DNA from: Nocardioides iriomotensis
GTDB taxonomy: Bacteria > Actinomycetota > Actinomycetes > Propionibacteriales > Nocardioidaceae
Direction: 5' to 3'
NCBI RefSeq assembly: GCF_004168035.1
Contig: NZ_SDPU01000021.1
Coordinates: 124,001-188,000, forward strand
DNA length: 64,000 nucleotides
Positions 1 to 64,000 of this stretch are shown one piece after another (the first letter of the stretch is position 1; every line of letters begins with the position of its first letter). The notes under the pieces were generated by a model that saw nothing but the letters and a program-made list of their open reading frames with translations, ran no database searches and was not told the DNA's origin. Position numbers and translations under genes: made by a program.

Positions 1-1179
1 TTGATCATCGCCGTCGCCGTCGTCCTGGTGGGCGGCATCGCCGGCCTGGTCGCGACGCGTGGTCGCGGACGGAGCACCCCGACCCTCGACCGCGAGGGAC
101 CGCCCGAGGTGGTGGCCCCCGCCGACACCGAGACGGAGGCCGAGCCGGGTGTCGGTGACGACGCCGCGGTCCCGCGGGACACCCCGACCCGCACCGTCGA
201 GGACGCCGACCTCCCCACGATCGAGGCGCCCGCCCCGGTCGAGAAGCCCGAGTCGACCGCCTCCCGCCTGGTCCGGCTCCGCCAGCGGCTCGCCCGCTCG
301 CAGAGCCCGCTCGGCCGCGGCCTGCTCGCCCTGCTGTCCCGCGACGTCATCGACGAGGACACCTGGGAGGAGATCGAGGACATCCTGCTCACCGCGGACG
401 TGGGCGTCGCGCCCACGCAGGAGCTCGTCGACCGGCTGCGCACCCGGGTCAAGGTCGAGGGCAGCACCGGCGCCTCCGTCCGCGACATCCTGCGCGAGGA
501 GCTCGTCACCCTCGTCGACCCGACCCTCGACCGCGCGCTGCACGTCGACCGGGCCGACGGCAAGCCCGGCGTCGTGCTCGTGGTCGGCGTCAACGGCACC
601 GGCAAGACCACCACCGTCGGCAAGCTCGCCCGGGTCCTGGTCGCCGAGGACAAGGACGTCGTGCTCGGCGCGGCCGACACGTTCCGCGCCGCCGCCACCG
701 AGCAGCTGGCCACCTGGGGCGAGCGGGTCGGCGTGCCGACCGTCCGCGGCCCCGAGGGGAGCGACCCGGCGAGCGTGGCGTTCGAGGCGGTCAAGGCCGG
801 CATCGAGCAGGAGGCCGACGTCGTCCTGGTCGACACCGCCGGCCGGCTGCAGAACAAGGCCGGCCTGATGGACGAGCTCGGCAAGGTCAAGCGTGTCGTC
901 GAGAAGCAGACGCCCGTCTCCGAGGTGCTGCTCGTGCTCGACGCGACCACCGGTCAGAACGGCATGACGCAAGCCCGGGTCTTCGGTGAGGTCGTCGACG
1001 TCACCGGCATCGTGCTGACCAAGCTCGACGGCTCGGCCAAGGGCGGCATCGTGGTCGCCGTGCAGCGGGAGCTCGGCGTCCCGGTCAAGCTCGTCGGCAT
1101 CGGCGAGGGCGGTGACGACCTCGCGCCGTTCGACCCCGAGGCGTTCGTCGACGCGCTCCTCGGCGCCGAGAGCGCCTGA
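1..1179 (+). CDS. ftsY: Signal recognition particle receptor FtsY (5' end probably cut by window)
   Basis: FtsY is the membrane-associated SRP receptor GTPase that docks Ffh-ribosome complexes at the translocon. An N-terminal hydrophobic stretch (about residues 2-20) is followed by an acidic/proline-rich linker to about residue 90, then the N domain and the G domain. Visible GTPase motifs are the P-loop GVNGTGKTTTVGK near residue 196, DTAGR near 279 and TKLDG near 340, ending in the usual GEGGDDLAPFDPEAFVDALL tail. The frame is open from base 1, where a TTG could serve as start, but the first residues already sit inside the membrane-anchor-like segment. A start just upstream of the window is therefore likely. 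Family assignment is secure; the N terminus is not. Confidence 0.95.
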   Translation: MIIAVAVVLVGGIAGLVATRGRGRSTPTLDREGPPEVVAPADTETEAEPGVGDDAAVPRDTPTRTVEDADLPTIEAPAPVEKPESTASRLVRLRQRLARSQSPLGRGLLALLSRDVIDEDTWEEIEDILLTADVGVAPTQELVDRLRTRVKVEGSTGASVRDILREELVTLVDPTLDRALHVDRADGKPGVVLVVGVNGTGKTTTVGKLARVLVAEDKDVVLGAADTFRAAATEQLATWGERVGVPTVRGPEGSDPASVAFEAVKAGIEQEADVVLVDTAGRLQNKAGLMDELGKVKRVVEKQTPVSEVLLVLDATTGQNGMTQARVFGEVVDVTGIVLTKLDGSAKGGIVVAVQRELGVPVKLVGIGEGGDDLAPFDPEAFVDALLGAESA

Positions 1180-1215
1180 GCCCGCACCGCCGTACGGCGG
1201 CAAGCGTCGGGTCGG

Positions 1216-1812
1216 CTACCGGCGGATGCCGCGCAGCGTGAACTGCACGAGCGTGTCGACGTCCTCGAGCTGCGGTAGCGGCCGGCCGAGGATGACCCGC
1301 GCGGTGACGATGCCGCCGAGGTACTGCACCGCGGTGTCGACGTCGGCGTCGCGGCGCACCTCGCCCCGCTCGATCGCCCGCCGCAGCGACGCGCGGGCGT
1401 CGTTCTCCCGGCGCTCGGTGGAGGAGCGGTAGAGCGCCGCGATCCGCTCGTCGCGCAGCGACTCGGTGATCGACATGCGCAGGTAGGCCAGGCCGGTGTC
1501 GGTGTTGGCGAACGCGATGAAGGACCGGTAGTTGGCGGCCAGGTCGCCCTCGATCGTGCCGGTGTCCGGCTCGGGGAACTCCGCGGAGTACAACGTCTCC
1601 ATCGCGGCGACGGCGAGGTCCTCCTTGGACGGCCACCGCCGGTAGACCGTCGCCTTGCCGACTCCGGCCCGGGCAGCGACCTCGTCGACGGTGGTCTTGT
1701 CGAACCCGCGCAGGAGGAGCAGCTCGGCCGCCGCGCGGGTGATCTTCGAGTCGGTCTCGGGGTCGCGTGGACGGCCGCGGCCGCGGCGTCGAGGGACGTC
1801 CAGGTCTGCCAT
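1216..1812 (-). CDS. TetR-family transcriptional repressor
   Basis: A 198-residue TetR-type regulator. A basic N-terminal arm (RRRGRGRPRDP) leads into the helix-turn-helix at about residues 41-60 (TVDEVAARAGVGKATVYRRW), and the rest is a helical ligand-binding domain of normal length. An upstream in-frame ATG would add 45 residues with no family resemblance, so the ATG at 1812 was chosen. The gene converges on ftsY and diverges from amt. An imperfect 18-bp inverted repeat lies 3 bp upstream of its start and may be its own operator. The ligand and target genes cannot be read from sequence. Confidence 0.88.
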   Translation of the reverse strand: MADLDVPRRRGRGRPRDPETDSKITRAAAELLLLRGFDKTTVDEVAARAGVGKATVYRRWPSKEDLAVAAMETLYSAEFPEPDTGTIEGDLAANYRSFIAFANTDTGLAYLRMSITESLRDERIAALYRSSTERRENDARASLRRAIERGEVRRDADVDTAVQYLGGIVTARVILGRPLPQLEDVDTLVQFTLRGIRR

Positions 1813-1815
1813 GAC

Positions 1816-1833
1816 ACTAACGATACTGCTAGT
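1816..1833. promoter_or_regulatory. Imperfect inverted repeat, candidate TetR operator
   Basis: ACTAAC-6 nt-GCTAGT forms an 18-bp near-palindrome (one mismatched pair) immediately upstream of the TetR start codon. Position and size suit autoregulation, but with only one copy visible this is a weak inference. Confidence 0.3.
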
Positions 1834-1871
1834 TCCGGAACCGACAAGGGGAGGCTCGCGCCGGAAAATTC

Positions 1872-1888
1872 GTTCACCTGGCTGTAAC
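1872..1888. promoter_or_regulatory. Possible GlnR-like half sites upstream of amt
   Basis: GTTCAC and GTAAC, 6 bp apart, lie about 150 bp before amt. Read on the minus strand they give GTTAC-N6-GTGAA. This partly resembles the actinobacterial GlnR pattern (GTnAC-N6-GAAAC): the first half fits and the second fits poorly. It is listed because amt-glnK-glnD operons are classic GlnR targets in actinobacteria. Confidence 0.2.
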
Positions 1889-2036
1889 ACAGCGCCGGGA
1901 AGCGTCACCTCCGCGCAACGTGGACCGACGGGCGGTGAAACATCCACGCCCGAGAGTTCTGGGCATCAGGCGTCGGCCGGGGGGACAGCGCCGTCGACCG
2001 GTCGTCGTCGCCCTGATCTCTTCCGATGGAGGTTCC

Positions 2037-3706
<1,670 letters not shown>

Positions 3707-3724
3707 GCGCCCGCTGATGGCACC

Positions 3725-3764
3725 GGGGCGCCGGTCCGTGGCTGCAGCCACGGGCCGGCGCCCC
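3725..3764 (+). terminator. GC-rich hairpin between glnK and glnD
   Basis: Arms GGGGCGCCGG and CCGGCGCCCC enclose a 20-nt segment that itself contains TCCGTGGCT/AGCCACGGG complementarity, giving a long stable hairpin 18 bp after the glnK stop. No T-run follows. It could attenuate glnD relative to amt-glnK or protect the upstream mRNA. Confidence 0.45.
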
Positions 3765-3805
3765 GTCGCACGTCTGGGACAGCTCGAGGACGAAGGAGGC
3801 CGGCC

Positions 3806-6070
3806 ATGACCGCCGCGGAACGCGCCGAGCGCACCCGCACCGCCGACGAGCTGTGCCGCACGGCGCTGGAGAAGGCGCTGGACGGGGCCGTCGACAGCGC
3901 GGTCAGCGGGGTCGCCCTGGTGGCGGTCGGTGGCTACGGCCGCGGGGAGCTGGCGCCGCGCAGCGACCTCGACGTCGTCCTGGTGCACCTCGACCCGCTC
4001 GAGACCGTCGACGTGGCCACGGTGGCGAGCACGGTCTGGTACCCGCTGTGGGACGCCGGCGCCGACGTCGACCACTCCGTCCGCGCGCTGCCAGAGGTGA
4101 CCCGGGCGGCGCGGGACGACCCCCGGGTCGCGCTCGGCCTGCTCGACGCGCGGCACCTGGCCGGCGACCCGAACGTCACGCTGCGGCTGCGCACCGAGGT
4201 GCTCGCGCACTGGCGCCGTGACGCACGGCGCCAGCTGCCCGACCTGCACCGCATGCTGACCGCGCGCACCGAGCGCGCCGGCGAGCTCGCGCACGCCGCG
4301 GTGCCCGACCTCAAGGAGTCCTTCGGCGGGCTCCGCGACGCCACGCTGCTCAAGGCGCTCGTCGCCACGTGGCTCGTCGACGTGCCGCACACCGAGCTCG
4401 AGCGCAGCCGCCAGCAGCTCCTCGACGTCCGCGACGAGCTGCACGCCGTCGTGGGCCGCGCGACCGACCGGGTCGCCCCCGAGGTCTGGGCCGAGCTCGC
4501 GTCCCGCCTCGGGCACGACGACGAGGACGCGGTGCAGCGGCACGTCCGCGGCATCGGGCGCCGCCTCGCGCACCTGTCCCGCGTCACCTGGCACCGCGTC
4601 GACGCCGTGCTCGAGCGCCCGAGCGCGGCCCGGCGGCGGGCTCCCGAGCTCGTGCGCGTCGGCCCGGGCGTCGCGGTCAGCAAGGGCGAGGTGGTGCTGA
4701 CGAAGGGCACCGACGTCGACGACGACCCGACCCTGCTGCTGCGTGCCGCCGCCGAGGCTGCCGAGCGGTCCCTGGTGCTCGCCCCCGCCACCGCGTCCCG
4801 GCTCGCCCGCGGCACCACCGCGATCGCCGCGCCGTGGGAGGAGGACGCGCGCAACCTCCTGGTCCGGCTGCTCGCCGCGGGCCCGGGGCTGTTGGAGGTG
4901 TGGGAGACCCTCGACCAGACCGGGTCGCTGGAGCACGTGCTGCCCGAGTGGGACCGGATGCGGCTGCTGCCGCACGCCTCCGTCGTGCACCGCTTCACCG
5001 TCGACCGGCACGTCGTGGAGACCTGCATCGAGGCGTCCCGGCTGATCCGCCGCGTCGGCCGCCCCGACGTGCTGATGGTGGCGGCGCTGCTGCACGACAT
5101 CGGCAAGGGCGGCCTCCAGGACCACAGCGTCGCGGGCGAGCCGGTCGCCGGGGCGGTGGCGGAGCGGATCGGGTTCGACGAGCGCGAGCAGGCGCTGGTC
5201 CGGCGGCTGGTACGCCGGCACCTGCTGCTCGCCGAGACCGCCACCACCCGCGACCTGGAAGACCCGGCCACCGTCGAGCTCGTCGCCGAGCGGGTCGTCG
5301 ACGTCGAGACGCTGGACCTGCTGGAGGTGCTGACCGAGGCCGACGCCCGTGCCACCTCGCCGAAGGCGTGGACGGACTGGCGCGCGACGCTCGTGCGCGA
5401 CCTCGCCCGCCGGGTGCGGGCCCGGCTGCGCGGCGCCTCGCCGAGCCTCGACGACCTCGACCCCACCGAGCCGGTGGACGTCCCGTCCCGGCTGCGCGAC
5501 GACCCGTCCTCGGTGCACGTCGTGGTCGAGCCGAGCGAGCACGGCTCCACCGTCACGGTCGTGTCGGGGGACCGCCTCGGGCTGATCGCGGACGCCGCGG
5601 GTGCGCTCGCCGTACAGCGGCTGACGGTGCGGGCGGCGCGGGCGTGGACCCAGGGAGACTTCGCGGTGTCGGTGTGGGAGGTGGCGGAGGACGGCCTCGA
5701 CCCGGCGGTGGTGCGGCAGCGGTTCGACGCGGTGCTCGGCGGACGGCTCGACCCGCGCGAGCGGATCCGGCGGGCCGACCCCGACGCGCTGGAGCCGACG
5801 GTCCTCGTGCGGCACGGCGCCTCCAGCGACGCGACCGTGATCGAGGTGCGTGTCGACGACCGTCCCGGCGTCGTCTGGTCGGTGTGCCGGGCGTTGGCCG
5901 ACTGCGACGTCTCGGTGCGGTCCGCGCACGTCGCGACGCTCGGGCCGCAGGCCGTCGACGTGTTCTACGTGGTCGAGCCGGGCGCGGCCGCACTGACCGA
6001 CGAGCGGTCCGCCGAGGCGGTGCACGCGGTCCGGGAGGCGCTCGCGCCGACGGTTACCCTTGACGTCTGA
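3806..6070 (+). CDS. glnD: PII nucleotidyltransferase/deadenylylase GlnD
   Basis: A 754-residue bifunctional enzyme that attaches and removes a nucleotide on PII according to nitrogen status. Domains in order are the nucleotidyltransferase (VGGYGRGELAPRSDLDVVLVH, about residues 41-61, with the paired aspartates), a helical linker, the HD hydrolase domain (LLHDIGKGG about 429-437), and two C-terminal ACT domains (about 570-640 and 675-754) that sense glutamine. It is shorter than the roughly 890-residue enterobacterial protein, as is usual in actinobacteria. The ATG at 3806 follows AAGGAGG. It is third in the amt-glnK-glnD operon, behind a hairpin. Confidence 0.95.
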   Translation: MTAAERAERTRTADELCRTALEKALDGAVDSAVSGVALVAVGGYGRGELAPRSDLDVVLVHLDPLETVDVATVASTVWYPLWDAGADVDHSVRALPEVTRAARDDPRVALGLLDARHLAGDPNVTLRLRTEVLAHWRRDARRQLPDLHRMLTARTERAGELAHAAVPDLKESFGGLRDATLLKALVATWLVDVPHTELERSRQQLLDVRDELHAVVGRATDRVAPEVWAELASRLGHDDEDAVQRHVRGIGRRLAHLSRVTWHRVDAVLERPSAARRRAPELVRVGPGVAVSKGEVVLTKGTDVDDDPTLLLRAAAEAAERSLVLAPATASRLARGTTAIAAPWEEDARNLLVRLLAAGPGLLEVWETLDQTGSLEHVLPEWDRMRLLPHASVVHRFTVDRHVVETCIEASRLIRRVGRPDVLMVAALLHDIGKGGLQDHSVAGEPVAGAVAERIGFDEREQALVRRLVRRHLLLAETATTRDLEDPATVELVAERVVDVETLDLLEVLTEADARATSPKAWTDWRATLVRDLARRVRARLRGASPSLDDLDPTEPVDVPSRLRDDPSSVHVVVEPSEHGSTVTVVSGDRLGLIADAAGALAVQRLTVRAARAWTQGDFAVSVWEVAEDGLDPAVVRQRFDAVLGGRLDPRERIRRADPDALEPTVLVRHGASSDATVIEVRVDDRPGVVWSVCRALADCDVSVRSAHVATLGPQAVDVFYVVEPGAAALTDERSAEAVHAVREALAPTVTLDV

Positions 6071-6128
6071 CTGACCGGGCCGGCCGCACGCCGCCGCCCG
6101 CCACCGCGCGCCGAAGGACTGACCAGAC

Positions 6129-7700
6129 TTGTTCGCCACACTCTCCGACCGGCTTGCCGACACCTTCAAGAACCTCCGCGGCAAGGGACGGCTCTCGGAG
6201 GCTGACATCGACGCGACCGCCCGGGAGATCCGGATCGCGCTGCTCGAGGCCGACGTCGCGCTGCCGGTGGTCAAGGAGTTCGTCGGCGCCGTCAAGGAGC
6301 GGGCCCGCGGCGAGGAGGTCAGCGGCGCGCTGAACCCCGCGCAGCAGATCGTCAAGATCGTCAACGAGGAGCTCGTCGAGATCCTCGGCGGCGAGACCCG
6401 GCGGCTGCGGTTCGCGAAGAACCCGCCGACGGTCATCATGCTGGCCGGCCTCCAGGGTGCCGGCAAGACCACGCTGGCGGCCAAGCTCGCGCTGTGGCTG
6501 AAGGAGCAGGGCAGCAGCCCGATGCTCGTCGCCGCGGACCTGCAGCGCCCCAACGCCGTCAACCAGCTCCAGGTCAACGGTGAGCGGGCCGGCGTGACGG
6601 TGTTCGCGCCCGAGCCCGGCAACGGCGTCGGCGACCCGGTCGCGGTGGCGAAGGCCGGTGTCGCGGAGGCCCGCCGTACCCTCCACGACGTCGTCATCGT
6701 CGACACCGCCGGCCGCCTCGGCGTCGACGCCGAGATGATGCAGCAGGCCTCCGACATCCGCGACGCGGTCGAGCCCGACGAGACCCTGTTCGTCGTCGAC
6801 GCGATGATCGGCCAGGACGCCGTCAACACCGCCCGGGCGTTCCTCGACGGTGTCGGGTACGACGGCGTCGTCCTCACCAAGCTCGACGGCGACGCGCGCG
6901 GTGGTGCCGCGCTGTCGATCCGGTCCGTCACCGGCAAGCCGGTGATGTTCGCGTCGGCCGGCGAGAAGCTCACCGACTTCGACGTCTTCCACCCCGACCG
7001 GATGGCCTCGCGCATCCTCGACATGGGCGACGTCATGACCCTGATCGAGCAGGCCGAGAAGGCGTTCGACGCCGACCAGGCGGCCAAGGCCGCGGCCAAG
7101 CTCACCGGCCAGGGCGGCGAGTTCACGCTCGACGACTTCCTCGAGCAGATGCAGCAGATCCGCAAGCTCGGCTCGCTGTCGAAGATCATGGGGATGCTGC
7201 CCGGGATGGCGCAGTTCCGCGACCAGATCGACAACTTCGACGAGCGCGAGATCGACCGGATCCAGGCGATCATCCAGTCGATGACGCCGGCCGAGCGGGC
7301 CAACCCCAAGATCATCGACGGCTCGCGCCGCGCCCGCATCGCCAAGGGCTCCGGCCGTCAGGTCTCCGACGTCAACCAGCTCGTCGACCGGTTCTTCGAG
7401 GCCCGCAAGATGATGATGTCGATGGCCAAGGGCGGTGGCATGCCGGGCATGCCAGGGATGCCCGGCATGGGTCTCGGCAAGCGGTCCAAGGCCAAGCAGG
7501 CGCCGAAGAAGGGCAAGGCCAAGCGCGGCTCTGGCAACCCCGCCAAGCGCGCTGCCGAGGAGAAGGCCGCGCAGCAGAAGGCCTCGGGCAACGGCGCCTC
7601 CGGTGGCGGCAACCCGTTCGGGCTCCCGGCCGGGGCCGACGAGGACTTCGACCCGTCGTCGATCGAGCTGCCGAAGGACCTGTCGAAGTACCTGAAGTGA
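6129..7700 (+). CDS. ffh: Signal recognition particle protein Ffh
   Basis: A 523-residue SRP54 GTPase that binds SRP RNA and signal peptides and docks on FtsY, the first gene in this window. The N domain is followed by the P-loop GLQGAGKTTLAAKLA near residue 107, DTAGRL near 194 and TKLDGDARGGAALS near 250, then the M domain with its methionine-rich finger and the SKIMGMLPGM region near 352. After residue 425 comes KMMMSMAKGGGMPGMPGMPGM and a Lys/Ala-rich basic tail, long but common in actinobacteria. The start is TTG at 6129, with AAGGA about 11 nt upstream. Its gene converges on a methyltransferase gene across a palindrome-rich spacer. Confidence 0.96.
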   Translation: MFATLSDRLADTFKNLRGKGRLSEADIDATAREIRIALLEADVALPVVKEFVGAVKERARGEEVSGALNPAQQIVKIVNEELVEILGGETRRLRFAKNPPTVIMLAGLQGAGKTTLAAKLALWLKEQGSSPMLVAADLQRPNAVNQLQVNGERAGVTVFAPEPGNGVGDPVAVAKAGVAEARRTLHDVVIVDTAGRLGVDAEMMQQASDIRDAVEPDETLFVVDAMIGQDAVNTARAFLDGVGYDGVVLTKLDGDARGGAALSIRSVTGKPVMFASAGEKLTDFDVFHPDRMASRILDMGDVMTLIEQAEKAFDADQAAKAAAKLTGQGGEFTLDDFLEQMQQIRKLGSLSKIMGMLPGMAQFRDQIDNFDEREIDRIQAIIQSMTPAERANPKIIDGSRRARIAKGSGRQVSDVNQLVDRFFEARKMMMSMAKGGGMPGMPGMPGMGLGKRSKAKQAPKKGKAKRGSGNPAKRAAEEKAAQQKASGNGASGGGNPFGLPAGADEDFDPSSIELPKDLSKYLK

Positions 7701-7715
7701 GCCCGCTCCTGCCGG

Positions 7716-7779
7716 ACTACCGATATCGGTAGTCGCAGGGTGACCCCTGGGTCACCCTTGGGCTACCGACGTCGGTAGC
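7716..7779. repeat. Two 18-bp palindromes flanking a hairpin between convergent genes
   Basis: A perfect palindrome ACTACCGATATCGGTAGT (7716-7733), a hairpin GGGTGACCC-CT-GGGTCACCC (7738-7757) and a second perfect palindrome GCTACCGACGTCGGTAGC (7762-7779) sit between ffh and the convergent methyltransferase gene. The two outer palindromes share CTACCGA/TCGGTAG, so they can also pair with each other around the central hairpin. The second overlaps the methyltransferase stop codon. The layout suits a bidirectional terminator, but a protein-binding pair is also possible. Confidence 0.6.
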
Positions 7780-8566
7780 GCCAGCAGTCGCTGACGTACG
7801 GGAAGACGAGCGTCGGCTCGTCACCAGCGACCTCGGTGCCCAGCGCGCGGACGCGGTCGAGCACGGCGTCGCGGTCGTCACGCACGGCCACCGGCGACCA
7901 CGACGACGCCAGCAGCACGAGCTCCTCGACGGTCAGCGTCTGCTCGAGTCCGAACTGGATGTTCTCCGGCGCCTCGAAACCGCCGATCCTCGCGGTCTGG
8001 TCGGTCGCCGTCGCGCCGTGCCGCTCGGGGTCCCACACCATCTCCGGGGTGCCCACGACCTCGCCGAGCTCACGCAGCCAGGGCTCGCGGTCGCTCCACG
8101 AGTTCCAGGCCAGCGCCAGCACGCCCCCGGGCCGCACCACGCGCGCGCACTCGGGGCCGGCGAGGTCGGGATCGACCCAGTGCCAGGCCTGGAAGCAGGT
8201 GACGGCGTCGTGCGACGCGTCCGGCACGTCGAGCTCCTCGCCGCGCCCGAGGAGCGTCGTGATGCGAGCGCCGACCTCGCGGGGGAGCGCGGCGGAGGCG
8301 AGGTCCAGCGCGGCCAGCATCTCCGCCGACGGGTCGACCGCGGTCACCTCGTGACCCAGGGCGGCGATCGAGCGGGTGCCGAGCCCGGTGCCTGCGCCGA
8401 GGTCGAGCACCCGGAGCGGACCGTCCGGCTCGCCGACCAGCCAGTGCACGGTCGGCTCCGGCCAGCGCGGCCGGACCGCGTCGTAGGTCGCGGCGCCCGC
8501 GCCGAACGACGTGCGCCGCGCCTCGACGGTCGTGGGGTCGTTGAACTCGGTGCGGTGGTCGTCCAT
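7763..8566 (-). CDS. Class I SAM-dependent methyltransferase
   Basis: A 267-residue Methyltransf_11-type enzyme. Residues 15-35 (EARRTSFGAGAATYDAVRP) are typical of this group, the SAM-binding motif I VLDLGAGTGLG is at about 53-63, and the acidic motif II end is TAVDPSAEML. A CFQAWHWVDP motif near 120 is common in uncharacterised family members. The substrate is unknown. It diverges from an amidohydrolase gene 23 bp away, with both start codons read from a shared palindromic promoter box, and converges on ffh. The ATG at 8566 lies 6 nt from its putative -10 box, indicating a leaderless transcript. Confidence 0.85.
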   Translation of the reverse strand: MDDHRTEFNDPTTVEARRTSFGAGAATYDAVRPRWPEPTVHWLVGEPDGPLRVLDLGAGTGLGTRSIAALGHEVTAVDPSAEMLAALDLASAALPREVGARITTLLGRGEELDVPDASHDAVTCFQAWHWVDPDLAGPECARVVRPGGVLALAWNSWSDREPWLRELGEVVGTPEMVWDPERHGATATDQTARIGGFEAPENIQFGLEQTLTVEELVLLASSWSPVAVRDDRDAVLDRVRALGTEVAGDEPTLVFPYVSDCWRYRRR

Positions 8567-8572
8567 GGCGAC

Positions 8573-8582
8573 ACGCTAGCGT
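8573..8582. promoter_or_regulatory. Palindromic ACGCTAGCGT acting as -10 box in both directions
   Basis: The perfect 10-bp palindrome contains TAGCGT on each strand. On the plus strand it ends 7 nt before the amidohydrolase ATG (8590). On the minus strand it ends 6 nt before the methyltransferase ATG (8566). Both gaps match the spacing expected for leaderless transcripts starting at the initiation codon. Confidence 0.5.
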
Positions 8583-8589
8583 CGCGCTC

Positions 8590-9663
8590 ATGAGCGTCCT
8601 CCGCTTCCGTGGCCCGGTCCTGCCCGACGGCGAGAGCCGGGACCTGTACGTCGTCGACGGCCGGGTCACCTACGAGCCCGTCGCGTCGGCGGAGCTCGTG
8701 GCCGAGGGCTGGATCGTGCCCGGGCTCGTCGACGCGCACTGCCACGTCGGGCTCGACGCCCACGGCGCCGTACCCGAGGACGTGCAGGAGCGCCAGGCGC
8801 TCACCGACCGCGACGCCGGCGCGCTGCTGCTGCGCGACTGCGGCTCGCCCGCCGACACCCGCTGGATCCAGGAGCGTGAGGACCTGCCGCGGCTGATCCG
8901 GGCCGGCCGGCACATCGCGCGGACGCAGCGCTACATCCGCAACTACGCCCACGAGATCGAGCCGGAGGACCTCGCCACCTACGTGGCGCGCGAGGCCGAC
9001 TCCGGTGACGGCTGGGTCAAGCTGGTGGGTGACTGGATCGAGCGCGACGCCGGCGACCTGACCCCGTCCTGGACGCGCGAGGCGGTCCAGGAGGCGATGA
9101 AGACCGCCCACGACCGCGGTGCGCGGGTCACCGCCCACGTGTTCGGCGAGCACGCGCTGCCCGACCTCATCGACGCCGGCATCGACTGCATCGAGCACGG
9201 CACCGGGCTGGGGCCGGACCTGATCGACACGATGGCGGCCAACCGCGTCGCGCTGGTGCCGACAGTGACCAACCTCGAGAACTTCCCGAAGTTCGCCTCG
9301 GCGGGGGAGGACAAGTTCCCGGCGTACGCCGACCACATGCGGCGGCTGCACGCGTCGCGGAAGGACACGATCCGCGCCGCGTACGAGGCGGGCGTGCAGA
9401 TCTACGCCGGCACCGACGCGGGCGGCGGCCTGGGGCACGGGCTGGTCGGCGACGAGGTGCGCGGCCTCGTCGACTACGGGCTCAGCCCGCACGACGCGCT
9501 GGGCGCGGCCTCGTGGCGGGCCAGGACCTGGCTCGGCCTCGACGGCAACCTGGCCGAGGGGTCCGAGGCGGACTTCGTCGTCTACGACCGGGACCCGCGC
9601 GAGGACCTCGGGGTGCTCAAGGCTCCGACCCGGATCGTGCTCCGGGGCAACGTGGTCGCCTGA
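8590..9663 (+). CDS. Metal-dependent amidohydrolase family protein
   Basis: A 357-residue amidohydrolase-superfamily enzyme of the imidazolonepropionase-like/prolidase-like group. The N-terminal sandwich leads into PGLVDAHCHVG (metal ligands H50, H52), a lysine in GWVKLVGDW near 141, further histidines in TAHVFGEH and CIEHGTG (about 180 and 203), and the catalytic aspartate in YAGTDAGGG near 275. All metal-site positions of the fold appear present. The C terminus returns to the sandwich domain (EADFVVYDRDP). The substrate, a cyclic amide or peptide-like compound, cannot be told. It is divergent from a methyltransferase gene and probably leaderless. Confidence 0.88.
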   Translation: MSVLRFRGPVLPDGESRDLYVVDGRVTYEPVASAELVAEGWIVPGLVDAHCHVGLDAHGAVPEDVQERQALTDRDAGALLLRDCGSPADTRWIQEREDLPRLIRAGRHIARTQRYIRNYAHEIEPEDLATYVAREADSGDGWVKLVGDWIERDAGDLTPSWTREAVQEAMKTAHDRGARVTAHVFGEHALPDLIDAGIDCIEHGTGLGPDLIDTMAANRVALVPTVTNLENFPKFASAGEDKFPAYADHMRRLHASRKDTIRAAYEAGVQIYAGTDAGGGLGHGLVGDEVRGLVDYGLSPHDALGAASWRARTWLGLDGNLAEGSEADFVVYDRDPREDLGVLKAPTRIVLRGNVVA

Positions 9664-9667
9664 CGGG

Positions 9668-10360
9668 TCAGGGGCGTACCGCGCGGACCAGGCCGACGAC
9701 GTCGTCGACCACGCCGCGCACCAGCGGCAGCCGGGTCATCCGGGCGAGCTTGTCCACGAGCGGCACCGCCTGCGCGACCAGGGCCCGGGTGCGGCGCTGG
9801 TCGGGGGAGCCGTCGTACACCCAGAACAGAACGACGCCCATGTGCATGAGCCACAGCAGCTCGGGCATCTCGGCGCGCAGCGCCGGCGCGAGCTTGAGGT
9901 CGGAGCCGTCCAGCACCTCGCGGAACAGCGCGGTGCTGGCGTCGCGGGCGGGCCGCGAGTCCTCGCTGAACGGCGAGAGCGGGCTGGTCGGCTCGGCGGC
10001 GTTCTTGAAGAACTTGCCGGCGAACTCGTGGTACGGCTGCGCGATCCGGACCCACGCGTCGAGCAGGCCCTGCAGGCGGCCGGCGAAGGTCGTCTCGCGC
10101 GCGAGCACGTCCTCGGCGGCGGCCCGGTGCTCCTCCTGCACCCGGTCGTAGAACGCCTGGACCAGGTGCTCCTTGGAGGAGAAGTAGTAGTAGGCGTTGC
10201 CGAGCGAGACGCCGGCCGCCTCCGCGACACCGCGCATGGTGGTCCGGTCGTAGCCGCGCTCGCGGAAGAGGTCCAGCGCGGCCGCCACGATCGCCTGTCG
10301 GGTCTGCTCACCCTTGGGGGAGCGGCTGGCAGGTTCCGGCACAGTCGACAGGGTAGTCAC
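9668..10360 (-). CDS. TetR-family repressor, last gene of a three-gene operon
   Basis: A TetR regulator with HTH at about residues 41-60 (TMRGVAEAAGVSLGNAYYYF) and a long helical ligand domain, 230 residues if the GTG at 10360 is used. That GTG is inside an ideal Shine-Dalgarno sequence (AGGAGGTGA). The true start is therefore probably a few codons further in, for example the GTG at 10342 (224 residues) or a CTG between them. It overlaps the end of the DUF393 gene by up to 53 bp. The promoter of the operon, about 850 bp upstream, carries two identical palindromes that are the obvious binding sites for this protein. Confidence 0.9.
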   Translation of the reverse strand: MTTLSTVPEPASRSPKGEQTRQAIVAAALDLFRERGYDRTTMRGVAEAAGVSLGNAYYYFSSKEHLVQAFYDRVQEEHRAAAEDVLARETTFAGRLQGLLDAWVRIAQPYHEFAGKFFKNAAEPTSPLSPFSEDSRPARDASTALFREVLDGSDLKLAPALRAEMPELLWLMHMGVVLFWVYDGSPDQRRTRALVAQAVPLVDKLARMTRLPLVRGVVDDVVGLVRAVRP

Positions 10361-10751
10361 CTCCTCCGGCGCTCCCGGCCGGTCCGGCCGTCGCGGGTGT
10401 CACGAGGTGGCGGAGGCCGGCCATCGAGGCCGCGACCGCCCGGGCGGCCGGCAGCCACTCCGGCCGGGAGAGCCGCTCGGAGAGGGCGCGGTGCCGGGCG
10501 GTGGCCCACAGGCACATCACCCAGGCGTGCTCGGCGGTGAACACCCGGCCGTCGTCCGCGACCACCGTGATGACCTGGAGGGTGCGGGCGTGGTCGAGGC
10601 CGGGGAACCGGTGCCGGGCCTCGGCCGACCCGGCCGGCACCAGGTCCAGCCGCACGAGCAGCGCCTGCCGGCCCAGCCAGTCCCGGAACCGCGAGCACAG
10701 CGGGCAGCCGGCGTCGTACAGCACCGTCAGGCCGGTGATGGGCGTGCTCAT
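10308..10751 (-). CDS. DUF393 (DCC-family) thiol-disulfide-like protein
   Basis: A 147-residue protein of the DCC/DUF393 family, a thioredoxin-like group of unsettled function. The diagnostic motif YDAGCPLC is at residues 12-19 with cysteines C15 and C18. A WLGRQ segment and the HAWVMCLW segment near 90 are also typical. No signal peptide is seen. The start overlaps the preceding membrane-protein gene by 4 bp (ATGA on the minus strand) and the end overlaps the TetR gene, so the three form one tightly coupled unit. The association of a DCC protein with a membrane protein suggests a redox or lipid role at the membrane; that is inference. Confidence 0.82.
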   Translation of the reverse strand: MSTPITGLTVLYDAGCPLCSRFRDWLGRQALLVRLDLVPAGSAEARHRFPGLDHARTLQVITVVADDGRVFTAEHAWVMCLWATARHRALSERLSRPEWLPAARAVAASMAGLRHLVTPATAGPAGSAGGGDYPVDCAGTCQPLPQG

Positions 10752-11179
10752 GCCTGCGGCTGCGGCGTGGGGCCGGTCGGGGGCGCCGGGAACACGTAGC
10801 CCTGGTGCGGGACCGGGGCGGAGCGCAGCGCCTCCATCCGGCTGCGCCGGCGGATCGCGTTGAACACGTAGACGTTGCAGAAGTGCACCAGGCCGAGCAC
10901 CAGCATCACGATGCCGACCTTGACGCTCAGCGTCTCGACCAGGCCGCGCAGGTCGGCCACCTCGGTGCCAACACGGAGGTAGAGCGTCACGAAGCCGATG
11001 TTCAGCAGGTAGAAGCCGACGACCAGCAGCTTGTTCACCGCGTCGGCGAGGTCGTCGTTGCCGGAGAAGACGTCCTCGAGGAACACCCGGCCGTTGCTGC
11101 TGAGCGTCTGGGCGACCCAGACGGTGAGCGGGACCGCGACGAGCAGGTACGTGAGGTAGGTCAGGACGGTCATGGTCAT
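10748..11179 (-). CDS. Small integral membrane protein, first gene of TetR operon
   Basis: A 143-residue protein of no recognised family. Three or so hydrophobic segments are visible: residues 5-25, about 48-70 and about 85-107 (VGIVMLVLGLVHFCNVYVFNAI), followed by a basic RRRSRME stretch and a proline-rich cytoplasmic tail with PHQGYVFPAPP. AGGAG stands 5 nt before the ATG at 11179. It is coupled to the DCC gene by a 4-bp overlap and is transcribed from a promoter bracketed by two TTGAACATGTTCAA operators. It may be the effector of the operon, but the sequence gives no function. Confidence 0.78.
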   Translation of the reverse strand: MTMTVLTYLTYLLVAVPLTVWVAQTLSSNGRVFLEDVFSGNDDLADAVNKLLVVGFYLLNIGFVTLYLRVGTEVADLRGLVETLSVKVGIVMLVLGLVHFCNVYVFNAIRRRSRMEALRSAPVPHQGYVFPAPPTGPTPQPQA

Positions 11180-11199
11180 CGGAGCTCCTGGGCGGTGGT

Positions 11200-11213
11200 T
11201 TGAACATGTTCAA
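11200..11213. promoter_or_regulatory. TTGAACATGTTCAA operator, proximal copy
   Basis: Perfect 14-bp palindrome 20 bp upstream of the first gene of the TetR operon. It is identical to the second copy at 11243-11256. Two exact copies of a 14-mer palindrome so close together are very unlikely by chance and fit cooperative repressor binding by the operon's own TetR protein. Confidence 0.75.
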
Positions 11214-11226
11214 CTCTTCACCCATG

Positions 11227-11256
11227 ACGGTAGCAGCAGTTCTTGAACATGTTCAA
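11227..11256 (-). promoter_or_regulatory. Putative promoter of the TetR operon
   Basis: Reading the minus strand, TTGAAC (11256-11251, inside the distal operator) and TACCGT (11232-11227) are 18 bp apart, a reasonable -35/-10 pair. Transcription would start near 11220, just before the proximal operator, so repressor bound at both palindromes would block polymerase. Confidence 0.5.
11243..11256. promoter_or_regulatory. TTGAACATGTTCAA operator, distal copy
   Basis: Second perfect copy of the 14-bp palindrome, centred 43 bp (about four helical turns) from the proximal copy, so both face the same side of the DNA. It overlaps the putative -35 element. Confidence 0.75.
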
Positions 11257-11280
11257 TAATGTCGCCTGGCGTACGGAGGG

Positions 11281-12138
11281 TCAGACGTGCGCGACGGAGA
11301 CGCCGTCGGGGAGGTACATCACCAGGGCGCAGTTGCGTTTGACGAGCTCGTCGCCGAGGGGGACGCCCGTGCGCTTGTCGATGCTGGTGCGCCAGATCTC
11401 GTTGCGGCGGAAGTGTCGCCCGTCGTGCTCGAGGAACTGCTCGTCCCGGGCCTCGACGCGGTACGACGTCGGCAGGGGAGCGTCGACCCGCAGGTCGCCC
11501 TCGAGGTAGCGGTCGCCGACGGTCACGTGCAGCGAGAAGGTCCGGTCGGTGTCGTTGCGGACGACGAGGTCGACGTAGTTGTAGACGATCGAGCAGCCGA
11601 CGCCCCACGGCAGCACCCGGCCGTTGTCGGGGAACGGGTCGAACGAGTGCTCCGACCGCTCGACGACGGTCAGCGGGGCGTGCAGGAACATCCAGTGCAG
11701 CAGGTTGGCCAGCTGGCAGATCCCGCCGCCCACCCCCGGCCGCGCGGACCCGTTGGACAGCCGCATGCCCTCGACGTACCCCTTGCGGCGGGTGCAGTTG
11801 CCGACCACGCGGTTGAACGAGAACGTCTCGCCCGGCCGGATGGCCAGCCCGTCGACGCGGGCCGCGGCGAGCCGGAGGTTGGTGACCTTGCCGTGCTGGA
11901 GGTCCATCTCCGTGCCGCCGAGGTCGCCGAGCTGGCGGAGCAGCAGCGACCGGTGCCGGCGGACCCGGTGCGGGAGCGGCTCGGAGCTCCGGTCGTGGGC
12001 GTACGACGTGCGCGAGAACGTCCAGGTCAGCCGCCGCCGGGCGCGGTGCACGAGCACCGCGACCGGGAACAGCCAGGGGTACCGCTCGGTGAGACGCGGC
12101 GGCGCGGTCACCCGGGCGGGTGGGACGAACGTGCTCAT
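11281..12138 (-). CDS. VanW-family protein
   Basis: A 285-residue protein with a VanW-like domain covering most of its length. Diagnostic segments are AIRPGETFSFNRVVGNCTRRKGY (about residues 98-121), GVGGGICQLANLLHWMFL near 136, VVERSEHSFDPFPD and VNDT-like YNYVDLVVRNDT. VanW proteins occur in some vancomycin-resistance clusters and widely outside them, with no established biochemical role, so no resistance is implied here. No signal peptide is evident. An RRARRRLTW stretch near residue 35 is basic. It stands alone, divergent from rpsP. Confidence 0.85.
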   Translation of the reverse strand: MSTFVPPARVTAPPRLTERYPWLFPVAVLVHRARRRLTWTFSRTSYAHDRSSEPLPHRVRRHRSLLLRQLGDLGGTEMDLQHGKVTNLRLAAARVDGLAIRPGETFSFNRVVGNCTRRKGYVEGMRLSNGSARPGVGGGICQLANLLHWMFLHAPLTVVERSEHSFDPFPDNGRVLPWGVGCSIVYNYVDLVVRNDTDRTFSLHVTVGDRYLEGDLRVDAPLPTSYRVEARDEQFLEHDGRHFRRNEIWRTSIDKRTGVPLGDELVKRNCALVMYLPDGVSVAHV

Positions 12139-12170
12139 CTGCTACCCCCTGACCCGCGCGGATCGTGCGA

Positions 12171-12201
12171 TTGGAGCTGCGCCCGGTGTCTCTGGCAGAA
12201 T
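12171..12201 (+). promoter_or_regulatory. Possible promoter of the rpsP operon
   Basis: TTGGAG (12171-12176) and CAGAAT (12196-12201) are separated by 19 bp, slightly long. They lie about 130 bp upstream of rpsP in a spacer with no gene. Confidence 0.35.
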
Positions 12202-12331
12202 ATCCGGCTGAGTCGTGCGCGCCCGGACCCTCTCACCCGGCCGCGTCGGCACCGCGCAGCACGCTCCGCCCGGCCCCACCGGTGCGCGAGGGTGCTCACC
12301 CCATCACGATCCTCAAGGAGACACCACACTC

Positions 12332-12871
12332 GTGGCCGTCAAGATTCGCCTGAAGCGCATGGGCAAGATCCGTGCGCCGTACTACCGCGTCGTCGTCGTC
12401 GACTCCCGCAAGAAGCGGGACGGTCGCGTCATCGAGGAGATCGGCAAGTACCACCCCAAGGAGGAGCCCTCGCTGATCGAGGTCACCTCCGAGCGGGCGC
12501 AGTACTGGCTGGGCGTGGGTGCCCAGCCGTCCGAGGCCGTCGAGGCGCTGCTCAAGGTCACCGGCGACTGGCAGAAGTTCAAGGGCCTGCCAGGCGCCGA
12601 GGGCTCCCTCAAGCTCGCCGAGGCGAAGCGCACCAAGGCCGACATCTTCAACGAGGCGCTCAAGGAGGCCGGCAGCGAGCCGTCCACCGAGGCCGTCACC
12701 AAGAAGGCGTCCAAGAAGGCCGAGAAGCCGGCCGCCGACGAGGCTCCGGCCGAGGCTCCCGCCGCCGAGGCGGGCGCCGGTGAGACGCCGGAGGCGGCCG
12801 CCGCCAGCGGCGACGCCGAGGGTGAGGCGCAGCCGGCCGAGGCCGCCGCCGCCGAGAAGACCGAGGCCTGA
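12332..12871 (+). CDS. rpsP: 30S ribosomal protein S16 with acidic Ala-rich tail
   Basis: The S16 core occupies residues 1-85 ([25 protein letters not shown] onwards is canonical). It is followed by an extension to residue 179 made almost only of Ala, Glu, Pro, Lys and Gly, which is typical of actinobacterial S16 and probably disordered. The GTG at 12332 follows AAGGAG. An in-frame start upstream would add 39 non-homologous residues. It heads the rpsP-khpA-rimM-trmD-rplS ribosome/tRNA maturation group. Confidence 0.95.
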
Positions 12872-12876
12872 GCCTC

Positions 12877-13122
12877 GTGCTCGCCGAAGCGCTCGAGCAC
12901 CTGGTCCGTGGCATCGTCCGGCACCCGGACGACGTGACGGTCCGCGACAAGCAGCTGCGTCGCGGCTCGATCCTCGAGGTGCGCGTGCACCCCGACGACA
13001 TGGGCAAGGTCATCGGCCGCCGGGGCCGCACCGCCGAGGCGCTGCGGTCCGTGATCGGTGCGCTCGCCGGCAAGGGCGGCGCGAAGATCGACTTCGTCGA
13101 CGTCGACCGCCGTCGCCGCTGA
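12877..13122 (+). CDS. khpA: KH-domain RNA-binding protein
   Basis: An 81-residue single KH domain protein of the KhpA/YlqC family. The GXXG RNA-binding loop is in GKVIGRRGRTAEALR near residue 48. KhpA partners with KhpB in other bacteria and affects RNA stability and cell division. GTG start, 5 bp after rpsP. The gene order rpsP-khpA-rimM-trmD is conserved in actinobacteria and Firmicutes. Confidence 0.92.
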   Translation: MLAEALEHLVRGIVRHPDDVTVRDKQLRRGSILEVRVHPDDMGKVIGRRGRTAEALRSVIGALAGKGGAKIDFVDVDRRRR

Positions 13123-13154
13123 GCGGCACCGGAGCGACACCGAGCAATGACAAC

Positions 13155-13190
13155 GGAGCGGGAGGCTGCCCTCGGGCGGCCTCCCGCTCC
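13155..13190 (+). terminator. Strong hairpin between khpA and rimM
   Basis: Arms GGAGCGGGAGG and CCTCCCGCTCC form an 11-bp perfect stem that extends inward with CTGCCC/GGGCGG. No T-run follows, so it may act as a partial attenuator separating the rpsP-khpA transcript from rimM-trmD. Confidence 0.55.
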
Positions 13191-13241
13191 GCGTCTGCCC
13201 ACCCAGCCTCACCCCTCCCGCGCCCGTCCCGAGGAGCACCG

Positions 13242-13799
13242 ATGAGCACCACGCAGGTCGTGGTCGGCCGGATCGGCAAGCCGCACGGCATCCGCGGCGA
13301 GCTGTCCGTCGAGCCGCGCACCGACGAGCCGGACCGCCGGTTCGCCGTCGGCGCGGTCCTCGCCACCGAGACCCCCCGCGGCAGTGCGCCGCACGGACCG
13401 GGTCGCCCCGCCGCGCTCACCGTCGAGGCGGTGCGCTGGCACCAGGACCGGCTCCTGGTCCGGTTCGAGGAGATCCCCGACCGCACCGCCGCCGAGGCCG
13501 CGCGCGGTCTCGTCCTCGCCGCCGACGTCCCGCTCGACGAGGCGCCCGAGGACCCCGAGGAGTTCTACGACCACCAGCTCGTCGGGCTGGCCGTCGAGAC
13601 CACCGAGGGCACGGCCGTCGGTGAGGTCGCGGCGATCCGGCACGGCGGCGGGCAGGACCTCGTCGTCGTGCGGACACCGGACCGGCAGGAGCTGCTCGTG
13701 CCGTTCGTGACCGCACTGGTGCCCACCGTCGACATCGCTGGTGGCCGCCTGGTCGTCGCCGACCGCCCCGGGCTCCTCACGCCGCTCGACGAGGAGTGA
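13242..13799 (+). CDS. rimM: Ribosome maturation factor RimM
   Basis: A 185-residue RimM, which binds S19 and assists 30S head maturation. The N-terminal domain begins VVVGRIGKPHGIRGELSVEP, the PRC-barrel-type C-terminal domain includes EFYDHQLVGLAVET and GGGQDLVVV, and the family-typical ELLVPFVTALVPTVD is near residue 150. The ATG at 13242 follows GAGGAG. Its stop is 3 bp from the trmD start. Confidence 0.95.
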   Translation: MSTTQVVVGRIGKPHGIRGELSVEPRTDEPDRRFAVGAVLATETPRGSAPHGPGRPAALTVEAVRWHQDRLLVRFEEIPDRTAAEAARGLVLAADVPLDEAPEDPEEFYDHQLVGLAVETTEGTAVGEVAAIRHGGGQDLVVVRTPDRQELLVPFVTALVPTVDIAGGRLVVADRPGLLTPLDEE

Positions 13800-13802
13800 G
13801 AA

Positions 13803-14972
13803 GTGCGGGTCGACGTCGTCACGATCTTCCCCGAGTACCTCGCGCCGCTGGGTCTCTCGCTGCCCGGCAAGGCCCGCGAGGCCGGGCTGCTCGACCTGCG
13901 GGTGCACGACCTCCGCGACTGGACGCACGACCGGCACCGCACGGTCGACGACACGCCGTACGGCGGCGGCGCCGGCATGGTGATGAAGCCCGAGCCGTGG
14001 GGGGAGGCGCTCGACGCGCTGACCGCCGAAGGCGACGCCCCGGTCGTGGTCGTGCCGACGCCCTCGGGGGAGCCGTTCTCCCAGGCGTTGGCCGCGGACC
14101 TGGCGAGCAAGCCGCGGCTGCTGTTCGCCTGCGGCCGCTACGAGGGCATCGACCAGCGTGTCGTCGACCACGCCCGCACCCGCTGGGACGTGCGGGAGGT
14201 GTCGATCGGCGACTACGTGCTCAACGGCGGCGAGGTCGCGGCCCTGGTGGTGACCGAGGCGGTGGTGCGGCTGCTGCCCGGGTTCATGGGCAACCCGGAG
14301 TCGCTCACCGAGGAGTCGCACGGCGCGGCCGGGCTGCTGGAGTACCCCGTCTACACCAAGCCGCCGTCGTGGCGGGACCTCGACGTCCCGGACGTGCTGT
14401 TCAGCGGCAACCACGCACGCATCGCGGCCTGGCGGCACGACCAGGCCGTCCGGCGTACCGCCGAGCGCCGGCCCGACCTGCTGCACCCGTCCGCCGTCGT
14501 CGACGACCTCGAGGTGCGCACCGTGCAGCCGTCCGACGCGGGTGAGCTGCTCACCCTGCAGCGGGCGTGCTGGGTGCAGGAGATGCACAGCAACCCGGGC
14601 GTGCTGATCGACGCGCTGACCGAGTCGTACGACGACGTGCGGACCTGGATCACCGAGGGCACCGTGCTCGTCGCGCGGGCGCAGGGCCGGCTGGTCGGCG
14701 CGGTGCGCGGCCGGCTGCACGGGACCGGCTGGGACATCGGCCGGCTGATGGTCGCCCCCGACCTGCAGGGGAGGGGCCTCGGCCGGATGCTGCTGGCCCG
14801 GATCGAGGCGCTGGCGCCGCCGGACGCGACGACGTACGAGCTGTTCACGGGAGCGGGCAGCACCCGCAACCAGCGGATCTACAAGAAGGCCGGCTACCGC
14901 TCCCACGGGGAGGTCCGCCCAGGGGTCGTCGGGATGAGCAAGCGGGTGCCGCGCTCGATTAGCGGTCGCTGA
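13803..14972 (+). CDS. trmD: tRNA (guanine37-N1)-methyltransferase fused to a GNAT acetyltransferase domain
   Basis: Residues 1-230 are a complete Trm[13 protein letters not shown] at the start, the SAM-binding knot segments [10 protein letters not shown] (110-119) and [11 protein letters not shown] (134-144), and the TKPPSW/GNHA region. Without a stop, residues 236-385 form a GNAT domain ([15 protein letters not shown], then the acetyl-CoA loop [15 protein letters not shown] near 317-331, then [14 protein letters not shown]). TrmD alone is usually about 230-250 residues. The junction is in the middle of a well-formed ORF with even codon usage, so this is a true fusion and not a missed stop. 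GTG start. The acetyltransferase substrate is unknown. Confidence 0.93.
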
Positions 14973-14977
14973 CGCGG

Positions 14978-15147
14978 CTGTGGCAGACTGATCCGTCGAT
15001 CCGTGCGTCCCGACGGTCCGTGCCCACGAGGAACGGGAGTCGGCGGGCCTCCTGCCACAGGGGGTGTCCCGCGCGGCGCTCCACCGGATCGACACGAACT
15101 GACGATCCCGTTCCGTGGGTGACCTGTGGCGCCTACGAGGAGACATC
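14978..15147 (+). ncRNA. Structured leader of rplS, candidate autoregulatory element
   Basis: The 170 nt before rplS contain several complementary pairs. CTGTGGCAG (14978-14986) pairs with CTGCCACAG (15052-15060), CCGTCG (14993-14998) with CGACGG (15011-15016), and CCCACG-AG-GAACGGGA (15023-15038) with TCCCGTTC-CGTGGG (15106-15119, a 14-bp stem with a 2-nt bulge). GGATCG (15086-15091) can pair with CGATCC at 14997-15002 or 15103-15108, the latter competing with the long stem. CCTCCT (15048-15053) is complementary to the AGGAG before the rplS start. Mutually exclusive stems plus a possible anti-Shine-Dalgarno are the usual signs of a ribosomal-protein leader. Confidence 0.5.
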
Positions 15148-15510
15148 ATGACCAACGTCATCGACACGCTCGCCGCCTCGGTGAAGCGCGAGGACCTCCC
15201 CGAGTTCCGCGCCGGCGACACCCTCAAGGTCCACGTCAAGGTCGTCGAGGGCAACCGCTCCCGCGTCCAGGTCTTCCAGGGCGTCTGCATCCGCGTCCAG
15301 GGCTCCGGCGTCGGCCGCACCTTCACCGTCCGCAAGGTCTCCTTCGGCGTCGGTGTCGAGCGGACCTTCCCGCTCCACTCGCCGATCTTCGACAAGATCG
15401 AGGTCGTGACCCGCGGTGACGTGCGCCGGGCCAAGCTGTACTACCTCCGCAACCTGCGCGGCAAGGCCGCCAAGATCAAGGAGAAGCGCGAGGCGACCCC
15501 GGCCAGCTGA
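15148..15510 (+). CDS. rplS: 50S ribosomal protein L19
   Basis: A 120-residue L19 with typical core segments [40 protein letters not shown] and [19 protein letters not shown]. The ATG at 15148 has GAGGAG upstream. A GTG-initiated 11-residue extension was not chosen. It follows trmD after a 175-bp spacer whose folding potential suggests leader-based control. Confidence 0.96.
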
Positions 15511-15521
15511 GCCTGCTGACC

Positions 15522-15527
15522 TAGGCT
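15522..15527 (+). promoter_or_regulatory. TAGGCT -10 box of a leaderless lepB transcript
   Basis: TAGGCT ends 6 nt before the lepB GTG, the spacing seen at several other genes in this window that lack a Shine-Dalgarno sequence. Confidence 0.45.
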
Positions 15528-15533
15528 CGCTGC

Positions 15534-16310
15534 GTGACGGACCAGCAGCGACACGAGGACCGCGGCCCCGCCGGTACGTCGGACACCGACGACACCGAGC
15601 AGGAGCCGCGGTCTTCTGCGTCTCCCTCCCCGACGGACCGCACCCGGAGGCACGCCCAGGCACGCGCCAGCCTGCCGCTGTGGCAGGAGTCCCTGCTGCT
15701 GCTCGCGGTCGCACTGGTCCTGGCGATCGTCATCAAGGCCCTGTTCATGCAGGCCTTCTACATCCCGTCGGGCTCGATGAACGACACGCTCGTCCTCAAC
15801 GACCGGATCCTCGTGCAGAAGGTGTCCTACTGGGGCGACGGCGAGCCGCAGCGCGGTGACATCGTGGTGTTCGCCGACCCGGGCGGCTGGCTCGACGCGG
15901 CCGCGGGCGAGTCGTCCAACCCGGTCGCGAAGGCGCTGGAGCTGTTCGGCCTCTACCCGACGGGCGGCCACCTCGTGAAGCGGGTCATCGGTGTCGGCGG
16001 CGACCGGGTGAAGTGCTGCGACAAGCGCGGCCGGATCACCGTCAACGGCGTCCCGCTGAACGAGGGCGCCTACCTCGCGCCCGGCCAGCAGCCCTCGATG
16101 ATCGACTTCGACGTGAAGGTCGAGGAGGGCTACCTCTGGGTGCAGGGCGACAACCGGTCGAACTCCGCGGACTCCCGCGTCCACCTCGGCGACCCGGGCG
16201 GGGGTCAGGTCCCGGTCGACGACGTGGTCGGCAAGGTGTTCGCCGTCGTCTGGCCGCTGGGCCACGCCAAGCTCCTGCAGCGACCGGCGACCTTCGAGTC
16301 GGTCGACTGA
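15534..16310 (+). CDS. lepB: Signal peptidase I
   Basis: A 258-residue type I signal peptidase that cleaves Sec/Tat signal peptides outside the membrane. An acidic/polar N-terminal tail (1-45) precedes one membrane segment (about 52-72). Then come the catalytic serine in FYIPSGSMNDTL (S81), the general-base lysine in GGHLVKRVIGVGGD (about 148) and the C-terminal box WVQGDNRSNSADSRVHL. GTG start, no Shine-Dalgarno, probably leaderless. Placement after rplS and before rnhB is a conserved actinobacterial order. Confidence 0.95.
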   Translation: MTDQQRHEDRGPAGTSDTDDTEQEPRSSASPSPTDRTRRHAQARASLPLWQESLLLLAVALVLAIVIKALFMQAFYIPSGSMNDTLVLNDRILVQKVSYWGDGEPQRGDIVVFADPGGWLDAAAGESSNPVAKALELFGLYPTGGHLVKRVIGVGGDRVKCCDKRGRITVNGVPLNEGAYLAPGQQPSMIDFDVKVEEGYLWVQGDNRSNSADSRVHLGDPGGGQVPVDDVVGKVFAVVWPLGHAKLLQRPATFESVD

Positions 16311-16346
16311 CCCGTTGCCCGGCCCGAGTGTCACGATGGTGACGAG

Positions 16347-17096
16347 ATGAGTGCGCTGCCCCGAGGACTGACGATCCGCCGCGACGCCGGCCTGTACGGC
16401 TACGAGCGGGCGCTCCGCCGGGCCGGCCTCGAGCCGATCGCGGGTGTCGACGAGGCCGGGCGCGGCGCGTGCGCCGGTCCGCTGGTCGCGGCGGCCGCGA
16501 TCCTGCCCGACGGCAAGCGCGGCCAGGTGCCGGGCCTCGCCGACTCCAAGCTGCTCACCGCCAAGGCACGCGAGCGCTGCTACGACGAGGTGCTCGCGCG
16601 GGCGCTCGCCTGGTCGGTGGTGGTCGTCGAGCACGACGAGTGCGACCGGCTCGGGATGCACGTCGCGAACGTCGAGGCGTTGCGACGCTCCCTCGCCCGG
16701 CTCGACGTGCGTCCGTCGTACGTGCTGACCGACGGGTTCCCGGTCGACGGCCTGGAGGTGCCCGGCCTGGCCGTGTGGAAGGGCGACCGGGTCGCCGCCT
16801 GCATCGCCGCCGCCTCGGTCATCGCCAAGGTCACGCGCGACCGGATCATGGCGGGCATGGACGCGCGCTACCCGGCGTACGACTTCAAGACGCACAAGGG
16901 CTACATCACCGCCACGCACACCGCCGCCCTGGAGACGCACGGGCCGTGCGACATCCACCGCCGCCGGTTCGTCAACGTGCGGCGCGCCGCGTACATCGCC
17001 GCCGGAGAGCCGGTGCCGGACGATCTGGCCATGGTCGGTAACAATGACGCTGAGTCCACGGCTGTGGAGCTCGAACACGTGGAGGTGGGCCGATGA
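16347..17096 (+). CDS. rnhB: Ribonuclease HII
   Basis: A 249-residue RNase HII, removing ribonucleotides from RNA/DNA hybrids. The active-site motif GVDEAGRGACAGP is at residues 33-45 (D35, E36), the third aspartate lies in VLTDGFPVDG near 127 and the fourth in SVIAKVTRDR near 159. The C terminus contains the family ending HKGYITATHTAALETHGPCDIHRRRFVNV plus about 30 extra residues. It overlaps the next gene by 4 bp. Confidence 0.95.
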   Translation: MSALPRGLTIRRDAGLYGYERALRRAGLEPIAGVDEAGRGACAGPLVAAAAILPDGKRGQVPGLADSKLLTAKARERCYDEVLARALAWSVVVVEHDECDRLGMHVANVEALRRSLARLDVRPSYVLTDGFPVDGLEVPGLAVWKGDRVAACIAAASVIAKVTRDRIMAGMDARYPAYDFKTHKGYITATHTAALETHGPCDIHRRRFVNVRRAAYIAAGEPVPDDLAMVGNNDAESTAVELEHVEVGR

Positions 17097-17401
17097 GCGC
17101 GGAGGATCTCGAGAAGTACGAGACCGAGATGGAGCTCCACCTCTACCGCGAGTACCGCGACGTGGTGGCGATCTTCAAGTACGTCGTGGAGACCGACCGG
17201 CGCTTCTACCTCTGCAACCAGGTCGACGTGAAGGCGCGCACCGAGGCGGGTGACGTGTTCTTCGAGGTGTCGATGACCGACGCCTGGGTGTGGGACATGT
17301 ACCGGCCAGCCCGGTTCGCCAAGAACGTCAAGGTGCTGACCTTCAAGGACGTCAACGTCGAGGAGCTGTCCCCGGCGGACATCGAGCTGCCGAAGAACTA
17401 G
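17093..17401 (+). CDS. DUF2469 protein
   Basis: A 102-residue acidic soluble protein of the DUF2469 family, found almost only in actinobacteria and nearly always right after rnhB. The sequence EDLEKYETEMELHLYREYRDV and YRPARFAKNVKVLTFKDVNVEEL are the conserved parts. Function unknown. The ATGA overlap with rnhB indicates co-translation. Confidence 0.92.
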   Translation: MSAEDLEKYETEMELHLYREYRDVVAIFKYVVETDRRFYLCNQVDVKARTEAGDVFFEVSMTDAWVWDMYRPARFAKNVKVLTFKDVNVEELSPADIELPKN

Positions 17402-17415
17402 GCAAGCCGTTCGCT

Positions 17416-17510
17416 GGTCCGAGCGGTTTGGGTAAAAACGGACACAAGGCCGCATCCCGTCGCTAGCCTTCTCGCGAGGAGATTCATCGAATCGGTCTCG
17501 GTCCGAGCGG
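17416..17510. repeat. 11-bp direct repeat GGTCCGAGCGG upstream of the tad-like pair
   Basis: GGTCCGAGCGG occurs at 17416-17426 and again at 17500-17510, bracketing most of the spacer between the DUF2469 gene and the low-GC tadE-like gene. It could be a regulatory repeat or the trace of an insertion boundary. Confidence 0.4.
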
Positions 17511-18020
17511 ATGCGGAGAGTGAGGGGACCCGTGGCGGTTCTGCGACGGCGCGATGACGGCGGAGCGACAGCGGTCGAGTTCGCCCTCGTCATGCTGCCG
17601 CTGATCTATCTCGTGTTCGGCATCATCCAGTACGGGCTGTACTTCTACGCGATGCAGTCAGGCACCAGTGCAGCCAGCGGCGCCGTCCGGGAGTTGACGG
17701 TCGGCGATTGCCAGGACAACTCGACTCTGAGGGCGTACATCCACAAGCGGCTGGGGCCCGCCTCAACCACCTCTGCCGCGGGGTTGACTTTCTTCAAGGA
17801 GGACGGCTCGACGACGGCGACCGGCCCCGTGTACTACAACTCGTCGAACTCAGAGGTGTCGGCTCCCGGCAATGTTGGTGGGAGAGTCGCACTCACGGTC
17901 AAGTTCCAGGCAATCAACCTGCATTTCCCATTCATTCCGGTGCCGAATGATGGCGAGGTTGTTCGCACGAGCTTTGGGCGAATCGAAAACACCGTGCCGA
18001 CCGGAGGCGGCTGCACATGA
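17511..18020 (+). CDS. TadE-like pilus assembly/pseudopilin-type membrane protein
   Basis: A 169-residue TadE-family protein. DDGGATAVEFALVMLPLIYLVFGIIQYGLYF is the classic TadE segment, with the conserved glutamate before the membrane helix, followed by an extracytoplasmic domain of about 115 residues with two cysteines. TadE proteins are minor pseudopilins or cell-surface partners of Flp/Tad pili. ATG at 17511 lacks a ribosome site, while GTG at 17532 follows GAGGGG and may be the real start (162 residues). It overlaps the next gene by 4 bp. GC content falls clearly from about the middle of this gene. No tadA/B/C genes are nearby. Confidence 0.82.
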   Translation: MRRVRGPVAVLRRRDDGGATAVEFALVMLPLIYLVFGIIQYGLYFYAMQSGTSAASGAVRELTVGDCQDNSTLRAYIHKRLGPASTTSAAGLTFFKEDGSTTATGPVYYNSSNSEVSAPGNVGGRVALTVKFQAINLHFPFIPVPNDGEVVRTSFGRIENTVPTGGGCT

Positions 18021-19909
18021 ATCGTTCTTTGGGTCGCTCCCGAGACGAGGGTGGGGTCGTGGCGATTGTGGTCGCGATCGCTGCTCTCGTGCTGCTCGGA
18101 GTATGCGCTTTGACTGTCGACATCGGGCATGCACTCGTGGAAAAGAGCGGGATGCAAAGGCGCGCCGACTTCTCGGCGTTGGCCGGTGGCGCCGGCGAAA
18201 ACCTCCCCAAAGTGGCCGCCGGAAGCGTATGTGTTCAGGGGCCGTACTCGTGGACCAAACCCAAGGTCGACGACCCCGCGATTGTGGACGCGGTCGCCTA
18301 TCTCAATCGCAACTTGCCAACTGGACCTGATGTATCGCCCACGCAAGTCACCACAGCCGGAGAGCTTCTCAACTGTCGGCTCGGGGATGGAGAAGCTGGT
18401 TACGGCGTCTGGAACGAGCCGGACAGCAACGGGTTTCGATCGTTTACGGCAAACCCTAACCAGCTCAGTGTGATCAGTCAGCCGCGGCAGGTCGACTTTG
18501 GTTTCGCGTCCGTTCTGGGTTTTGACAGCGTTAACGTAGGGGGTCAGGCGACTGTCGAAATAAAGACTCCGTTGATGAAAACGCTTCCCTTCTACGCTTT
18601 CGCGCCTTGCGACTATGGTCAGCAAACCTTCTCCCAGCCTGCGCCCGGGCATGCCGCCACGAACGTGAACCTCGCGGATGCGGGAAACTCGAGCACTTAT
18701 ACGTCGTTCGTCACTGCCACGTCTTTGGAAACCAGTCCGGCGTCCGACCCTCCGGCCATTGCGCACAATCCGTCACCTTCTACGAACGTCCCGCTTGTTA
18801 TCAATGGCACTAACCTCAACACGGTCACCAAGATCGGCTTCTATCAGTCTGGCGAGTCAACGCCCCCTGCTCCTACGTACGTGGATATCGGTGTCACGCC
18901 AGCCGCATGGACGGTGACGGGAACGACCAAAATCAATCTGGCCTCGGTGCCAGCGAACGTAATAAGCACGCAAGGGACATGGTTTGTGCGTGTATTCGGG
19001 CAGAAAAGTGCCAATGGAGCGGGCGCTAGCCAGAAGGCATGGACCCCGATCGTTGACAACCAGGACAATTTGGTGGCTCTGCCTCTCGCGGTGGGCAATG
19101 CCACGCTCTCATGTGAAGAGGGCCCGAGTGAAGGCAACTTCGGGACGCTGAGTCTGGACCGGGAAACTTCTCCGAACGCGGGCGGTGAGCCGGGGGAAAT
19201 TGCACGCAACATTGCGCTCGGGTTGGAGCACGGACTGGCGCCGTTCCCTACCGCGAGGTTGGCGCCGCCGGACTATGTATGCAGTGATGGAGTAAATGAC
19301 GCTCACGAGTGGCCGTACGACGGCACCAACTGTGTGGGGACGAAGCCAGGGTTGCCCAGCGAGGCGGCAGAGAAGGGCTTCGTTACCGGGGTCAGTGGGG
19401 AATACGCTGGTTTGCTGACCAATGTCGACGACGGAACTGGATGCGCAGAGGACGGAAAGCCCGCGACAACGGTGCTTTTGGGCAAGGAAATCAACAACGA
19501 CGTGTTGAGCTGTTTCTTCACAAATGATGACGTGACGGTAGGCGACGTAAGCGCAAGGACATACTCCGGGGATGTCGTGATTAGTCAGACGATATACAAG
19601 TCTTCGCGCTTCGTGCTCATACCTGTACTCGGTCGGCAGCCCGACTGTGGATCGTGTGAGAATTACCAGATTGTCGACTTTCGTCCCGGATTCATCGGGG
19701 AGCAGCCCGATGCCACAACCCGACTCACGAATGATGTCTCGCCGGACAATGGCCTCACTCTCACCAGCAGCAATGGGAACCCGAGCCTCCAGGCCGTCAA
19801 AGTGATCTTCCTCAACCCCAAGGCGCTGCCGGATCCTCCACTGGACCCGAACGGCAACTACATCCCGTACGTGGGAGCCGGAAAGAAGTCCCTGTTGCTT
19901 GTTGACTAA
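18017..19909 (+). CDS. TadG-like secreted or membrane-anchored protein (low GC)
   Basis: A 630-residue protein. Residues 1-45 (RDEGGVVAIVVAIAALVLLGVCALTVDIGHALVEKS) match the N-terminal helix of TadG-like (Flp pilus-assembly) proteins, followed by GMQRRADFSALAGGAG. Nearly all the rest is predicted extracytoplasmic: about 190-235 ends the pilin-like part with CDYGQQTFSQPAPGHA, and 235-350 reads like a beta-sandwich of IPT/TIG type (VPLVINGTNLNTVTKIGF). The C-terminal half has at least eight cysteines (for example CSDGVNDAHEWPYDGTNC), suggesting disulfides. Codon use and GC are strikingly lower than in its neighbours, indicating recent transfer. Translationally coupled to the tadE-like gene. 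Confidence 0.75.
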   Translation: MNRSLGRSRDEGGVVAIVVAIAALVLLGVCALTVDIGHALVEKSGMQRRADFSALAGGAGENLPKVAAGSVCVQGPYSWTKPKVDDPAIVDAVAYLNRNLPTGPDVSPTQVTTAGELLNCRLGDGEAGYGVWNEPDSNGFRSFTANPNQLSVISQPRQVDFGFASVLGFDSVNVGGQATVEIKTPLMKTLPFYAFAPCDYGQQTFSQPAPGHAATNVNLADAGNSSTYTSFVTATSLETSPASDPPAIAHNPSPSTNVPLVINGTNLNTVTKIGFYQSGESTPPAPTYVDIGVTPAAWTVTGTTKINLASVPANVISTQGTWFVRVFGQKSANGAGASQKAWTPIVDNQDNLVALPLAVGNATLSCEEGPSEGNFGTLSLDRETSPNAGGEPGEIARNIALGLEHGLAPFPTARLAPPDYVCSDGVNDAHEWPYDGTNCVGTKPGLPSEAAEKGFVTGVSGEYAGLLTNVDDGTGCAEDGKPATTVLLGKEINNDVLSCFFTNDDVTVGDVSARTYSGDVVISQTIYKSSRFVLIPVLGRQPDCGSCENYQIVDFRPGFIGEQPDATTRLTNDVSPDNGLTLTSSNGNPSLQAVKVIFLNPKALPDPPLDPNGNYIPYVGAGKKSLLLVD

Positions 19910-20138
19910 CGGGACGTCGGCTCGGGGTGCCCCGGATCGGCGCTGGTAACGGGTCCGTCCGGCACGCCGTCGTCATCTGTTGTGACGGAGTTGGTTCTCT
20001 GGGCCACTCGAAGCTCGAGTGACCGAGGGTTGAGCGACTAGCCGGGAATCGTCCACAACTGTCTCATCGTCGTTGCCCCTCCACAGGCCGTGCTTCGTGC
20101 GGTAATAGTGACTCGCGACGTGCGCGATCGTCACCCTC
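19910..20138. other. Spacer without a recognised gene
   Basis: These 229 bp between the tadG-like gene and yraN carry one small perfect hairpin (CACTCGA-AGC-TCGAGTG, 20005-20021) that could end the tad-like transcript. No ORF of interest or clear promoter was seen. Confidence 0.5.
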
Positions 20139-20507
20139 ATGACAGCAACGGCACGACAGCGAGAGTCACTCGGGGCGCACGGCGAGACGGTCGCCGCGCG
20201 CCACCTGGTCGAGCAGGGGATGGTCGTGCTCGACCGAAACTGGCGCTGCGACGTCGGCGAGATCGACCTGGTCCTGCGCGACGGTCAGGTCCTCGTCGTC
20301 TGCGAGGTCAAGACCCGGCGCGACATGACCCACGGCTCGCCGCACGAGGCCGTCGACGCGACCAAGGCGGCGCGCCTGCAGCTGCTCGCCGCCCGCTGGA
20401 TGGAGCAGCGCGGCGTCCGGCCGCCCGAGGTGCGCGTCGACCTCGTCGCCGTGCTGGCTCCCGCCGCGGGCGCGGCCCGCATCGACCACGTGCGGGGCGT
20501 GGCCTGA
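20139..20507 (+). CDS. YraN-family (UPF0102) nuclease-like protein
   Basis: A 122-residue UPF0102/YraN protein with a restriction-endonuclease-like fold. The metal-site pattern is present: E16 in GAHGE, D43 in GEIDLV, and E56-x-K58 in VCEVKTR. YraN members commonly sit next to the comM/dprA group, as here, and are thought to act on DNA, though the substrate is unproven. Its stop overlaps the next start by one base (TGATG). Confidence 0.9.
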   Translation: MTATARQRESLGAHGETVAARHLVEQGMVVLDRNWRCDVGEIDLVLRDGQVLVVCEVKTRRDMTHGSPHEAVDATKAARLQLLAARWMEQRGVRPPEVRVDLVAVLAPAAGAARIDHVRGVA

Positions 20508-22213
20508 TGGGGTTCGCCACCGCCCGGACGATCGCCCTCAGCGGTGCCACCGGACATCTCATCGACGTGCAGGTCGACGTCTCGCCCGGCCTCGTCGCGA
20601 CCGCGCTGGTCGGCCGGCCCGACACCTCGATCTCCGAGGGCCGCGACCGGTGCCGCGCCGCCGTCACCAACTCGAAGTTCACCTGGCCGGTCACCCGCCG
20701 CGTGACGATCCTGCTCTCCCCGGCCGACCTGCCCAAGCGCGGGCCGCACTTCGACCTCGCGATCGCCCTGGCCGTGCTCGCCGCCGCGGGCCGGCCCGCC
20801 CTGCGCGACGACGAGAAGGACAACGCCCCGAAGCCGCCGACCCCGCGCATGCTCGAGGGCTACGTGTTCGTCGGCGAGCTGTCCCTCGACGGCCGCCTCC
20901 GCTGCGTGCCGGGCGTGCTGCCGATGGTGATGGCGGCGAAGGCCCAGGGCCTCACCCGGGTCGCCGTACCCGAGCCGCAGGTGGACGAGGCCGCCATGGT
21001 CCCCGGTGTCGAGGTCTTCGGCCTCCGCTCGCTCGCCCAGGCCGTCGCGCTGCTCCGCGGCGACGAGATCCCCGACGCCAAGCCGGTCGAGCCGATGGCT
21101 TCCGGGCCGCTGCTCTCCTGGCGCGGCGAGGAGCGGATCGCCGACCTCGACCTCGCCGAGGTGCTCGGCATGGCCGACGCACGGTTCGCCCTCGAGGTCG
21201 CCGCCGCCGGTGGGCACCACCTGATGCTGAGCGGGCCGAAGGGCGCCGGCAAGACCACGCTGGCCGAGCGCATCCCCGGGATCCTGCCCGACCTCTCGCT
21301 GGAGGAGTCGCTCGAGCTGACCGCGATCCACTCGCTCGCCGGCGTACTACCTCCCGGGAGCTCGATGATCAGCCGGCCGCCGTTCTTCGCCCCGCACCAC
21401 TCCGCCTCACGCACCAGCCTGCTCGGCGGCGGCACCGGTCGGGTCCGGCCCGGCGAGCTCAGCCGCGCCCACACCGGCTGCCTCTTCCTCGACGAGTTCC
21501 CGCTCTTCCACACCGACATCATCGAGGCGCTCCGCCAGCCCCTCGAGAGCGGCGAGATCACCATCGCCCGGGGCGAGGAGACCGCCACGTACCCGGCCCA
21601 CACGATGTTCGTCCTCGCCTGCAACCCCTGCCCCTGCGGCGAGTACGCACCCCACCACCGCGACAACCGCTGCACCTGCACCGAGGTCCGCCGCCGCGAC
21701 TACCGCAAGAAGATCAGCGGGCCGATCGCCGACCGCATCGACATCACCCGCCACGTCGAACCCGTCCGCCCCCACGAGCTGCACGACCCCCTCGGCGCAC
21801 CCGAGCCTTCCGAGGCGGTCCGCGCCCGCGTCGTCGCCGCCCGCGAACGCCAGGCGCTCCGTTACGCCGGCACCCCCTGGCGGCTCAACACCGACGTACC
21901 CGGCCCGGTGCTCACCGAACGGTTCCCGCTCGACCCCCGCGCCCAGCAGCGCCTCGACACCGAGCTGTACGCCGGCGTCCTCACCCGCCGCGGCGCCACC
22001 CGCGTGCACCGGCTCGCCTGGACGGTCGCCGACCTCGCCGGCGTCGGCCGCCCCGGGCCCGTCGAGGTCGACACCGCGCTCCGGCTCCGCACCGGCCGCC
22101 CGCTCGAGCTGCGCACGCTCGTCCGTCCCGCACCCGTCCCGGTCGATCCCGCGGAGACCGTCGAGCCGGGCGAGGCAGCTGAGGCCGTGGAAGCCGTCGA
22201 GGCGGCGTCGTGA
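20507..22213 (+). CDS. YifB/ComM-family AAA+ ATPase (Mg-chelatase-like)
   Basis: A 568-residue protein. The N-terminal Lon-protease-like fold (ATARTIALSGATGHLIDVQVDVSPGL, 2-200) precedes an AAA+ module with Walker A SGPKGAGKTTLAE near 242 and Walker B TGCLFLDEF near 324. The Mg-chelatase-type insert ACNPCPCGEY and RCTCTEVRRRDYRKKISGPIADRID near 370-410 is also present. ComM is a hexameric helicase that helps integrate incoming DNA in transformable bacteria; its role in actinobacteria is not established. It overlaps yraN by 1 bp and dprA by 4 bp, giving a DNA-uptake/processing operon. Confidence 0.92.
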   Translation: MGFATARTIALSGATGHLIDVQVDVSPGLVATALVGRPDTSISEGRDRCRAAVTNSKFTWPVTRRVTILLSPADLPKRGPHFDLAIALAVLAAAGRPALRDDEKDNAPKPPTPRMLEGYVFVGELSLDGRLRCVPGVLPMVMAAKAQGLTRVAVPEPQVDEAAMVPGVEVFGLRSLAQAVALLRGDEIPDAKPVEPMASGPLLSWRGEERIADLDLAEVLGMADARFALEVAAAGGHHLMLSGPKGAGKTTLAERIPGILPDLSLEESLELTAIHSLAGVLPPGSSMISRPPFFAPHHSASRTSLLGGGTGRVRPGELSRAHTGCLFLDEFPLFHTDIIEALRQPLESGEITIARGEETATYPAHTMFVLACNPCPCGEYAPHHRDNRCTCTEVRRRDYRKKISGPIADRIDITRHVEPVRPHELHDPLGAPEPSEAVRARVVAARERQALRYAGTPWRLNTDVPGPVLTERFPLDPRAQQRLDTELYAGVLTRRGATRVHRLAWTVADLAGVGRPGPVEVDTALRLRTGRPLELRTLVRPAPVPVDPAETVEPGEAAEAVEAVEAAS

Positions 22214-23442
22214 CCGGCCCGACCGACGACGAGCGGGTCGCGCGCGCCGCACTGAGCCGGCTCAGCGAGCCCGGCGACCTGCGCGTCCAGCGCGTCGTCC
22301 GCGAGCTCGGCGCCACCCGCGTGCACGACCACCTGCGCGACGAACGCGACCTCGACGGCGTCCTCACCGACATCGCGCAACGGCTGCGCGGCCATGACCC
22401 GGTCCGCGAGCTCGACGAGGCGGCGCGCGCCGGCATCCGCTTCGTCGTCCCCGGCGACGACGAGTGGCCGACCCAGCTCGACGACCTCGACCGCTGCGAA
22501 CCGGTCGAACGCCAGGGCGGCGCGCCCCTCGGGCTCTGGGTGCGCGGCCCGCTGCGACTCGCCGAGGCCTGCGCCCGGTCCGCCGCCGTGGTCGGCTCGC
22601 GCTCCGCCACGACCTACGGCGGCGACATCGCCGGCAGCCTCGGCCACGACCTCGCCGCTGCCGGCTTCACGGTCGTGTCCGGTGCCGCGTTCGGTATCGA
22701 CGGGGCCGCCCACCGCGGCGCCCTCGCCGGTGACGGGCCGACCGTCGCGGTGCTCGCCTGCGGCGTCGACCGCGCGTACCCCGCCGGTCACGCCGCCCTG
22801 CTCGGACACATCGCCGCCACCGGCCTGGTGGTCAGCGAGCTGCCGCCCGGCTGCGCTCCGACGCGGCTGAGGTTCCTGACTCGCAACCGGGTCATCGCCG
22901 CACTCACCGGCGGCACCGTCGTCGTCGAGGCGGCCCTGCGCAGCGGTGCCCTCAACACCGCCAACTGGGCCGGCCGTCTGGGCCGGGTGCTCATGGGCGT
23001 GCCCGGCCCGGTCACCAGCGCACCGAGCCAGGGCGTGCACGAGATGCTCCGCACCCGCGAGGCCCAGCTCGTCACCGAGGCGGCCCACGTCGTCGAGCTG
23101 CTCGGTGCGCTCGGCGACGACCTGGCCCCGGTCGCGCGCGGACCCGAGACCGCGCGCGACCGGCTACCAGCCACCCAGCGGCGCGTGCTCGAGGCGACGC
23201 CGGTCGTCCGAGGAGCGCCGGCGACCGCCATCGCCCGCACCGCCGGGCTCTCTGTCGGCGCCACCCGCCAGGCCCTCGAGGCGCTGCTCGCGACCGGCGC
23301 GGTCGAGAGGCGGGGCGACCAATGGCGGCTCGCGCGGGCGCACCGGGCGACGGGCGCGGGCCCGGACCGTGGCGAGGACCCGGACGAGGACCCGGGCGAC
23401 GCCGCGGCGGCAATGCCGGGGGAGGCCGCCGTGCCTTCCTAG
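22210..23442 (+). CDS. dprA: DNA processing protein DprA
   Basis: A 410-residue DprA/Smf protein that binds single-stranded DNA and loads RecA. The Rossmann-like DNA-binding core runs from about 120 to 310, with AVVGSRSATTYGG, VVSGAAFGIDGAAHRGAL, VAVLACGVDRAYPAGH and RFLTRNRVIAALTGGTVVVEA, all diagnostic. A winged-helix-like C-terminal domain follows (PATQRRVLEATPV... TAGLSVGATRQALEALLATGAVERR). An acidic Gly/Asp-rich tail ends the protein. GTG start overlapping the comM-like stop. The stop codon TAG is part of the next gene's putative -10 box. Confidence 0.93.
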   Translation: MTGPTDDERVARAALSRLSEPGDLRVQRVVRELGATRVHDHLRDERDLDGVLTDIAQRLRGHDPVRELDEAARAGIRFVVPGDDEWPTQLDDLDRCEPVERQGGAPLGLWVRGPLRLAEACARSAAVVGSRSATTYGGDIAGSLGHDLAAAGFTVVSGAAFGIDGAAHRGALAGDGPTVAVLACGVDRAYPAGHAALLGHIAATGLVVSELPPGCAPTRLRFLTRNRVIAALTGGTVVVEAALRSGALNTANWAGRLGRVLMGVPGPVTSAPSQGVHEMLRTREAQLVTEAAHVVELLGALGDDLAPVARGPETARDRLPATQRRVLEATPVVRGAPATAIARTAGLSVGATRQALEALLATGAVERRGDQWRLARAHRATGAGPDRGEDPDEDPGDAAAAMPGEAAVPS

Positions 23443-23445
23443 ACT
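23440..23445 (+). promoter_or_regulatory. TAGACT -10 box of leaderless recombinase gene
   Basis: TAGACT overlaps the dprA stop codon and ends 6 nt before the ATG of the tyrosine recombinase gene, which lacks a Shine-Dalgarno sequence. Confidence 0.45.
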
Positions 23446-23451
23446 CGCGGC

Positions 23452-24378
23452 ATGGACGAGGCCGAGCTGCCGGAGGCGATGGCGGCCGTGCTGGCCGACT
23501 ACGAGCGCCACCTGGTCTCCGAGCGCGACCTGACCCCGCACACGGTGCGCGCGTACCTCGGCGACCTGTCCGCGATGCTCGAGCACGCCGCCCGGCTGGG
23601 GCACGTCGACGTGACCACGATCGACCTCCGGACGTTGCGCAGCTGGCTGGCCCAGCAGCAGACGCTCGGCAAGGCGCGCACGACGATGGCCCGGAGGGCG
23701 ACGGCCGCAAGGGTGTTCAGCGCCTGGCTGCTGCGGACCGGCCGCACGGAGACCGATCCCGGCGCGCAGCTGGGTTCCCCGAAGGCGCGGCGCACCCTAC
23801 CGCCGGCGCTGCGGGCGGACGAGGCCCGCGCGCTGCTCGAAGCGGCCGCGACCCGGGCCGACGACGGCAGTGCCGTGGGCCTGCGGGACGTGGCGGTGCT
23901 GGAGCTCCTGTACGCCACCGGCATCCGGGTCGGCGAGCTGTGCGGGCTCGACGTCGACGACCTCGACCACGAACGACGGGTGGTGCGGGTGCTCGGCAAG
24001 GGCCGCAAGGAGCGCACGGTCCCGTACGGCGGGCCGGCGGAGCGCGCCCTCGACACCTGGCTGCGCCGCGGCCGGCCGGAGCTGGCGGCGTCGGGATCGG
24101 GTCCGGCGCTCTTCCTGGGCGCCCGGGGCGGCAGGCTCGACCAGCGCGCGGTGCGGTCGATGGTGCACGCGCGGCTGGCCGACGTGCCCGGCGCGCCGGA
24201 CCTGGGTCCGCACGGCCTCCGGCACACGGCCGCCACGCACCTGCTCGAGGGCGGAGCCGACCTGCGCTCGGTGCAGGAGCTGCTCGGGCACGCCTCGCTC
24301 GCGACGACGCAGATCTACACGCACGTGACGACCGACCGGTTGCGGCAGGCGTTCCGGCAGGCGCACCCGCGCGCCTGA
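23452..24378 (+). CDS. xerC: Tyrosine recombinase, XerC type
   Basis: A 308-residue XerC/XerD-like recombinase that resolves chromosome dimers at dif. The SAM-like N-terminal DNA-binding domain (about 10-100) contains RDLTPHTVRAYLGDL. The catalytic domain carries all active residues: R in GIRVGELCGLD, K in GKGRKERTVPYG, HxxR in PHGLRHTAATHLLEGGADL, H in LLGHASLATTQ and the tyrosine nucleophile in IYTHV. The length is that of housekeeping Xer proteins, and no attachment site or phage gene is near, so it is not read as an integrase. XerC rather than XerD is assigned by its position after dprA. Confidence 0.88.
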   Translation: MDEAELPEAMAAVLADYERHLVSERDLTPHTVRAYLGDLSAMLEHAARLGHVDVTTIDLRTLRSWLAQQQTLGKARTTMARRATAARVFSAWLLRTGRTETDPGAQLGSPKARRTLPPALRADEARALLEAAATRADDGSAVGLRDVAVLELLYATGIRVGELCGLDVDDLDHERRVVRVLGKGRKERTVPYGGPAERALDTWLRRGRPELAASGSGPALFLGARGGRLDQRAVRSMVHARLADVPGAPDLGPHGLRHTAATHLLEGGADLRSVQELLGHASLATTQIYTHVTTDRLRQAFRQAHPRA

Positions 24379-24387
24379 CCGTGGCGG

Positions 24388-25053
24388 TCACGGGGCCGGC
24401 CCACCGCGCCACAGCGCGGCCGTGCCGGCCGGCCCGGCGCCCGAGGGCGGGGCGGCCGACGGAGCCGGTGACGCGCCTGTCGCGACAGCCCAGGCCGGCA
24501 GGGACGTCCCGTGCCGGAGCGTCGCGGCGCCGTGCGCGTCGGCGCCGAGCGGCAGCAGGCGGACCGGTCCGGCGCCGACGAGCGTGAGCGGGTCGAGGTA
24601 GGCCTCGCCGGCCCGGAGGCCCCAGTGCAGGCACGCGGCCGGGAAGCAATGCGACCCGCCGAGCTGCAGGGTGCCGATCCGGTCGCCGGCGCGGACGGCG
24701 TCGCCGACGGAGACGGAGGGGTCGACGGGCTCGTAGGTGGTGCGGGTGGCGCCGTGGTCGACCACCACGACCCCGCGGCCGGCCAGCGACCCGGCGAACG
24801 TGATCCGGCCCGGGAGCGCCGCACGGACGGGCTGCCCGACCGTGCCGCGGAGGTCGACGCCGCGGTGGCCGGCGCCCCAGCGGGTGTCGGGCGGGTCGAA
24901 GCGCTCGCCGACCTCAGGGACGGGGGAGAGCGGCCAGACGGCGGCGCCGGTCGGGACGGGTGCCAGGTCGTCGGCCGCCGCCGGCACGCCCGGGGCGAGC
25001 AGGAGGATCAGGGCCGGCACGAGGACGGCCAGGGCGCGGGTTCGTGGGTGCAT
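24388..25053 (-). CDS. Secreted M23-type (LytM) domain protein, probably non-catalytic
   Basis: A 221-residue protein with a signal peptide (MHPRTRALAVLVPALILLLAPGVPAAA) and an M23 domain at about 38-165. The first zinc-ligand motif GHRGVDLRG (H63, D67) is intact. The usual HxH motif reads CLHWG, so ligand H143 remains but the catalytic histidine is replaced by C141. A second cysteine (C136) lies close enough for a disulfide. This pattern suggests a peptidoglycan-binding or amidase-activating role rather than endopeptidase activity. A Pro/Ala/Gly-rich tail follows. Longer in-frame starts add non-homologous sequence. Confidence 0.82.
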   Translation of the reverse strand: MHPRTRALAVLVPALILLLAPGVPAAADDLAPVPTGAAVWPLSPVPEVGERFDPPDTRWGAGHRGVDLRGTVGQPVRAALPGRITFAGSLAGRGVVVVDHGATRTTYEPVDPSVSVGDAVRAGDRIGTLQLGGSHCFPAACLHWGLRAGEAYLDPLTLVGAGPVRLLPLGADAHGAATLRHGTSLPAWAVATGASPAPSAAPPSGAGPAGTAALWRGGPAP

Positions 25054-25480
25054 GGAGGCAGCGTCGCGGGCAGTGGGGACGCAGGGAGGTGGGGACGGCG
25101 GAGCCTGGGGACAGGGGCCGGGACGGGGCGGCTGTGGAGTGAACCGGGCGGGAACCGGGGCCGGATCCGCCGATTGGCGGCCACCTGCCGCCGCGGGATA
25201 GACTCGCCGGAGCAACCCGTGCATGCGGGTTGACTTCGCGCGCTCGTTCCGCTCCGGGTCGCCGTCCAGCCTGACAGGCCGGGCGACGGGCCACCGCGGG
25301 CGACCGTCACTCAGTCCCTCACCGGAGCGATCCGGCGCGGGTCCTGACGGCGCCGGGCGCCAGGGCAGGGGACACCCGTCACCTGCGACAACTGAGAGCC
25401 GACCCGGCGGGTCGGCAGCGGGCTCGCGCCGGCTGCCGGACGCCCCCCGGGTCATGAACACGGAAGAGGGACCGACAGCC
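25054..25480 (+). promoter_or_regulatory. Intergenic region with rpsB promoter and about 270-nt structured leader
   Basis: These 427 bp have no gene. TAGACT at 25199-25204, with TTGGCG 19 bp upstream at 25174-25179, is a likely rpsB promoter starting near 25211. The transcript would begin with hairpin CAACCCG-6 nt-CGGGTTG (25213-25232). A second perfect hairpin GCCGACCC-GGC-GGGTCGGC lies at 25398-25416, just ahead of the ribosome site. A leader this long suggests feedback control by S2, as known in other bacteria. From 25054 to 25170 only G-rich sequence is seen. Confidence 0.45.
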
Positions 25481-26491
25481 ATGGCCGTCGTCACCATGCG
25501 CCAGCTCCTCGAGAGCGGCGTCCACTTCGGGCACCAGACCCGCCGCTGGAACCCGAAGATGAAGCGCTTCATCATGACCGAGCGCAACGGCATCTACATC
25601 ATCGACCTGCAGCAGTCGCTGGCCTACATCGACCGCAGCTACGCCTTCATCAAGGACACGGTCGCCAAGGGCGGCACGATCATGTTCGTGGGCACCAAGA
25701 AGCAGGCCCAGGAGGCGATCGCCGAGCAGGCGACCCGCGTCGGCATGCCCTTCGTCAACCAGCGCTGGCTGGGCGGCATGCTCACCAACTTCCAGACCGT
25801 GCACCAGCGGATCAACCGCCTCAAGGAGCTCGACGAGATCGACTTCGACAACGTGGCCGGCTCCGGCCGCACGAAGAAGGAGCTCCTCCAGATGAAGCGC
25901 GAGCGCGACAAGCTGGAGAAGACGCTCGGCGGTATCCGTGAGATGACCCGTACGCCGTCCGCGGTGTGGGTCGTCGACACGAAGAAGGAGCACCTCGCCG
26001 TCGAGGAGGCCCGCAAGCTCCGGATCCCGATCATCGGCATCCTCGACACCAACTGCGACCCCGACGAGGTCGACTTCCCGATCCCGGGCAACGACGACGC
26101 CATCCGCGCCGTCGGGCTGCTGACCCGCGTGGTCGCCGACGCCGTCGCCGACGGCCTGATCGCCCGTTCGGGCGCCAAGGCCGGCGAGGGTGAGAGCGCC
26201 CCGGGCGCCGAGGAGCCGCTGGCCGAGTGGGAGCGCGAGCTCCTGCAGGGCGACGCCGACCAGGCCGCCACCGCCGCGACCGGCGGCGACACCGCGGCCG
26301 AGGTCCCGGTCGCTCCGGCCGCCGAGGCGACCGGTGCCGCGTCCGAGGCCCCCGCCGCCGACGCCGCCGCGGAGACCGCGACCGAGGCTCCGGCCGAGAC
26401 CGCGACCGAGGCCACTGCCGAGGCCACTGCCGAGGCTCCGGCCGAGGTTGCTGCCGAGGCGCCCGCCGACGCCGAGGGCGACAAGGCCTGA
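25481..26491 (+). CDS. rpsB: 30S ribosomal protein S2 with acidic Ala-rich tail
   Basis: A 336-residue S2. The core (1-260) starts [26 protein letters not shown] and includes [25 protein letters not shown] and [22 protein letters not shown]. The last 75 residues are an Ala/Glu/Thr repeat-like extension usual in high-GC actinobacteria. ATG at 25481 starts the family consensus. An in-frame ATG at 25454 would add nine residues but has no ribosome site. It forms a transcription unit with tsf. Confidence 0.96.
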
Positions 26492-26500
26492 CCCGCCACG

Positions 26501-26536
26501 CGCGGGTGCCGCCGGGACTCCCGGTCGGCACCCGCG
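26501..26536 (+). terminator. Stable hairpin between rpsB and tsf
   Basis: CGCGGGTGCCG (26501-26511) pairs perfectly with CGGCACCCGCG (26526-26536), with an inner CCGGG/CCCGG. There is no T-run, so it probably attenuates or stabilises rather than ends the transcript. Confidence 0.45.
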
Positions 26537-26622
26537 CCCGGGCGTCGACGCGCCCGCCCCGCTGCCCCGCAGCGACCGCAGTCATCGCAGCACCACTACG
26601 AAGCACGAGGGAGTGCACAGAC

Positions 26623-27435
26623 ATGGCAATCACCGCTGCCGACGTCAAGAAGCTCCGCGACCAGACCGGCGCGGGCATGATGGACGCCAAGAAGGCGCTC
26701 ACGGAGGCCGACGGCGACTTCGACAAGGCCGTCGAGATCCTGCGCGTCAAGGGCCAGGACAAGATGAAGAAGCGTGGCGAGGAGCGCACCGCGTCCGCGG
26801 GCCTCGTGGCCAACGCCGGTGGCGCGCTGGTGGAGCTCAACTCCGAGACCGACTTCGTCGCGAAGAACGACGAGTTCATCGCCGCCGCCCAGCAGATCGC
26901 CGAGGCTGCCAACGAGGCCAAGGCCGGCGACGCCGAGGCGCTCAAGGCCGTCAAGCTCGGTGACAGCACCGTCGGCGAGGTAGTCGACGGTCTCGCCGTG
27001 AAGATCGGCGAGAAGATCGAGCTCGGCCGCGTCGCCTACTTCGACGGCCCGGTCGTCACCTACATGCACCGCCGCGCGGCCGACCTGCCGCCGGCCGTCG
27101 GCGTGCTCGTCGAGTACGACGGCGCCAGCGAGGACGCCGCCCGCGGCGCCGCCATGCAGGTCGCCGCCATGCGCCCGACGTACGTCTCCCGCGACGAGGT
27201 CCCGGCGGACATCGTCGAGAAGGAGCGCGAGATCGCCGAGGCCACCGCGCGCGAGGAGGGCAAGCCCGAGGGCGCGCTCCCCAAGATCGTCGAGGGTCGC
27301 CTCAACGGCTTCTTCAAGGAGGTCGCCCTCCTCGACCAGCCGTCGGTGCAGGAGAGCAAGAAGTCGGTGAAGGCCGTCCTCGACGAGGCCGGTGTCACCA
27401 TCAAGCGCTTCGCCCGGTTCGAGGTCGGCGCCTGA
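26623..27435 (+). CDS. tsf: Elongation factor Ts
   Basis: A 270-residue EF-Ts, nucleotide exchange factor for EF-Tu. The N-terminal UBA-like domain ([25 protein letters not shown]) is followed by [15 protein letters not shown] and the core. The C-terminal segment [24 protein letters not shown] is canonical. The ATG at 26623 lies downstream of GAGGGAG. Second gene of the rpsB-tsf unit. Confidence 0.96.
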
Positions 27436-27446
27436 CCAGATAGGGT
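27418..27446 (+). promoter_or_regulatory. Putative pyrH promoter overlapping the end of tsf
   Basis: TTCGAG (27418-27423) and TAGGGT (27441-27446) are exactly 17 bp apart, with the -10 just after the tsf stop. Transcription would start near 27453 and run through the hairpin at 27483 before pyrH. Confidence 0.4.
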
Positions 27447-27482
27447 TCAGGTCGACCCACGAACGTCGACGAACTCGCAGGG

Positions 27483-27530
27483 AGGCCGGTTCCGTGGAGC
27501 ACATCAACGCGCTCGGGACCGGCCTTCTTC
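27483..27530 (+). terminator. Intrinsic terminator/attenuator between tsf and pyrH
   Basis: AGGCCGGTTCC (27483-27493) pairs with GGGACCGGCCT (27515-27525, one G-U pair), with GAGC/GCTC pairing inside. TCTTCTGT follows. This is the most terminator-like structure in the window. It may end rpsB-tsf mRNA and, if the promoter at 27418 is real, also attenuate pyrH. Confidence 0.6.
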
Positions 27531-27561
27531 TGTGCCCGCACCTCAATCGAAGGGACTGCCC

Positions 27562-28278
27562 GTGACGGCTTACCGACGCGTCCTGCTCAAGCTCTCCGGC
27601 GAGGTGTTCGGCGGTGGTCGGGTGGGAGTCGACCCCGACGTCGTCAACGGCATCGCCCGTGAGATCGCCGGGGTCGTCCGCTCCGGGGTGCAGGTGGCGG
27701 TCGTGGTCGGGGGCGGCAACTTCTTCCGCGGCGCGGAGCTGCAGCAGCGCGGCATGGACCGCTCGCGCGCGGACTACATGGGCATGCTCGGCACGGTCAT
27801 GAACTGCCTCGCCCTCCAGGACTTCCTCGAGAAGCAGGGCGTCGAGACCCGGGTCCAGAGCGCGATCGCGATGGGCCAGGTCGCGGAGCCGTACATCCCC
27901 CGCCGCGCGATGCGCCACCTCGACAAGGGTCGCGTGGTCATCTTCGGCGCCGGCGCCGGCATGCCGTACTTCTCCACCGACACCGTCGCCGCCCAGCGCG
28001 CGCTCGAGATCGGCGCCCAGGTCATCCTGATGGGCAAGCAGGGCGTGGACGGCGTGTACGACGCCGACCCGGCGAGCAACCCCGACGCGGTGAAGTTTGA
28101 CCAGCTCACGTACGACGAGTTCCTCACCCGAGGCCTCAAGGTCGCCGACGCCACGTCGGTCAGCCTGTGCCGCGACAACGACATCGACATGATCGTGTTC
28201 AACCTGTCGGTCGAGGGCAACATCGCCCGCGTCGTGTCGGGTGAGAAGATCGGTACGACGGTGTCCCGGGACGTCTGA
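27562..28278 (+). CDS. pyrH: Uridylate kinase
   Basis: A 238-residue bacterial UMP kinase, converting UMP to UDP in pyrimidine nucleotide synthesis. Motifs are [14 protein letters not shown] at the start, [13 protein letters not shown] near 52-64, the [21 protein letters not shown] nucleotide region near 127-145, and [12 protein letters not shown]. The GTG at 27562 follows GAAGGGA. An upstream in-frame GTG would add 10 unmatched residues. It begins the pyrH-frr-cdsA run. Confidence 0.95.
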
Positions 28279-28335
28279 GTCCCGCACCGCCCCGCAGCGG
28301 GCGGCCGTCGCACGACCAACGACCAAGGAGCAGCC

Positions 28336-28893
28336 GTGATCAACGAGACCCTCAAAGAGGCCGACGCCAAGATGGACAAGGCCGTGGCCGTGACCCAAGA
28401 GGACTTCGCGGCGATCCGCACCGGTCGCGCCAACCCGTCGATGTTCCACAAGCTCACCGCCGACTACTACGGCACCCCGACGCCGCTGCAGCAGCTCGCG
28501 TCGTTCACCGCGCCCGAGCCGCGCGTGATCATCGTGGCCCCCTACGACATGGGCGCCCTCTCCGCGATCGAGAAGTCCATCCGCGACTCCGACCTCGGCG
28601 TGAACCCCACCGACGACGGCAAGACGATCCGGGTGGTGTTTCCCGAGCTCACCGAGGAGCGTCGCAAGGAGTACATCAAGCTCGCCAAGACCAAGGCCGA
28701 GGACGGCCGCATCTCGGTGCGCAACATCCGCCGTCACGCCAAGCAGGCGCTCGAGCGCCTCGAGAAGGACGGCGAGATCGGCAAGGACGACGTGACCGGC
28801 GCCGAGAAGCGCCTCGAGGGGCTCACCAAGAAGCACGTCGACTCGATCGACGAGATGCTCAAGCACAAGGAAGCCGAGCTGCTCGAGGTCTGA
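28336..28893 (+). CDS. frr: Ribosome recycling factor
   Basis: A 185-residue RRF, the normal family length, which splits post-termination ribosomes with EF-G. Conserved stretches are DFAAIRTGRANPSMFHKLTADYYG, APYDMGALSAIEKSIRDSDLGVNP, FPELTEERRKEYIKLAK and VRNIRRHAKQ. The GTG at 28336 is preceded by AAGGAG. Located 57 bp after pyrH. Confidence 0.96.
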   Translation: MINETLKEADAKMDKAVAVTQEDFAAIRTGRANPSMFHKLTADYYGTPTPLQQLASFTAPEPRVIIVAPYDMGALSAIEKSIRDSDLGVNPTDDGKTIRVVFPELTEERRKEYIKLAKTKAEDGRISVRNIRRHAKQALERLEKDGEIGKDDVTGAEKRLEGLTKKHVDSIDEMLKHKEAELLEV

Positions 28894-28927
28894 CCGGCAG
28901 GTAGACCCGAGCGCACGAGCGACGGCG

Positions 28928-29818
28928 ATGAGCACGCCCGACGACACCCCCGTGGCCGGGGCGGACAGCCCTGCCGCGGCGTCGGCGACCCCTCCCGCGG
29001 CGGAGAAGAAGCCCAGCCGCGCCGGCCGCGACCTGCCGGCGGCTGTCGGGTCCGCGATCGTGCTGCTGGTCGCGATCGGTGCGTCGCTGTTCTTCTGGAA
29101 GCCCGGCTTCATGCTCATCGTGGTCGCCGCGGTTGCGGTCGCGATCTGGGAGCTGGGCCAGGCGTTCAGCGCCCGCGAGATCACCCTCGTGCGCGAACCA
29201 CTGATGGTCGGCGGCATCGTCATGGTGCTCGCGGCGTACGTCTGGGGCGCCCCCGCCATGGGTACGGCGACCGCCGTCACCGTGCTCACGGCGATGCTGT
29301 GGCGGCTGCGCGGCGGCGTGCCCGGCTACGTCCGGGACATCACGGCCACCGCCTTCACGGCGTTCTACGTCCCGTTCCTCGGCGGCTTCGTCGCGCTGAT
29401 GCTGGCCGAGCCGCGCGGCGACCTCGCCATCGTCACGTTCATCCTGGTCACCATCGCCTCCGACATCGGCGGTTACGCGGCCGGCGTGCTGTTCGGCAAG
29501 CACCCGATGGCCCCGGTCATCTCGCCCAAGAAGTCCTGGGAGGGCTTCGCCGGCTCGACGCTCTTCACAGTCGTCGCCGGCTGGCTGCTCGTCGACCACC
29601 TCCTCGACGGAGCCTGGTGGGTCGGGGTGCTGCTCGGCCTGGTCGCCGTCGTCGCGGCCACCCTGGGCGACCTGTGCGAGTCGGTGATCAAGCGCGACCT
29701 CGGGATCAAGGACATGAGCCAGATCATCCCGGGCCACGGCGGCCTGATGGACCGGCTCGACTCCATCCTGGCGACGGCCGCACCGACCTACCTGCTGCTG
29801 CACTACCTCGTCTTCTGA
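28928..29818 (+). CDS. cdsA: Phosphatidate cytidylyltransferase
   Basis: A 296-residue integral membrane enzyme making CDP-diacylglycerol from phosphatidate and CTP. A polar proline-rich N-terminal tail (1-38) is followed by about eight membrane segments. The family signature SVIKRDLGIKDMSQIIPGHGGLMDRLD is present in full near residues 251-278, as is ISPKKSWEGFAGS near 198. The pyrH-frr-cdsA order is widely conserved. Confidence 0.95.
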   Translation: MSTPDDTPVAGADSPAAASATPPAAEKKPSRAGRDLPAAVGSAIVLLVAIGASLFFWKPGFMLIVVAAVAVAIWELGQAFSAREITLVREPLMVGGIVMVLAAYVWGAPAMGTATAVTVLTAMLWRLRGGVPGYVRDITATAFTAFYVPFLGGFVALMLAEPRGDLAIVTFILVTIASDIGGYAAGVLFGKHPMAPVISPKKSWEGFAGSTLFTVVAGWLLVDHLLDGAWWVGVLLGLVAVVAATLGDLCESVIKRDLGIKDMSQIIPGHGGLMDRLDSILATAAPTYLLLHYLVF

Positions 29819-29829
29819 CGGGCCGGGTC

Positions 29830-30357
29830 GTGGCGCGCCTGTACCTCGTGCGGCACGCCCGTCCGCGCGTGGACCCGGCGCTGCCGGCCGACCGCTGGGA
29901 GCTCGACCCGGCGGGCCTGCCCGACCTTGCCGCCCTGGCCGTGTCCGAGCGGCTCCCGCGGCGGGCCCGCTGGTACTCCTCGCCGGAGCCCAAGGCCCTG
30001 GCCACCGCACGCCGGCTGACGACGACTCCGGTCCGGGTGGCTCCCGACCTCGTCGAGCACCGCCGGGAGGCGCGCTGGTTCGACGACCGCGGTGACTTCC
30101 ACGACGCCGTGCGGCGAGCGTTCGCGCGGCCGGGGGAGCGGTCGATGCCGGAGTGGGAGCCGCTCGCCGACCTCGAGGCGCGGCTGGTCCCGGCGGTGCG
30201 GGAGATCCTGGCGCGGCACCCCGTCGACGACGTGGTCCTGGTCGGCCACGGCACCGCCTGGACGGTGCTGCGCGCGGCGCTCACGGGGGAGCCTGCGGAC
30301 CTCGACGCGTGGGCGGCGCTACGGATGCCCGACGTCTGGGAGGTCCCGCGCGGCTGA
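29830..30357 (+). CDS. Histidine phosphatase family protein
   Basis: A 175-residue phosphoglycerate-mutase-like phosphatase. The phospho-histidine motif is degenerate only in its third position (LYLVRHARP, residues 4-12, RHA for RHG). The second histidine lies in VLVGHGTAWTVL near 138-149. The arginine in WYSSPEPKALATARRL is also typical. The substrate is unknown. The GTG at 29830, 11 bp after cdsA, gives the correct N terminus. Confidence 0.8.
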   Translation: MARLYLVRHARPRVDPALPADRWELDPAGLPDLAALAVSERLPRRARWYSSPEPKALATARRLTTTPVRVAPDLVEHRREARWFDDRGDFHDAVRRAFARPGERSMPEWEPLADLEARLVPAVREILARHPVDDVVLVGHGTAWTVLRAALTGEPADLDAWAALRMPDVWEVPRG

Positions 30358-30400
30358 GCCGCCGCCGCGGCCCGCCGCGGCCCCGGTCTGGACCGATCCC

Positions 30401-30429
30401 TTGACGCGCTCCCTCTAAACCGGTTTAGT
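30401..30429 (+). promoter_or_regulatory. lacI-type promoter with embedded operator CTAAACCGGTTTAG
   Basis: TTGACG (30401-30406) and TTTAGT (30424-30429) are 17 bp apart. The perfect 14-bp palindrome CTAAACCGGTTTAG (30415-30428), with the central CG usual for LacI/GalR operators, fills the spacer and most of the -10. The repressor encoded next would therefore shut its own promoter. The start point falls at about 30436-30437, the first base of the GTG chosen for the repressor gene. Confidence 0.65.
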
Positions 30430-30436
30430 GCTGCAG

Positions 30437-31453
30437 GTGAGCCGACCCACCATCAGCGACGTCGCCCGGGCCGCGGGCGTGTCGAAGGGTGCGGTCTCGT
30501 TCGCGCTGAACAACCGGCCCGGCGTCGCCGCGGACACCCGCGAGCGGATCCTCGCCGCCGCGCGCGAGCTGGGCTGGACGCCGAGCTCGCGGGCCCGGGC
30601 GCTGTCCGTGTCGCGGGCGTTCGCTGTCGGCCTGGTGCTGGCCCGCAAGCCCGAGACGCTGCGGGCGGACCCGTTCTTCCCGTCGTTCATCGCCGGGGTG
30701 GAGCAGGAGCTCGCCGCGCACGACTACGCCCTGCTCCTGCAGGTCGTCGCCGACCAGCAGCGGGAGCACGACAGCTACCGGCGGCTGGCGCACGGCGGCC
30801 GGGTCGACGGCGTCTTCGTCACCGACCTGCTCGTCGACGACCCCCGGATCGCCCTTCTCGCCGAGATCGGCGTGCCGGCGGTCGTGGTCGGGCCGGCGCT
30901 GGGCGGCGGCTTCTTCCCGGCGGTCGGCGTCGACGACAAGCCCGGCGTCGCGGCGGCCGTCCAGCACCTGATCGACCTCGGCCACACCCGGATCGCGCAC
31001 GTGGCCGGCCCGGCGGCGTACGTGCACGGCACCTCCCGCAAGCAGGCCTGGGCGGAGACGCTCGCCGCCGCGGGGCTGCCGGAGGGCCCGTGCGTCGAGA
31101 CCGACTTCTCCGCCGAGTCCGGCGCCGCCGCGACCCGCACCCTGCTCGACCTGGCGGAGCCGCCGACGGCTGTCGTCTACGCCAACGACGTGATGGCCAT
31201 GGCCGGCCTCGCCGTCGCGCACGCGCGCGGCGTCGACGTGCCGGGCGAGCTGTCGGTCGTCGGCTACGAGGACACCGAGCTCGCCGCCCACGTCCAGCCA
31301 CCGCTCACCAGCGTCGCCACCGACGTCGTCGCCTGGGGAGGGGCCGCAGCCCGGCGCCTGCTCGAGCTCGTCGACGGCCGGGAGGCCACCGAGCCCGACC
31401 TCGAGTCCCCGCGGCTCGTGGTCCGCGCGTCCACCGGAGCTCCGGCGCGCTGA
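30437..31453 (+). CDS. LacI-family transcriptional repressor of the sugar locus
   Basis: A 338-residue LacI/GalR regulator. The HTH and hinge (TISDVARAAGVSKGAVSFALNNRPGVAADTRERI) occupy residues 4-38, and the periplasmic-binding-protein-like sensor domain follows from about 60, with VVGYEDTELAAHVQPPLTSV near 275. The GTG at 30428 lies inside the operator and the -10 box, so the GTG at 30437, at the expected start point, is preferred; the mRNA is then leaderless. It is followed, in the same direction, by ABC importer and glycan-active genes, which it probably controls in response to the imported sugar. Confidence 0.9.
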   Translation: MSRPTISDVARAAGVSKGAVSFALNNRPGVAADTRERILAAARELGWTPSSRARALSVSRAFAVGLVLARKPETLRADPFFPSFIAGVEQELAAHDYALLLQVVADQQREHDSYRRLAHGGRVDGVFVTDLLVDDPRIALLAEIGVPAVVVGPALGGGFFPAVGVDDKPGVAAAVQHLIDLGHTRIAHVAGPAAYVHGTSRKQAWAETLAAAGLPEGPCVETDFSAESGAAATRTLLDLAEPPTAVVYANDVMAMAGLAVAHARGVDVPGELSVVGYEDTELAAHVQPPLTSVATDVVAWGGAAARRLLELVDGREATEPDLESPRLVVRASTGAPAR

Positions 31454-31536
31454 CAACAACGAACCCAGGGAACTACCACGCAAGGCCCGCACCACCAGCA
31501 CCGATCTCAGACCAGTCCAAGAACGGAGCACCTCAC

Positions 31537-32823
31537 ATGTTGACCAGGAAGATCTGCACCTCCCTGGTCGCCCTCTCTCTCGGGATGACCGCCGCCGCCT
31601 GCGGCAGTGACTCGGGAGACTCCGGGGCGACCGAGTCCACCGGACCCATCAAGATCTGGCTGTCGAACAACCCCGAGGAGGTCGCCTGGGGCAAGGCCAT
31701 GGTCAAGAAGTGGAACGCCGACCATCCCGACGAGGAGGTCACCGCCCAGGAGATCCCCGCCGGCAAGACCTCCGAGGAGGTCATCGCCGCCGCGATCACC
31801 GCCGGCAACGCCCCGTGCCTGGTCTTCAACACCTCGCCCGCGGCCGTGCCGCAGTTCCAGAAGCAGGGCGGGCTCGTCGCGCTCGACGACTTCGAGGGCG
31901 GCACCGACTACATCGAGTCCCGCAGCGGTGACGTCGCGGAGCAGTACAAGTCCGAGGACGGGAAGTTCTACCAGATCCCCTGGAAGTCCAACCCGGTGAT
32001 GATCTTCTACAACAAGGACCTGATGAAGAAGGCGGGCGTCGACCCCGAGAACCCGCCGCTCGCGACGTACGACGAGTTCCTCGACACCTCCCGCAAGGTC
32101 GTCGACAGCGGCGCTGCCCAGGCCGCGATCTGGCCCGCGCCGACGAGCGAGTTCTTCCAGTCCTGGTTCGACTTCTACCCGCTGTACGCCGCCGAGACCG
32201 GAGGCAGCCAGCTCGTCGAGGACGGCCAGGCGACGTTCGACTCCGAGCAGGGCAAGGCCGTCGCCGACTTCTGGGCGACCATGTACGACGAGGGCCTCGC
32301 GCAGAAGGAGGCCTACAACGGCGACTCCTTCGCCGACGAGAAGGCGGCGATGGCGATCGTCGGCCCGTGGGCGATCTCGGTCTACGGCGACTCGGTCGAC
32401 TGGGGCGCCGCGCCGGTGCCGACCTCGTCGGGCACCAGCGCCGAGGAGACCTACACGTTCTCCGACGCCAAGAACATCGGCCTCTACTCCGCGTGCGAGA
32501 ACCGCGGCACGGCGTGGGAGGTACTGAAGTTCGCGACCAGCGAGGAGCAGGACGGCCAGCTGCTGGAGATGACCGGCCAGATGCCGCTGCGCGCCGACCT
32601 GGCGGAGGCCTACCCCGACTACTTCAAGGAGAAGCCGGAGTACGCCACGTTCGCCGACCAGGCCTCGCGCACCGTCGAGGTGCCGAACGTGCCGAACTCC
32701 ATCGAGATCTGGCAGACGTTCCGCGACCAGTACTCCTCGGCCGTGATCTTCGGTGAGTCCTCCGTCGACGACGCGCTGTCCGGCGCCGCCGAGAAGGCCA
32801 CCGAGCTCGCCGGCCAGTCCTGA
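31537..32823 (+). CDS. ABC transporter sugar-binding lipoprotein
   Basis: A 428-residue family-1 extracellular solute-binding protein. The lipoprotein signal MLTRKICTSLVALSLGMTAAAC places the lipid-attached cysteine at residue 22. The mature protein has the usual two-lobe pattern (IKIWLSNNPEEVAWGK, IPWKSNPVMIFYNKDLMKKAGVDP, FADEKAAMAIVGPWAI). This family carries oligosaccharides in CUT1-type importers. GAACGGAG precedes the ATG. It begins the binding protein-permease-permease operon. No ATPase gene is present, so a shared MsiK-like ATPase encoded elsewhere is expected. Confidence 0.9.
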   Translation: MLTRKICTSLVALSLGMTAAACGSDSGDSGATESTGPIKIWLSNNPEEVAWGKAMVKKWNADHPDEEVTAQEIPAGKTSEEVIAAAITAGNAPCLVFNTSPAAVPQFQKQGGLVALDDFEGGTDYIESRSGDVAEQYKSEDGKFYQIPWKSNPVMIFYNKDLMKKAGVDPENPPLATYDEFLDTSRKVVDSGAAQAAIWPAPTSEFFQSWFDFYPLYAAETGGSQLVEDGQATFDSEQGKAVADFWATMYDEGLAQKEAYNGDSFADEKAAMAIVGPWAISVYGDSVDWGAAPVPTSSGTSAEETYTFSDAKNIGLYSACENRGTAWEVLKFATSEEQDGQLLEMTGQMPLRADLAEAYPDYFKEKPEYATFADQASRTVEVPNVPNSIEIWQTFRDQYSSAVIFGESSVDDALSGAAEKATELAGQS

Positions 32824-32833
32824 CGGAGCGGTC

Positions 32834-33790
32834 GTGACCACCGTCCCGGTCGCCGAGCCACGCGGCTCCGCGACCCTCACCCCGGACGAACCGCCCCCGG
32901 CGCCGCGCCGGCGGCTGGCGACCCTCCTCGGTCGCCAGCCGCTGGGCCTGGCGTTCGCGGCGCCGTACGCCGCGTTCCTCGCGGTCGTGTTCGCCTACCC
33001 GCTCGGGCTCGCGGTGTGGATCAGCTTCCACGACTACTTCTTCGCCGCACCCGGCGCCGAGGTGGAGCGCCCGTTCGTCGGTCTCGACAACTACAAGACC
33101 GTCCTCGGCGACCCCGACGTCCAGCAGGCGTTCGGCAACGTCGTGGAGTTCCTGCTCATCAACGTGCCGCTGACCGTCGTGCTGGCGCTCGTGCTCGCCT
33201 CCGCGCTCAACGCGGCGGTGCGGGGCAGGAGCTTCCTGCGGGTCGCCTACTACGTGCCGTACGTGACCGCGAGCGTCGCGCTGGTCGCGGTCTGGCTGTT
33301 CCTGTTCAGCCAGGGCGGCTTCGTCAACCAGCTGCTCGGCGGGCTCGCGCCCGACCCCTCGTGGCTGGTGAACAAGGGGCTGGCGATGCCGCTCATCGCG
33401 GTCTTCGTGACCTGGAAGCAGCTCGGGTTCTCGGTGCTGCTCTACCTCGCGGCGCTGCAGAACGTGCCCAGGGAGCTCTACGAGTCCGCGTCCTCCGACG
33501 GCGCGAGCCGGATCCGGCAGTTCTGGCACGTGACCGTGCCAGGGGTGCGCCCGGCGACCACGCTCGTGGTCATCCTCGCGACGATCACCGGCGCCAACCT
33601 GTTCACCGAGCCCTACCTGCTCACCAACGGCGGTGGCCCCAACGGGGCGTCGGCCTCACCTGTGCTCGTGATGTACCAGAAGGGCATCGAGCAGGGCAGC
33701 CCCGACCTCGCCGCCGCGATCGGCGTGGTGCTGGTGATCGGCGTGCTGATGATCTCCCTGGTCAACAAGAAGATCCTGGAGAGGGACTGA
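32834..33790 (+). CDS. ABC sugar transporter permease (MalF-like)
   Basis: A 318-residue CUT1 permease with six membrane segments after a basic proline-rich cytoplasmic tail (1-38). The ATPase-contact EAA loop is ELYESASSDGASRIRQFWHVTVPGVRP near 218-244. The GTG at 32834 follows GGAG, 10 bp after the binding-protein stop. A longer in-frame start inside the previous gene was rejected. It pairs with the next permease. Confidence 0.92.
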   Translation: MTTVPVAEPRGSATLTPDEPPPAPRRRLATLLGRQPLGLAFAAPYAAFLAVVFAYPLGLAVWISFHDYFFAAPGAEVERPFVGLDNYKTVLGDPDVQQAFGNVVEFLLINVPLTVVLALVLASALNAAVRGRSFLRVAYYVPYVTASVALVAVWLFLFSQGGFVNQLLGGLAPDPSWLVNKGLAMPLIAVFVTWKQLGFSVLLYLAALQNVPRELYESASSDGASRIRQFWHVTVPGVRPATTLVVILATITGANLFTEPYLLTNGGGPNGASASPVLVMYQKGIEQGSPDLAAAIGVVLVIGVLMISLVNKKILERD

Positions 33791-33791
33791 C

Positions 33792-34616
33792 ATGACCCGC
33801 AGCTGGCCCAGGACCGTCCTGCTCTACGCGGGCGCGCTCCTCTTCGTCTTCCCCTTCTACTACATGCTGCGCGGGTCGCTGCAGCCCGAGCCGGACACGT
33901 CGCTCAAGGGCGTGCTGCCCACCGGCGGCTACACCCTCGACAACTACGCCGCGATCAACGACCGCGTGCACCTGCTGCAGTCGCTGGCCAACTCCGGCAT
34001 CTTCACGACCGGCGTGCTGCTGTTCACGCTGGTGTTCGGGCTGCTGGCCGGCTACGCGCTGGCCCGGCTGCACTTCCGCGGCCAGGGCATGCTGTTCGCG
34101 GTGATGCTGCTCGTGCAGATCATCCCGTTCCAGCTTCTCGTGATCCCGCTGTACGTGATGGTCGTGCGCGGCTACGGCCTGGCCGACTCCTACCTCGGGA
34201 TGATCCTGCCGTTCGCGATCAACTCGACCGCGGTGTTCATGTTCCGGCAGTTCTTCCTGCAGCTGCCGGAGGACCTGTTCGCCGCGGCCCGGCTCGACGG
34301 GGCGAGCGAGCTGCGGATCCTCTGGTCGGTCGCGCTGCCCCTGGTGCGCCCGGCCGTGCTGACCGCGGCGCTGATCACCTTCATCGGCCCGTGGAACGAG
34401 TTCCTCTGGCCGTTCCTGGTGACCAAGGAGGCCGACATGCAGCCCCTCGCGGTGTCGCTGGCCAACTACATCAGCAACATCGCCGGCCGGGCGGACAACC
34501 CGTACGGCGCGATCCTGGCCGGCGCGGTGGTGCTCGCCGCCCCCGCCGTCGTGCTGTTCGTCGCCTTCCAGAGGCACTTCACCAGCTCCGACCTCGGATC
34601 CGGCGTCAAGGGCTGA
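33792..34616 (+). CDS. ABC sugar transporter permease (MalG-like)
   Basis: A 274-residue second CUT1 permease with six membrane segments. The EAA loop reads DLFAAARLDGASELRILWSVALPLVRP near 160-186, and FIGPWNEFLWPFLVT is the typical MalG-type segment near 196. It starts 1 bp after the stop of the MalF-like gene. Confidence 0.92.
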   Translation: MTRSWPRTVLLYAGALLFVFPFYYMLRGSLQPEPDTSLKGVLPTGGYTLDNYAAINDRVHLLQSLANSGIFTTGVLLFTLVFGLLAGYALARLHFRGQGMLFAVMLLVQIIPFQLLVIPLYVMVVRGYGLADSYLGMILPFAINSTAVFMFRQFFLQLPEDLFAAARLDGASELRILWSVALPLVRPAVLTAALITFIGPWNEFLWPFLVTKEADMQPLAVSLANYISNIAGRADNPYGAILAGAVVLAAPAVVLFVAFQRHFTSSDLGSGVKG

Positions 34617-34650
34617 CCCGCGCCTCCGTCACCACTCTCGGGAGAACACC

Positions 34651-36681
34651 ATGCACGCACCACCCCGCCATCTCCGGCGGCTCGGCGCGGCCGCGGCCGC
34701 GGCGGCCGTCGTCGGCCTCTCCGGCACGCTCGTGCCCGTGGGCGCCGGCGCGGCCACCGTCGCCGACCAGCAGCAGGCCGCGGCCCCGCTCACGAACCTC
34801 GACCACCTCGACTGGCTGTCGGTCGAGGTCACCCCGCCCGCGCAGGAGGGTCACACCACCTACCGGCTGGCCGAGGAGCCGTCGGTCGGCACGCTGTGGA
34901 CCTACGCCGAGCCGAACGCCGACGGGACCTACAAGCACGTCGGCGGCGGCCGGTACGACGCCGCGACCGACACCTGGGGCCAGGGCGCCTTCAACGCCGA
35001 CGACATGACCCGCGCCGCCGTCGTGTACCTCCGGCACTGGCAGCAGACCGGCGACGCGACGAGCCGCGACGCGGCGTACCAGATGCTCCGCGGCGTCACC
35101 TACCTCCAGACCGCCACCGGCCCGAACGCCGGCAACGTTTTGCTCTGGATGCAGCCCGACGGCACGCTCAACCCGAGCGCCGAGCCGGTCGAGCTGCCCG
35201 ACCCGTCCGACAGCGACGCGTCCTACTGGCTCGCCCGCACCATCTGGGCGCTCGGCGAGGGCTACGCCGCCTTCGCGGACGAGGACCCGGCGTTCGCCGC
35301 GTTCCTGCGCGACCGGCTCGAGCTGGCGGTCGACGCCGTCGACCGCCAGGTCCTCGACCGGTACGGCGAGCACCTCGACATCGACGGCGCGCAGGCGCCG
35401 GCGTGGCTGGTCGCCGACGGCGGCGACGCCAGCGCCGAGGCCGTCCTCGGCCTCGCCGCCTACCAGCAGGCGGGTGGGTCGGCCCGGGCCGGCACCGTCA
35501 TGGACCGGCTGGCCGAGGGCATCGCCGACCTCGCGGGCGGCAGCGCGACCGCCTGGCCGTTCGGCGCCGTGCGCCCCTGGGCGCTGTCCCGGTCGCTCTG
35601 GCACGGCTGGGGCGCGCAGATGCCGGCCGCGCTCGCCCGGGCCGGCGTCGCGGGACCGGCCGTGCGTGACTCGTTCACCTTCGACCCGTGGCTGCTGACC
35701 TCTGGCGGCCACGACAACGGTCGGCTTCCCGGCCGGATCGACCGCTCCCAGATCGCCTACGGCGCCGACTCGCGGCTGCAGTCCCTGCTCGCCACGGCTG
35801 CCGCCCGCCCGGGCACCCGCGACGCCGCGACCGACCTCGCCGGCGTGGTCGGCAGCTGGTACTTCGGGGCCAACCCCGCCGGCGTGCGGATGTACGACCC
35901 CGCCACCGGGCGTACGTTCGACGGCATCAACAACGACGGCACCGTCAACCACAACTCGGGCGCCGAGTCGACCATCCACGGCCTGCTCTCGATGCTCGCG
36001 CTCGACGACCACCCCGCCGTGGCCCAGCAGGTGCGTGCCGGCACGCTCGCCGAGCGGGTCGGCAGCACCGCGGTCGAGGCCGAGACCGGCCGCCTGGCCG
36101 GCGGCGCGTCGGCCGTCGCGCCCGACTCGCTGTGGACCGGCGAGTCGCAGTACGGCGGCACCGGCTACGTCGACGTCCCCGCGGGCGGCTCCGTCCGGGT
36201 CGACCTGCCTCGGCACGACGGCGGACTCGTCCTCCCTGTCGTCAACCAGCGACCCGGCTCCGGCCGGCTGGTCGTCACCGCCGGAGACCGCACGCTCGGC
36301 TCCGTCGAGGCCGGCGACGTGGGGGAGCGGGGCGACTCGCCCGCCCCGGCCCTGCTGCTCCCGCTTGACGGCCTCGACGCACTGCCGCGCGACGCCGGGT
36401 CCGTCACGCTGACCGCGCGCGGCGGCCACGTCGCGCTCGACGCCGTCATCGTCGAGCCCGCCGTGTCCCGGCTCGTGCTCGACCAGGACGCGCACGGCAC
36501 CGCGCTGCTGCGCACGTCGTCCGACCGGACGGCCCGCACGACGGTGAGCGTGCCCGGCGACGGACGTGCCACCGTCACGACGTACGACGGCGCCGGTCGC
36601 CGACTCGCCGGCACGACCACCACCGCCCGCACCGTCGCGGTCGCCGTCCCCGCGGGCGGCTTCGCGACCGTGCGCCGCTGA
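34651..36681 (+). CDS. Secreted helical-barrel-like protein with C-terminal carbohydrate-binding-like domain
   Basis: A 676-residue exported protein of no family I can name. The signal peptide covers about 1-35 (Ala-rich, cleavage after GAGA). Residues 40-470 look like an alpha/alpha barrel of the glycosidase/lyase type: repeated helical pairs such as DMTRAAVVYLRHWQQTGD, SYWLARTIWALGEGYAAF and AEAVLGLAAYQQAGG, with FDGINNDGTVNHNSGAEST near 430. That Asn/Asp/His/Glu-rich loop could hold an active site. Residues 475-610 resemble a CBM6/CBM35-type sandwich (VEAETGRLAGGA ... GGTGYVDVPAGGSVRVDLP). Context between a sugar importer and GH130 suggests an extracellular depolymerase or exo-enzyme that feeds the transporter. 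Confidence 0.6.
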   Translation: MHAPPRHLRRLGAAAAAAAVVGLSGTLVPVGAGAATVADQQQAAAPLTNLDHLDWLSVEVTPPAQEGHTTYRLAEEPSVGTLWTYAEPNADGTYKHVGGGRYDAATDTWGQGAFNADDMTRAAVVYLRHWQQTGDATSRDAAYQMLRGVTYLQTATGPNAGNVLLWMQPDGTLNPSAEPVELPDPSDSDASYWLARTIWALGEGYAAFADEDPAFAAFLRDRLELAVDAVDRQVLDRYGEHLDIDGAQAPAWLVADGGDASAEAVLGLAAYQQAGGSARAGTVMDRLAEGIADLAGGSATAWPFGAVRPWALSRSLWHGWGAQMPAALARAGVAGPAVRDSFTFDPWLLTSGGHDNGRLPGRIDRSQIAYGADSRLQSLLATAAARPGTRDAATDLAGVVGSWYFGANPAGVRMYDPATGRTFDGINNDGTVNHNSGAESTIHGLLSMLALDDHPAVAQQVRAGTLAERVGSTAVEAETGRLAGGASAVAPDSLWTGESQYGGTGYVDVPAGGSVRVDLPRHDGGLVLPVVNQRPGSGRLVVTAGDRTLGSVEAGDVGERGDSPAPALLLPLDGLDALPRDAGSVTLTARGGHVALDAVIVEPAVSRLVLDQDAHGTALLRTSSDRTARTTVSVPGDGRATVTTYDGAGRRLAGTTTTARTVAVAVPAGGFATVRR

Positions 36682-36712
36682 CCTGAACACCGAGACGAGA
36701 ACGAGGAAGCAC

Positions 36713-37687
36713 ATGTCCGCCCACCAGCACGCCCACGCCGAGTTCCCGCTGGGGCCGTTCCGCCCCTACGAGCAGAACCCGATCATGTCCCCGCAGGGGG
36801 ACGGCTGGGAGTCCGGCAGCGTCTACAACCCGGCCGCGATCGTCAAGGACGGCCAGGTCGTCCTGCTCTACCGGGCGCACGCCGACGACATCGTGTCGCA
36901 CGTCGGCTACGCCACCAGTGACGACGGCATCCACTTCGAGCGACGCCCGGAGCCGGTGCTGTCGCCGAGCGAGGACTACGACCGGTTCGGCTGCGAGGAC
37001 CCGCGGGTCACCGAGGTCGACGGCACCTACTACCTGACCTACACCGGCTGGGACCGCACCAGTGCGCTGCTCTGCCTGGCCACCTCCACCGACCTGGTCA
37101 CGTGGGAGAAGCACGGGCCGATGTTCCCGGACTTCAACACCTTCCTGCCGCAGGGCAACGGGCAGGACGCCCCGTGGAGCAAGGCCGGGGGCATCCTGCC
37201 GGTGCCGATCGACGGCCGCTACCTGATGTACTTCGGCGAGGGTTCGATCTGGTACGCCTGGTCCGACGACCTCATCCACTGGAAGCCCTGCTCCAACGAC
37301 GAGCCGCTGATGGTGCCCACCGGACCCGGCACGTTCGGGGAGTTCCTCGTCGAGGTCGGGCCGCAGCCGATCGTCACGAACAACGGGCTGATCCTGCTGC
37401 TGCACAACGCCGCGGTGAAGAACGACGACGGCACGGTCCGCTACACCTGCGGCCAGCTGCTGTTCGACCCCGCCGACCCCACCCGGATCCTGGCGCAGAT
37501 GAACCGGCCCTGGCTCGAGCCCACCACCCACGAGGACACCCACGGCCTGGTGTCCAACGTGACCTTCGTCGAGGGCCTCGTGCACTTCAAGGACACGTGG
37601 TTCGCCTACTACGGCCAGTCCGACTCGACGCTCGGCGTCGCGACGTACCGCGTCGGCGACCGCTACTCCGACCTGGCCGGCCGATGA
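36713..37687 (+). CDS. GH130-family beta-mannoside phosphorylase-like protein
   Basis: A 324-residue five-bladed propeller enzyme of the GH130 type. Features are FRPYEQNPIMSP at the start, SVYNPAAIVKDGQVVLLYRAHADD, FGCEDPRVTEVDGTYYLTYTGWD near 89-111 (the family's conserved Asp region), and MYFGEGSIWYAWSDDLIHW. GH130 enzymes phosphorolyse beta-mannosidic bonds, giving mannose 1-phosphate, though some hydrolyse beta-1,2 linkages. No signal peptide, so cytoplasmic. It overlaps the AGE gene by 4 bp, a pairing seen in beta-mannan utilisation loci of other bacteria. Confidence 0.85.
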   Translation: MSAHQHAHAEFPLGPFRPYEQNPIMSPQGDGWESGSVYNPAAIVKDGQVVLLYRAHADDIVSHVGYATSDDGIHFERRPEPVLSPSEDYDRFGCEDPRVTEVDGTYYLTYTGWDRTSALLCLATSTDLVTWEKHGPMFPDFNTFLPQGNGQDAPWSKAGGILPVPIDGRYLMYFGEGSIWYAWSDDLIHWKPCSNDEPLMVPTGPGTFGEFLVEVGPQPIVTNNGLILLLHNAAVKNDDGTVRYTCGQLLFDPADPTRILAQMNRPWLEPTTHEDTHGLVSNVTFVEGLVHFKDTWFAYYGQSDSTLGVATYRVGDRYSDLAGR

Positions 37688-38934
37688 GCACGCCCACCAC
37701 CGGCGCCGAGACCTGGTTCGGGCCGGGCCCGCACCACCGCTGGCTGGAGGCCGAGGGCGACCGGCTGCTCGACTTCGCGCGCTACTCCCGGCACCCGGCC
37801 GGCGGGTTCGCGTGGCTCGACGGGGCCGGGCGACCCGACCTCGACCGTCCCGTCGAGCTGTGGATCTCGTGCCGGATGACCCACGTGTTCGCGCTGGGCC
37901 ACATGCTCGGCCGGCCGGGCTGCGCGCCCCTGGTCGACCACGGTCTGGCCGCGCTGGCCGGACGGTTCCACGACCACGACCACGGCGGCTGGTACGCCAC
38001 GGTCGACGTGCAGGGCATCCCGGCCACCCGGGCCAAGACGGCGTACGAGCACGCGTTCGTCGTGCTGGCCACCGCCTCGGCCACCTGCGCCGGCCGGCCC
38101 GGTGCGCGCGGCCTGCTCGAGGAGGCCCTCCAGGTGCACCTGGGCCGGTTCTGGGACGACGAGCACGGCATGGTCGTCGAGGAGTGGGACGAGCCGTTCC
38201 AGAAGGTCGACGACTACCGCGGCGTCAACGCCAACATGCACACCGTCGAGGCGCTGCTCGCGGCGGCGGGGGCGACCGGCGAACGGAGCCTGCTGGACAA
38301 GGCGCTGCGCGTCGTCGAGCGGGTCGTGCACACGCTCGGGCCCGCCCACCACTGGCGGCTGCCGGAGCACTTCGACCCGTCCTGGACGCCGATCCTCGAC
38401 TACAACATCGCGGAGCCGGCCCACCCGTTCCGGCCGTACGGCGCCACGATCGGCCACTGGCTCGAGTGGGCCCGGCTCGCGCTCCACCTGCGGGCCGAGC
38501 TCGGCGCGGACGCGCCGGCGTGGCTGCTCGACGACGCCAAGGCGCTGTTCGACGCCTCGGTGGCCGAGGGCTGGGCCGTCGACGGCCGCGACGGCTTCGT
38601 CTACACCGTCGACTGGGAGGGCCACCCGGTCGTGCACGAGCGGATGCACTGGGTGGTGGCGGAGGCCACGGCGACCGCCGCCGCGCTGCACGAGGCCACC
38701 GGCGACCGGTCGTACGCGCAGTGGTACGCCACCTGGTGGGACCACGCCGCGACCTACTTCATCGACCGGGGCCACGGCTCGTGGCGCCACGAGCTGGACC
38801 GCGACAACCGGCTGAGCGGCGTGACGTGGAACGGCAAGCCGGACGTGTACCACGCGTTCCAGGCCACGCTCATCCCTCGGCTGCCGCTCGCGCCGTACCT
38901 CCCCGGCGCGCTGCGGGACGGGCTCCTGGACTGA
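37684..38934 (+). CDS. AGE-family sugar 2-epimerase/aldose-ketose isomerase
   Basis: A 416-residue alpha/alpha-barrel enzyme of the N-acylglucosamine 2-epimerase (AGE) superfamily, closest by eye to the mannose isomerase (YihS-like) branch. Marks include ISCRMTHVFALGHMLG near 60, the AYEHAFVVLA helix near 120, DDYRGVNANMHTVEALLAA near 178, HPFRPYGATIGHWLEWARL and YTVDWEGHPVVHERMHWVVAEA, which supply the catalytic histidines. Probably converts the mannose released by the GH130 partner to fructose, or epimerises a disaccharide; the exact reaction is not readable. Coupled to GH130 by ATGA. Confidence 0.85.
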   Translation: MSTPTTGAETWFGPGPHHRWLEAEGDRLLDFARYSRHPAGGFAWLDGAGRPDLDRPVELWISCRMTHVFALGHMLGRPGCAPLVDHGLAALAGRFHDHDHGGWYATVDVQGIPATRAKTAYEHAFVVLATASATCAGRPGARGLLEEALQVHLGRFWDDEHGMVVEEWDEPFQKVDDYRGVNANMHTVEALLAAAGATGERSLLDKALRVVERVVHTLGPAHHWRLPEHFDPSWTPILDYNIAEPAHPFRPYGATIGHWLEWARLALHLRAELGADAPAWLLDDAKALFDASVAEGWAVDGRDGFVYTVDWEGHPVVHERMHWVVAEATATAAALHEATGDRSYAQWYATWWDHAATYFIDRGHGSWRHELDRDNRLSGVTWNGKPDVYHAFQATLIPRLPLAPYLPGALRDGLLD

Positions 38935-38937
38935 CGC

Positions 38938-39486
38938 TCAGCCGTCGGCGAGGTGCGTGCGCAGGCGGCCGAGCGCCCGATGCCGCGCGACGCGTACGGC
39001 GGTCGGGCTGATGCCGAGCGCGGCGGCGGTCGTCGCCGCGTCCAGCCCGGCCACGTCGATCGCCGCCACCACCTCGGCTTCGCGCGGTGGCAGCAGTGCG
39101 AGCAGCCGGGCGACGTCGTCGCGCGCCACGACGGTGAGGGCGACGTCGTCCACCACGCCCCAGGACTCGTCCACGCTGGGTGCGTCGCTCGGTGTGGTGG
39201 CCCGCCGCCTCGACCGGCGGCGCACGTTGGCGACGTGGTGGCGCCCGATGCCGAAGAGCCATCCGGCGAACGCCTGCTCGTCCCCCCGGAACGACCCGAT
39301 CCGGCGCGCGGCGGTCAGCCAGACCTCCGCGGCGACGTCTTCGGCGGCGGCCGCGACGTCCCCGGTGCCGAGCGTGTGCAACCACACCAGGAGGCGGCCG
39401 GCGTAGGCGTCGTACAGCAGCCGCCACGCCTCGGCGTCGCCGGCACGTGCCCGCTCGACGACGCCTGCGGGGGGATGGGCAACCAC
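38938..39486 (-). CDS. ECF-type RNA polymerase sigma factor
   Basis: A 182-residue sigma-70 family protein of ECF size. Region 2 spans about 10-85 (AWRLLYDAYAGRLLVWLHTL, AEDVAAEVWLTAARRIGSFRG, FAGWLFGIGRHHVANVRR). Region 4 spans about 120-178 (LLALLPPREAEVVAAIDVAGLDAATTAAALGISPTAVRVARHRALGRLRTHL). GTG start. It diverges from a gene for a one-helix membrane protein with an acidic repeat domain, which may be its regulatory partner. Confidence 0.9.
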   Translation of the reverse strand: MVAHPPAGVVERARAGDAEAWRLLYDAYAGRLLVWLHTLGTGDVAAAAEDVAAEVWLTAARRIGSFRGDEQAFAGWLFGIGRHHVANVRRRSRRRATTPSDAPSVDESWGVVDDVALTVVARDDVARLLALLPPREAEVVAAIDVAGLDAATTAAALGISPTAVRVARHRALGRLRTHLADG

Positions 39487-39521
39487 GGCAGCCCCTCGGA
39501 TCCGGGACAGGACGGGGCGAA

Positions 39522-39548
39522 TGTAACGCGATCGGACGCTCGCGACAT
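39522..39548 (+). promoter_or_regulatory. Possible ECF-type promoter between sigma factor and acidic-repeat gene
   Basis: TGTAACG (39522-39528) and CGACAT (39543-39548), about 14 bp apart, have the general look of an ECF promoter pair (AAC-containing -35, CGnC-type -10) and point at the acidic-repeat gene. Spacing is shorter than the usual 16-17 bp, so this is weak. Confidence 0.25.
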
Positions 39549-39557
39549 GAAGCAGGC

Positions 39558-40286
39558 GTGAGGAACCAGCCGAGCCGCCGCGACGTCTCCGACGCGCTGC
39601 GCGCCGAGGTGCCGACCCCGGCGCCCGACCCGGCGTTCCTCCAGCTGCTGGCCGGTGCGGCAGCTGCCCACTCCCCGATGGAAGGTGTGCTCGTGCGCAA
39701 GCTCTCGGTTCCGAAGATCGTCGCGGCCGCGGCGGCCGTCGCCCTCGTCACGACGGGTGGCGCCTACGCCGCGGGCGCCCTGACCGCCGACCAGCCCGCT
39801 CCGGTGGCGCCCGCGACGTCGTTCGACGAGCAGGACGACGAGCAGGACGACGTCGAGGAGCCCGCGGTCGAGGACGCCGACGACCAGGGTGAGGACGCCG
39901 ACGACCAGGGTGAGGTGGACGAGGTCGAGGAGCCGGACGTCGACGAGGCCGACGCGGAGGACGAGGCCGACGAGGCCGACGCGCCGGAGCACGAGGACGC
40001 CGACGACCAGGGCGAGGACGCCGACGACCAGGGCGAGGACGCCGACGACCAGGGCGAGGACGCCGACGACCAGGGCGAGGACGAGGACCACGCCGACGAC
40101 GACCACGAGGGCCACGCCGACCAGGGCGACCAGGGCGACGAGGGCGACGAGGGCGACGAGGGCGACCAGGGCGACGAGGGCGACGAGGGCGACCAGGGCG
40201 ACGAGGGCGACGAGGGCGACCAGGGCGACGAGGGCGACCAGGGCGACCAGGGCGACCAGGGCGACCGGGGCGACGACGAGGACTGA
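39558..40286 (+). CDS. Single-pass membrane protein with long Asp/Glu/Gly repeat domain
   Basis: A 242-residue protein of no named family. Residues 1-45 are soluble and anti-sigma-like in size (RRDVSDALRAEVPTPAPDPAFLQLLAG). A membrane segment follows at about 52-75 (VPKIVAAAAAVALVTTGGAYAAGAL), then an extracytoplasmic domain made almost only of Asp, Glu, Gly and Gln. Repeats are heptads EDADDQG and, near the end, seventeen DQG/DEG/DRG triplets. The net charge is extremely negative, suggesting cation (for example calcium) binding at the surface. GTG start. Divergent from the ECF sigma gene, so it may be that factor's membrane regulator. Confidence 0.75.
   Translation: MRNQPSRRDVSDALRAEVPTPAPDPAFLQLLAGAAAAHSPMEGVLVRKLSVPKIVAAAAAVALVTTGGAYAAGALTADQPAPVAPATSFDEQDDEQDDVEEPAVEDADDQGEDADDQGEVDEVEEPDVDEADAEDEADEADAPEHEDADDQGEDADDQGEDADDQGEDADDQGEDEDHADDDHEGHADQGDQGDEGDEGDEGDQGDEGDEGDQGDEGDEGDQGDEGDQGDQGDQGDRGDDED
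39870..40076 (+). repeat. 21-bp tandem repeats coding EDADDQG
   Basis: Two adjacent copies of GAGGACGCCGACGACCAGGG(T) lie at 39870-39911. Four perfect tandem copies of the 21-mer ending in C occupy 39993-40013, 40014-40034, 40035-40055 and 40056-40076. Identity at third codon positions points to recent duplication by slippage or unequal crossing-over. Confidence 0.9.
40119..40271 (+). repeat. Seventeen 9-bp repeats coding DQG/DEG
   Basis: An unbroken array of 17 nonamers, GAC-(CAG or GAG)-GGC with one GAC-CGG-GGC as the last unit, at the 3' end of the acidic gene. Likely to vary in copy number between strains. Confidence 0.9.
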
Positions 40287-40394
40287 GCCGACCCGCCCCG
40301 GAGGCGAACGTGGGTCCCGTCACGTCGCGTCGCGGTCCTCGTGGAGGCGCTCGATTCGGCCGGTGGGCCCCGCGGATGGGAGACTGGGCACCGT

Positions 40395-41528
40395 ATGACG
40401 GAGTCATCGGAGCCTGTGAAGACCCTTCCCCTCGTCTTCGACGAGCCGCGCGGCCGCAAGAAGCCCCCGCGCCACCTCGCCGACCTCTCCGCCGCCGAGC
40501 GCAAGGAGCTGGTGGCCGGTCTCGGGCTGCCCGGGTTCCGGGCGCGGCAGCTCGCCACGCACTACTTCTCCCGCCTGGTCGACGACCCGGACCAGATGAC
40601 CGACCTGCCGGCCGCGGACCGCGAGCAGCTCGTCGCCGGGCTGCTGCCGCACCTGATGACCCCGCTGCGCACGCTCGAGGCCGACAAGGGCACGACGCGC
40701 AAGACGCTCTGGAAGCTCTTCGACGGGGCGCTCGTCGAGTCGGTGCTGATGCGCTACCCCGACCGCACCACGATGTGCGTCTCGTCACAGGCCGGCTGCG
40801 GGATGGCCTGCCCGTTCTGCGCCACCGGCCAGGGCGGCCTCCAGCGCAACATGTCGACCGCCGAGATCGTCGAGCAGGTCGTCGCGGGCGCCCGCTCGCT
40901 CGCGCGGGGCGAGGTGCCCGGCGGCCCGGGCCGCGTCAACAACGTGGTGTTCATGGGCATGGGCGAGCCGATGGCCAACTACAAGGCCGTGATCGGTGCG
41001 GTCCGCCGGCTCACCGACAAGGCACCCGACGGGCTCGGCATGTCCGCGCGCGGCATCACCGTCTCCACCGTCGGGCTGGTGCCGCGGATCAACCAGCTCG
41101 CGCAGGAGGGCATCCCGGTCACGCTGGCGCTGTCGCTGCACGCGCCCGACGACGAGCTGCGCAACGAGCTGGTCCCGATCAACACCCGCTGGTCGGTGCA
41201 CGAGGCTGTCGAGGCGGCCTGGGAGTACGCCCGCACGACCAAGCGCCGCGTGTCGATCGAGTACGCCATGATGCGCGACATCAACGACCAGGCCTGGCGG
41301 GCCGACCTGCTCGGCGACGTGCTCACGTCGTACGGCGACTGGGGCTGGGTGCACGTCAACCTGATCCCGCTCAACCCCACCCCCGGCTCGAAGTGGACCG
41401 CGTCGCGCCGCGAGGACGAGCGGGAGTTCGTGCGCCGGCTGGAGGCCAAGGGCGTCCCGACCACCGTGCGCGACACCCGCGGCAGCGAGATCGACGGCGC
41501 CTGCGGGCAGCTGGCCGCCCACGAGTGA
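40395..41528 (+). CDS. rlmN: 23S rRNA (A2503-C2)/tRNA methyltransferase RlmN
   Basis: A 377-residue radical-SAM enzyme methylating C2 of A2503 in 23S rRNA and A37 of some tRNAs. The cluster-binding CxxxCxxC is C135-C139-C142 in [26 protein letters not shown], the [16 protein letters not shown] segment near 220 and the C-terminal [11 protein letters not shown] with the methyl-carrying cysteine are present. The ATG at 40395 was preferred to one 18 codons upstream because the family N terminus is short. No strong ribosome site is seen. Confidence 0.95.
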
Positions 41529-41617
41529 TCCGGGGTTCCGGTCGCGGCGTCCCGGGAGCAGACTGAGGACACCCCCGGAGGCTGCGTCGCACCCACCCTC
41601 ACCGGAGGAGCCGGCGC

Positions 41618-41887
41618 ATGAAGGACAAGACCTGGAACGTCACCATCGCGATCCACGAGGACGGTGACGACACGCACGTCGACGCCGTGCTCGAGCTCGA
41701 CAACAAGCTGGAGGTCCGCGGCCGGGGCATGAGCCGGCGCAACCCGCGGGACGACTCGGAGCCGCTGATCGGCGACGAGCTCGCCGCGGCCCGCGCGCTC
41801 TCGGACCTGGCCCACCAGCTGCTCAGCCGGGCGGCCTGGGACATCGAGGCCAAGACGCACGTGCCCGCGAAGTCGCTGGCCCTCTGA
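41618..41887 (+). CDS. DUF1876 protein
   Basis: An 89-residue protein matching DUF1876, a small actinobacterial family with a dsRBD-like fold. WNVTIAIHEDGDDTHVDAVLEL and GRGMSRRNPRDDSEPLIGDELAAARALSDLAHQLL are characteristic. GGAGGAG is 8 nt before the ATG. Function unknown. Confidence 0.88.
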   Translation: MKDKTWNVTIAIHEDGDDTHVDAVLELDNKLEVRGRGMSRRNPRDDSEPLIGDELAAARALSDLAHQLLSRAAWDIEAKTHVPAKSLAL

Positions 41888-41893
41888 GCCCGG

Positions 41894-42985
41894 TCAGCCG
41901 GGACCGAGCAGCCCGACCACGTCGGAGACGTCGTCGACGAGGTGCACGCGTGCGGCCATCGTCCGGTCGGCCGCCAGCGCCTCCAGCAACGGCCACGCCG
42001 GCAGCTCGCGGGTCCAGTGGTCGACGCCGACCAGCACCATCGGGGCGACGTCGGCGTCGGGGGCGTAGTAGTTCTCGCACGCATCCTGGAACACCTCCTG
42101 CACGGTGCCCGCGCTCCCCGGCAGGAAGACGATCCCGGCGTCGCACAGGTGCAGCAGGACGTCCTCGCGGATGGCGTTCTTGAAGTACTTCGCCACGTGC
42201 GTCGCCATCGCGTTCGGCGGCTCGTGGCCGTAGAACCACGTCGGCACGCCGAGCGACTCGGTTCCCGACCACCGCTCGCGTACGGCGAACGCCGCCCGCG
42301 CCCACGCCGTCGTCGCCGCGCGGTAGGAAGGCGCGTCCGCCAGCATGGTCAGCGCCTCGTCGAGCGCACCGTCCTCGGGGCCGCCGAGGTAGGCGCCCAG
42401 GTTCGCCGCCTCCATCGCGCCGGGACCGCCGCCCGTCGCGACGGTCAGTCCCGACCGCGCCAGGTCGCGCCCGAGGCGGGCGGCCTCCGCGTAGCCGGCC
42501 GAGTCGCGCTCGACAGCGTGACCACCCATCACGCCGACGATGCGCCGCCCCCGGACGTACTCGGCGAGGGCGTCGTCGATCGCATGGTCGTGCAGCGACT
42601 GGGCGAGGTGGTCGGCGATGTCGTCGGAGGCGCGCGACCACGCGTAGGCGCGTGCGTCGAGCGTCGCGTCGTACCCCTGCTCGAGGTCGCGGTACAGGTC
42701 GGTGGGGGAGTACAGCGCGGCGCGGTAGGGGTCGACGGGCACGTGCGGGACCCGGGGGAAGAGCAGCGCGCCCTGCCGGCGCAGGTGCTCCTCGTCGTCG
42801 GGCAGCAGCCGGCACCCCAGCAGCAGCGCGCCCCGCGCGTCGAGCCGGCGCAGCGTGTCGCTCCGGCCGCGCAGGTCCAGCGACTGCAGCCGCCAGTGCC
42901 GCATCGAGGTGGCGCCGGCGGCGACCAGCCGGTCCAGCTCCTCCAGCGTCTCGATCTCGCGGGTGGCGGGACGGCGGTCGGGCAC
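41894..42985 (-). CDS. LOG-family (lysine decarboxylase-like) protein
   Basis: A 363-residue protein whose C-terminal two thirds are a LOG/TIGR00730-type Rossmann domain. GVMGGHAVERDSAGY near 150, VATGGGPGAMEAANLGAYLGG near 181-201 and FLPGSAGTVQEVFQDA near 290 correspond to the phosphoribohydrolase motifs PGGxGTxxE (here PGSAGTVQE). The 140-residue N-terminal part is not typical of short LOG proteins. Possible nucleotide-5'-monophosphate phosphoribohydrolase; substrate unproven. The GTG at 42985, 7 nt after a TAGGCT box, was preferred over a start 19 codons upstream. Confidence 0.82.
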   Translation of the reverse strand: MPDRRPATREIETLEELDRLVAAGATSMRHWRLQSLDLRGRSDTLRRLDARGALLLGCRLLPDDEEHLRRQGALLFPRVPHVPVDPYRAALYSPTDLYRDLEQGYDATLDARAYAWSRASDDIADHLAQSLHDHAIDDALAEYVRGRRIVGVMGGHAVERDSAGYAEAARLGRDLARSGLTVATGGGPGAMEAANLGAYLGGPEDGALDEALTMLADAPSYRAATTAWARAAFAVRERWSGTESLGVPTWFYGHEPPNAMATHVAKYFKNAIREDVLLHLCDAGIVFLPGSAGTVQEVFQDACENYYAPDADVAPMVLVGVDHWTRELPAWPLLEALAADRTMAARVHLVDDVSDVVGLLGPG

Positions 42986-42992
42986 GACGGCC

Positions 42993-42998
42993 AGCCTA
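42993..42998 (-). promoter_or_regulatory. TAGGCT -10 box of leaderless LOG gene
   Basis: On the minus strand TAGGCT ends 7 nt before GTG 42985, which has no Shine-Dalgarno sequence. Same arrangement as at lepB. Confidence 0.4.
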
Positions 42999-43071
42999 GG
43001 GTGTGCGTGCCGGTTTGCCGAAGCAGCAACACGGTTTGTCACGTCGGTCGCGGGTGCCGCACCCTGGTGAC

Positions 43072-43743
43072 ATGAGCGAGCACGACCACCAGCCCCGGCA
43101 CGAGCACCAGCCGCAGCAGTCCGGGCACACCGAGATGTTCGAGCCCGACGCCTGGGACGAGCGCTACTCCGGCGCCGAGACGGTCTGGAGCGGCCGTCCC
43201 AACCCGCAGCTCGTCGCGGAGGCGGCGGCGCTGACGCCGGGCACCGCCCTCGACGTCGGCTGCGGCGAGGGCGGCGACGTGATCTGGCTGGCCCAGCAGG
43301 GCTGGACCGTGACCGGCGCGGACTTCTCGGCCAACGGGCTCGCCCGCGCGGCCGGGCACGCCGAGGCCGCGGGGGTGGGCGACCGGTGCGACTGGTGGCA
43401 GGTGGACGCGCGCAGCTTCGCGCCCGACGGGCGCCAGTTCGACCTGGTGACCTCGCACTTCCTGCACCCGCCGGACGCCGGCATGGTCGACGTGGGGCGC
43501 CGGCTCGCCGCGGCCGTCGCGCCGGGCGGGCACCTGCTGCTCGTCGGGCACGCGCCGTCGGAGGTCTTCACCCAGCTGTCGGAGAGCCACCGCCGGGCGA
43601 TGTGGGTCGCCGCGGAGCTGCTGCCCGGACTGCCCGACGACTTCGAGGTGGTCGTCGCGGAGGAGCGCCCGCGCACCGCGACCCGCGACGGAGTCACGAT
43701 GGAGATCGAGGACGCGACGCTGCTGGCCCGTCGCCGGGCCTGA
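43072..43743 (+). CDS. Class I SAM-dependent methyltransferase with His-rich N terminus
   Basis: A 223-residue methyltransferase. SAM motif I is ALDVGCGEGGDVIWLAQQG near 58-76, followed by VTGADFSANGLARA and FDLVTSHFLHPP. Residues 1-19 are histidine/glutamine-rich (SEHDHQPRHEHQPQQSGH), which could bind metal. The WDERYSGAETVWSGRPNP region resembles TehB/thiopurine-type methyltransferases that act on small molecules or metalloids. Substrate not known. Divergent from the LOG gene. Confidence 0.83.
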   Translation: MSEHDHQPRHEHQPQQSGHTEMFEPDAWDERYSGAETVWSGRPNPQLVAEAAALTPGTALDVGCGEGGDVIWLAQQGWTVTGADFSANGLARAAGHAEAAGVGDRCDWWQVDARSFAPDGRQFDLVTSHFLHPPDAGMVDVGRRLAAAVAPGGHLLLVGHAPSEVFTQLSESHRRAMWVAAELLPGLPDDFEVVVAEERPRTATRDGVTMEIEDATLLARRRA

Positions 43744-43746
43744 TCG

Positions 43747-44160
43747 TCAGGCCAGGTCCATCGTCCAGCAGACCGCGGTGCCCTCCAGCAGCAGCGTGCC
43801 GTCGTCGCGGTGCACCGTCGTGCGCAGCTCGGTGATGGGCTTGTCCTCGCGTGCGGCCGTGACCTCGACCCGGCCGGTGATCGTGTCGCCGGGCCGGCCG
43901 GGCGCCTTGAAGTCCCACGTGACGTTGAGGAACACCGTGCCGGGCCCGGGCAGCTTCTCCGCGACGACCGCGTTGAGGATCGCGCTGGTGATCCCGCCCT
44001 GCACGACGATCTCGCCGAAGCGCGACGCCCGGGCCGCCTCCTCGTCGTAGTGCAGCGGGTTGAAGTCCCCGCTGATCCGGCTGAACAGGGCGATGTCGTC
44101 GTCGGTGATCGTCCGCGACATCTCGGCGGTGTCCCCGACGCGTGGTGGTGTCCGGCTCAT
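43747..44160 (-). CDS. MaoC-like hotdog dehydratase
   Basis: A 137-residue single hotdog-fold protein of the MaoC/R-specific enoyl-CoA hydratase type. The catalytic Asp/His motif is visible in FSRISGDFNPLHYDEEAAR near 26-44 (D and H of the hydratase 2 motif), with RFGEIVVQGGITSAIL after it. Normal length for this family. The acyl substrate is unknown. It converges on the methyltransferase gene 3 bp away. Confidence 0.88.
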   Translation of the reverse strand: MSRTPPRVGDTAEMSRTITDDDIALFSRISGDFNPLHYDEEAARASRFGEIVVQGGITSAILNAVVAEKLPGPGTVFLNVTWDFKAPGRPGDTITGRVEVTAAREDKPITELRTTVHRDDGTLLLEGTAVCWTMDLA

Positions 44161-44182
44161 CTCCGCAGACTAGAGCCCGGCC

Positions 44183-45130
44183 CTAGAACGCCGACGCCAG
44201 CAGCTCGCCGTACAACGTGTGCTCGTCGGCGACCTCCGGGTCGAGCCCGCGGGAGCGGAACCAGCTGCAGACGTTGGCGCAGTCGCGCAGCAGGAAGTCC
44301 ATGCCCTGCGGGTTGGCGACGATGTCGACGGCCTGCGGCAGGTCGATGACGACCAGCCGCTCACCCGCCGCGAGCACGTTGTACGGCGAGAGGTCGCCGT
44401 GCGCGACCCCGTGCCGCGCCAACGCCGCCATGGCGTCGCGCAGCTGCTCGAAGTACGACCGGAGCAGCTCGGGGCCGGGACGGGTCTGCGCGAGCCGGGG
44501 CGCGGCCTGGCCGTCGACCTGGACGAGCTCCATGAGGATCTCGGTCCCGTCGATCTGCACCGGGTAGGGCACCGGCACCCCGGCCTCCCAGAACCGCTTG
44601 AGCGCCTCCCACTCCGCCCACGCCCACTGCCCGGCGGCGACGGCGCGGCCGTGGGCGGTGCGCTTCGCGAGCGCGCGGGCGTCGCGGGAGTTCCGGGTCC
44701 GGCGGCCCTCGGTGTAGGTGCTGCTGCGGTGGAAGGACCGGTGGTCCTCGTCGCGGTAGCGCTTCGCGGCCATCACGACCGCCTGCGACGGGTCGTCGGG
44801 CACGGCGCGCTCGACGAGGAACACGTCGGCCTCCTTGCCGGTCTTGAGGACGCCGAGCTCGGTGTCGACCGCGGCCTGGGACGTGACGAGCCAGTCGGGG
44901 CGTGGCTCGGGTCCCCGGCACAGCGGCTCGACGCTGTGCCACGTGGACCAGCGCTGGTCGTCGCCCGGGTCGTCGTACGACCGGAAGTCGAAGACGAAGC
45001 GCTCGTCGACCTCGGCGAGGTCGACCGGCTCGAGGTCCGGCCAGGGCAGGTCGGTGGGTCGTTGCTCACGAGTGCCGGTGAGCTCGGCGAGGGCGCGCTC
45101 AGAGGCGCGCGAGGTGTGACGCGAGGACAT
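44183..45130 (-). CDS. RIO-type serine protein kinase
   Basis: A 315-residue RIO1-like kinase. The nucleotide-binding loop reads LKTGKEADVFLVER near 95-108 (the RIO STGKEA motif), the catalytic loop is HGVAHGDLSPYNVLAAG near 240-256, and the metal-binding Asp is in LVVIDLPQAVDI near 260. The central QWAWAEWEALKRFWEAGVPVPYPV is RIO-typical. Targets in bacteria are unknown. The ATG at 45130 was chosen. The 5' region holds a perfect 10-bp inverted repeat and a possible overlapping upstream ORF. Confidence 0.88.
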   Translation of the reverse strand: MSSRHTSRASERALAELTGTREQRPTDLPWPDLEPVDLAEVDERFVFDFRSYDDPGDDQRWSTWHSVEPLCRGPEPRPDWLVTSQAAVDTELGVLKTGKEADVFLVERAVPDDPSQAVVMAAKRYRDEDHRSFHRSSTYTEGRRTRNSRDARALAKRTAHGRAVAAGQWAWAEWEALKRFWEAGVPVPYPVQIDGTEILMELVQVDGQAAPRLAQTRPGPELLRSYFEQLRDAMAALARHGVAHGDLSPYNVLAAGERLVVIDLPQAVDIVANPQGMDFLLRDCANVCSWFRSRGLDPEVADEHTLYGELLASAF

Positions 45131-45200
45131 CGCGGTGGTGGCTCCTGGAGTGAGAGTTGATCGAGGGGGTCGCGGGCACGCGAACGACAAGGACGCGCAT
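45099..45200 (-). CDS. Possible 33-codon upstream ORF overlapping the RIO kinase start
   Basis: ATG at 45200, preceded by GAGGGG at 5 nt, opens a 33-codon frame (MRVLVVRVPATPSINSH...) that ends at TGA 45099-45101, 32 bp inside the kinase gene in another frame. It may couple or limit kinase translation. No homology is recognised and chance is possible in GC-rich DNA. Confidence 0.25.
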   Translation of the reverse strand: MRVLVVRVPATPSINSHSRSHHRDVLASHLARL

Positions 45201-45218
45201 GGTCACCCCTCTCACTCC
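45147..45218. promoter_or_regulatory. Perfect 10-bp inverted repeat in the RIO kinase leader
   Basis: GGAGTGAGAG (45147-45156) and CTCTCACTCC (45209-45218) are exactly complementary and 52 nt apart. Folding would bring together the segments flanking the possible upstream ORF start and the kinase ribosome site. Confidence 0.45.
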
Positions 45219-45283
45219 GGGCCGTCGCCTCGCGGCGGGCCCACCGGTCTCGTCGGACCAGGGTGGAGGACGCAGGTCACGCT

Positions 45284-45302
45284 TCGCAACCGTTTATTGC
45301 GA
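45284..45302. promoter_or_regulatory. Inverted repeat TCGCAA-N7-TTGCGA upstream of M1 peptidase
   Basis: Perfect 6-bp arms around CCGTTTA, about 70 bp before the peptidase GTG, in an otherwise featureless spacer. Candidate operator only. Confidence 0.3.
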
Positions 45303-45371
45303 CCGGCCACGGGGGTCCTCCACGCGCCCTAGGCTGGGCCGGCCAAGCAGTCCCACCGTCTCGGAGGTTCC

Positions 45372-46799
45372 GTGTCCCTCGCCGCCCGCGGCCGCCGGCT
45401 GACCGCGCTCGTCGCGGCCGCCGGCCTGCTCGCCGTCCCGAGCGTCGTCGGCGCGGCCGAGGCCCGCACGGCACCGGGCGCACCGGGCATCGGCGACCCG
45501 TACTTCGCCAAGGCCGGCAACGGCGGCTACGACGTGCACCACTACGACATCGGCGTGCGGTACACCCTGTCGTCGGGTCGCCTCGACGGGACGACGACGG
45601 TGACCAGCCGGGCGACCCAGGGGCTGTCGCGGTTCAACCTCGACCTCGCCCTCCCGGCCGCCACCGTCACCGTGGACGGCACCCCGGTGCGCTTCTCGCA
45701 GAAGGGCCACGAGCTCGTCGTCACGCCGAGCCGGCCGATCCCGCAGGGCGGCACGTTCACGACCACCGTCACCTACGCCGGCGTGCCCGACGACGTCTAC
45801 CGCGGCGGCGTGAACCCGTGGATCAGCAGCCCGACCGAGGTGATGGCGACCAACGAGCCGCACATCGCCGCGTGGTGGTTCCCGTCCAACGACCACCCCC
45901 GCGACAAGGCGACCTTCGACATCGCCGTCACCGTCCCGGCCGGCCAGCAGGCGATCAGCAACGGCGACTTCGGCGGCACCACCTCGGCCGGCGGCTGGGA
46001 CACCTGGCGCTGGCACGTGCCCGACCCGATGGCGACCTACCTCGCGTTCTTCGCCGCCGGACGGTTCCAGATCGAGAGCGGCGTCGCCCAGGGGCTGCCC
46101 TACTTCAACGCCGTGTCGACGGGCCTCGAGGAGACCAACCGCGCCAAGGCGATGAAGCTGATGCGCCGGTCGCCGGGCATCGTGCGCTGGCTGGAGACCC
46201 AGCTCGGCCCCTACCCGTTCAGCTCCACCGGCGGCGTCACGACGTCGCTGTTCGCCGGGTTCGCGCTGGAGAACCAGGGCCGCCCGACGTACCCCTTCCT
46301 CGGCAACGGCCGCTACGGCCGCGACACGGTCGTGCACGAGCTCGCCCACCAGTGGGTCGGCGACTACGTCTCGGTCGACCGGTGGCGCGACATCTGGCTC
46401 AACGAGGGCTTCGCGACCTGGTTCGAGTGGCGCTACGCCGAGGCGCACGGCGGGCAGTCCGCGCAGAAGGCGCTGCTCGGCCGCTACCGGGGGTACGCCG
46501 CCGACGACCCGGTCTGGGACCCCGACCTCGCCGACCCCGGCAAGGACCACCTGTTCGGGTTCGCGGTCTACGAGCGCGGCGGCATGGCGGTGCAGGCGCT
46601 GCGGCACCGGATCGGTGACGACGACTTCGCCCGGCTGCTGCGCACCTGGGTGCAGCGCAACGGCGACGGCACCGCCCGGGTCGGCGGCCTGGAGCGGCTC
46701 GCCGAGGAGGTGTCGGGGGAGCGGCTCGGCCGGTTCTTCGACGCCTGGCTGCGCTCGGGGAGGAAGCCCGCGCGGACGGCCGCCAACGGCCTGCGCTGA
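45372..46799 (+). CDS. Secreted M1-family metallopeptidase
   Basis: A 475-residue zinc aminopeptidase of the M1 family. A signal peptide covers about 1-29 (LTALVAAAGLLAVPSVVGAAEA). The N-terminal beta domain starts YDVHHYDIGVRYT. The zinc site HELAHQWVG is near 323-331, with the third ligand glutamate in WLNEGFATWFEW near 345. The typical GxMEN exopeptidase motif reads GFALENQ here, with Leu for Met. It stops soon after the catalytic domain, as in compact bacterial M1 members, with no C-terminal HEAT-like domain. GTG start with GGAGG upstream. Confidence 0.9.
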   Translation: MSLAARGRRLTALVAAAGLLAVPSVVGAAEARTAPGAPGIGDPYFAKAGNGGYDVHHYDIGVRYTLSSGRLDGTTTVTSRATQGLSRFNLDLALPAATVTVDGTPVRFSQKGHELVVTPSRPIPQGGTFTTTVTYAGVPDDVYRGGVNPWISSPTEVMATNEPHIAAWWFPSNDHPRDKATFDIAVTVPAGQQAISNGDFGGTTSAGGWDTWRWHVPDPMATYLAFFAAGRFQIESGVAQGLPYFNAVSTGLEETNRAKAMKLMRRSPGIVRWLETQLGPYPFSSTGGVTTSLFAGFALENQGRPTYPFLGNGRYGRDTVVHELAHQWVGDYVSVDRWRDIWLNEGFATWFEWRYAEAHGGQSAQKALLGRYRGYAADDPVWDPDLADPGKDHLFGFAVYERGGMAVQALRHRIGDDDFARLLRTWVQRNGDGTARVGGLERLAEEVSGERLGRFFDAWLRSGRKPARTAANGLR

Positions 46800-46826
46800 C
46801 CCGTGCCGCGGCGCCGGGGCACGGCC

Positions 46827-46832
46827 TAAGGT
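46827..46832 (+). promoter_or_regulatory. TAAGGT -10 box of leaderless prpE-like gene
   Basis: TAAGGT ends 6 nt before ATG 46839, which lacks a Shine-Dalgarno sequence, repeating the leaderless pattern. Confidence 0.4.
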
Positions 46833-46838
46833 CGGGGC

Positions 46839-48725
46839 ATGGAGCGATACGCGGAGGTGCACCGGCGCAGCATCGAGGACCCCGAGGGGTTCTGGGCCGA
46901 GCAGGCCGGGCTGGTCGACTGGATCCACAAGCCGACGCGCGTGCTGGACGACGACCGGCCGCCGTTCTACCGGTGGTACCCCGACGGCACCCTGAACACC
47001 TGCTATAACGCCCTCGACCGGCACGTGGTCGCCGGCCACGGCGACCGCACCGCGCTGGTCTACGACAGCCCGGTCACCGGCACGACGCAGTCGTTCAGCT
47101 ACGCCGAGCTCGTCGAGAAGGTGGCGACCTTCGCGGGCGCGCTGCGGCACTTCGGCGTCGGGAAGGGCGACCGGGTCGTCATCTACCTGCCGATGATCCC
47201 CGAGGCCGTGATCGCGATGCTGGCCTGCGCGCGGATCGGCGCCGTGCACTCCGTCGTGTTCGGTGGGTTCGCGCCGCACGAGCTGGCGGTGCGCATCGAC
47301 GACGCGAAGCCGAAGGTGCTCGTCACCGCGTCGTGCGGCATCGAGCCCACCCGCGTCGTGGAGTACAAGCCGATGGTCGACCGCGCCCTCGAGCTCGCCG
47401 AGCACGCGCCCGACGCCGTCGTGGTCAAGCAGCGGCCCCAGCTCGAGGCGACCATGGTCGAGGGCCGCGACCACGACTGGAACCTCGTGATGAAGGCCGG
47501 CCTCACCTCGCCCGCGGAGTGCGTCGAGGTGCGGGCCACCGACCCGCTGTACGTGCTCTACACGTCGGGGACCACCGGCAAGCCCAAGGGCATCGTCCGC
47601 GACAACGGCGGCCACGCCGTCGCGATGGCGTGGTCGCTGCCGCACGTGTACGACGTGCATCCCGGCCAGGTCTGGTGGGCCGCCTCCGACGTCGGCTGGG
47701 TCGTCGGGCACTCCTACATCGTCTACGCGCCCCTGATCTGCGGCGCGACGACGGTGCTCTATGAGGGCAAGCCCGTCGGGACGCCGGACGCCGGCGCGTT
47801 CTGGCGCGTGGTCGCCGAGCACGGCGTCGAGGCGCTGTTCACCGCGCCGACCGCCGTACGCGCGATCAAGAAGGAGGACCCGTCGGCGGCACTGCTCGCC
47901 GACCACGACCTGTCCCGGTTCCGCACGCTGTTCCTGGCGGGGGAGCGGCTCGACCCGGACACCTGGCAGTGGGCGACCGACGCGCTCGGCGTCCCGGTCG
48001 TCGACAACTGGTGGCAGACCGAGACCGGGTGGCCGATCGCGGCCAACCTGAGGGGTCTCGACCCGATGCCGCTCAAGCCCGGGTCGCCGAGCGTGCCCGT
48101 CCCCGGCTACGCCGTCGAGATCCTCGACGAGCACGGCAAGCCGGCCCCGGTCGGCACCGAGGGCGCGATCTGCCTGCGGCTGCCGCTGCCGCCCGGCACC
48201 CTTCCGACGCTGTGGGGCGACGACGACCGGTACGTCGCGTCGTACCTGTCGGCCTTCGACGGCTACTACCTCTCGGGTGACGGCGGCTACGTCGACGACG
48301 ACGGCTACCTGTTCGTGATGGGCCGCACCGACGACGTCATCAACGTCGCGGGGCACCGGCTGAGCACCGGGTCGATGGAGGCGGTCATCGCCGCGCACCC
48401 GGCGGTCGCCGAGTGCGCCGTCATCGGCGTCGCCGACCAGCTCAAGGGCCAGCTGCCGCGCGCGTTCGTGGTGCTCAAGGCCGGCGTGACCAACGACCCC
48501 GACGACGTCGCGCGCGAGCTGGTGGCGCGGGTGCGCGACGAGATCGGCGCGGTGGCGGCGTTCCGGGAGGTGACCGTCGTGGGCGGCCTGCCGAAGACCC
48601 GGTCCGGCAAGATCCTGCGCAAGACGATGCGCGAGATCGCCGACGGAGCCGACCCGGCCGTGCCGTCCACGATCGAGGACGCCGGCGTGCTCGACACGAT
48701 CCGGCCGGCGCTGCGCCGGGAGTGA
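46839..48725 (+). CDS. Acyl-CoA synthetase, propionyl-CoA synthetase-like
   Basis: A 628-residue AMP-forming acyl-CoA synthetase. The ATP motif YTSGTTGKPKG is near 241-251, followed by WWAASDVGWVVGHSYIVYAPL. The motif NWWQTETGWPI near 390 and the C-terminal catalytic lysine in KTRSGKILRKTMREI near 587-601 are intact. Length and segments such as EYKPMVDRALELA match PrpE (propionate) better than the longer Acs, though acetate use cannot be excluded. Its stop is directly abutted by the stop of the GGDEF-EAL gene on the other strand (TGATCA). Confidence 0.9.
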   Translation: MERYAEVHRRSIEDPEGFWAEQAGLVDWIHKPTRVLDDDRPPFYRWYPDGTLNTCYNALDRHVVAGHGDRTALVYDSPVTGTTQSFSYAELVEKVATFAGALRHFGVGKGDRVVIYLPMIPEAVIAMLACARIGAVHSVVFGGFAPHELAVRIDDAKPKVLVTASCGIEPTRVVEYKPMVDRALELAEHAPDAVVVKQRPQLEATMVEGRDHDWNLVMKAGLTSPAECVEVRATDPLYVLYTSGTTGKPKGIVRDNGGHAVAMAWSLPHVYDVHPGQVWWAASDVGWVVGHSYIVYAPLICGATTVLYEGKPVGTPDAGAFWRVVAEHGVEALFTAPTAVRAIKKEDPSAALLADHDLSRFRTLFLAGERLDPDTWQWATDALGVPVVDNWWQTETGWPIAANLRGLDPMPLKPGSPSVPVPGYAVEILDEHGKPAPVGTEGAICLRLPLPPGTLPTLWGDDDRYVASYLSAFDGYYLSGDGGYVDDDGYLFVMGRTDDVINVAGHRLSTGSMEAVIAAHPAVAECAVIGVADQLKGQLPRAFVVLKAGVTNDPDDVARELVARVRDEIGAVAAFREVTVVGGLPKTRSGKILRKTMREIADGADPAVPSTIEDAGVLDTIRPALRRE

Positions 48726-50957
48726 TCAGCCGAGCGAGTCGTCGGCCCAGGGGGCGGCGTGGCGGGGCTGCGCCTCGGCGCGCACCCGCTGGCGGGGGAC
48801 GCCGGCCCGCATGAGGTGGTGCGCGCGGGCCAGGTCGACCGGGCGCGACCAGAGGTAGCCCTGGCCCATCGTGCAGGCGGCCTCCTTCAGCCACGCGGCC
48901 TGCTCGGGGAGCTCCACGCCCTCGGCGACGGTGGTGAGCTGCATCGTGCGGCTCATCGCGATGATCGCCTCGGTGACCGATGCGCCCTCGCGGCCGTCGC
49001 ACACGTTGTCGACGAAGGTCTTGTCGACCTTGAGGATGTCGACCGGCAGGCGGGAGAGGTAGGCCAGCGAGCTGTAGCCGGTGCCGAAGTCGTCGATCGC
49101 CACGTGCACGCCGAGGTCGCGCAGCACGGCCAGCCGCTCGACCGCGCCGGCCATGTCGTCGAGGAGCACCGACTCGGTGATCTCCAGGACGAGGTGGCGC
49201 GGGGCGAGGCCGGAGTCCTCGAGCGCGGCGACCACCCAGTCGACGAAGTCGGCCTGCACGATCTGCTGCGCGGCCACGTTGACCGACATCGTCGGCTGGT
49301 GCAGCGCGGTCTGCAGGCCGACGGCCGCGAAGCAGGCCTCGCGCAGCACCCAGTGGCCGAGCTCGACGATCAGGCCGCTCTGCTCCGCGATCGAGATGAA
49401 CGCCTGCGGGGCGAGCAGACCGCGCGTGGGGTGCTGCCAGCGGACCAGCGCCTCGAAGCCGGTGATCGTCTCGGTGCGCAGGTCGACGGTCGGTTGGAAG
49501 TGCAGCACGAACTCGTTGTCGCGGATCGCGTGCTGCAGCTCGCCGCGGATCGCGAGCCGCTCGAGCGCGAGCGCGTGCAGGCCGGGCTCGTAGTGGGCGA
49601 ACGTCGCCTTGCCGCGGTCCTTGGCCCAGGCCATCGCGACGTCGGCGTTGCGCAGCAGGTCGGAGCCGGTGACGTCGGCGTCAGGGGCGACGGCGATGCC
49701 GATGCTGGCGTGGGCCGACACAGCGGTGTCCTCGAAGCGGAACGGCTCGTTGAGCCGGGTGAGGATGCGCCGAGCGATCTTCTCGGCACCGTCGGCGTCG
49801 CGGCCCTCGAGCAGCACCGCGAACTCGTCACCGCTCATCCGCGCCACCGTGTCGGCCGGGCTGAGCTCGGCCTGCAGGCGGGTGCCGAACTCCGCGAGGA
49901 CCTGGTCGCCCACGCCGTGCCCGCGGCTCTCGTTGACGTGCTTGAAGTCGTCGATGTCGCACATGAGGACGGCCAGGGGCTCCTGGCGTACGGCGAGCCG
50001 GTCGGTGGCGTGCTCCAGCCGGTCGCGGAACAGCTGACGGTTGGCCAGGCCGGTCAACGGGTCGCGCAGGGTGTGCTCGTTGGCCCGGTCCTCCTGGTCG
50101 TGGCGCTCGGTCACGTCGCGGACGGTGAGCACCCAGCCCTCGATCGACGGGTCGTCGGACCGGTCGGCGAGCGTGCCGGTGAGCACCTGGAGCCGGCCCT
50201 CGCCGGCGTCGAGACGGAGCGTGACGTCGTGGTCGCCGCCGCGCGCGGTGACCAGGTGCCGGGCGACGGTGGCGGAGTCGTGGGCGGAGAGCAGGTCGAC
50301 GAGCCGCCGGCCGACCAGGTGCTCGGGCAGGATCCCGAGGATCGCGGACGCCGACGGGCTGACGTAGCTGAGCGTGGAGTCGTGGTCGAGCACGGCGACC
50401 AGGTCCGGGCTGGTCTCCACGAGCGCCGACATCCGGCGGGCGTCGGCGCCGGCGCGCTCGTGGTGGACGAGCTCGCGGGCGAGGGCGCGCTGGCGGCCGG
50501 ACAACCGGCGCAGCCCGAGCAGCGTGCCGAGGGCGAGCAGCGCGAGCAGGGCGCCCGTCAGGCCGAGGGCGTACAGGTCGGCCCGTGCCTGCCGGCGGGA
50601 GAGGTCCTCCCCGATGGCCGCGGTCTGCTCCTCGAGGGCGGCGAAGGCGACGGGGTCGGAGGTGTCCTCGATCCACAGGGCCAGACGCGTCTCCAGCGCC
50701 TCGCTGTCCCCGGCGGCGATGCCGGAGTCGACGACCTTCTGCACCGCGCGGCTGGTGGCCGAGGCCGCCTCGGTGCCGGGCCGGCGGCCCATGCCGTCGA
50801 GGCTGCCGCTCAGCCGTGCATAGGCGGAGTACTGGGCGTCGACGCGGTCGTCGAGCGCGTCGACGGCGCGCAGCGCACCGAACGCGGCCACGGCGAGAAG
50901 GACAGCCCCCACAGCGGCCCCGCCGACGCCTAGCCGCACGACCCGGCCCTGGTCCAT
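48726..50957 (-). CDS. Membrane PAS-GGDEF-EAL cyclic-di-GMP enzyme
   Basis: A 743-residue protein with two membrane helices (about 8-30 and 129-150) bracketing a roughly 95-residue extracytoplasmic sensor. Then come a PAS domain (about 175-300, SALVETSPDLVAVLDHDSTLSYVSPSASAILG), a GGDEF domain and an EAL domain. The cyclase signature is SGDEF (near 373), a variant still active in many proteins. The EAL domain has EALVRW, NVAAQQI, DDFGTGYSSLAYL and KVDKTFV, so phosphodiesterase activity is plausible. Start ATG 50957. Upstream sequence to 52433 in this frame belongs to the transporter gene's strand and is not coding here. Confidence 0.92.
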   Translation of the reverse strand: MDQGRVVRLGVGGAAVGAVLLAVAAFGALRAVDALDDRVDAQYSAYARLSGSLDGMGRRPGTEAASATSRAVQKVVDSGIAAGDSEALETRLALWIEDTSDPVAFAALEEQTAAIGEDLSRRQARADLYALGLTGALLALLALGTLLGLRRLSGRQRALARELVHHERAGADARRMSALVETSPDLVAVLDHDSTLSYVSPSASAILGILPEHLVGRRLVDLLSAHDSATVARHLVTARGGDHDVTLRLDAGEGRLQVLTGTLADRSDDPSIEGWVLTVRDVTERHDQEDRANEHTLRDPLTGLANRQLFRDRLEHATDRLAVRQEPLAVLMCDIDDFKHVNESRGHGVGDQVLAEFGTRLQAELSPADTVARMSGDEFAVLLEGRDADGAEKIARRILTRLNEPFRFEDTAVSAHASIGIAVAPDADVTGSDLLRNADVAMAWAKDRGKATFAHYEPGLHALALERLAIRGELQHAIRDNEFVLHFQPTVDLRTETITGFEALVRWQHPTRGLLAPQAFISIAEQSGLIVELGHWVLREACFAAVGLQTALHQPTMSVNVAAQQIVQADFVDWVVAALEDSGLAPRHLVLEITESVLLDDMAGAVERLAVLRDLGVHVAIDDFGTGYSSLAYLSRLPVDILKVDKTFVDNVCDGREGASVTEAIIAMSRTMQLTTVAEGVELPEQAAWLKEAACTMGQGYLWSRPVDLARAHHLMRAGVPRQRVRAEAQPRHAAPWADDSLG

Positions 50958-51057
50958 CACCACCCCTGTCACCCCGCAGGCCCCCACCTGCACACTCGCG
51001 TGTCGCGATGAAGGTAACCGCTGGTCCGGCCGAAACCGCGCATATGCGACGCCGAAA

Positions 51058-51099
51058 CGCCGGTGGCCTCGACAGTCTTTGACGTCGGGGCCACCGGCG
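51058..51099 (-). terminator. 16-bp stem terminator of the sulfur-type operon
   Basis: CGCCGGTGGCCTCGAC (51058-51073) pairs with GTCGGGGCCACCGGCG (51084-51099) over 16 positions with one G-U, and a 10-nt loop. On the minus strand it lies 31 bp after the YeeE-like stop and is followed by GTTTCGGC. Confidence 0.7.
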
Positions 51100-51130
51100 T
51101 CCGGTGACGGTGGTACGGCGGGGCGGTCGG

Positions 51131-52408
51131 TCAGCAGACGCTGTCGACGGGCTTCGGGTTGGTGAGCCCGAACAGCGGCCGCAGCCGCAGGCCGGCGAAC
51201 GTGCCCAGCAGGGCCATCGCGCCCCACAGCCACCCGTGCAGGCTGAACGACGAGATGCCGCCGAAGTAGGCGCCGATGTTGCAGCCGAAGGCGATCCGGG
51301 CGCCGTACCCCATGAGCACGCCGCCGATCACCGCCCCGAGGGCGAGGCGGCCCGGGATCCGACGGTGCACGATGAACGCGCCGGCCGCCGCCGAGGCGAC
51401 CATGGCGCCGAGGATGACGCCGAAGTCCATGACCGACGTCTTGTCGAGCAGCACGGACGCCTCGAGCTTCGGGGCGTTGAGCTCCTGCTGCCAGTAGGGC
51501 CACGACGCCACGTCGACGCCGAACCAGGACAGCCACTTCGAGCCCCACAGCGCGAACGCCGACGTCACGCCCCAGCCCTGGCCGGAGACGGCGAGGGTGA
51601 GCGCGTTGAGCCCGGCGAGCAGCACCCCGCCCGCCCACAGCGGCCACGAGCCGCGCAGGGCGCGGGCGACGCCGCGCGCCGACGGCGGGTGCTCGACCGG
51701 GGGCGGGTTGCGGCGCCGGCCGACCACCACGGTGATCCCGGCGATCGCGGCCATGACGGCCAGCGAGACCGCCCAGGCGCCGGCGTACCCGAGCGGCGTG
51801 CTCGTCGCCAGCGAGACGGCGGGGCCGGTCGGCATCGACTCGGCCCAGAACTGGAAGTGGTACGCGCCGAGCACCGACCCGGCGATGAAGCCGCCGAGCG
51901 TGATCAGGATCGAGGTCTGGCCGCTGCCGATCGCGAACAGCGTGCCGGACGCGCAGGAGCCTCCGAGCTGCATGCCGACGCCGAACAGGAACGCGCCGAT
52001 GACGACGCCGGACCCCAGCGGTGAGACGAAGCCCATCGTGGGCTCGCCGGAAAGGCTCACGCCGCCGGCGAGCAGCGGAGCGAACAGCGTGCAGGCCACC
52101 GCGAGCATCAGCATGTGCGCGCGCAGCGCCTTGCCCTGGCCGACGGAGACCAGCTGCCGCCAGGCGGAGGTGAAGCCGAACCGGCTGTGGAACAGCACCA
52201 GGCCGAGGGCCAGGCCGATCAGGAACAGCGTGAACATCACCCAGCCGGCGGTGACGAACGTGAGACCGGCGAGCACGAGCGAGGCGAGCAGCGCGGCGAG
52301 CACCACGCCGACCTGGGGCGGTGGCTGCTCGGCGGCGGGCGGGGCGGGTCGGGAGGGCGCGACGGACCGGCTGCGGCCCGTGGCGCCGACGCGATCGGCG
52401 ACGGACAT
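51131..52408 (-). CDS. YeeE/YedE-family membrane transporter (sulfur compound type)
   Basis: A 425-residue protein with about ten membrane segments in two related halves, as in YeeE/YedE (Sul_transp) proteins that import thiosulfate or handle selenium. Each half has the conserved cysteine motif: GVGMQLGGSCASGTLFAIGSGQ near 150-171, and GYGARIAFGCNIGAYFGGIS near 382-401. The ATG at 52408 follows AAGGAG; an upstream ATG adds six residues. A GTG-like longer start was rejected. It is the last gene of a four-gene minus-strand group and ends before a strong hairpin. Confidence 0.88.
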   Translation of the reverse strand: MSVADRVGATGRSRSVAPSRPAPPAAEQPPPQVGVVLAALLASLVLAGLTFVTAGWVMFTLFLIGLALGLVLFHSRFGFTSAWRQLVSVGQGKALRAHMLMLAVACTLFAPLLAGGVSLSGEPTMGFVSPLGSGVVIGAFLFGVGMQLGGSCASGTLFAIGSGQTSILITLGGFIAGSVLGAYHFQFWAESMPTGPAVSLATSTPLGYAGAWAVSLAVMAAIAGITVVVGRRRNPPPVEHPPSARGVARALRGSWPLWAGGVLLAGLNALTLAVSGQGWGVTSAFALWGSKWLSWFGVDVASWPYWQQELNAPKLEASVLLDKTSVMDFGVILGAMVASAAAGAFIVHRRIPGRLALGAVIGGVLMGYGARIAFGCNIGAYFGGISSFSLHGWLWGAMALLGTFAGLRLRPLFGLTNPKPVDSVC

Positions 52409-52422
52409 GACGTTTCTCCTTG

Positions 52423-53820
52423 TCACTTGTCACTGCGAGGGACGGGCTGCTCCGGGGCGGCGAGCGGGCCGCTGACGCGGGTGACCGTGCCGCCGGGGAA
52501 CCACGCGACGTCGGACTGGTGGGTCGCGTGGCCGGAGCTCGCCGGCAGGTACGCCGCCCGGGAGGCGGCGTACAGGCTGGCCGGCTCGGGTCCGACGACG
52601 CCGCGGGCCTGCGCCCACGCCAGGAAGCCGGACCCGGTCGGCGTGCTCCCGGGGAGCAGCCGCTGCAGCGCGCCGGTGAACCGGACCGCCTCCTCGCCTC
52701 GGACGTCGAAGCGGAGCGGCAGCACGACGCCGGGGACGGCGTCGACGAGCTGCGGGGTGAGCAGCCAGGGCGCGAGCCACACGCCCTGGTCGTGGACCGC
52801 GCCGCGTCGTTGCGCGCGGGCCGTGGTGGCGAGGACCTCCGCGCCGGCCGTCCAGCCGGACGTGACCAGGAGGGCGCTGCCGGGCCGGGGCCTCGACGGG
52901 TCGACCTCGTCGGTGCCGCGCACCGGGAGGCCGGCCGCGGTCGCGGTCCGGCGTACGACGTCCCCGGCCGCCCGTCCGCGGGCCGAGTCGTCGCTGCTGA
53001 GGGTGAGCACCCGGGCGCCGCGGTCGGCGAGCAGCCGGACCACCTGGCGCAGGGCGTCGGCGTCGGCCGTCCCGAGCGCGTCGCTGGGGCAGGGCGCCGC
53101 GTCGGTGCCGCCGGCCATCCGGGCGGAAGCCTGGGCGACGGCGCACTCGGCGCCGTCGGCGCGCGTGGTCGTCGCGGGGGAGGCCGGGGTGCCCGAGCCG
53201 GTGTCGACCGGGAACGGCACGCGGTGGTCCCGCCCGTGGCTGACCAGCACCTGGCCGGCGCCCTCGGGCAGCCGCACGCGTGCCCACAGCCCGCCCACTC
53301 CCGGGCGGGGGGAGGCGCGCACCGACGGCCCGTCGGCGAGCCCGACGGTGACGGGTGCGCCGTCGTGCGAGCCGCCGCGCGCCGTGACGGTGTGCCGTCC
53401 GGTCCCGTTCATCGACCGGGTGTCGACCCGGACCAGGTTCGGGCCGGGTCGCGCCGGCGTGACGGTGACGGTGAACAGCACGTCGTCGTGCACCTGGCGC
53501 GCCACGAGCGGCTGTCCGGGGACGAGCTCGCCGCCGAGCACCTCGACCGCGGCCTGCCGTTGCGACCCGACCTGGTCGAGGGTGTCGCCCGACCCGTCGG
53601 GCGCGAGCGGCGCATAGGCGGGCAGCGCATCCGGGGTGGGCGCGGCGGCGGGAGCCACCGCCGTGCGGTCGGTCCGGGGCAGGACCAGGGCGGCGGTCAC
53701 CACGGCCGCGACGGCGACCGTCGCGACCACGATGCGGGGGAGTGCCCCCGGGCGGGGGGCCGGCGTCGGCCGGCCCCCCGCACGGGTGGTGTCACTCGGC
53801 TGGTCAGTCGACGATGTCAT
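52423..53820 (-). CDS. Membrane-anchored protein of unknown function in the sulfur-type group
   Basis: A 465-residue protein I cannot assign. A proline-rich cytoplasmic tail (1-27) and one membrane helix (about 29-48, RIVVATVAVAAVVTAALVL) precede an exported part. Residues 110-215 look like a small beta-sandwich reminiscent of YtkA/CopD C-terminal domains (FTVTVTPARPGPNLVRVDT). Residues 225-460 have the alternating pattern of a type I periplasmic-binding fold (ADALRQVVRLLADRGARVLTLSSDDSARGRAAG). It overlaps the propeller gene by 17 bp and precedes the transporter gene by 14 bp, so it is in the same operon. A ligand-binding or metal-handling role is guesswork. Confidence 0.6.
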   Translation of the reverse strand: MTSSTDQPSDTTRAGGRPTPAPRPGALPRIVVATVAVAAVVTAALVLPRTDRTAVAPAAAPTPDALPAYAPLAPDGSGDTLDQVGSQRQAAVEVLGGELVPGQPLVARQVHDDVLFTVTVTPARPGPNLVRVDTRSMNGTGRHTVTARGGSHDGAPVTVGLADGPSVRASPRPGVGGLWARVRLPEGAGQVLVSHGRDHRVPFPVDTGSGTPASPATTTRADGAECAVAQASARMAGGTDAAPCPSDALGTADADALRQVVRLLADRGARVLTLSSDDSARGRAAGDVVRRTATAAGLPVRGTDEVDPSRPRPGSALLVTSGWTAGAEVLATTARAQRRGAVHDQGVWLAPWLLTPQLVDAVPGVVLPLRFDVRGEEAVRFTGALQRLLPGSTPTGSGFLAWAQARGVVGPEPASLYAASRAAYLPASSGHATHQSDVAWFPGGTVTRVSGPLAAPEQPVPRSDK

Positions 53821-55717
53821 CGTCGGCGGTGACGAACAGCATCGAGTGCGGCTTCGCCGGCCCGTACTCGCCGTGCGGCCAGGCCGCCCGGTCGAAGTCG
53901 ATGCACGGCGTCCCGGTCCGCTCGTCCCGGAACTCCTCGTCCAGGCTGAGCGTGCCGTCCTCGGCCTGGTCGGCGACGCACACGCGGTGGTCGCCGTTCA
54001 GGCCGGTGCGGGCGACGAAGTAGTTGGCGTAGGCCAGCCGGTCCGGGCTGGTCGTCTCGCGGTACTTCCCGTCCGCTCCGAGCTCGAGGTTGTCCAGCGC
54101 GCCCCAGTGCGGCTGCCCGGGAGCGGGCAACGTGTCCACGATGGCGGGGCAGTCGCTCTCGTCCCCACCCGCGGTGACCTCGTCGAGCGTGTCGATCGAG
54201 CACTGCGGGGAGTCCCCGGACGCGAGCAGCTGCTGGATGTCGAGCACGAGGATGTACGGCGCGGAGCCGGGGTCGTCGCCGCTGGCGGGACGGCCCATCA
54301 CCGCGTGGTACAGGTACCTGTCGTCCGGGCTGGTCTGCACCCAGCCGCCGTTGGAGCCGCCGCCGTACGGGTTCGCGCTGCCGGCGTGCTTGTTGGAGGC
54401 GGTCAGGTCGAACACCTCGCGCCACTCCGGCTTGTCGGCGGTGATGTCGGGGGCGTAGTAGATCGCGCCGCCCTGCATCGTCTGGGCGAAGGCGCCCTTG
54501 TGCTCCGGCAGGTTCGTCACGGTGGTCTCCATGACGGCCCGGTTCTCCTCGTGGTGGGCCACCAGTCCCTTGCGCGGGCCGTCCGGGAGGAACGACACCG
54601 CCTTCAGCTTCGGGTGGTCCTTGTCGGAGATGTCCCAGGTGCGGACGGTCGGGCGTCGCAGGTACGACGACGGCGCCTGCACCGGGTTGAGGATGATGTT
54701 GCGCGGCTCGTTGTAGTCGCTGGTGACGAGGATGTCGAGGTCCTCACGAGCCTGGATGCCGTGCGGGTTGGCGCACGTCGACTGCGGCAGCAGCGGGATG
54801 TTGTCGCACCGCTCCGTCGTCTCGGCGGTCTCCGGGGTCGCCGGAGCCTCGCTGATGGTCTTGCCGTCCGGGTCGAGCCGGACCACCTCGCCGGGGCTGC
54901 CGCCGAAGCCGTTGCCGACGCGCGTGGAGCCGTCGGTGTAGGTGCACGGACCGGGCAGGTCCGGGCCGCCCATGTAGGTGCCGTAGGCCCCGCCGTCCTC
55001 GGTGACCCAGTAGGCGTCCGGCACCGAGCCGCAGAGCGTGTCGGTGGGCAGGTTGACGCCCTTGATCGACAGCTCCGGCAGCTGCGACACGTCGAACACG
55101 TAGGTCACGTCGGTGAACAGCCCGCCGGCGAAGATGTTGTCGCCCTTGTGCCAGACGTACTGCATGTGGTGCGGCTCGTTCTCGACGAGCGGCCCCACCG
55201 TGGCGGTGTTGACGACCTCGCCGTACGTCGGCGAGCCCTTGGTGGCGTCCACGACGGCGAGGAAGTCGGGTCCCGGCAGGTCCTTCTGGCCGACGGTGTC
55301 CGGCCCGACGGTGCCGGGGAGCGTGGTCAGCTCCTTGCCGCTCTTGTCGGCGACGTTGACGTCGCCGGCCCAGACGATCAGGTACTCCTGGGCGGTGCCG
55401 TCCTCGGCGGTCGCCTCGACCTTCTGGGTGTCCAGGTTGTTCTGGACCCAGTAGCTCTTGCCGTCGCTGCCGGTGATGGTCGACTTCTTCTGGAGCACGT
55501 CGCCGACGGCGCCGACGGTGCTGCCGATCGTGCCCGTCACGGTGCCGGTCAGGTCACCGGTCGTGTCGCCCGTCGGGTCGCCGAGGCCCCCGAGGTCCTC
55601 GAGCGGGCTGGTGAACGACGTCGCCGCCACCGGGGTCACGCCCAGGGCCAGGGGGACGGCCAGGGCGAGTGCGGTCCCGGCGACGAGCCGTCGCGGGGAC
55701 AGTCTTCTTCTGTGCAT
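53804..55717 (-). CDS. Secreted SBP56 (selenium-binding protein/methanethiol oxidase)-like propeller
   Basis: A 637-residue exported protein. The signal peptide is at about 1-32, followed by a Gly/Thr-rich linker. The remainder follows the SBP56 pattern: PDFLAVVDATKGSPTYGEVVN and ENEPHHMQYVW (about 150-190) match the family PDYLATVD...ELHH region, then TYVFDVSQLPEL, NPHGIQAREDLDILVTSDYNEPRN, PTVRTWDISD and QTSPDDRYLYHAVMG. His residues at PHH, NPHG, AHHEEN and QPHWG are candidates for a metal site. Known relatives oxidise methanethiol to sulfide, formaldehyde and peroxide using copper. GGAGG stands before the ATG. Assignment rests on remembered motifs. Confidence 0.6.
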   Translation of the reverse strand: MHRRRLSPRRLVAGTALALAVPLALGVTPVAATSFTSPLEDLGGLGDPTGDTTGDLTGTVTGTIGSTVGAVGDVLQKKSTITGSDGKSYWVQNNLDTQKVEATAEDGTAQEYLIVWAGDVNVADKSGKELTTLPGTVGPDTVGQKDLPGPDFLAVVDATKGSPTYGEVVNTATVGPLVENEPHHMQYVWHKGDNIFAGGLFTDVTYVFDVSQLPELSIKGVNLPTDTLCGSVPDAYWVTEDGGAYGTYMGGPDLPGPCTYTDGSTRVGNGFGGSPGEVVRLDPDGKTISEAPATPETAETTERCDNIPLLPQSTCANPHGIQAREDLDILVTSDYNEPRNIILNPVQAPSSYLRRPTVRTWDISDKDHPKLKAVSFLPDGPRKGLVAHHEENRAVMETTVTNLPEHKGAFAQTMQGGAIYYAPDITADKPEWREVFDLTASNKHAGSANPYGGGSNGGWVQTSPDDRYLYHAVMGRPASGDDPGSAPYILVLDIQQLLASGDSPQCSIDTLDEVTAGGDESDCPAIVDTLPAPGQPHWGALDNLELGADGKYRETTSPDRLAYANYFVARTGLNGDHRVCVADQAEDGTLSLDEEFRDERTGTPCIDFDRAAWPHGEYGPAKPHSMLFVTADDDIVD

Positions 55718-55772
55718 GCAGAACCTCCGAGAGAGAGCGGGCCGGAGCCCACAGGTTCATGTCAACAAACAC

Positions 55773-55783
55773 AAGTAACTTAG
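55773..55783. promoter_or_regulatory. AAGTAACTTAG motif upstream of the propeller gene
   Basis: A near-palindromic 11-mer 56 bp upstream of the propeller start. GAGTAACTTGG, sharing AGTAACTT, lies upstream of the rhodanese gene (57202-57212, minus strand). Possible common regulator site. Confidence 0.3.
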
Positions 55784-55803
55784 TGCAGTTTGACGGGGGA
55801 ACG

Positions 55804-57168
55804 TCAACCGTCCGTCGTCGTGAGTGAGACGCCCGCCGCGGCGGACCGCTCCACGTCGTCGTCCACGTGCACGACGGGACGGCCCGCGGCGTGCAGGAGG
55901 GAGGCGCCGATCGACGCCCGGTAGCCGCTCCTGCAGTGCACCCACACCTCCCCGTCCGGGAGTGCCTCGTGGTCCGGGACGAGCTCGTGCAGCGGCACGT
56001 TGACCGCACCCGGCACGTGGCCGTCGTCGAACTCGTCCCGGCCGCGCACGTCCAGGACGAAGGGTTCGCCGTCGGTCCGCGCGTCCGCCAGGTCCTCCCA
56101 GCGCAGGCGCCGGTAGCCGGGACATCCGGTCGCCGGCTCGGGTCCGGGGTGCGGCTCGACCTCGCCGACCGCCACGTCGTCGACGCCGATCCGTTGCAGG
56201 TCCACGACGGCGCGCTCGAGCGGCTCGGTGTCGTCGGCGACGAGGACGAGGCGCTGGCCCCAGGGTGCGAGCCAGCCGAGGTACGTCGCCGCCTGGTCGC
56301 CGTACTCCACGCCCCACGAGCCCTCGTGGTGCGCGCGGGCGTAGGCCTCCCGGTCCCGGAGGTCGACGAGACGGGCACCGCCCGCGACGGCCGACCGGAC
56401 GCCGGCGGGGTCGAGCGGCGCGGGCGCCGGAGGCGGCGGAAGCTGGTGCCGGTTGAGCTCGGCCATGTGCTCGTAGTAGCGCGGGTAGGCGCCGAACCCC
56501 GCGAGCAGGCCCCGGACGAACGTGTCCTCGTCCTCGGTGGTGAGGGCCGGGTTCGTGGCGGCCTGGTCGGCGAGCGTGGATCCCTCCGGGGTGTCCGCCG
56601 TCGTGGAGGCGCAGAAGCTGCCGAAGCCGTGCGTGGGCAGCAGCCGGGTCTCGCCGGGCAGCGTGTCGTGGAGCCGGCGCACCGAGCGGTGCTGGGCACG
56701 CGCCAGCGGCTCGGCGAGCTCCTCTCCGAGCAGGTCCGTGCGCCCGACGGTGCCGAACAGGAGGCTGCCGCCGGTGAACAGCGCGGGCGCCTCGCCGGCG
56801 TCCGTCGTCACGAGGAAGGCGAGGTGCTCCGCGGTGTGCCCTGGCGTCGCGATCACCTCGACCTGCAGGTCGCCCACCTGCACCTTGTCGCCGTCGAACA
56901 CGGGGGAGCGGAGGAAGCGGAGCGGCGCTGCGGCCGCCACGAGGTGCCGGGCCCGGTGCCGGTCGGAGAGCCGTCGCGCGCCGGACACGAAGTCGTTGTG
57001 CACGTGGGTCTCGGCGACGGCGACGATCCGGACCCCGGCCTCCTCTGCGGCGGCCTCGAGCGCCTCGACGTCGCGGGGTGGGTCGATCGCCAGCGCGTGG
57101 CGGCCGTCGTGGGCGAGGTAGCTGCGGTTGCCGAGCTGGCTGACCGGCACGGTGACGACCTGGGGCAC
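55804..57168 (-). CDS. Metallo-beta-lactamase-fold/double rhodanese protein (persulfide-metabolism type)
   Basis: A 454-residue fusion. Residues 1-245 are a metallo-hydrolase domain of the ETHE1/CstB type with ETHVHNDFVSGA (H55, H57, D59; the usual next His is Phe) and GHTAEHLAFLV near 110. Two rhodanese domains follow: the first (about 258-345) lacks a catalytic cysteine (LVLVADDTEP), the second (about 362-445) has it in VWVHCRSGYRAS near 414. Such proteins oxidise persulfides to sulfite or thiosulfate. GTG start with AGGAGG. It is the first gene of the minus-strand sulfur-type group. Confidence 0.9.
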   Translation of the reverse strand: MPQVVTVPVSQLGNRSYLAHDGRHALAIDPPRDVEALEAAAEEAGVRIVAVAETHVHNDFVSGARRLSDRHRARHLVAAAAPLRFLRSPVFDGDKVQVGDLQVEVIATPGHTAEHLAFLVTTDAGEAPALFTGGSLLFGTVGRTDLLGEELAEPLARAQHRSVRRLHDTLPGETRLLPTHGFGSFCASTTADTPEGSTLADQAATNPALTTEDEDTFVRGLLAGFGAYPRYYEHMAELNRHQLPPPPAPAPLDPAGVRSAVAGGARLVDLRDREAYARAHHEGSWGVEYGDQAATYLGWLAPWGQRLVLVADDTEPLERAVVDLQRIGVDDVAVGEVEPHPGPEPATGCPGYRRLRWEDLADARTDGEPFVLDVRGRDEFDDGHVPGAVNVPLHELVPDHEALPDGEVWVHCRSGYRASIGASLLHAAGRPVVHVDDDVERSAAAGVSLTTTDG

Positions 57169-57201
57169 GGCTCCTCCTGAGCGCTGACGAGTGTTAGACG
57201 A

Positions 57202-57212
57202 CCAAGTTACTC
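57202..57212. promoter_or_regulatory. AGTAACTT-containing motif upstream of the rhodanese gene
   Basis: Minus-strand GAGTAACTTGG, 34 bp upstream of the GTG. It shares AGTAACTT with the motif before the propeller gene. Confidence 0.3.
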
Positions 57213-57254
57213 ATATTCAGCCGTCGTGCGCAGCAGGCGCGGTGGACGCGAGGG

Positions 57255-58664
57255 TCAGTGGCCGCCGACGAAGGGTGCCATCGCGCGGGCGAGCACGCTC
57301 GGCCTGCCGGTCAGCCGCTCCTCGGCGTCGGCGATCGTCATCACCCGCAGGCCGGCGTTGACGCCGAGCCAGCGCAGCGGCTCCGGCTCCCAGCGGCGCG
57401 ACCGGTGGCCGACCCAGGGGAGCCGGGTCAGCTCGGTGTCGTGGCCGAGCACGAGGTCGCGCAGGGTGCGGCCGGCCAGGTTGGTGGTGCCGACGCCGTC
57501 GCCGACGTACCCGCCGGCCCAGGCCAGCCCGGTGACCCGGTCGAGACCGACCGACGCGCACCAGTCACGGGTGATGCCGAGCGCGCCGCCCCAGGCGTCC
57601 GTCCACGAGACGCCCTCCAGGGCGGGGAGCATCGCGGTCGCGCTCGCGCGCAGCCGCGCGAACACCGCGGGCTCCTGGTCGAACGCGGGGTGGGTGCGCG
57701 AGCGGAAGTGGTACGGCGCGCCGCGGCCGCCGAACACCAGCCGGCCGTCGGCGGTGCGCTGCCCGTAGACGATCAGGTTGCGGTGGTCGCTGAACGTCTC
57801 GCGGGCCGCCAGCCCGATCCGGGCCCAGACGTCGTCGGGCAGCGGCTCGGTGGCGACGACGAGCGAGTAGACGGGGACGACCGTGCGGCGCTCGCCGTCG
57901 AGCCCCGGGGTGTAGCCCTCGGTCGCGCGGACGACCACGTCGGCCCGCACGGTGCCTCGGTCGGTGCGGACCAGGTGCCGCTCGATGCCGAGCGCGCGGG
58001 TCTGCTCGTGGACGGTGCCGCCGAGCCGCTCCACGGCCCGGGCCAGCCCGCGCACGAGCCGGGCCGGGTGGACTGCCGCGCAGTCCTCGGTGTAGGTCCC
58101 GCCGACGGTGCCGGCCGCGGCCAGCCGGGTGCGGGCCTCCCGCGCGTCGAGCAGCCGCACGTCGCGCTCGTCGCGGCCCCAGGACCGGGCGTGCTCGACC
58201 TCGGCCCGGGCGGAGCGGAGCTGGGCGAGGTTGCGCGCCACCACGACCGTGCCGCCCTTACGGGCCTGCGCGTCGATGCCCTCGGCGTCGGCGACCCGCA
58301 GCACCTCGTCGACGGTCGCGCGCATCTCCCGGTGCTGCGCGAGTGCTGCCTCGCGGCTCGACCCGGGTAGCCGGGCCAGGGCCGCGAGGCTCTTCGGGAA
58401 CAGCGCGGAGCACCAGCCGCCGTTGCGGCCGGAGGCGCCGAACCCGGCGACCTCCGCCTCCAGCACGACCACCCGCAGGGTCGGGTCGGCCCGCAGCAGG
58501 TAGTAGGCGGTCCACAGGCCCGTGAAGCCGGCACCGACGATCGCGACGTCGGCCTCCCGGTCACCGGGCAGTGGCGCCCGCGGCGTCCAGTCCTCGCCGG
58601 CGGTGGCATGCCACAGCGAGAGCCCGTCGTACGACGGGGTCAGGCGGGTCGTGCGAGTGCTCAG
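57255..58664 (-). CDS. FAD-dependent oxidoreductase (PuuB/DAO type), apparent CTG start
   Basis: A 469-residue glycine-oxidase-superfamily flavoenzyme. The family N terminus LTPSYDGLSLWHATAGEDW and the FAD-binding DVAIVGAGFTGLWTAYYLL (GxGxxG at 44-49) are encoded upstream of the first ATG/GTG/TTG codon (GTG 58472), so the real start must be non-standard. CTG at 58664 overlaps the lrp stop as CTGA and has GGGG 6 nt upstream, exactly like the ATGA/GTGA overlaps elsewhere. GFGASGRNGGW near 72 is typical of gamma-glutamylputrescine oxidase relatives. Coupled to an Lrp regulator and divergent from a polyamine importer, so it probably oxidises a polyamine derivative. Confidence 0.85.
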   Translation of the reverse strand: MSTRTTRLTPSYDGLSLWHATAGEDWTPRAPLPGDREADVAIVGAGFTGLWTAYYLLRADPTLRVVVLEAEVAGFGASGRNGGWCSALFPKSLAALARLPGSSREAALAQHREMRATVDEVLRVADAEGIDAQARKGGTVVVARNLAQLRSARAEVEHARSWGRDERDVRLLDAREARTRLAAAGTVGGTYTEDCAAVHPARLVRGLARAVERLGGTVHEQTRALGIERHLVRTDRGTVRADVVVRATEGYTPGLDGERRTVVPVYSLVVATEPLPDDVWARIGLAARETFSDHRNLIVYGQRTADGRLVFGGRGAPYHFRSRTHPAFDQEPAVFARLRASATAMLPALEGVSWTDAWGGALGITRDWCASVGLDRVTGLAWAGGYVGDGVGTTNLAGRTLRDLVLGHDTELTRLPWVGHRSRRWEPEPLRWLGVNAGLRVMTIADAEERLTGRPSVLARAMAPFVGGH

Positions 58665-59143
58665 CGCACACCCCAGGAGTAGGTCTGCTTCTTCAGCTTG
58701 AGGTACATGAACGTCTCGGTGGACACGACGCTCTCGATCGCGCGGATCTTGGTCGACAGCACCTCGAGCAGCGCCTCGTCGCTCTCGCAGACCACCTCGA
58801 CCAGCAGGTCGTAGGAGCCGGCGGTGATGACGACGTAGTCGACCTCCTCGAGCGCGGCGATCTTGTCCGCGATCGGCTCGAGCTCGCCCCGGACCCGGAT
58901 CCCGATCATCGCCTGGCAGGCGAAGCCGAGCTCCAGCGGGTCGGTCACGGCCACGACCTGCATGACGCCGCCCTCGATGAGCCGCTGGACGCGCTGGCGC
59001 ACGGCAGCCTCGCTCAGGCCGACGACCTTGCCGATGGCGGCGTACGAGCGCCGCCCGTCCTGCTGGAGCTCCTCGATGATCGCCTTGGAGACGTCGTCGA
59101 GCACGACAGCGTTCCCGCCGTTCTTCCCGCTTCGTGCGTTCAT
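58661..59143 (-). CDS. Lrp/AsnC-family regulator
   Basis: A 160-residue Lrp/AsnC regulator. The HTH is in SKAIIEELQQDGRRSYAAIGKVVGLSEAAVRQRVQRLIEGG (about 19-60). The RAM ligand domain spans 75-150 (GIRVRGELEPIADKIAALEEVDYVVITAGSYDLLVEV). The ATG at 59143 is 6 nt downstream of a -10 box and has no ribosome site, so it is leaderless. Its stop overlaps the flavoenzyme start by 4 bp. Divergent placement suggests it controls both this pair and the pot operon, with a polyamine or amino acid as signal. Confidence 0.9.
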   Translation of the reverse strand: MNARSGKNGGNAVVLDDVSKAIIEELQQDGRRSYAAIGKVVGLSEAAVRQRVQRLIEGGVMQVVAVTDPLELGFACQAMIGIRVRGELEPIADKIAALEEVDYVVITAGSYDLLVEVVCESDEALLEVLSTKIRAIESVVSTETFMYLKLKKQTYSWGVR

Positions 59144-59149
59144 GGGGGG

Positions 59150-59178
59150 ATAGTGGCAGGGGAACTGAGAGCCGTCAA
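59150..59178 (-). promoter_or_regulatory. Promoter of the lrp-like gene
   Basis: On the minus strand TTGACG (59178-59173) and CACTAT (59155-59150) are 17 bp apart, and the -10 ends 6 nt before ATG 59143. Confidence 0.5.
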
Positions 59179-59240
59179 AGAATCTGCCCTCACAAACCAT
59201 AGGAATTCGTTGCGGGGAGGTTACGTGTCCACCGAATCCC

Positions 59241-59269
59241 TTGTGGGCACCCCCTGCCTCTGACAGTAT
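59241..59269 (+). promoter_or_regulatory. Promoter of the pot operon
   Basis: TTGTGG (59241-59246) and CAGTAT (59264-59269) are 17 bp apart. Transcription would begin near 59276, giving a leader of about 75 nt with GGGAGG before the potD-like ATG. It is back to back with the lrp promoter, about 60 bp away. Confidence 0.5.
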
Positions 59270-59349
59270 CCACACCAGCCGCCTCGGTCGCAGCGCTGCA
59301 CCGTGCCGGTCTGTCAGCTGCCCCCGTGCTGAGGGAGGACCGTTCCTCG

Positions 59350-60579
59350 ATGTCCCACGACCGACTCGCTCTCGAAGCCCTCGTCCGGGCCCAGCTGCGC
59401 TCCGGCCGAGGCCTGAGCCGCCGAGGCTTCCTGCGCGGCGCGAGCCTCGCCGGCCTCGCCGTCGGCGCGCCCTCGCTGCTGTCCGCCTGCGGCACGCCGG
59501 CCGCCCAGCAGACCGAGGCCAGCTGCCAGACCGAGGACAAGTCCGCCACGGAGAAGACGCTGGCCATCTCCAACTGGCCGCTCTACATCGACGAGGCCAA
59601 GAAGAACGGCCAGACCGTCTACCCGACCCTCCAGAAGTTCGAGAAGGAGAGCGGGATCAAGGTCGACTACACGACCGACTACAACGACAACAACGAGTTC
59701 TTCGGCATCGTCCGCAACCAGCTCGCCGACTGCCAGCCCACCGGCCGCGACATCATCGTGCCGACCGACTGGATGGCCGCGCGGATGATCGACCTCGGCT
59801 GGATCCAGGAGCTCGACAAGTCCAAGCTGCCGAACGTCCAGGCCAACCTCGCCGAGAGCCTGCGCAGCCCGAGCTGGGACCCCGAGCGCAAGCACTCCGT
59901 CCCGTGGCAGAGCGGTCTGACCGGCATCGCCTACAACGCCGACCTCGTCGACGAGGTCGGCAGCTTCGAGGACCTGCTCACCCGCTCCGACCTCAAGGGC
60001 AAGGTGACCCTGCTGTCGGAGATGCACGACACGATGGTGTTCCTGCTGCTGATGACCGGCGCCGACCCCGAGGACTTCACCGAGGACGAGTTCGGTACGG
60101 CGATCGACCGGCTCGGCGAGGCCGTCGACGCCGGCCAGATCCGCGCGTTCACCGGCAACGACTACGCCCAGGACCTGGTCAAGGGCAACGTCGTCGCCTG
60201 CGAGGCCTGGTCCGGCGACGTCATCCAGCTGCAGTTCGACAACCCGAACATCAAGTTCGTCGCGCCGGAAGAGGGCCTCTCGCTCTGGAGCGACAACATG
60301 ATGGTGCCCAACCAGGGCTTCCACAAGGCCAACGCCGAGGCCTGGATGGACTTCTACTACCAGCCGGAGGTCGCCGCCGAGCTGGCCGCGTGGGTCAACT
60401 ACATCTGCCCGGTCCAGGGCGCCCAGGACGCGATGACGAAGATCGACCCGGACCTCGCCGAGAACCAGCTCATCTTCCCCACCTCCGAGACGCTGGCCAA
60501 CGGCTACGACTTCATGGCGCTGGACACCAAGACCGAGCAGAAGTACCAGCAGATGTTCGCTGACGTGATCGGAGCGTGA
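59350..60579 (+). CDS. Polyamine ABC transporter substrate-binding lipoprotein (PotD/PotF type)
   Basis: A 409-residue periplasmic-binding protein. The N terminus has a twin-arginine motif (LSRRGFLRGASLAGL, about 21-35) and a lipobox (LLSAC, Cys near 47), so it is probably exported folded and lipid-anchored. The mature protein reads TLAISNWPLYID near 70, typical of spermidine/putrescine binders, then DIIVPTDWMAARMI and GNDYAQDLVKGNVVACEAWSGD. The ATG at 59350 follows GGGAGG; an earlier in-frame start adds eight residues. First gene of the potDABC-like operon. Confidence 0.9.
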   Translation: MSHDRLALEALVRAQLRSGRGLSRRGFLRGASLAGLAVGAPSLLSACGTPAAQQTEASCQTEDKSATEKTLAISNWPLYIDEAKKNGQTVYPTLQKFEKESGIKVDYTTDYNDNNEFFGIVRNQLADCQPTGRDIIVPTDWMAARMIDLGWIQELDKSKLPNVQANLAESLRSPSWDPERKHSVPWQSGLTGIAYNADLVDEVGSFEDLLTRSDLKGKVTLLSEMHDTMVFLLLMTGADPEDFTEDEFGTAIDRLGEAVDAGQIRAFTGNDYAQDLVKGNVVACEAWSGDVIQLQFDNPNIKFVAPEEGLSLWSDNMMVPNQGFHKANAEAWMDFYYQPEVAAELAAWVNYICPVQGAQDAMTKIDPDLAENQLIFPTSETLANGYDFMALDTKTEQKYQQMFADVIGA

Positions 60580-60581
60580 CG

Positions 60582-61742
60582 ATGGCCGACGGGCGCAGTG
60601 CGGGTGCCGACCTCACCCTGACGGGGGTCACCAAGCGGTTCGGCGGCTTCGCCGCCGTCGACGACCTCGACCTCGAGGTCGCCTCGGGCCAGTTCTTCGC
60701 CCTCCTCGGTCCGTCGGGCTGCGGCAAGACCACGACGCTGCGGATGGTGGCCGGGCTCGAGGAGCCGACGGCGGGCACGATCACCATCGGCGGCGACGAC
60801 ATCGGCCGGCTCAAGCCCTACAAGCGCCCGGTCAACACCGTCTTCCAGAACTACGCGCTGTTCCCGCACCTCAACATCTTCGAGAACGTCGCCTTCGGGC
60901 TGCGCCGGCGGGGCGTCAAGGACGTCAAGAGCCAGGTCGACGACATGCTCGAGCTGGTCGAGCTCGGCGGCTACGCCAAGCGCCGGCCCGCGCAGCTCTC
61001 CGGCGGCCAGCAGCAGCGGGTGGCCCTCGCCCGGGCGCTGATCAACCGGCCCCAGGTGCTGCTGCTCGACGAGCCACTCGGCGCGCTCGACCTCAAGCTG
61101 CGCCGGCAGATGCAGATCGAGCTCAAGCGGATCCAGACCGAGGTCGGCATCACGTTCATCCACGTCACCCACGACCAGGAGGAGGCCATGACGATGGCCG
61201 ACACCGTGGCCGTGATGAACAAGGGCGTCATCGAGCAGATGGGCGCGCCGGCCGACCTCTACGACAACCCCGCCACGACGTTCGTGTCGAACTTCCTCGG
61301 TCAGTCCAACCTGGTGAAGGCCTCGATCCTCGACACCCACGGCGACGCCCTCGTCGTGGACGTCCAGGGGACCCGGATCGCGGCACCGGTCGCCCGCGCC
61401 CGCCGTACCGACGGACAGGTGTGGGTCGGCGTGCGGCCGGAGAAGGTCTTCCTCGGCGCTGCCGGCGTCGAGGAGGGCAGCTACGACGACAACGTGCTGC
61501 CCTCCGGGACCGTCACGGACGTCAGCTTCATCGGCGTCAGCACGCAGTACCTCGTGAAGATGCCCTGGGGCCAGGAGCTCACCGTCTTCGAGCAGAACAC
61601 CGGCGCCCGGGAGCAGTTCCGGGTCGGCGACAAGGTCGACCTGCACTGGGTCGCCGCCCACACGTTCCTCCTCGACGCCGACCAGGACGCCCACGCCGGT
61701 GACGAGACCTACGCCGCGCTGAGCGGAGCGCCCACAGCATGA
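60582..61742 (+). CDS. Polyamine ABC transporter ATP-binding protein (PotA type)
   Basis: A 386-residue ABC ATPase. Walker A GPSGCGKTT is near 44-52, the Q-loop is in NTVFQNYALFPHLN, the signature LSGGQQQRVALARAL is near 135-149, Walker B is VLLLDEPLGALD and the H-loop follows in IHVTHDQEEAM. A C-terminal TOBE-type regulatory domain occupies 250-375. ATG 60582 is 7 nt after GGAG; a GTG at 60576 overlapping the previous stop is too close to it. It overlaps the next permease gene by 4 bp. Confidence 0.94.
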   Translation: MADGRSAGADLTLTGVTKRFGGFAAVDDLDLEVASGQFFALLGPSGCGKTTTLRMVAGLEEPTAGTITIGGDDIGRLKPYKRPVNTVFQNYALFPHLNIFENVAFGLRRRGVKDVKSQVDDMLELVELGGYAKRRPAQLSGGQQQRVALARALINRPQVLLLDEPLGALDLKLRRQMQIELKRIQTEVGITFIHVTHDQEEAMTMADTVAVMNKGVIEQMGAPADLYDNPATTFVSNFLGQSNLVKASILDTHGDALVVDVQGTRIAAPVARARRTDGQVWVGVRPEKVFLGAAGVEEGSYDDNVLPSGTVTDVSFIGVSTQYLVKMPWGQELTVFEQNTGAREQFRVGDKVDLHWVAAHTFLLDADQDAHAGDETYAALSGAPTA

Positions 61743-62659
61743 GTGTCGCCCAGTTCGGCGGACAGGTCGCGGCCGAGGCGGGCGGGCCGGGTGCCGGCGA
61801 GGTCGAGCAGGAGCGCCGTCGCGGCCGCGTCGGCTACCTCCTGCTGCTTCCCGGCCTGCTGTGGCTGGTGATCTTCTTCCTCGTTCCGACCGTCCAGCTG
61901 GTCGCGACCGGTCTCTACGACCCCAACGGCTCGCTCGACACCGGCTACGCCATGACGTGGTCGTTCTCCAACTACTGGGACGTCCTGGTCCAGTACCAGG
62001 AGCAGTTCCTCCGCTCCTTCGGCTACGCGCTGATCGCCACGATCGCCTGCATCTTCCTCGGCTACCCGCTGTCCTACGCGATCGCGTTCAAGGCCGGCCG
62101 CTGGAAGAACCTCATGCTGGTGCTGGTGATCGCGCCGTTCTTCACCAGCTTCCTCGTGCGCACGCTGGCGTGGAAGTCGATCCTCTCCGACAACGGCTTG
62201 ATCGTGGAGACGCTCAAGACCCTCCAGCTGATTCCCGAGGACGGCCGGCTGCTCGCGACGCCCGTCGCGGTCGTCACCGGCCTGACCTACAACTTCCTGC
62301 CGTTCATGGTGCTGCCGCTCTACGCGAGCCTGGAGAAGATCGACCCACGCCTGATCGAGGCCAGCAAGGACCTCTATGCCAGCGGCGTGACGTCGTTCCG
62401 CAAGGTGACGCTGCCGCTGTCGGCGCCCGGCCTGGTCGCCGGGACGCTGCTGACGTTCATCCCGGCCGCTGGTGACTACATCAACTCCGAGCTGCTCGGT
62501 ACGCCGCAGCAGCGGATGATCGGCAACGTCATCGACAACCTGTTCCTCGTGCAGCTCGACTACCCGGCCGCCGCGGCGAGCTCGGTGCTGCTGATGGTGG
62601 CGATCGTCTGCCTCGTCGTTTTCTACGTCCGCCGGGCCGGGACGGAGGACCTGCTCTGA
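61739..62659 (+). CDS. Polyamine ABC transporter permease (PotB type)
   Basis: A 306-residue permease with a polar N-terminal tail and six membrane segments. The EAA loop is LIEASKDLYASGVTSFRKVTLPLSAPG near 204-230, followed by FIPAAGDYINSELLG, characteristic of PotB/PotH. Start overlaps potA-like stop (ATGA). Stop overlaps the next start by 1 bp. Confidence 0.93.
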   Translation: MSVAQFGGQVAAEAGGPGAGEVEQERRRGRVGYLLLLPGLLWLVIFFLVPTVQLVATGLYDPNGSLDTGYAMTWSFSNYWDVLVQYQEQFLRSFGYALIATIACIFLGYPLSYAIAFKAGRWKNLMLVLVIAPFFTSFLVRTLAWKSILSDNGLIVETLKTLQLIPEDGRLLATPVAVVTGLTYNFLPFMVLPLYASLEKIDPRLIEASKDLYASGVTSFRKVTLPLSAPGLVAGTLLTFIPAAGDYINSELLGTPQQRMIGNVIDNLFLVQLDYPAAAASSVLLMVAIVCLVVFYVRRAGTEDLL

Positions 62660-63459
62660 TGTCGCGCGTCGGACGCTGGGTCAGCGAGCACGTGGTCATG
62701 GTGATCGCGCTGCTGGTGCTCTGCTACATGTTCCTGCCGATCTTCTTCGTGGTGCTGATGTCGTTCAACGCCCCGACGAGCCGGCTCAACTACGAGTTCC
62801 AGGCCTTCACCTGGGACAACTGGCTCAACCCGTGCGCGCCGGCCGGGATGTGCGAGTCCGTGGTGAAGAGCATCGAGATCGGCTTCCTCGCCACGGTGTT
62901 CGCGACGATCCTCGGCACCCTGGTGGCGTTCGCCCTCGTGCGGCACCGGTTCCGCGGGCGTGCCGGGACGAGCCTGCTGATCTTCCTGCCGATGGCGACG
63001 CCCGAGGTGGTGATGGGCTCGTCGCTGCTGGCCCTGTTCACCACGGCCGGGCTGGCCGGCACGCTGGGCTTCTGGTCGATCCTCGTCGCGCACATCATGT
63101 TCTGCCTGTCGTTCGTGGTCGTGACGGTGAAGGCCCGGCTCGCCGGCCTCGACTCGCGCTTCGAGCAGGCAGCGATGGACCTCTACGCCAACGAGTGGCA
63201 GACGTTCTGGCGGGTGACCTTCCCGCTGGTGTTCCCCGGCATCCTGGCCGCGGCGCTGCTGGCGTTCTCGCTGTCGTTCGACGACTTCATCGTCACGAAC
63301 TTCAACCACGGCAACACGATCACCTTCCCGATGTTCGTGTGGGGCGCCAACCAGCGCGGCATCCCGCCGCAGGTCAACGTGATCGGCACCGTGATGTTCG
63401 CGATCGCCCTCCTGCTCGTGCTCAGTGGGGGAGTCCTGCAGCGGCGCCGCGAGCGATGA
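62659..63459 (+). CDS. Polyamine ABC transporter permease (PotC type)
   Basis: A 266-residue permease with six membrane segments. FNAPTSRLNYEFQAFTWDNW near 35-54 and the EAA loop FEQAAMDLYANEWQTFWRVTFPLVFPG near 168-194 match PotC/PotI, as does FSLSFDDFIVTNFNHG. It is coupled to the flanking genes by 1-bp and 4-bp overlaps. Confidence 0.93.
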   Translation: MSRVGRWVSEHVVMVIALLVLCYMFLPIFFVVLMSFNAPTSRLNYEFQAFTWDNWLNPCAPAGMCESVVKSIEIGFLATVFATILGTLVAFALVRHRFRGRAGTSLLIFLPMATPEVVMGSSLLALFTTAGLAGTLGFWSILVAHIMFCLSFVVVTVKARLAGLDSRFEQAAMDLYANEWQTFWRVTFPLVFPGILAAALLAFSLSFDDFIVTNFNHGNTITFPMFVWGANQRGIPPQVNVIGTVMFAIALLLVLSGGVLQRRRER

Positions 63460-64000
63460 CCCGGCACACCCACCCGGCGCTCGTCGACGCGGCGCCGGAG
63501 GTGTACTGGCTCGACGACCCGGCCCGCCCCGCGGCGCTCCCCGCGCTCGACCGTGACGGCACGGCCGACCTGGTCGTGGTCGGCGGCGGGTACGCCGGGC
63601 TCTGGACCGCGCTGCGGGCCAAGGAACGCGACCCCGGGCTCGACGTCGTCGTGCTGGAGCAGGACCGCTGCGGCGACCAGGCCAGCGGCCGCAACGGCGG
63701 CTTCGCGTCCGCCAGCCTGACCCACGGGCACGGCAACGGGCTCGCCCGCTGGCCCGAGGAGCTGACCGCGCTCGACCGGCTCGGCGCGGAGAACCTCGAC
63801 GGCATCGGCGCGACGGTCGACCGTTTCGGCATCGACTGCCACTGGGAGCGCACCGGCGAGCTCACGACCGCCGCCGCCGCTCACGAGGTGGACGACCTGG
63901 CCGAGCTGGCCGCGTCGCTCCGGGCAGCGGGTCACGACGTCTCGCTGCTCGACGCCGCGCAGACGCAGGCGCGTGTCGCGAGCCCGACGTACCTCGGCGG
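63456..64000 (+). CDS. FAD-dependent oxidoreductase (PuuB/DAO type), 3' end outside window
   Basis: The first 181 codons of a second glycine-oxidase-superfamily flavoenzyme. The ATG overlaps the potC-like stop (ATGA). The N terminus PEVYWLDDPARP leads to DLVVVGGGYAGLWTALRAKE (GxGxxG near 43-48) and QASGRNGGFASASLTHGHGNG near 77, the hallmark of gamma-glutamylputrescine oxidase-like proteins. No stop is reached by base 64000. As a co-transcribed partner of the importer, it probably oxidises the imported polyamine or its conjugate. Confidence 0.88.
   Translation, partial: MTRHTHPALVDAAPEVYWLDDPARPAALPALDRDGTADLVVVGGGYAGLWTALRAKERDPGLDVVVLEQDRCGDQASGRNGGFASASLTHGHGNGLARWPEELTALDRLGAENLDGIGATVDRFGIDCHWERTGELTTAAAAHEVDDLAELAASLRAAGHDVSLLDAAQTQARVASPTYLG

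Follow-up and report, generated by a model that had tools for sequence, protein, structure and literature searches.

The window, a stretch of 64,000 nucleotides of Nocardioides iriomotensis DNA, carries on its minus strand four genes that form a real group and are conserved together (Table 1). They encode an MBL-rhodanese protein, a secreted beta-propeller that is a very distant relative of the SBP56/MtoX proteins, a membrane-anchored partner protein and a YeeE/YedE-family transporter, and propeller and partner make up an unrecognised pair that many actinobacteria carry. We give an even chance to the reading of the group as an extracellular module for scavenging sulfur, combining a copper propeller oxidase, a copper partner, YeeE import and MBL-rhodanese transfer.

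The last three genes are nearly contiguous, as an earlier note on this DNA had described: the propeller and anchored-protein reading frames overlap by 17 nt, and a 14-nt gap with an RBS-like aaggag ahead of YeeE follows the anchored protein. The MBL-rhodanese and propeller genes are 86 nt apart. The terminator that the note had placed after YeeE was recovered as a stable hairpin 3' of the gene (-44.6 kcal/mol, z -6.45, equalled by 0/200 shuffles), although the U-tract after the stem is only UUU; a consensus terminator scan limited to loops of 3-8 did not list it.

Table 1 Features of the four-gene group, in positions of the window.
Feature	Position	Strand	Remark
MBL-rhodanese ORF	57168..55804	-	454 aa
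Propeller ORF	55717..53804	-	637 aa
Anchored protein ORF	53820..52423	-	465 aa
YeeE/YedE-family transporter ORF	ATG at 52408, end 51131	-	425 aa
AGTAACTTG, candidate operator/promoter element	57203..57211	-	34 nt ahead of MBL gene
AGTTACTTG, second copy of candidate element	55772..55780	-	54 nt ahead of propeller gene
Signal-peptide-like N-terminal stretch of propeller	55622..55717	-	Hydrophobic peak, residues 12-30
Propeller H183-H184 (ENEPHHMQY)	55166..55171	-	Counterpart of SBP56 XHHX copper motif
Propeller H624 (KPHSM)	53846..53848	-	Aligned with invariant C-terminal His (AHEM) of canonical SBP56
Beta-sandwich of partner, with PxRPGxNLV motif	53203..53523	-	'YtkA-like' label from YcnJ layout
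Type-1 periplasmic-binding-protein (PBP)-like domain	52441..53178	-	Partner residues 215-460
GHATHQ	52516..52533	-	Counterpart of Met/His-rich tail in partner relatives
C-terminal DSVC of transporter	51134..51145	-	D-x-x-C-stop in 50/51 homologues read
Terminator-like hairpin	51057..51100	-	Perfect 12-bp inverted repeat, then TTT

The grouping is not a matter of chance, since the genes are kept together in other genomes. Within a 245-genome family sample, propeller, anchored partner and YeeE were adjacent in all eight other loci of this propeller type, and the MBL-rhodanese gene was also present in six of them; the earlier note had named beforehand a lack of such joint conservation in related genomes as a possible refutation, a check that its reading survives in these six loci. 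Across a wider set of 82 loci the partner is a near-constant companion of the propeller: in 77 it follows shortly after in the same orientation. The gap, measured from longest-ORF starts in the 73/75 loci passing the distance filter, has a median of 26 nt. Next to the most divergent propellers the following gene encodes a true CopC-CopD fusion. YeeE was found near the propeller in 34/82 loci, on the same strand in 26 and on the opposite strand in 8, and a YeeE-family match occurred anywhere in the genome in only 10/39 relatives, the window's genome counted; the tree shows the Streptomyces clade, as well as several Amycolatopsis, to lack YeeE while keeping the partner. In L003, a MAG relative, the MBL gene is also linked to the propeller. 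In the wide scan it was found, besides the window, in only one of the 81 remaining loci, and in the tree the link is limited to the window's own clade. None of six same-genus genomes examined contained the propeller. In Streptomyces and Saccharothrix, propeller, partner and sulfite reductase genes are contiguous inside an assimilatory sulfate-reduction operon. Around canonical SBP56 genes, examined as a control in 18 stretches of which some are cut by contig ends, the partner occurred in 0/18, and YeeE lay within ~40 nt upstream in one (L207). The genes of the propeller pair are labelled 'hypothetical' in the annotated records examined.

The SBP56-like nature of the propeller, claimed in the earlier note, was supported by profile-profile comparison and by fold, and was not supported by direct sequence scores. 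The protein reached 19 bits against Pfam SBP56 (PF05694, cut-off 34) and 25 bits against NCBIfam MtoX (NF052453, cut-off 650), and PF05694 had no match at E<=0.001 in the window's genome; a Streptomyces homologue scored 40.5 bits (E 1.1e-10) with the MtoX model, also under the 650 cut-off. Aligned by hhalign with 16 canonical SBP56 proteins, the propeller profile matched over 342 columns (prob 93, E 3.5e-7). In Foldseek the top match was the SBP56 structure 2ECE at E 4.6e-16, some six orders of magnitude ahead of the second (1.5e-9), and VIA-align gave 2ECE the longest alignment among the 50 matches listed (372 residues, Z 28.9), with other propellers scoring as high or higher (1l0q Z 29.9, 7bid Z 28.7). 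The likeness to Hyphomicrobium MtoX, SELENBP1 and 2ECE comprises the beta-propeller, the PDxxAxxDxxxxSxTYxxVV...HH stretch and the C-terminal His. Unlike canonical SBP56, however, the propeller is ~180 residues longer than the proteins aligned with it and falls under both family cut-offs.

Several putative copper ligands are retained. H183 and H184 are kept in 44/44 aligned homologues, and the blade-2 sub-alignment containing them matched SBP56 with prob 97.3 and E 7.3e-11. H624, also kept in 44/44, is the equivalent of the Hyphomicrobium ligand His412 with moderate support: the full-length alignment ends before it, and the match rests on a sub-alignment (prob 57.6, E 1.4e-5). D234, H319, E397 and H537 are likewise invariant in all 44. 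Blades 3-5 aligned alone gave no significant match to SBP56. Opposite the SBP56 HXXH motif (PHTVHCLADG; SELENBP1 H137/H140) the propeller has PDAYWVTEDG in a locally weak alignment, and no HXXH-type His pair occurs among the invariant propeller columns of this region, in contrast to the invariant His found elsewhere (H319, H537). The Trp of SxWDxQFY, the second TTQ candidate, which we infer to correspond to RpMTO W386, has no propeller counterpart, and NYFVARxG is aligned there.

Methanethiol oxidase is Cu-dependent and has SCO1/MauG gene neighbours (PMC5739008). The propeller resembles Hyphomicrobium MtoX in being secreted, and SBP56/MtoX in the adjoining copper-protein-like gene, but unlike in MtoX operons that gene encodes a CopD/PBP-like protein. 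By Pfam, neither SCO1 nor MauG is among the four genes; MauG (PF03150) has no match in the window's genome and SCO1 (PF02630) a single one, on another contig (C15). The proposal of the earlier note that the unrecognised protein takes the place of SCO1/MauG thus stands.

The anchored partner consists of one transmembrane helix, a beta-sandwich, a type-1 PBP-like domain and a His tail, and the multi-helix membrane part of most of its relatives is absent from the window's version. No Pfam or NCBIfam model recognises it: its three Pfam matches were all far under cut-off and did not include CopD, which was likewise not found in four partner relatives scanned, and a YtkA profile did not match the beta-sandwich. 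The CopD-like character that the earlier note had noticed appears only in the longer relatives, which when compared full-length with seven CopC-CopD/CopD proteins matched over 237 columns (hhalign prob 91.5, E 8.6e-7); taken separately, their membrane half reached prob 43.5 against CopD, and their sandwich had prob 0.4 (E 0.14). Of the two invariant CopD His, the first is kept in 6/23 relatives and the second in 0/23. In the model of the window's protein the C-terminal domain has a type-1 PBP fold (3lop, Z 15.7, 207 aligned, rmsd 3.1), with no Pfam/NCBIfam sequence-family support; this match covers ~60% of a PBP chain, and Foldseek TM was <=0.35. Comparing the partner sequence with PDB chains gave no match at a useful E-value, and no SCO1-type thioredoxin fold was among the structural matches listed. 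A Met/His tail motif ends 70 of 75 partner homologues, the tail having 9.8% Met+His vs 1.4% in the 215 residues before it. The earlier note mentioned neither the type-1 PBP-like domain nor the Met/His tail, nor the near-obligate pairing of propeller and partner.

The partner probably handles copper. Its relatives can be aligned collinearly with the CopD part and the following domain of Bacillus subtilis YcnJ, a CopC-CopD-YtkA protein that supports cuproenzymes (PMC13344008). They differ from YcnJ in that CopC is missing, the CopD His are mostly lost, and a type-1 PBP-like domain and Met/His tail are added, with the multi-helix part lost in the window.

The assignment of the transporter to the YeeE/YedE family, made in the earlier note, was well supported by Pfam Sulf_transp (PF04143), which scored 225.4 bits against a cut-off of 27. 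Like TsuA, SoxT1 and YedE-FdhT, the protein has a Sulf_transp domain spanning most of its length, but neither narrower model reached its threshold (TsuA equivalog, 84.2 bits, cut-off 400; YedE/FdhT, 154.5 bits, cut-off 350). Cysteines are present in GGSCASG, in FGCNIG and in the C-terminal DSVC. The equivalents of TsuA Cys 91 and Cys 293, its second and third Cys, are kept. Unlike TsuA, SoxT1 and YedE/FdhT, the transporter lacks the first TsuA Cys, having none in the first-helix region, is ~425 aa long, carries the conserved DSVC, and has no linked TusA-family gene: the sole match to a TusA/YeeD-type partner (PF01206) in the genome lies on contig C29, unlinked to YeeE.

The MBL-rhodanese protein combines an MBL fold with two rhodanese domains, a CstB-like architecture. 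Pfam Rhodanese passed (60.8 bits, cut-off 22.2) and Lactamase_B did not (17.8, cut-off 22.7), and near-whole-length matches were obtained to 3tp9 (E 4.1e-60) and 3r2u (E 3.2e-46). As in Staphylococcus aureus CstB, the active-site Cys is in the last rhodanese domain (CRSGYR), the first having no Cys. HxHxD and PGHT of the metal site are kept. The 2-His-1-Asp iron site of AcPDO is formed by H57, H113 and D130 (PMC6060420). Where CstB and BpPRF have the iron-ligand Asp, Gly stands both in the window's protein and in 21 other distinct actinobacterial homologues (22/22 read). Because of this replacement, the persulfide oxidation proposed in the earlier note is supported only by the architecture and appears doubtful as a dioxygenase activity, judging from sequence; sulfur transfer by the second rhodanese domain is plausible.

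The upstream regions of the MBL and propeller genes share AGTWACTTG, which has only these two sites in the whole 4.7 Mb genome; the reversed pattern, as a control, has three. The propeller gene of L003 is preceded by a similar element, AGTTAGTTG. The pattern was picked post hoc from these two regions, and by rough reckoning the sharing of a 9-mer with one mismatch is fairly frequent. It was not found in 10 family loci, a looser form was upstream of 4 relatives only, and a palindrome form with 2 mismatches was not significant. We therefore regard AGTWACTTG as only a lead to a candidate regulatory element.

The sequence data can be read in other ways. The earlier note envisaged detoxification, in which a toxic thiol or sulfide would be oxidised outside and persulfides leaking in would be cleared by the MBL-rhodanese protein. 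We consider this unlikely: the CstB-like architecture, the linkage of the MBL gene in the six family loci and L003, and the rare, post hoc 9-mer common to both upstream regions speak for it, but the iron ligand is replaced throughout, the MBL link is confined to one clade, an importer such as YeeE hardly fits pure detoxification, and the Streptomyces context is assimilatory. Internal handling of persulfide stress is thus one reading, whereas the Streptomyces/Saccharothrix pair favours sulfur acquisition because it sits in a sulfate-assimilation operon. Selenium uptake, by YedE/FdhT-type transport coupled to a selenium-binding propeller, was judged highly improbable, as the YedE/FdhT score that would suggest it, along with the family name SBP56, is below cut-off and the informative neighbours are sulfur-assimilation genes; moreover, the oxidase activity of SELENBP1 does not require Se binding (PMC10362175).

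Two further alternatives concern the pair itself. Type-1 PBPs commonly bind small solutes, and the partner gene lies between those of enzyme and transporter, so the partner could be a substrate receptor whose PBP-like domain, with its 207-residue match, captures the sulfur product close to the membrane and hands it to YeeE. Retention of the partner where YeeE is absent, the copper signature of its tail and CopD resemblance, and the incomplete coverage and low Foldseek TM of the PBP match make this improbable as opposed to a copper chaperone. There is similarly little likelihood that the propeller is non-redox, either an extracellular lyase or hydrolase on sulfur compounds or a binding protein, with only its fold shared with SBP56. 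Sub-threshold family scores, the lost HXXH and the VIA-align scores of other propellers are compatible with that proposal; Foldseek's strong preference for 2ECE, the alignment of the HH-bearing blade-2 stretch and the CopD-like or CopC-CopD protein adjoining the propeller argue against it.

In the sulfur-scavenging reading, the secreted propeller would be of SBP56 descent and would oxidise thiols (organosulfur compounds) outside the membrane in a copper-dependent way, as fold, ligands and context suggest. Profiles and the model would trace the anchored partner to a fusion of a CopD-type copper membrane protein with a type-1 PBP-like domain bearing a Met/His tail, and the partner may be the propeller's dedicated copper supplier in SCO1's stead. 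Sulfane sulfur is a product of MTO (PMC10936201), and the YeeE-like SoxT imports sulfur (PMC11582611); by analogy with SoxT/TsuA, released sulfane sulfur or thiosulfate would enter through the YeeE-family transporter, and the MBL-double-rhodanese protein would pass it to assimilation or oxidation. The scheme has in common with that of Hyphomicrobium SoxT1A that oxidation would take place outside and a YeeE-type protein would then bring in sulfane sulfur, but the group has no Sox genes and the propeller would be the oxidase. Elsewhere, the propeller-partner pair belongs to the sulfite reductase operon.

A further-reaching proposal, which we advance tentatively as a possibility, is that these propellers are a new class of secreted copper thiol oxidases that would dispense with TTQ/MauG maturation, have their own CopD-like/PBP1 Met/His-tailed metallochaperone, and perform the first step of an actinobacterial extracellular organosulfur-to-cysteine route, with sulfane sulfur entering through YeeE and the conserved C-terminal DSVC of YeeE accepting sulfur in the cytoplasm, a role that YeeD has in E. 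coli. If true, methanethiol-oxidase-type copper chemistry would extend to secreted actinobacterial proteins, a copper propeller would mature without SCO1 and MauG, and extracellular C-S chemistry would be linked both with the import of sulfur by YeeE-type proteins and with the sulfite reductase operon.

The four genes of the group lie in the minus-strand layout that the earlier note had described, and ORF coordinates confirmed the 17-nt overlap joining the propeller and anchored-protein genes as well as the 14-nt gap before YeeE. The strong terminator noted after YeeE corresponds to a strong hairpin of -44.6 kcal/mol (z -6.45), though its U-run is short and it is absent from the output of a consensus terminator scan. 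Beyond this hairpin, on the same strand, lies a PAS-GGDEF-EAL cyclic-di-GMP protein (48726-50957). Positions 18017-19909 form a low-GC stretch (59% versus ~73% around it) containing a 630-aa ORF with a Tad-type N-terminus.

Coordinates of the four genes in the window
Feature	Coordinates	Strand
MBL-rhodanese gene	57168..55804	minus
Propeller gene	55717..53804	minus
Anchored-protein gene	53820..52423	minus
YeeE gene	52408..51131	minus

The description of the propeller as SBP56-like held for fold and profile-profile comparison but not for sequence profiles, where it fell under the threshold of both the SBP56 and MtoX models. Foldseek ranked the Sulfolobus SBP56 structure 2ECE first for its AlphaFold2 model (pLDDT 82.7, pTM 0.85), at E 4.6e-16 against 1.5e-9 for the runner-up, while VIA-align gave no clear winner (1l0q, Z 29.9 over 296 residues; 2ECE, 28.9 over 372; 7bid, 28.7 over 284). 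A propeller profile matched a profile of canonical SBP56 (16 proteins from within its phylum) with prob 93 and E 3.5e-7 over 342 columns, and a Streptomyces homolog matched the MtoX model at E 1.1e-10. The HH motif (H183/H184) aligned securely to canonical SBP56 and H624 moderately; four further residues were paired with canonical positions through weak local alignment and strand positions: D234 with the leading His of HXXH, E397 with the canonical Glu, H319 with a spot close to the canonical Asp in YDFW, and H537 with the canonical Gln in GGPQM or a neighboring position. Published ligands are H73, H74, H137, H140, D189 and E252 for SELENBP1 (PMC10362175) and His89, His90, His140 and His412 for Hyphomicrobium MtoX (PMC5739008), and W223 and W386 are given as the TTQ tryptophans of RpMTO (PMC10936201). 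Canonical SBP56 proteins carry a Trp in SxWDxQFY, which we take to be RpMTO W386, whereas the window propeller has no counterpart; this absence agrees with the lack of a MauG match anywhere in the window's genome by profile search. The sole SCO1 match of the genome sits on another contig, C15. Among 18 canonical SBP56 stretches, one (L207:9040-11724) is preceded within ~40 nt by a YeeE gene sharing 61% identity with that of the window, another instance of SBP56 linked to YeeE.

The anchored partner had been credited with a YtkA/CopD-like part. CopD likeness was suggested by full-length relatives, but "YtkA-like" is a label by YcnJ layout without a profile match, and the CopD histidines are mostly lost (the first invariant one kept in 6 of 23 relatives, the second in none). 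A profile of these 23 relatives was collinear with seven CopC-CopD/CopD proteins across CopD and the next domain (prob 91.5, E 8.6e-7); their membrane half alone matched more weakly (prob 43.5, E 2.4e-4), and the beta-sandwich alone gave nothing significant (E 0.14). In the partner's model (pLDDT 82.3, pTM 0.78), a single TM helix and a beta-sandwich are followed by a C-terminal domain that resembles type-1 periplasmic binding proteins (Z 15.7 for both 3lop, over 207 residues, and 3lkb, over 219), with a best Foldseek E of 9.1e-5 and TM of at most 0.35. Hydropathy indicated more than one TM helix in 73 of 76 homologs and five to nine in 67. Met and His make up 9.8% of the last 45 residues versus 1.4% of the preceding 215; 70 of 75 proteins carry a motif of the type MPMxPxEPHAPGMPM or HxxH, defined post hoc from the alignment, and the window's partner retains GHATHQ. 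In B. subtilis, copper-dependent oxidases are supported by the CopC-CopD-YtkA protein YcnJ (PMC13344008). Given the CopD-like profile, the Met/His tail and this parallel, the partner is best read as a copper-handling protein.

A wide scan at one genome per species found 82 propeller loci, of which 80 were kept; counts are over these 80, the window fragment and relative L002, and are lower bounds because some contigs end early. A partner homolog, always on the propeller's strand, was present in at least 77 of 82 loci, YeeE within ~4.5 kb in at least 34 (26 same strand, 8 opposite) and the MBL gene in at least two, the window being one. Of the five partner-less loci, L030 and L070 are on contigs that end too early, L002 has a CopC-CopD fusion instead, and L014 and L066 showed no partner match within their fetched stretch. 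Near the partner-less Actinomadura xylanilytica propeller, L066:10596-11500 holds an ORF that, judged from its sequence, is presumably like a formylglycine-generating-enzyme/sulfatase-modifying-factor protein. In Umezawaea beigongshangensis (L064:7890-11400), two tandem propeller genes precede the partner gene.

Within the window's family, 11 of 245 sampled genomes, the window's own counted, carry the propeller. Recurrence of the four genes in related genomes, named as a test in the earlier note, was seen: eight of the ten other loci, all from one genus, have propeller-partner-YeeE (8/8), and the MBL gene is also present in six of these, lying upstream in L096, L098, L099, L101 and L102 and downstream, after YeeE, in L100. 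Because a YeeE match occurs in only 10 of 39 relatives, the window's genome counted, YeeE-propeller adjacency is not background. The remaining two loci, L104 and L105, have the propeller plus CopC-CopD; in these and L002, a CopC-CopD fusion, representing a second copper-partner type, lies behind the divergent propeller (~37% identical). None of six same-genus genomes searched, two of them <90% complete, has the propeller. Upstream of the group lie a DAO-type FAD oxidoreductase (57255-58472) and an AsnC regulator (58661-59275), also found in five of the eight family loci (L096, L098, L099, L101, L103), making the locus syntenic across part of the family. In a 57-row propeller tree, built by a quick method and with long-branch warnings, the MBL link was limited to the window's ten-row clade (8/10 rows), YeeE appeared in each of the two main parts into which the partner-bearing rows fall, and sulfite-reductase context marked a Streptomyces/Saccharothrix clade (8/11 rows).

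Persulfide oxidation, proposed for the MBL-rhodanese protein, fits its CstB layout but not its metal site: where persulfide dioxygenases have their third iron ligand (AcPDO D130, PMC6060420), all 22 of the 22 distinct homologs carry Gly. The protein may work as a sulfurtransferase or in a new way instead of as a dioxygenase. YeeE matched PF04143 at 225 bits and retains the second and third TsuA cysteines. Its D-x-x-C end is common to 50 of 51 YeeE sequences and homologs read (the exception is 27% identical), and being kept also without a nearby propeller, it is a trait of a transporter subgroup. Fusions of TsuA to cytoplasmic YeeD exist, as in entry 8j4c, where the YeeE match covers residues 3-322 of 460; the tail should therefore face the cytoplasm, and by analogy could act as a sulfur acceptor. 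An unlinked TusA-family acceptor is also possible, given the genome's one such match, on contig C29. The YeeE-like SoxT1A brings in sulfur for oxidation (PMC11582611).

Overall, the observation in the earlier note was confirmed and its interpretation supported in part. The four-gene system probably functions in the manner of a methanethiol-oxidase module, but it is not filed as MtoX/SBP56 because some of the defining features tested fail. Among the titles and abstracts listed from open-licence literature on MtoX, CopC/CopD/YtkA, YeeE and actinobacterial neighborhoods, none describes the pair or cluster, which is not proof of absence.

Two Streptomyces plasmids (L225, L227) carry the propeller-partner pair in surroundings that include SARP regulators and genes of, for example, the AMP-binding, P450 or acyltransferase kind, a setting that hints at a link to secondary metabolism. 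Sulfur context was assessed in five of six matching records, the sixth being another S. lavendulae record. On plasmid pSA3239 of Streptomyces lavendulae, and likewise on two further Streptomyces plasmids, the pair, both genes annotated "hypothetical protein", has phosphoadenylyl-sulfate reductase on one side and nitrite/sulfite reductase on the other; cysC, cysD, a gene for a GTP-binding protein and an ABC transporter of the sulfonate type adjoin them. Of these sulfur genes a further plasmid has only cysD beside the pair, and one has no sulfur gene near it. The order propeller-partner-sulfite reductase also occurs in L071, L072, L073, L075 and L077. This assimilatory context, which was not part of the original picture, is the best hint that the propeller-partner pair serves sulfur acquisition.
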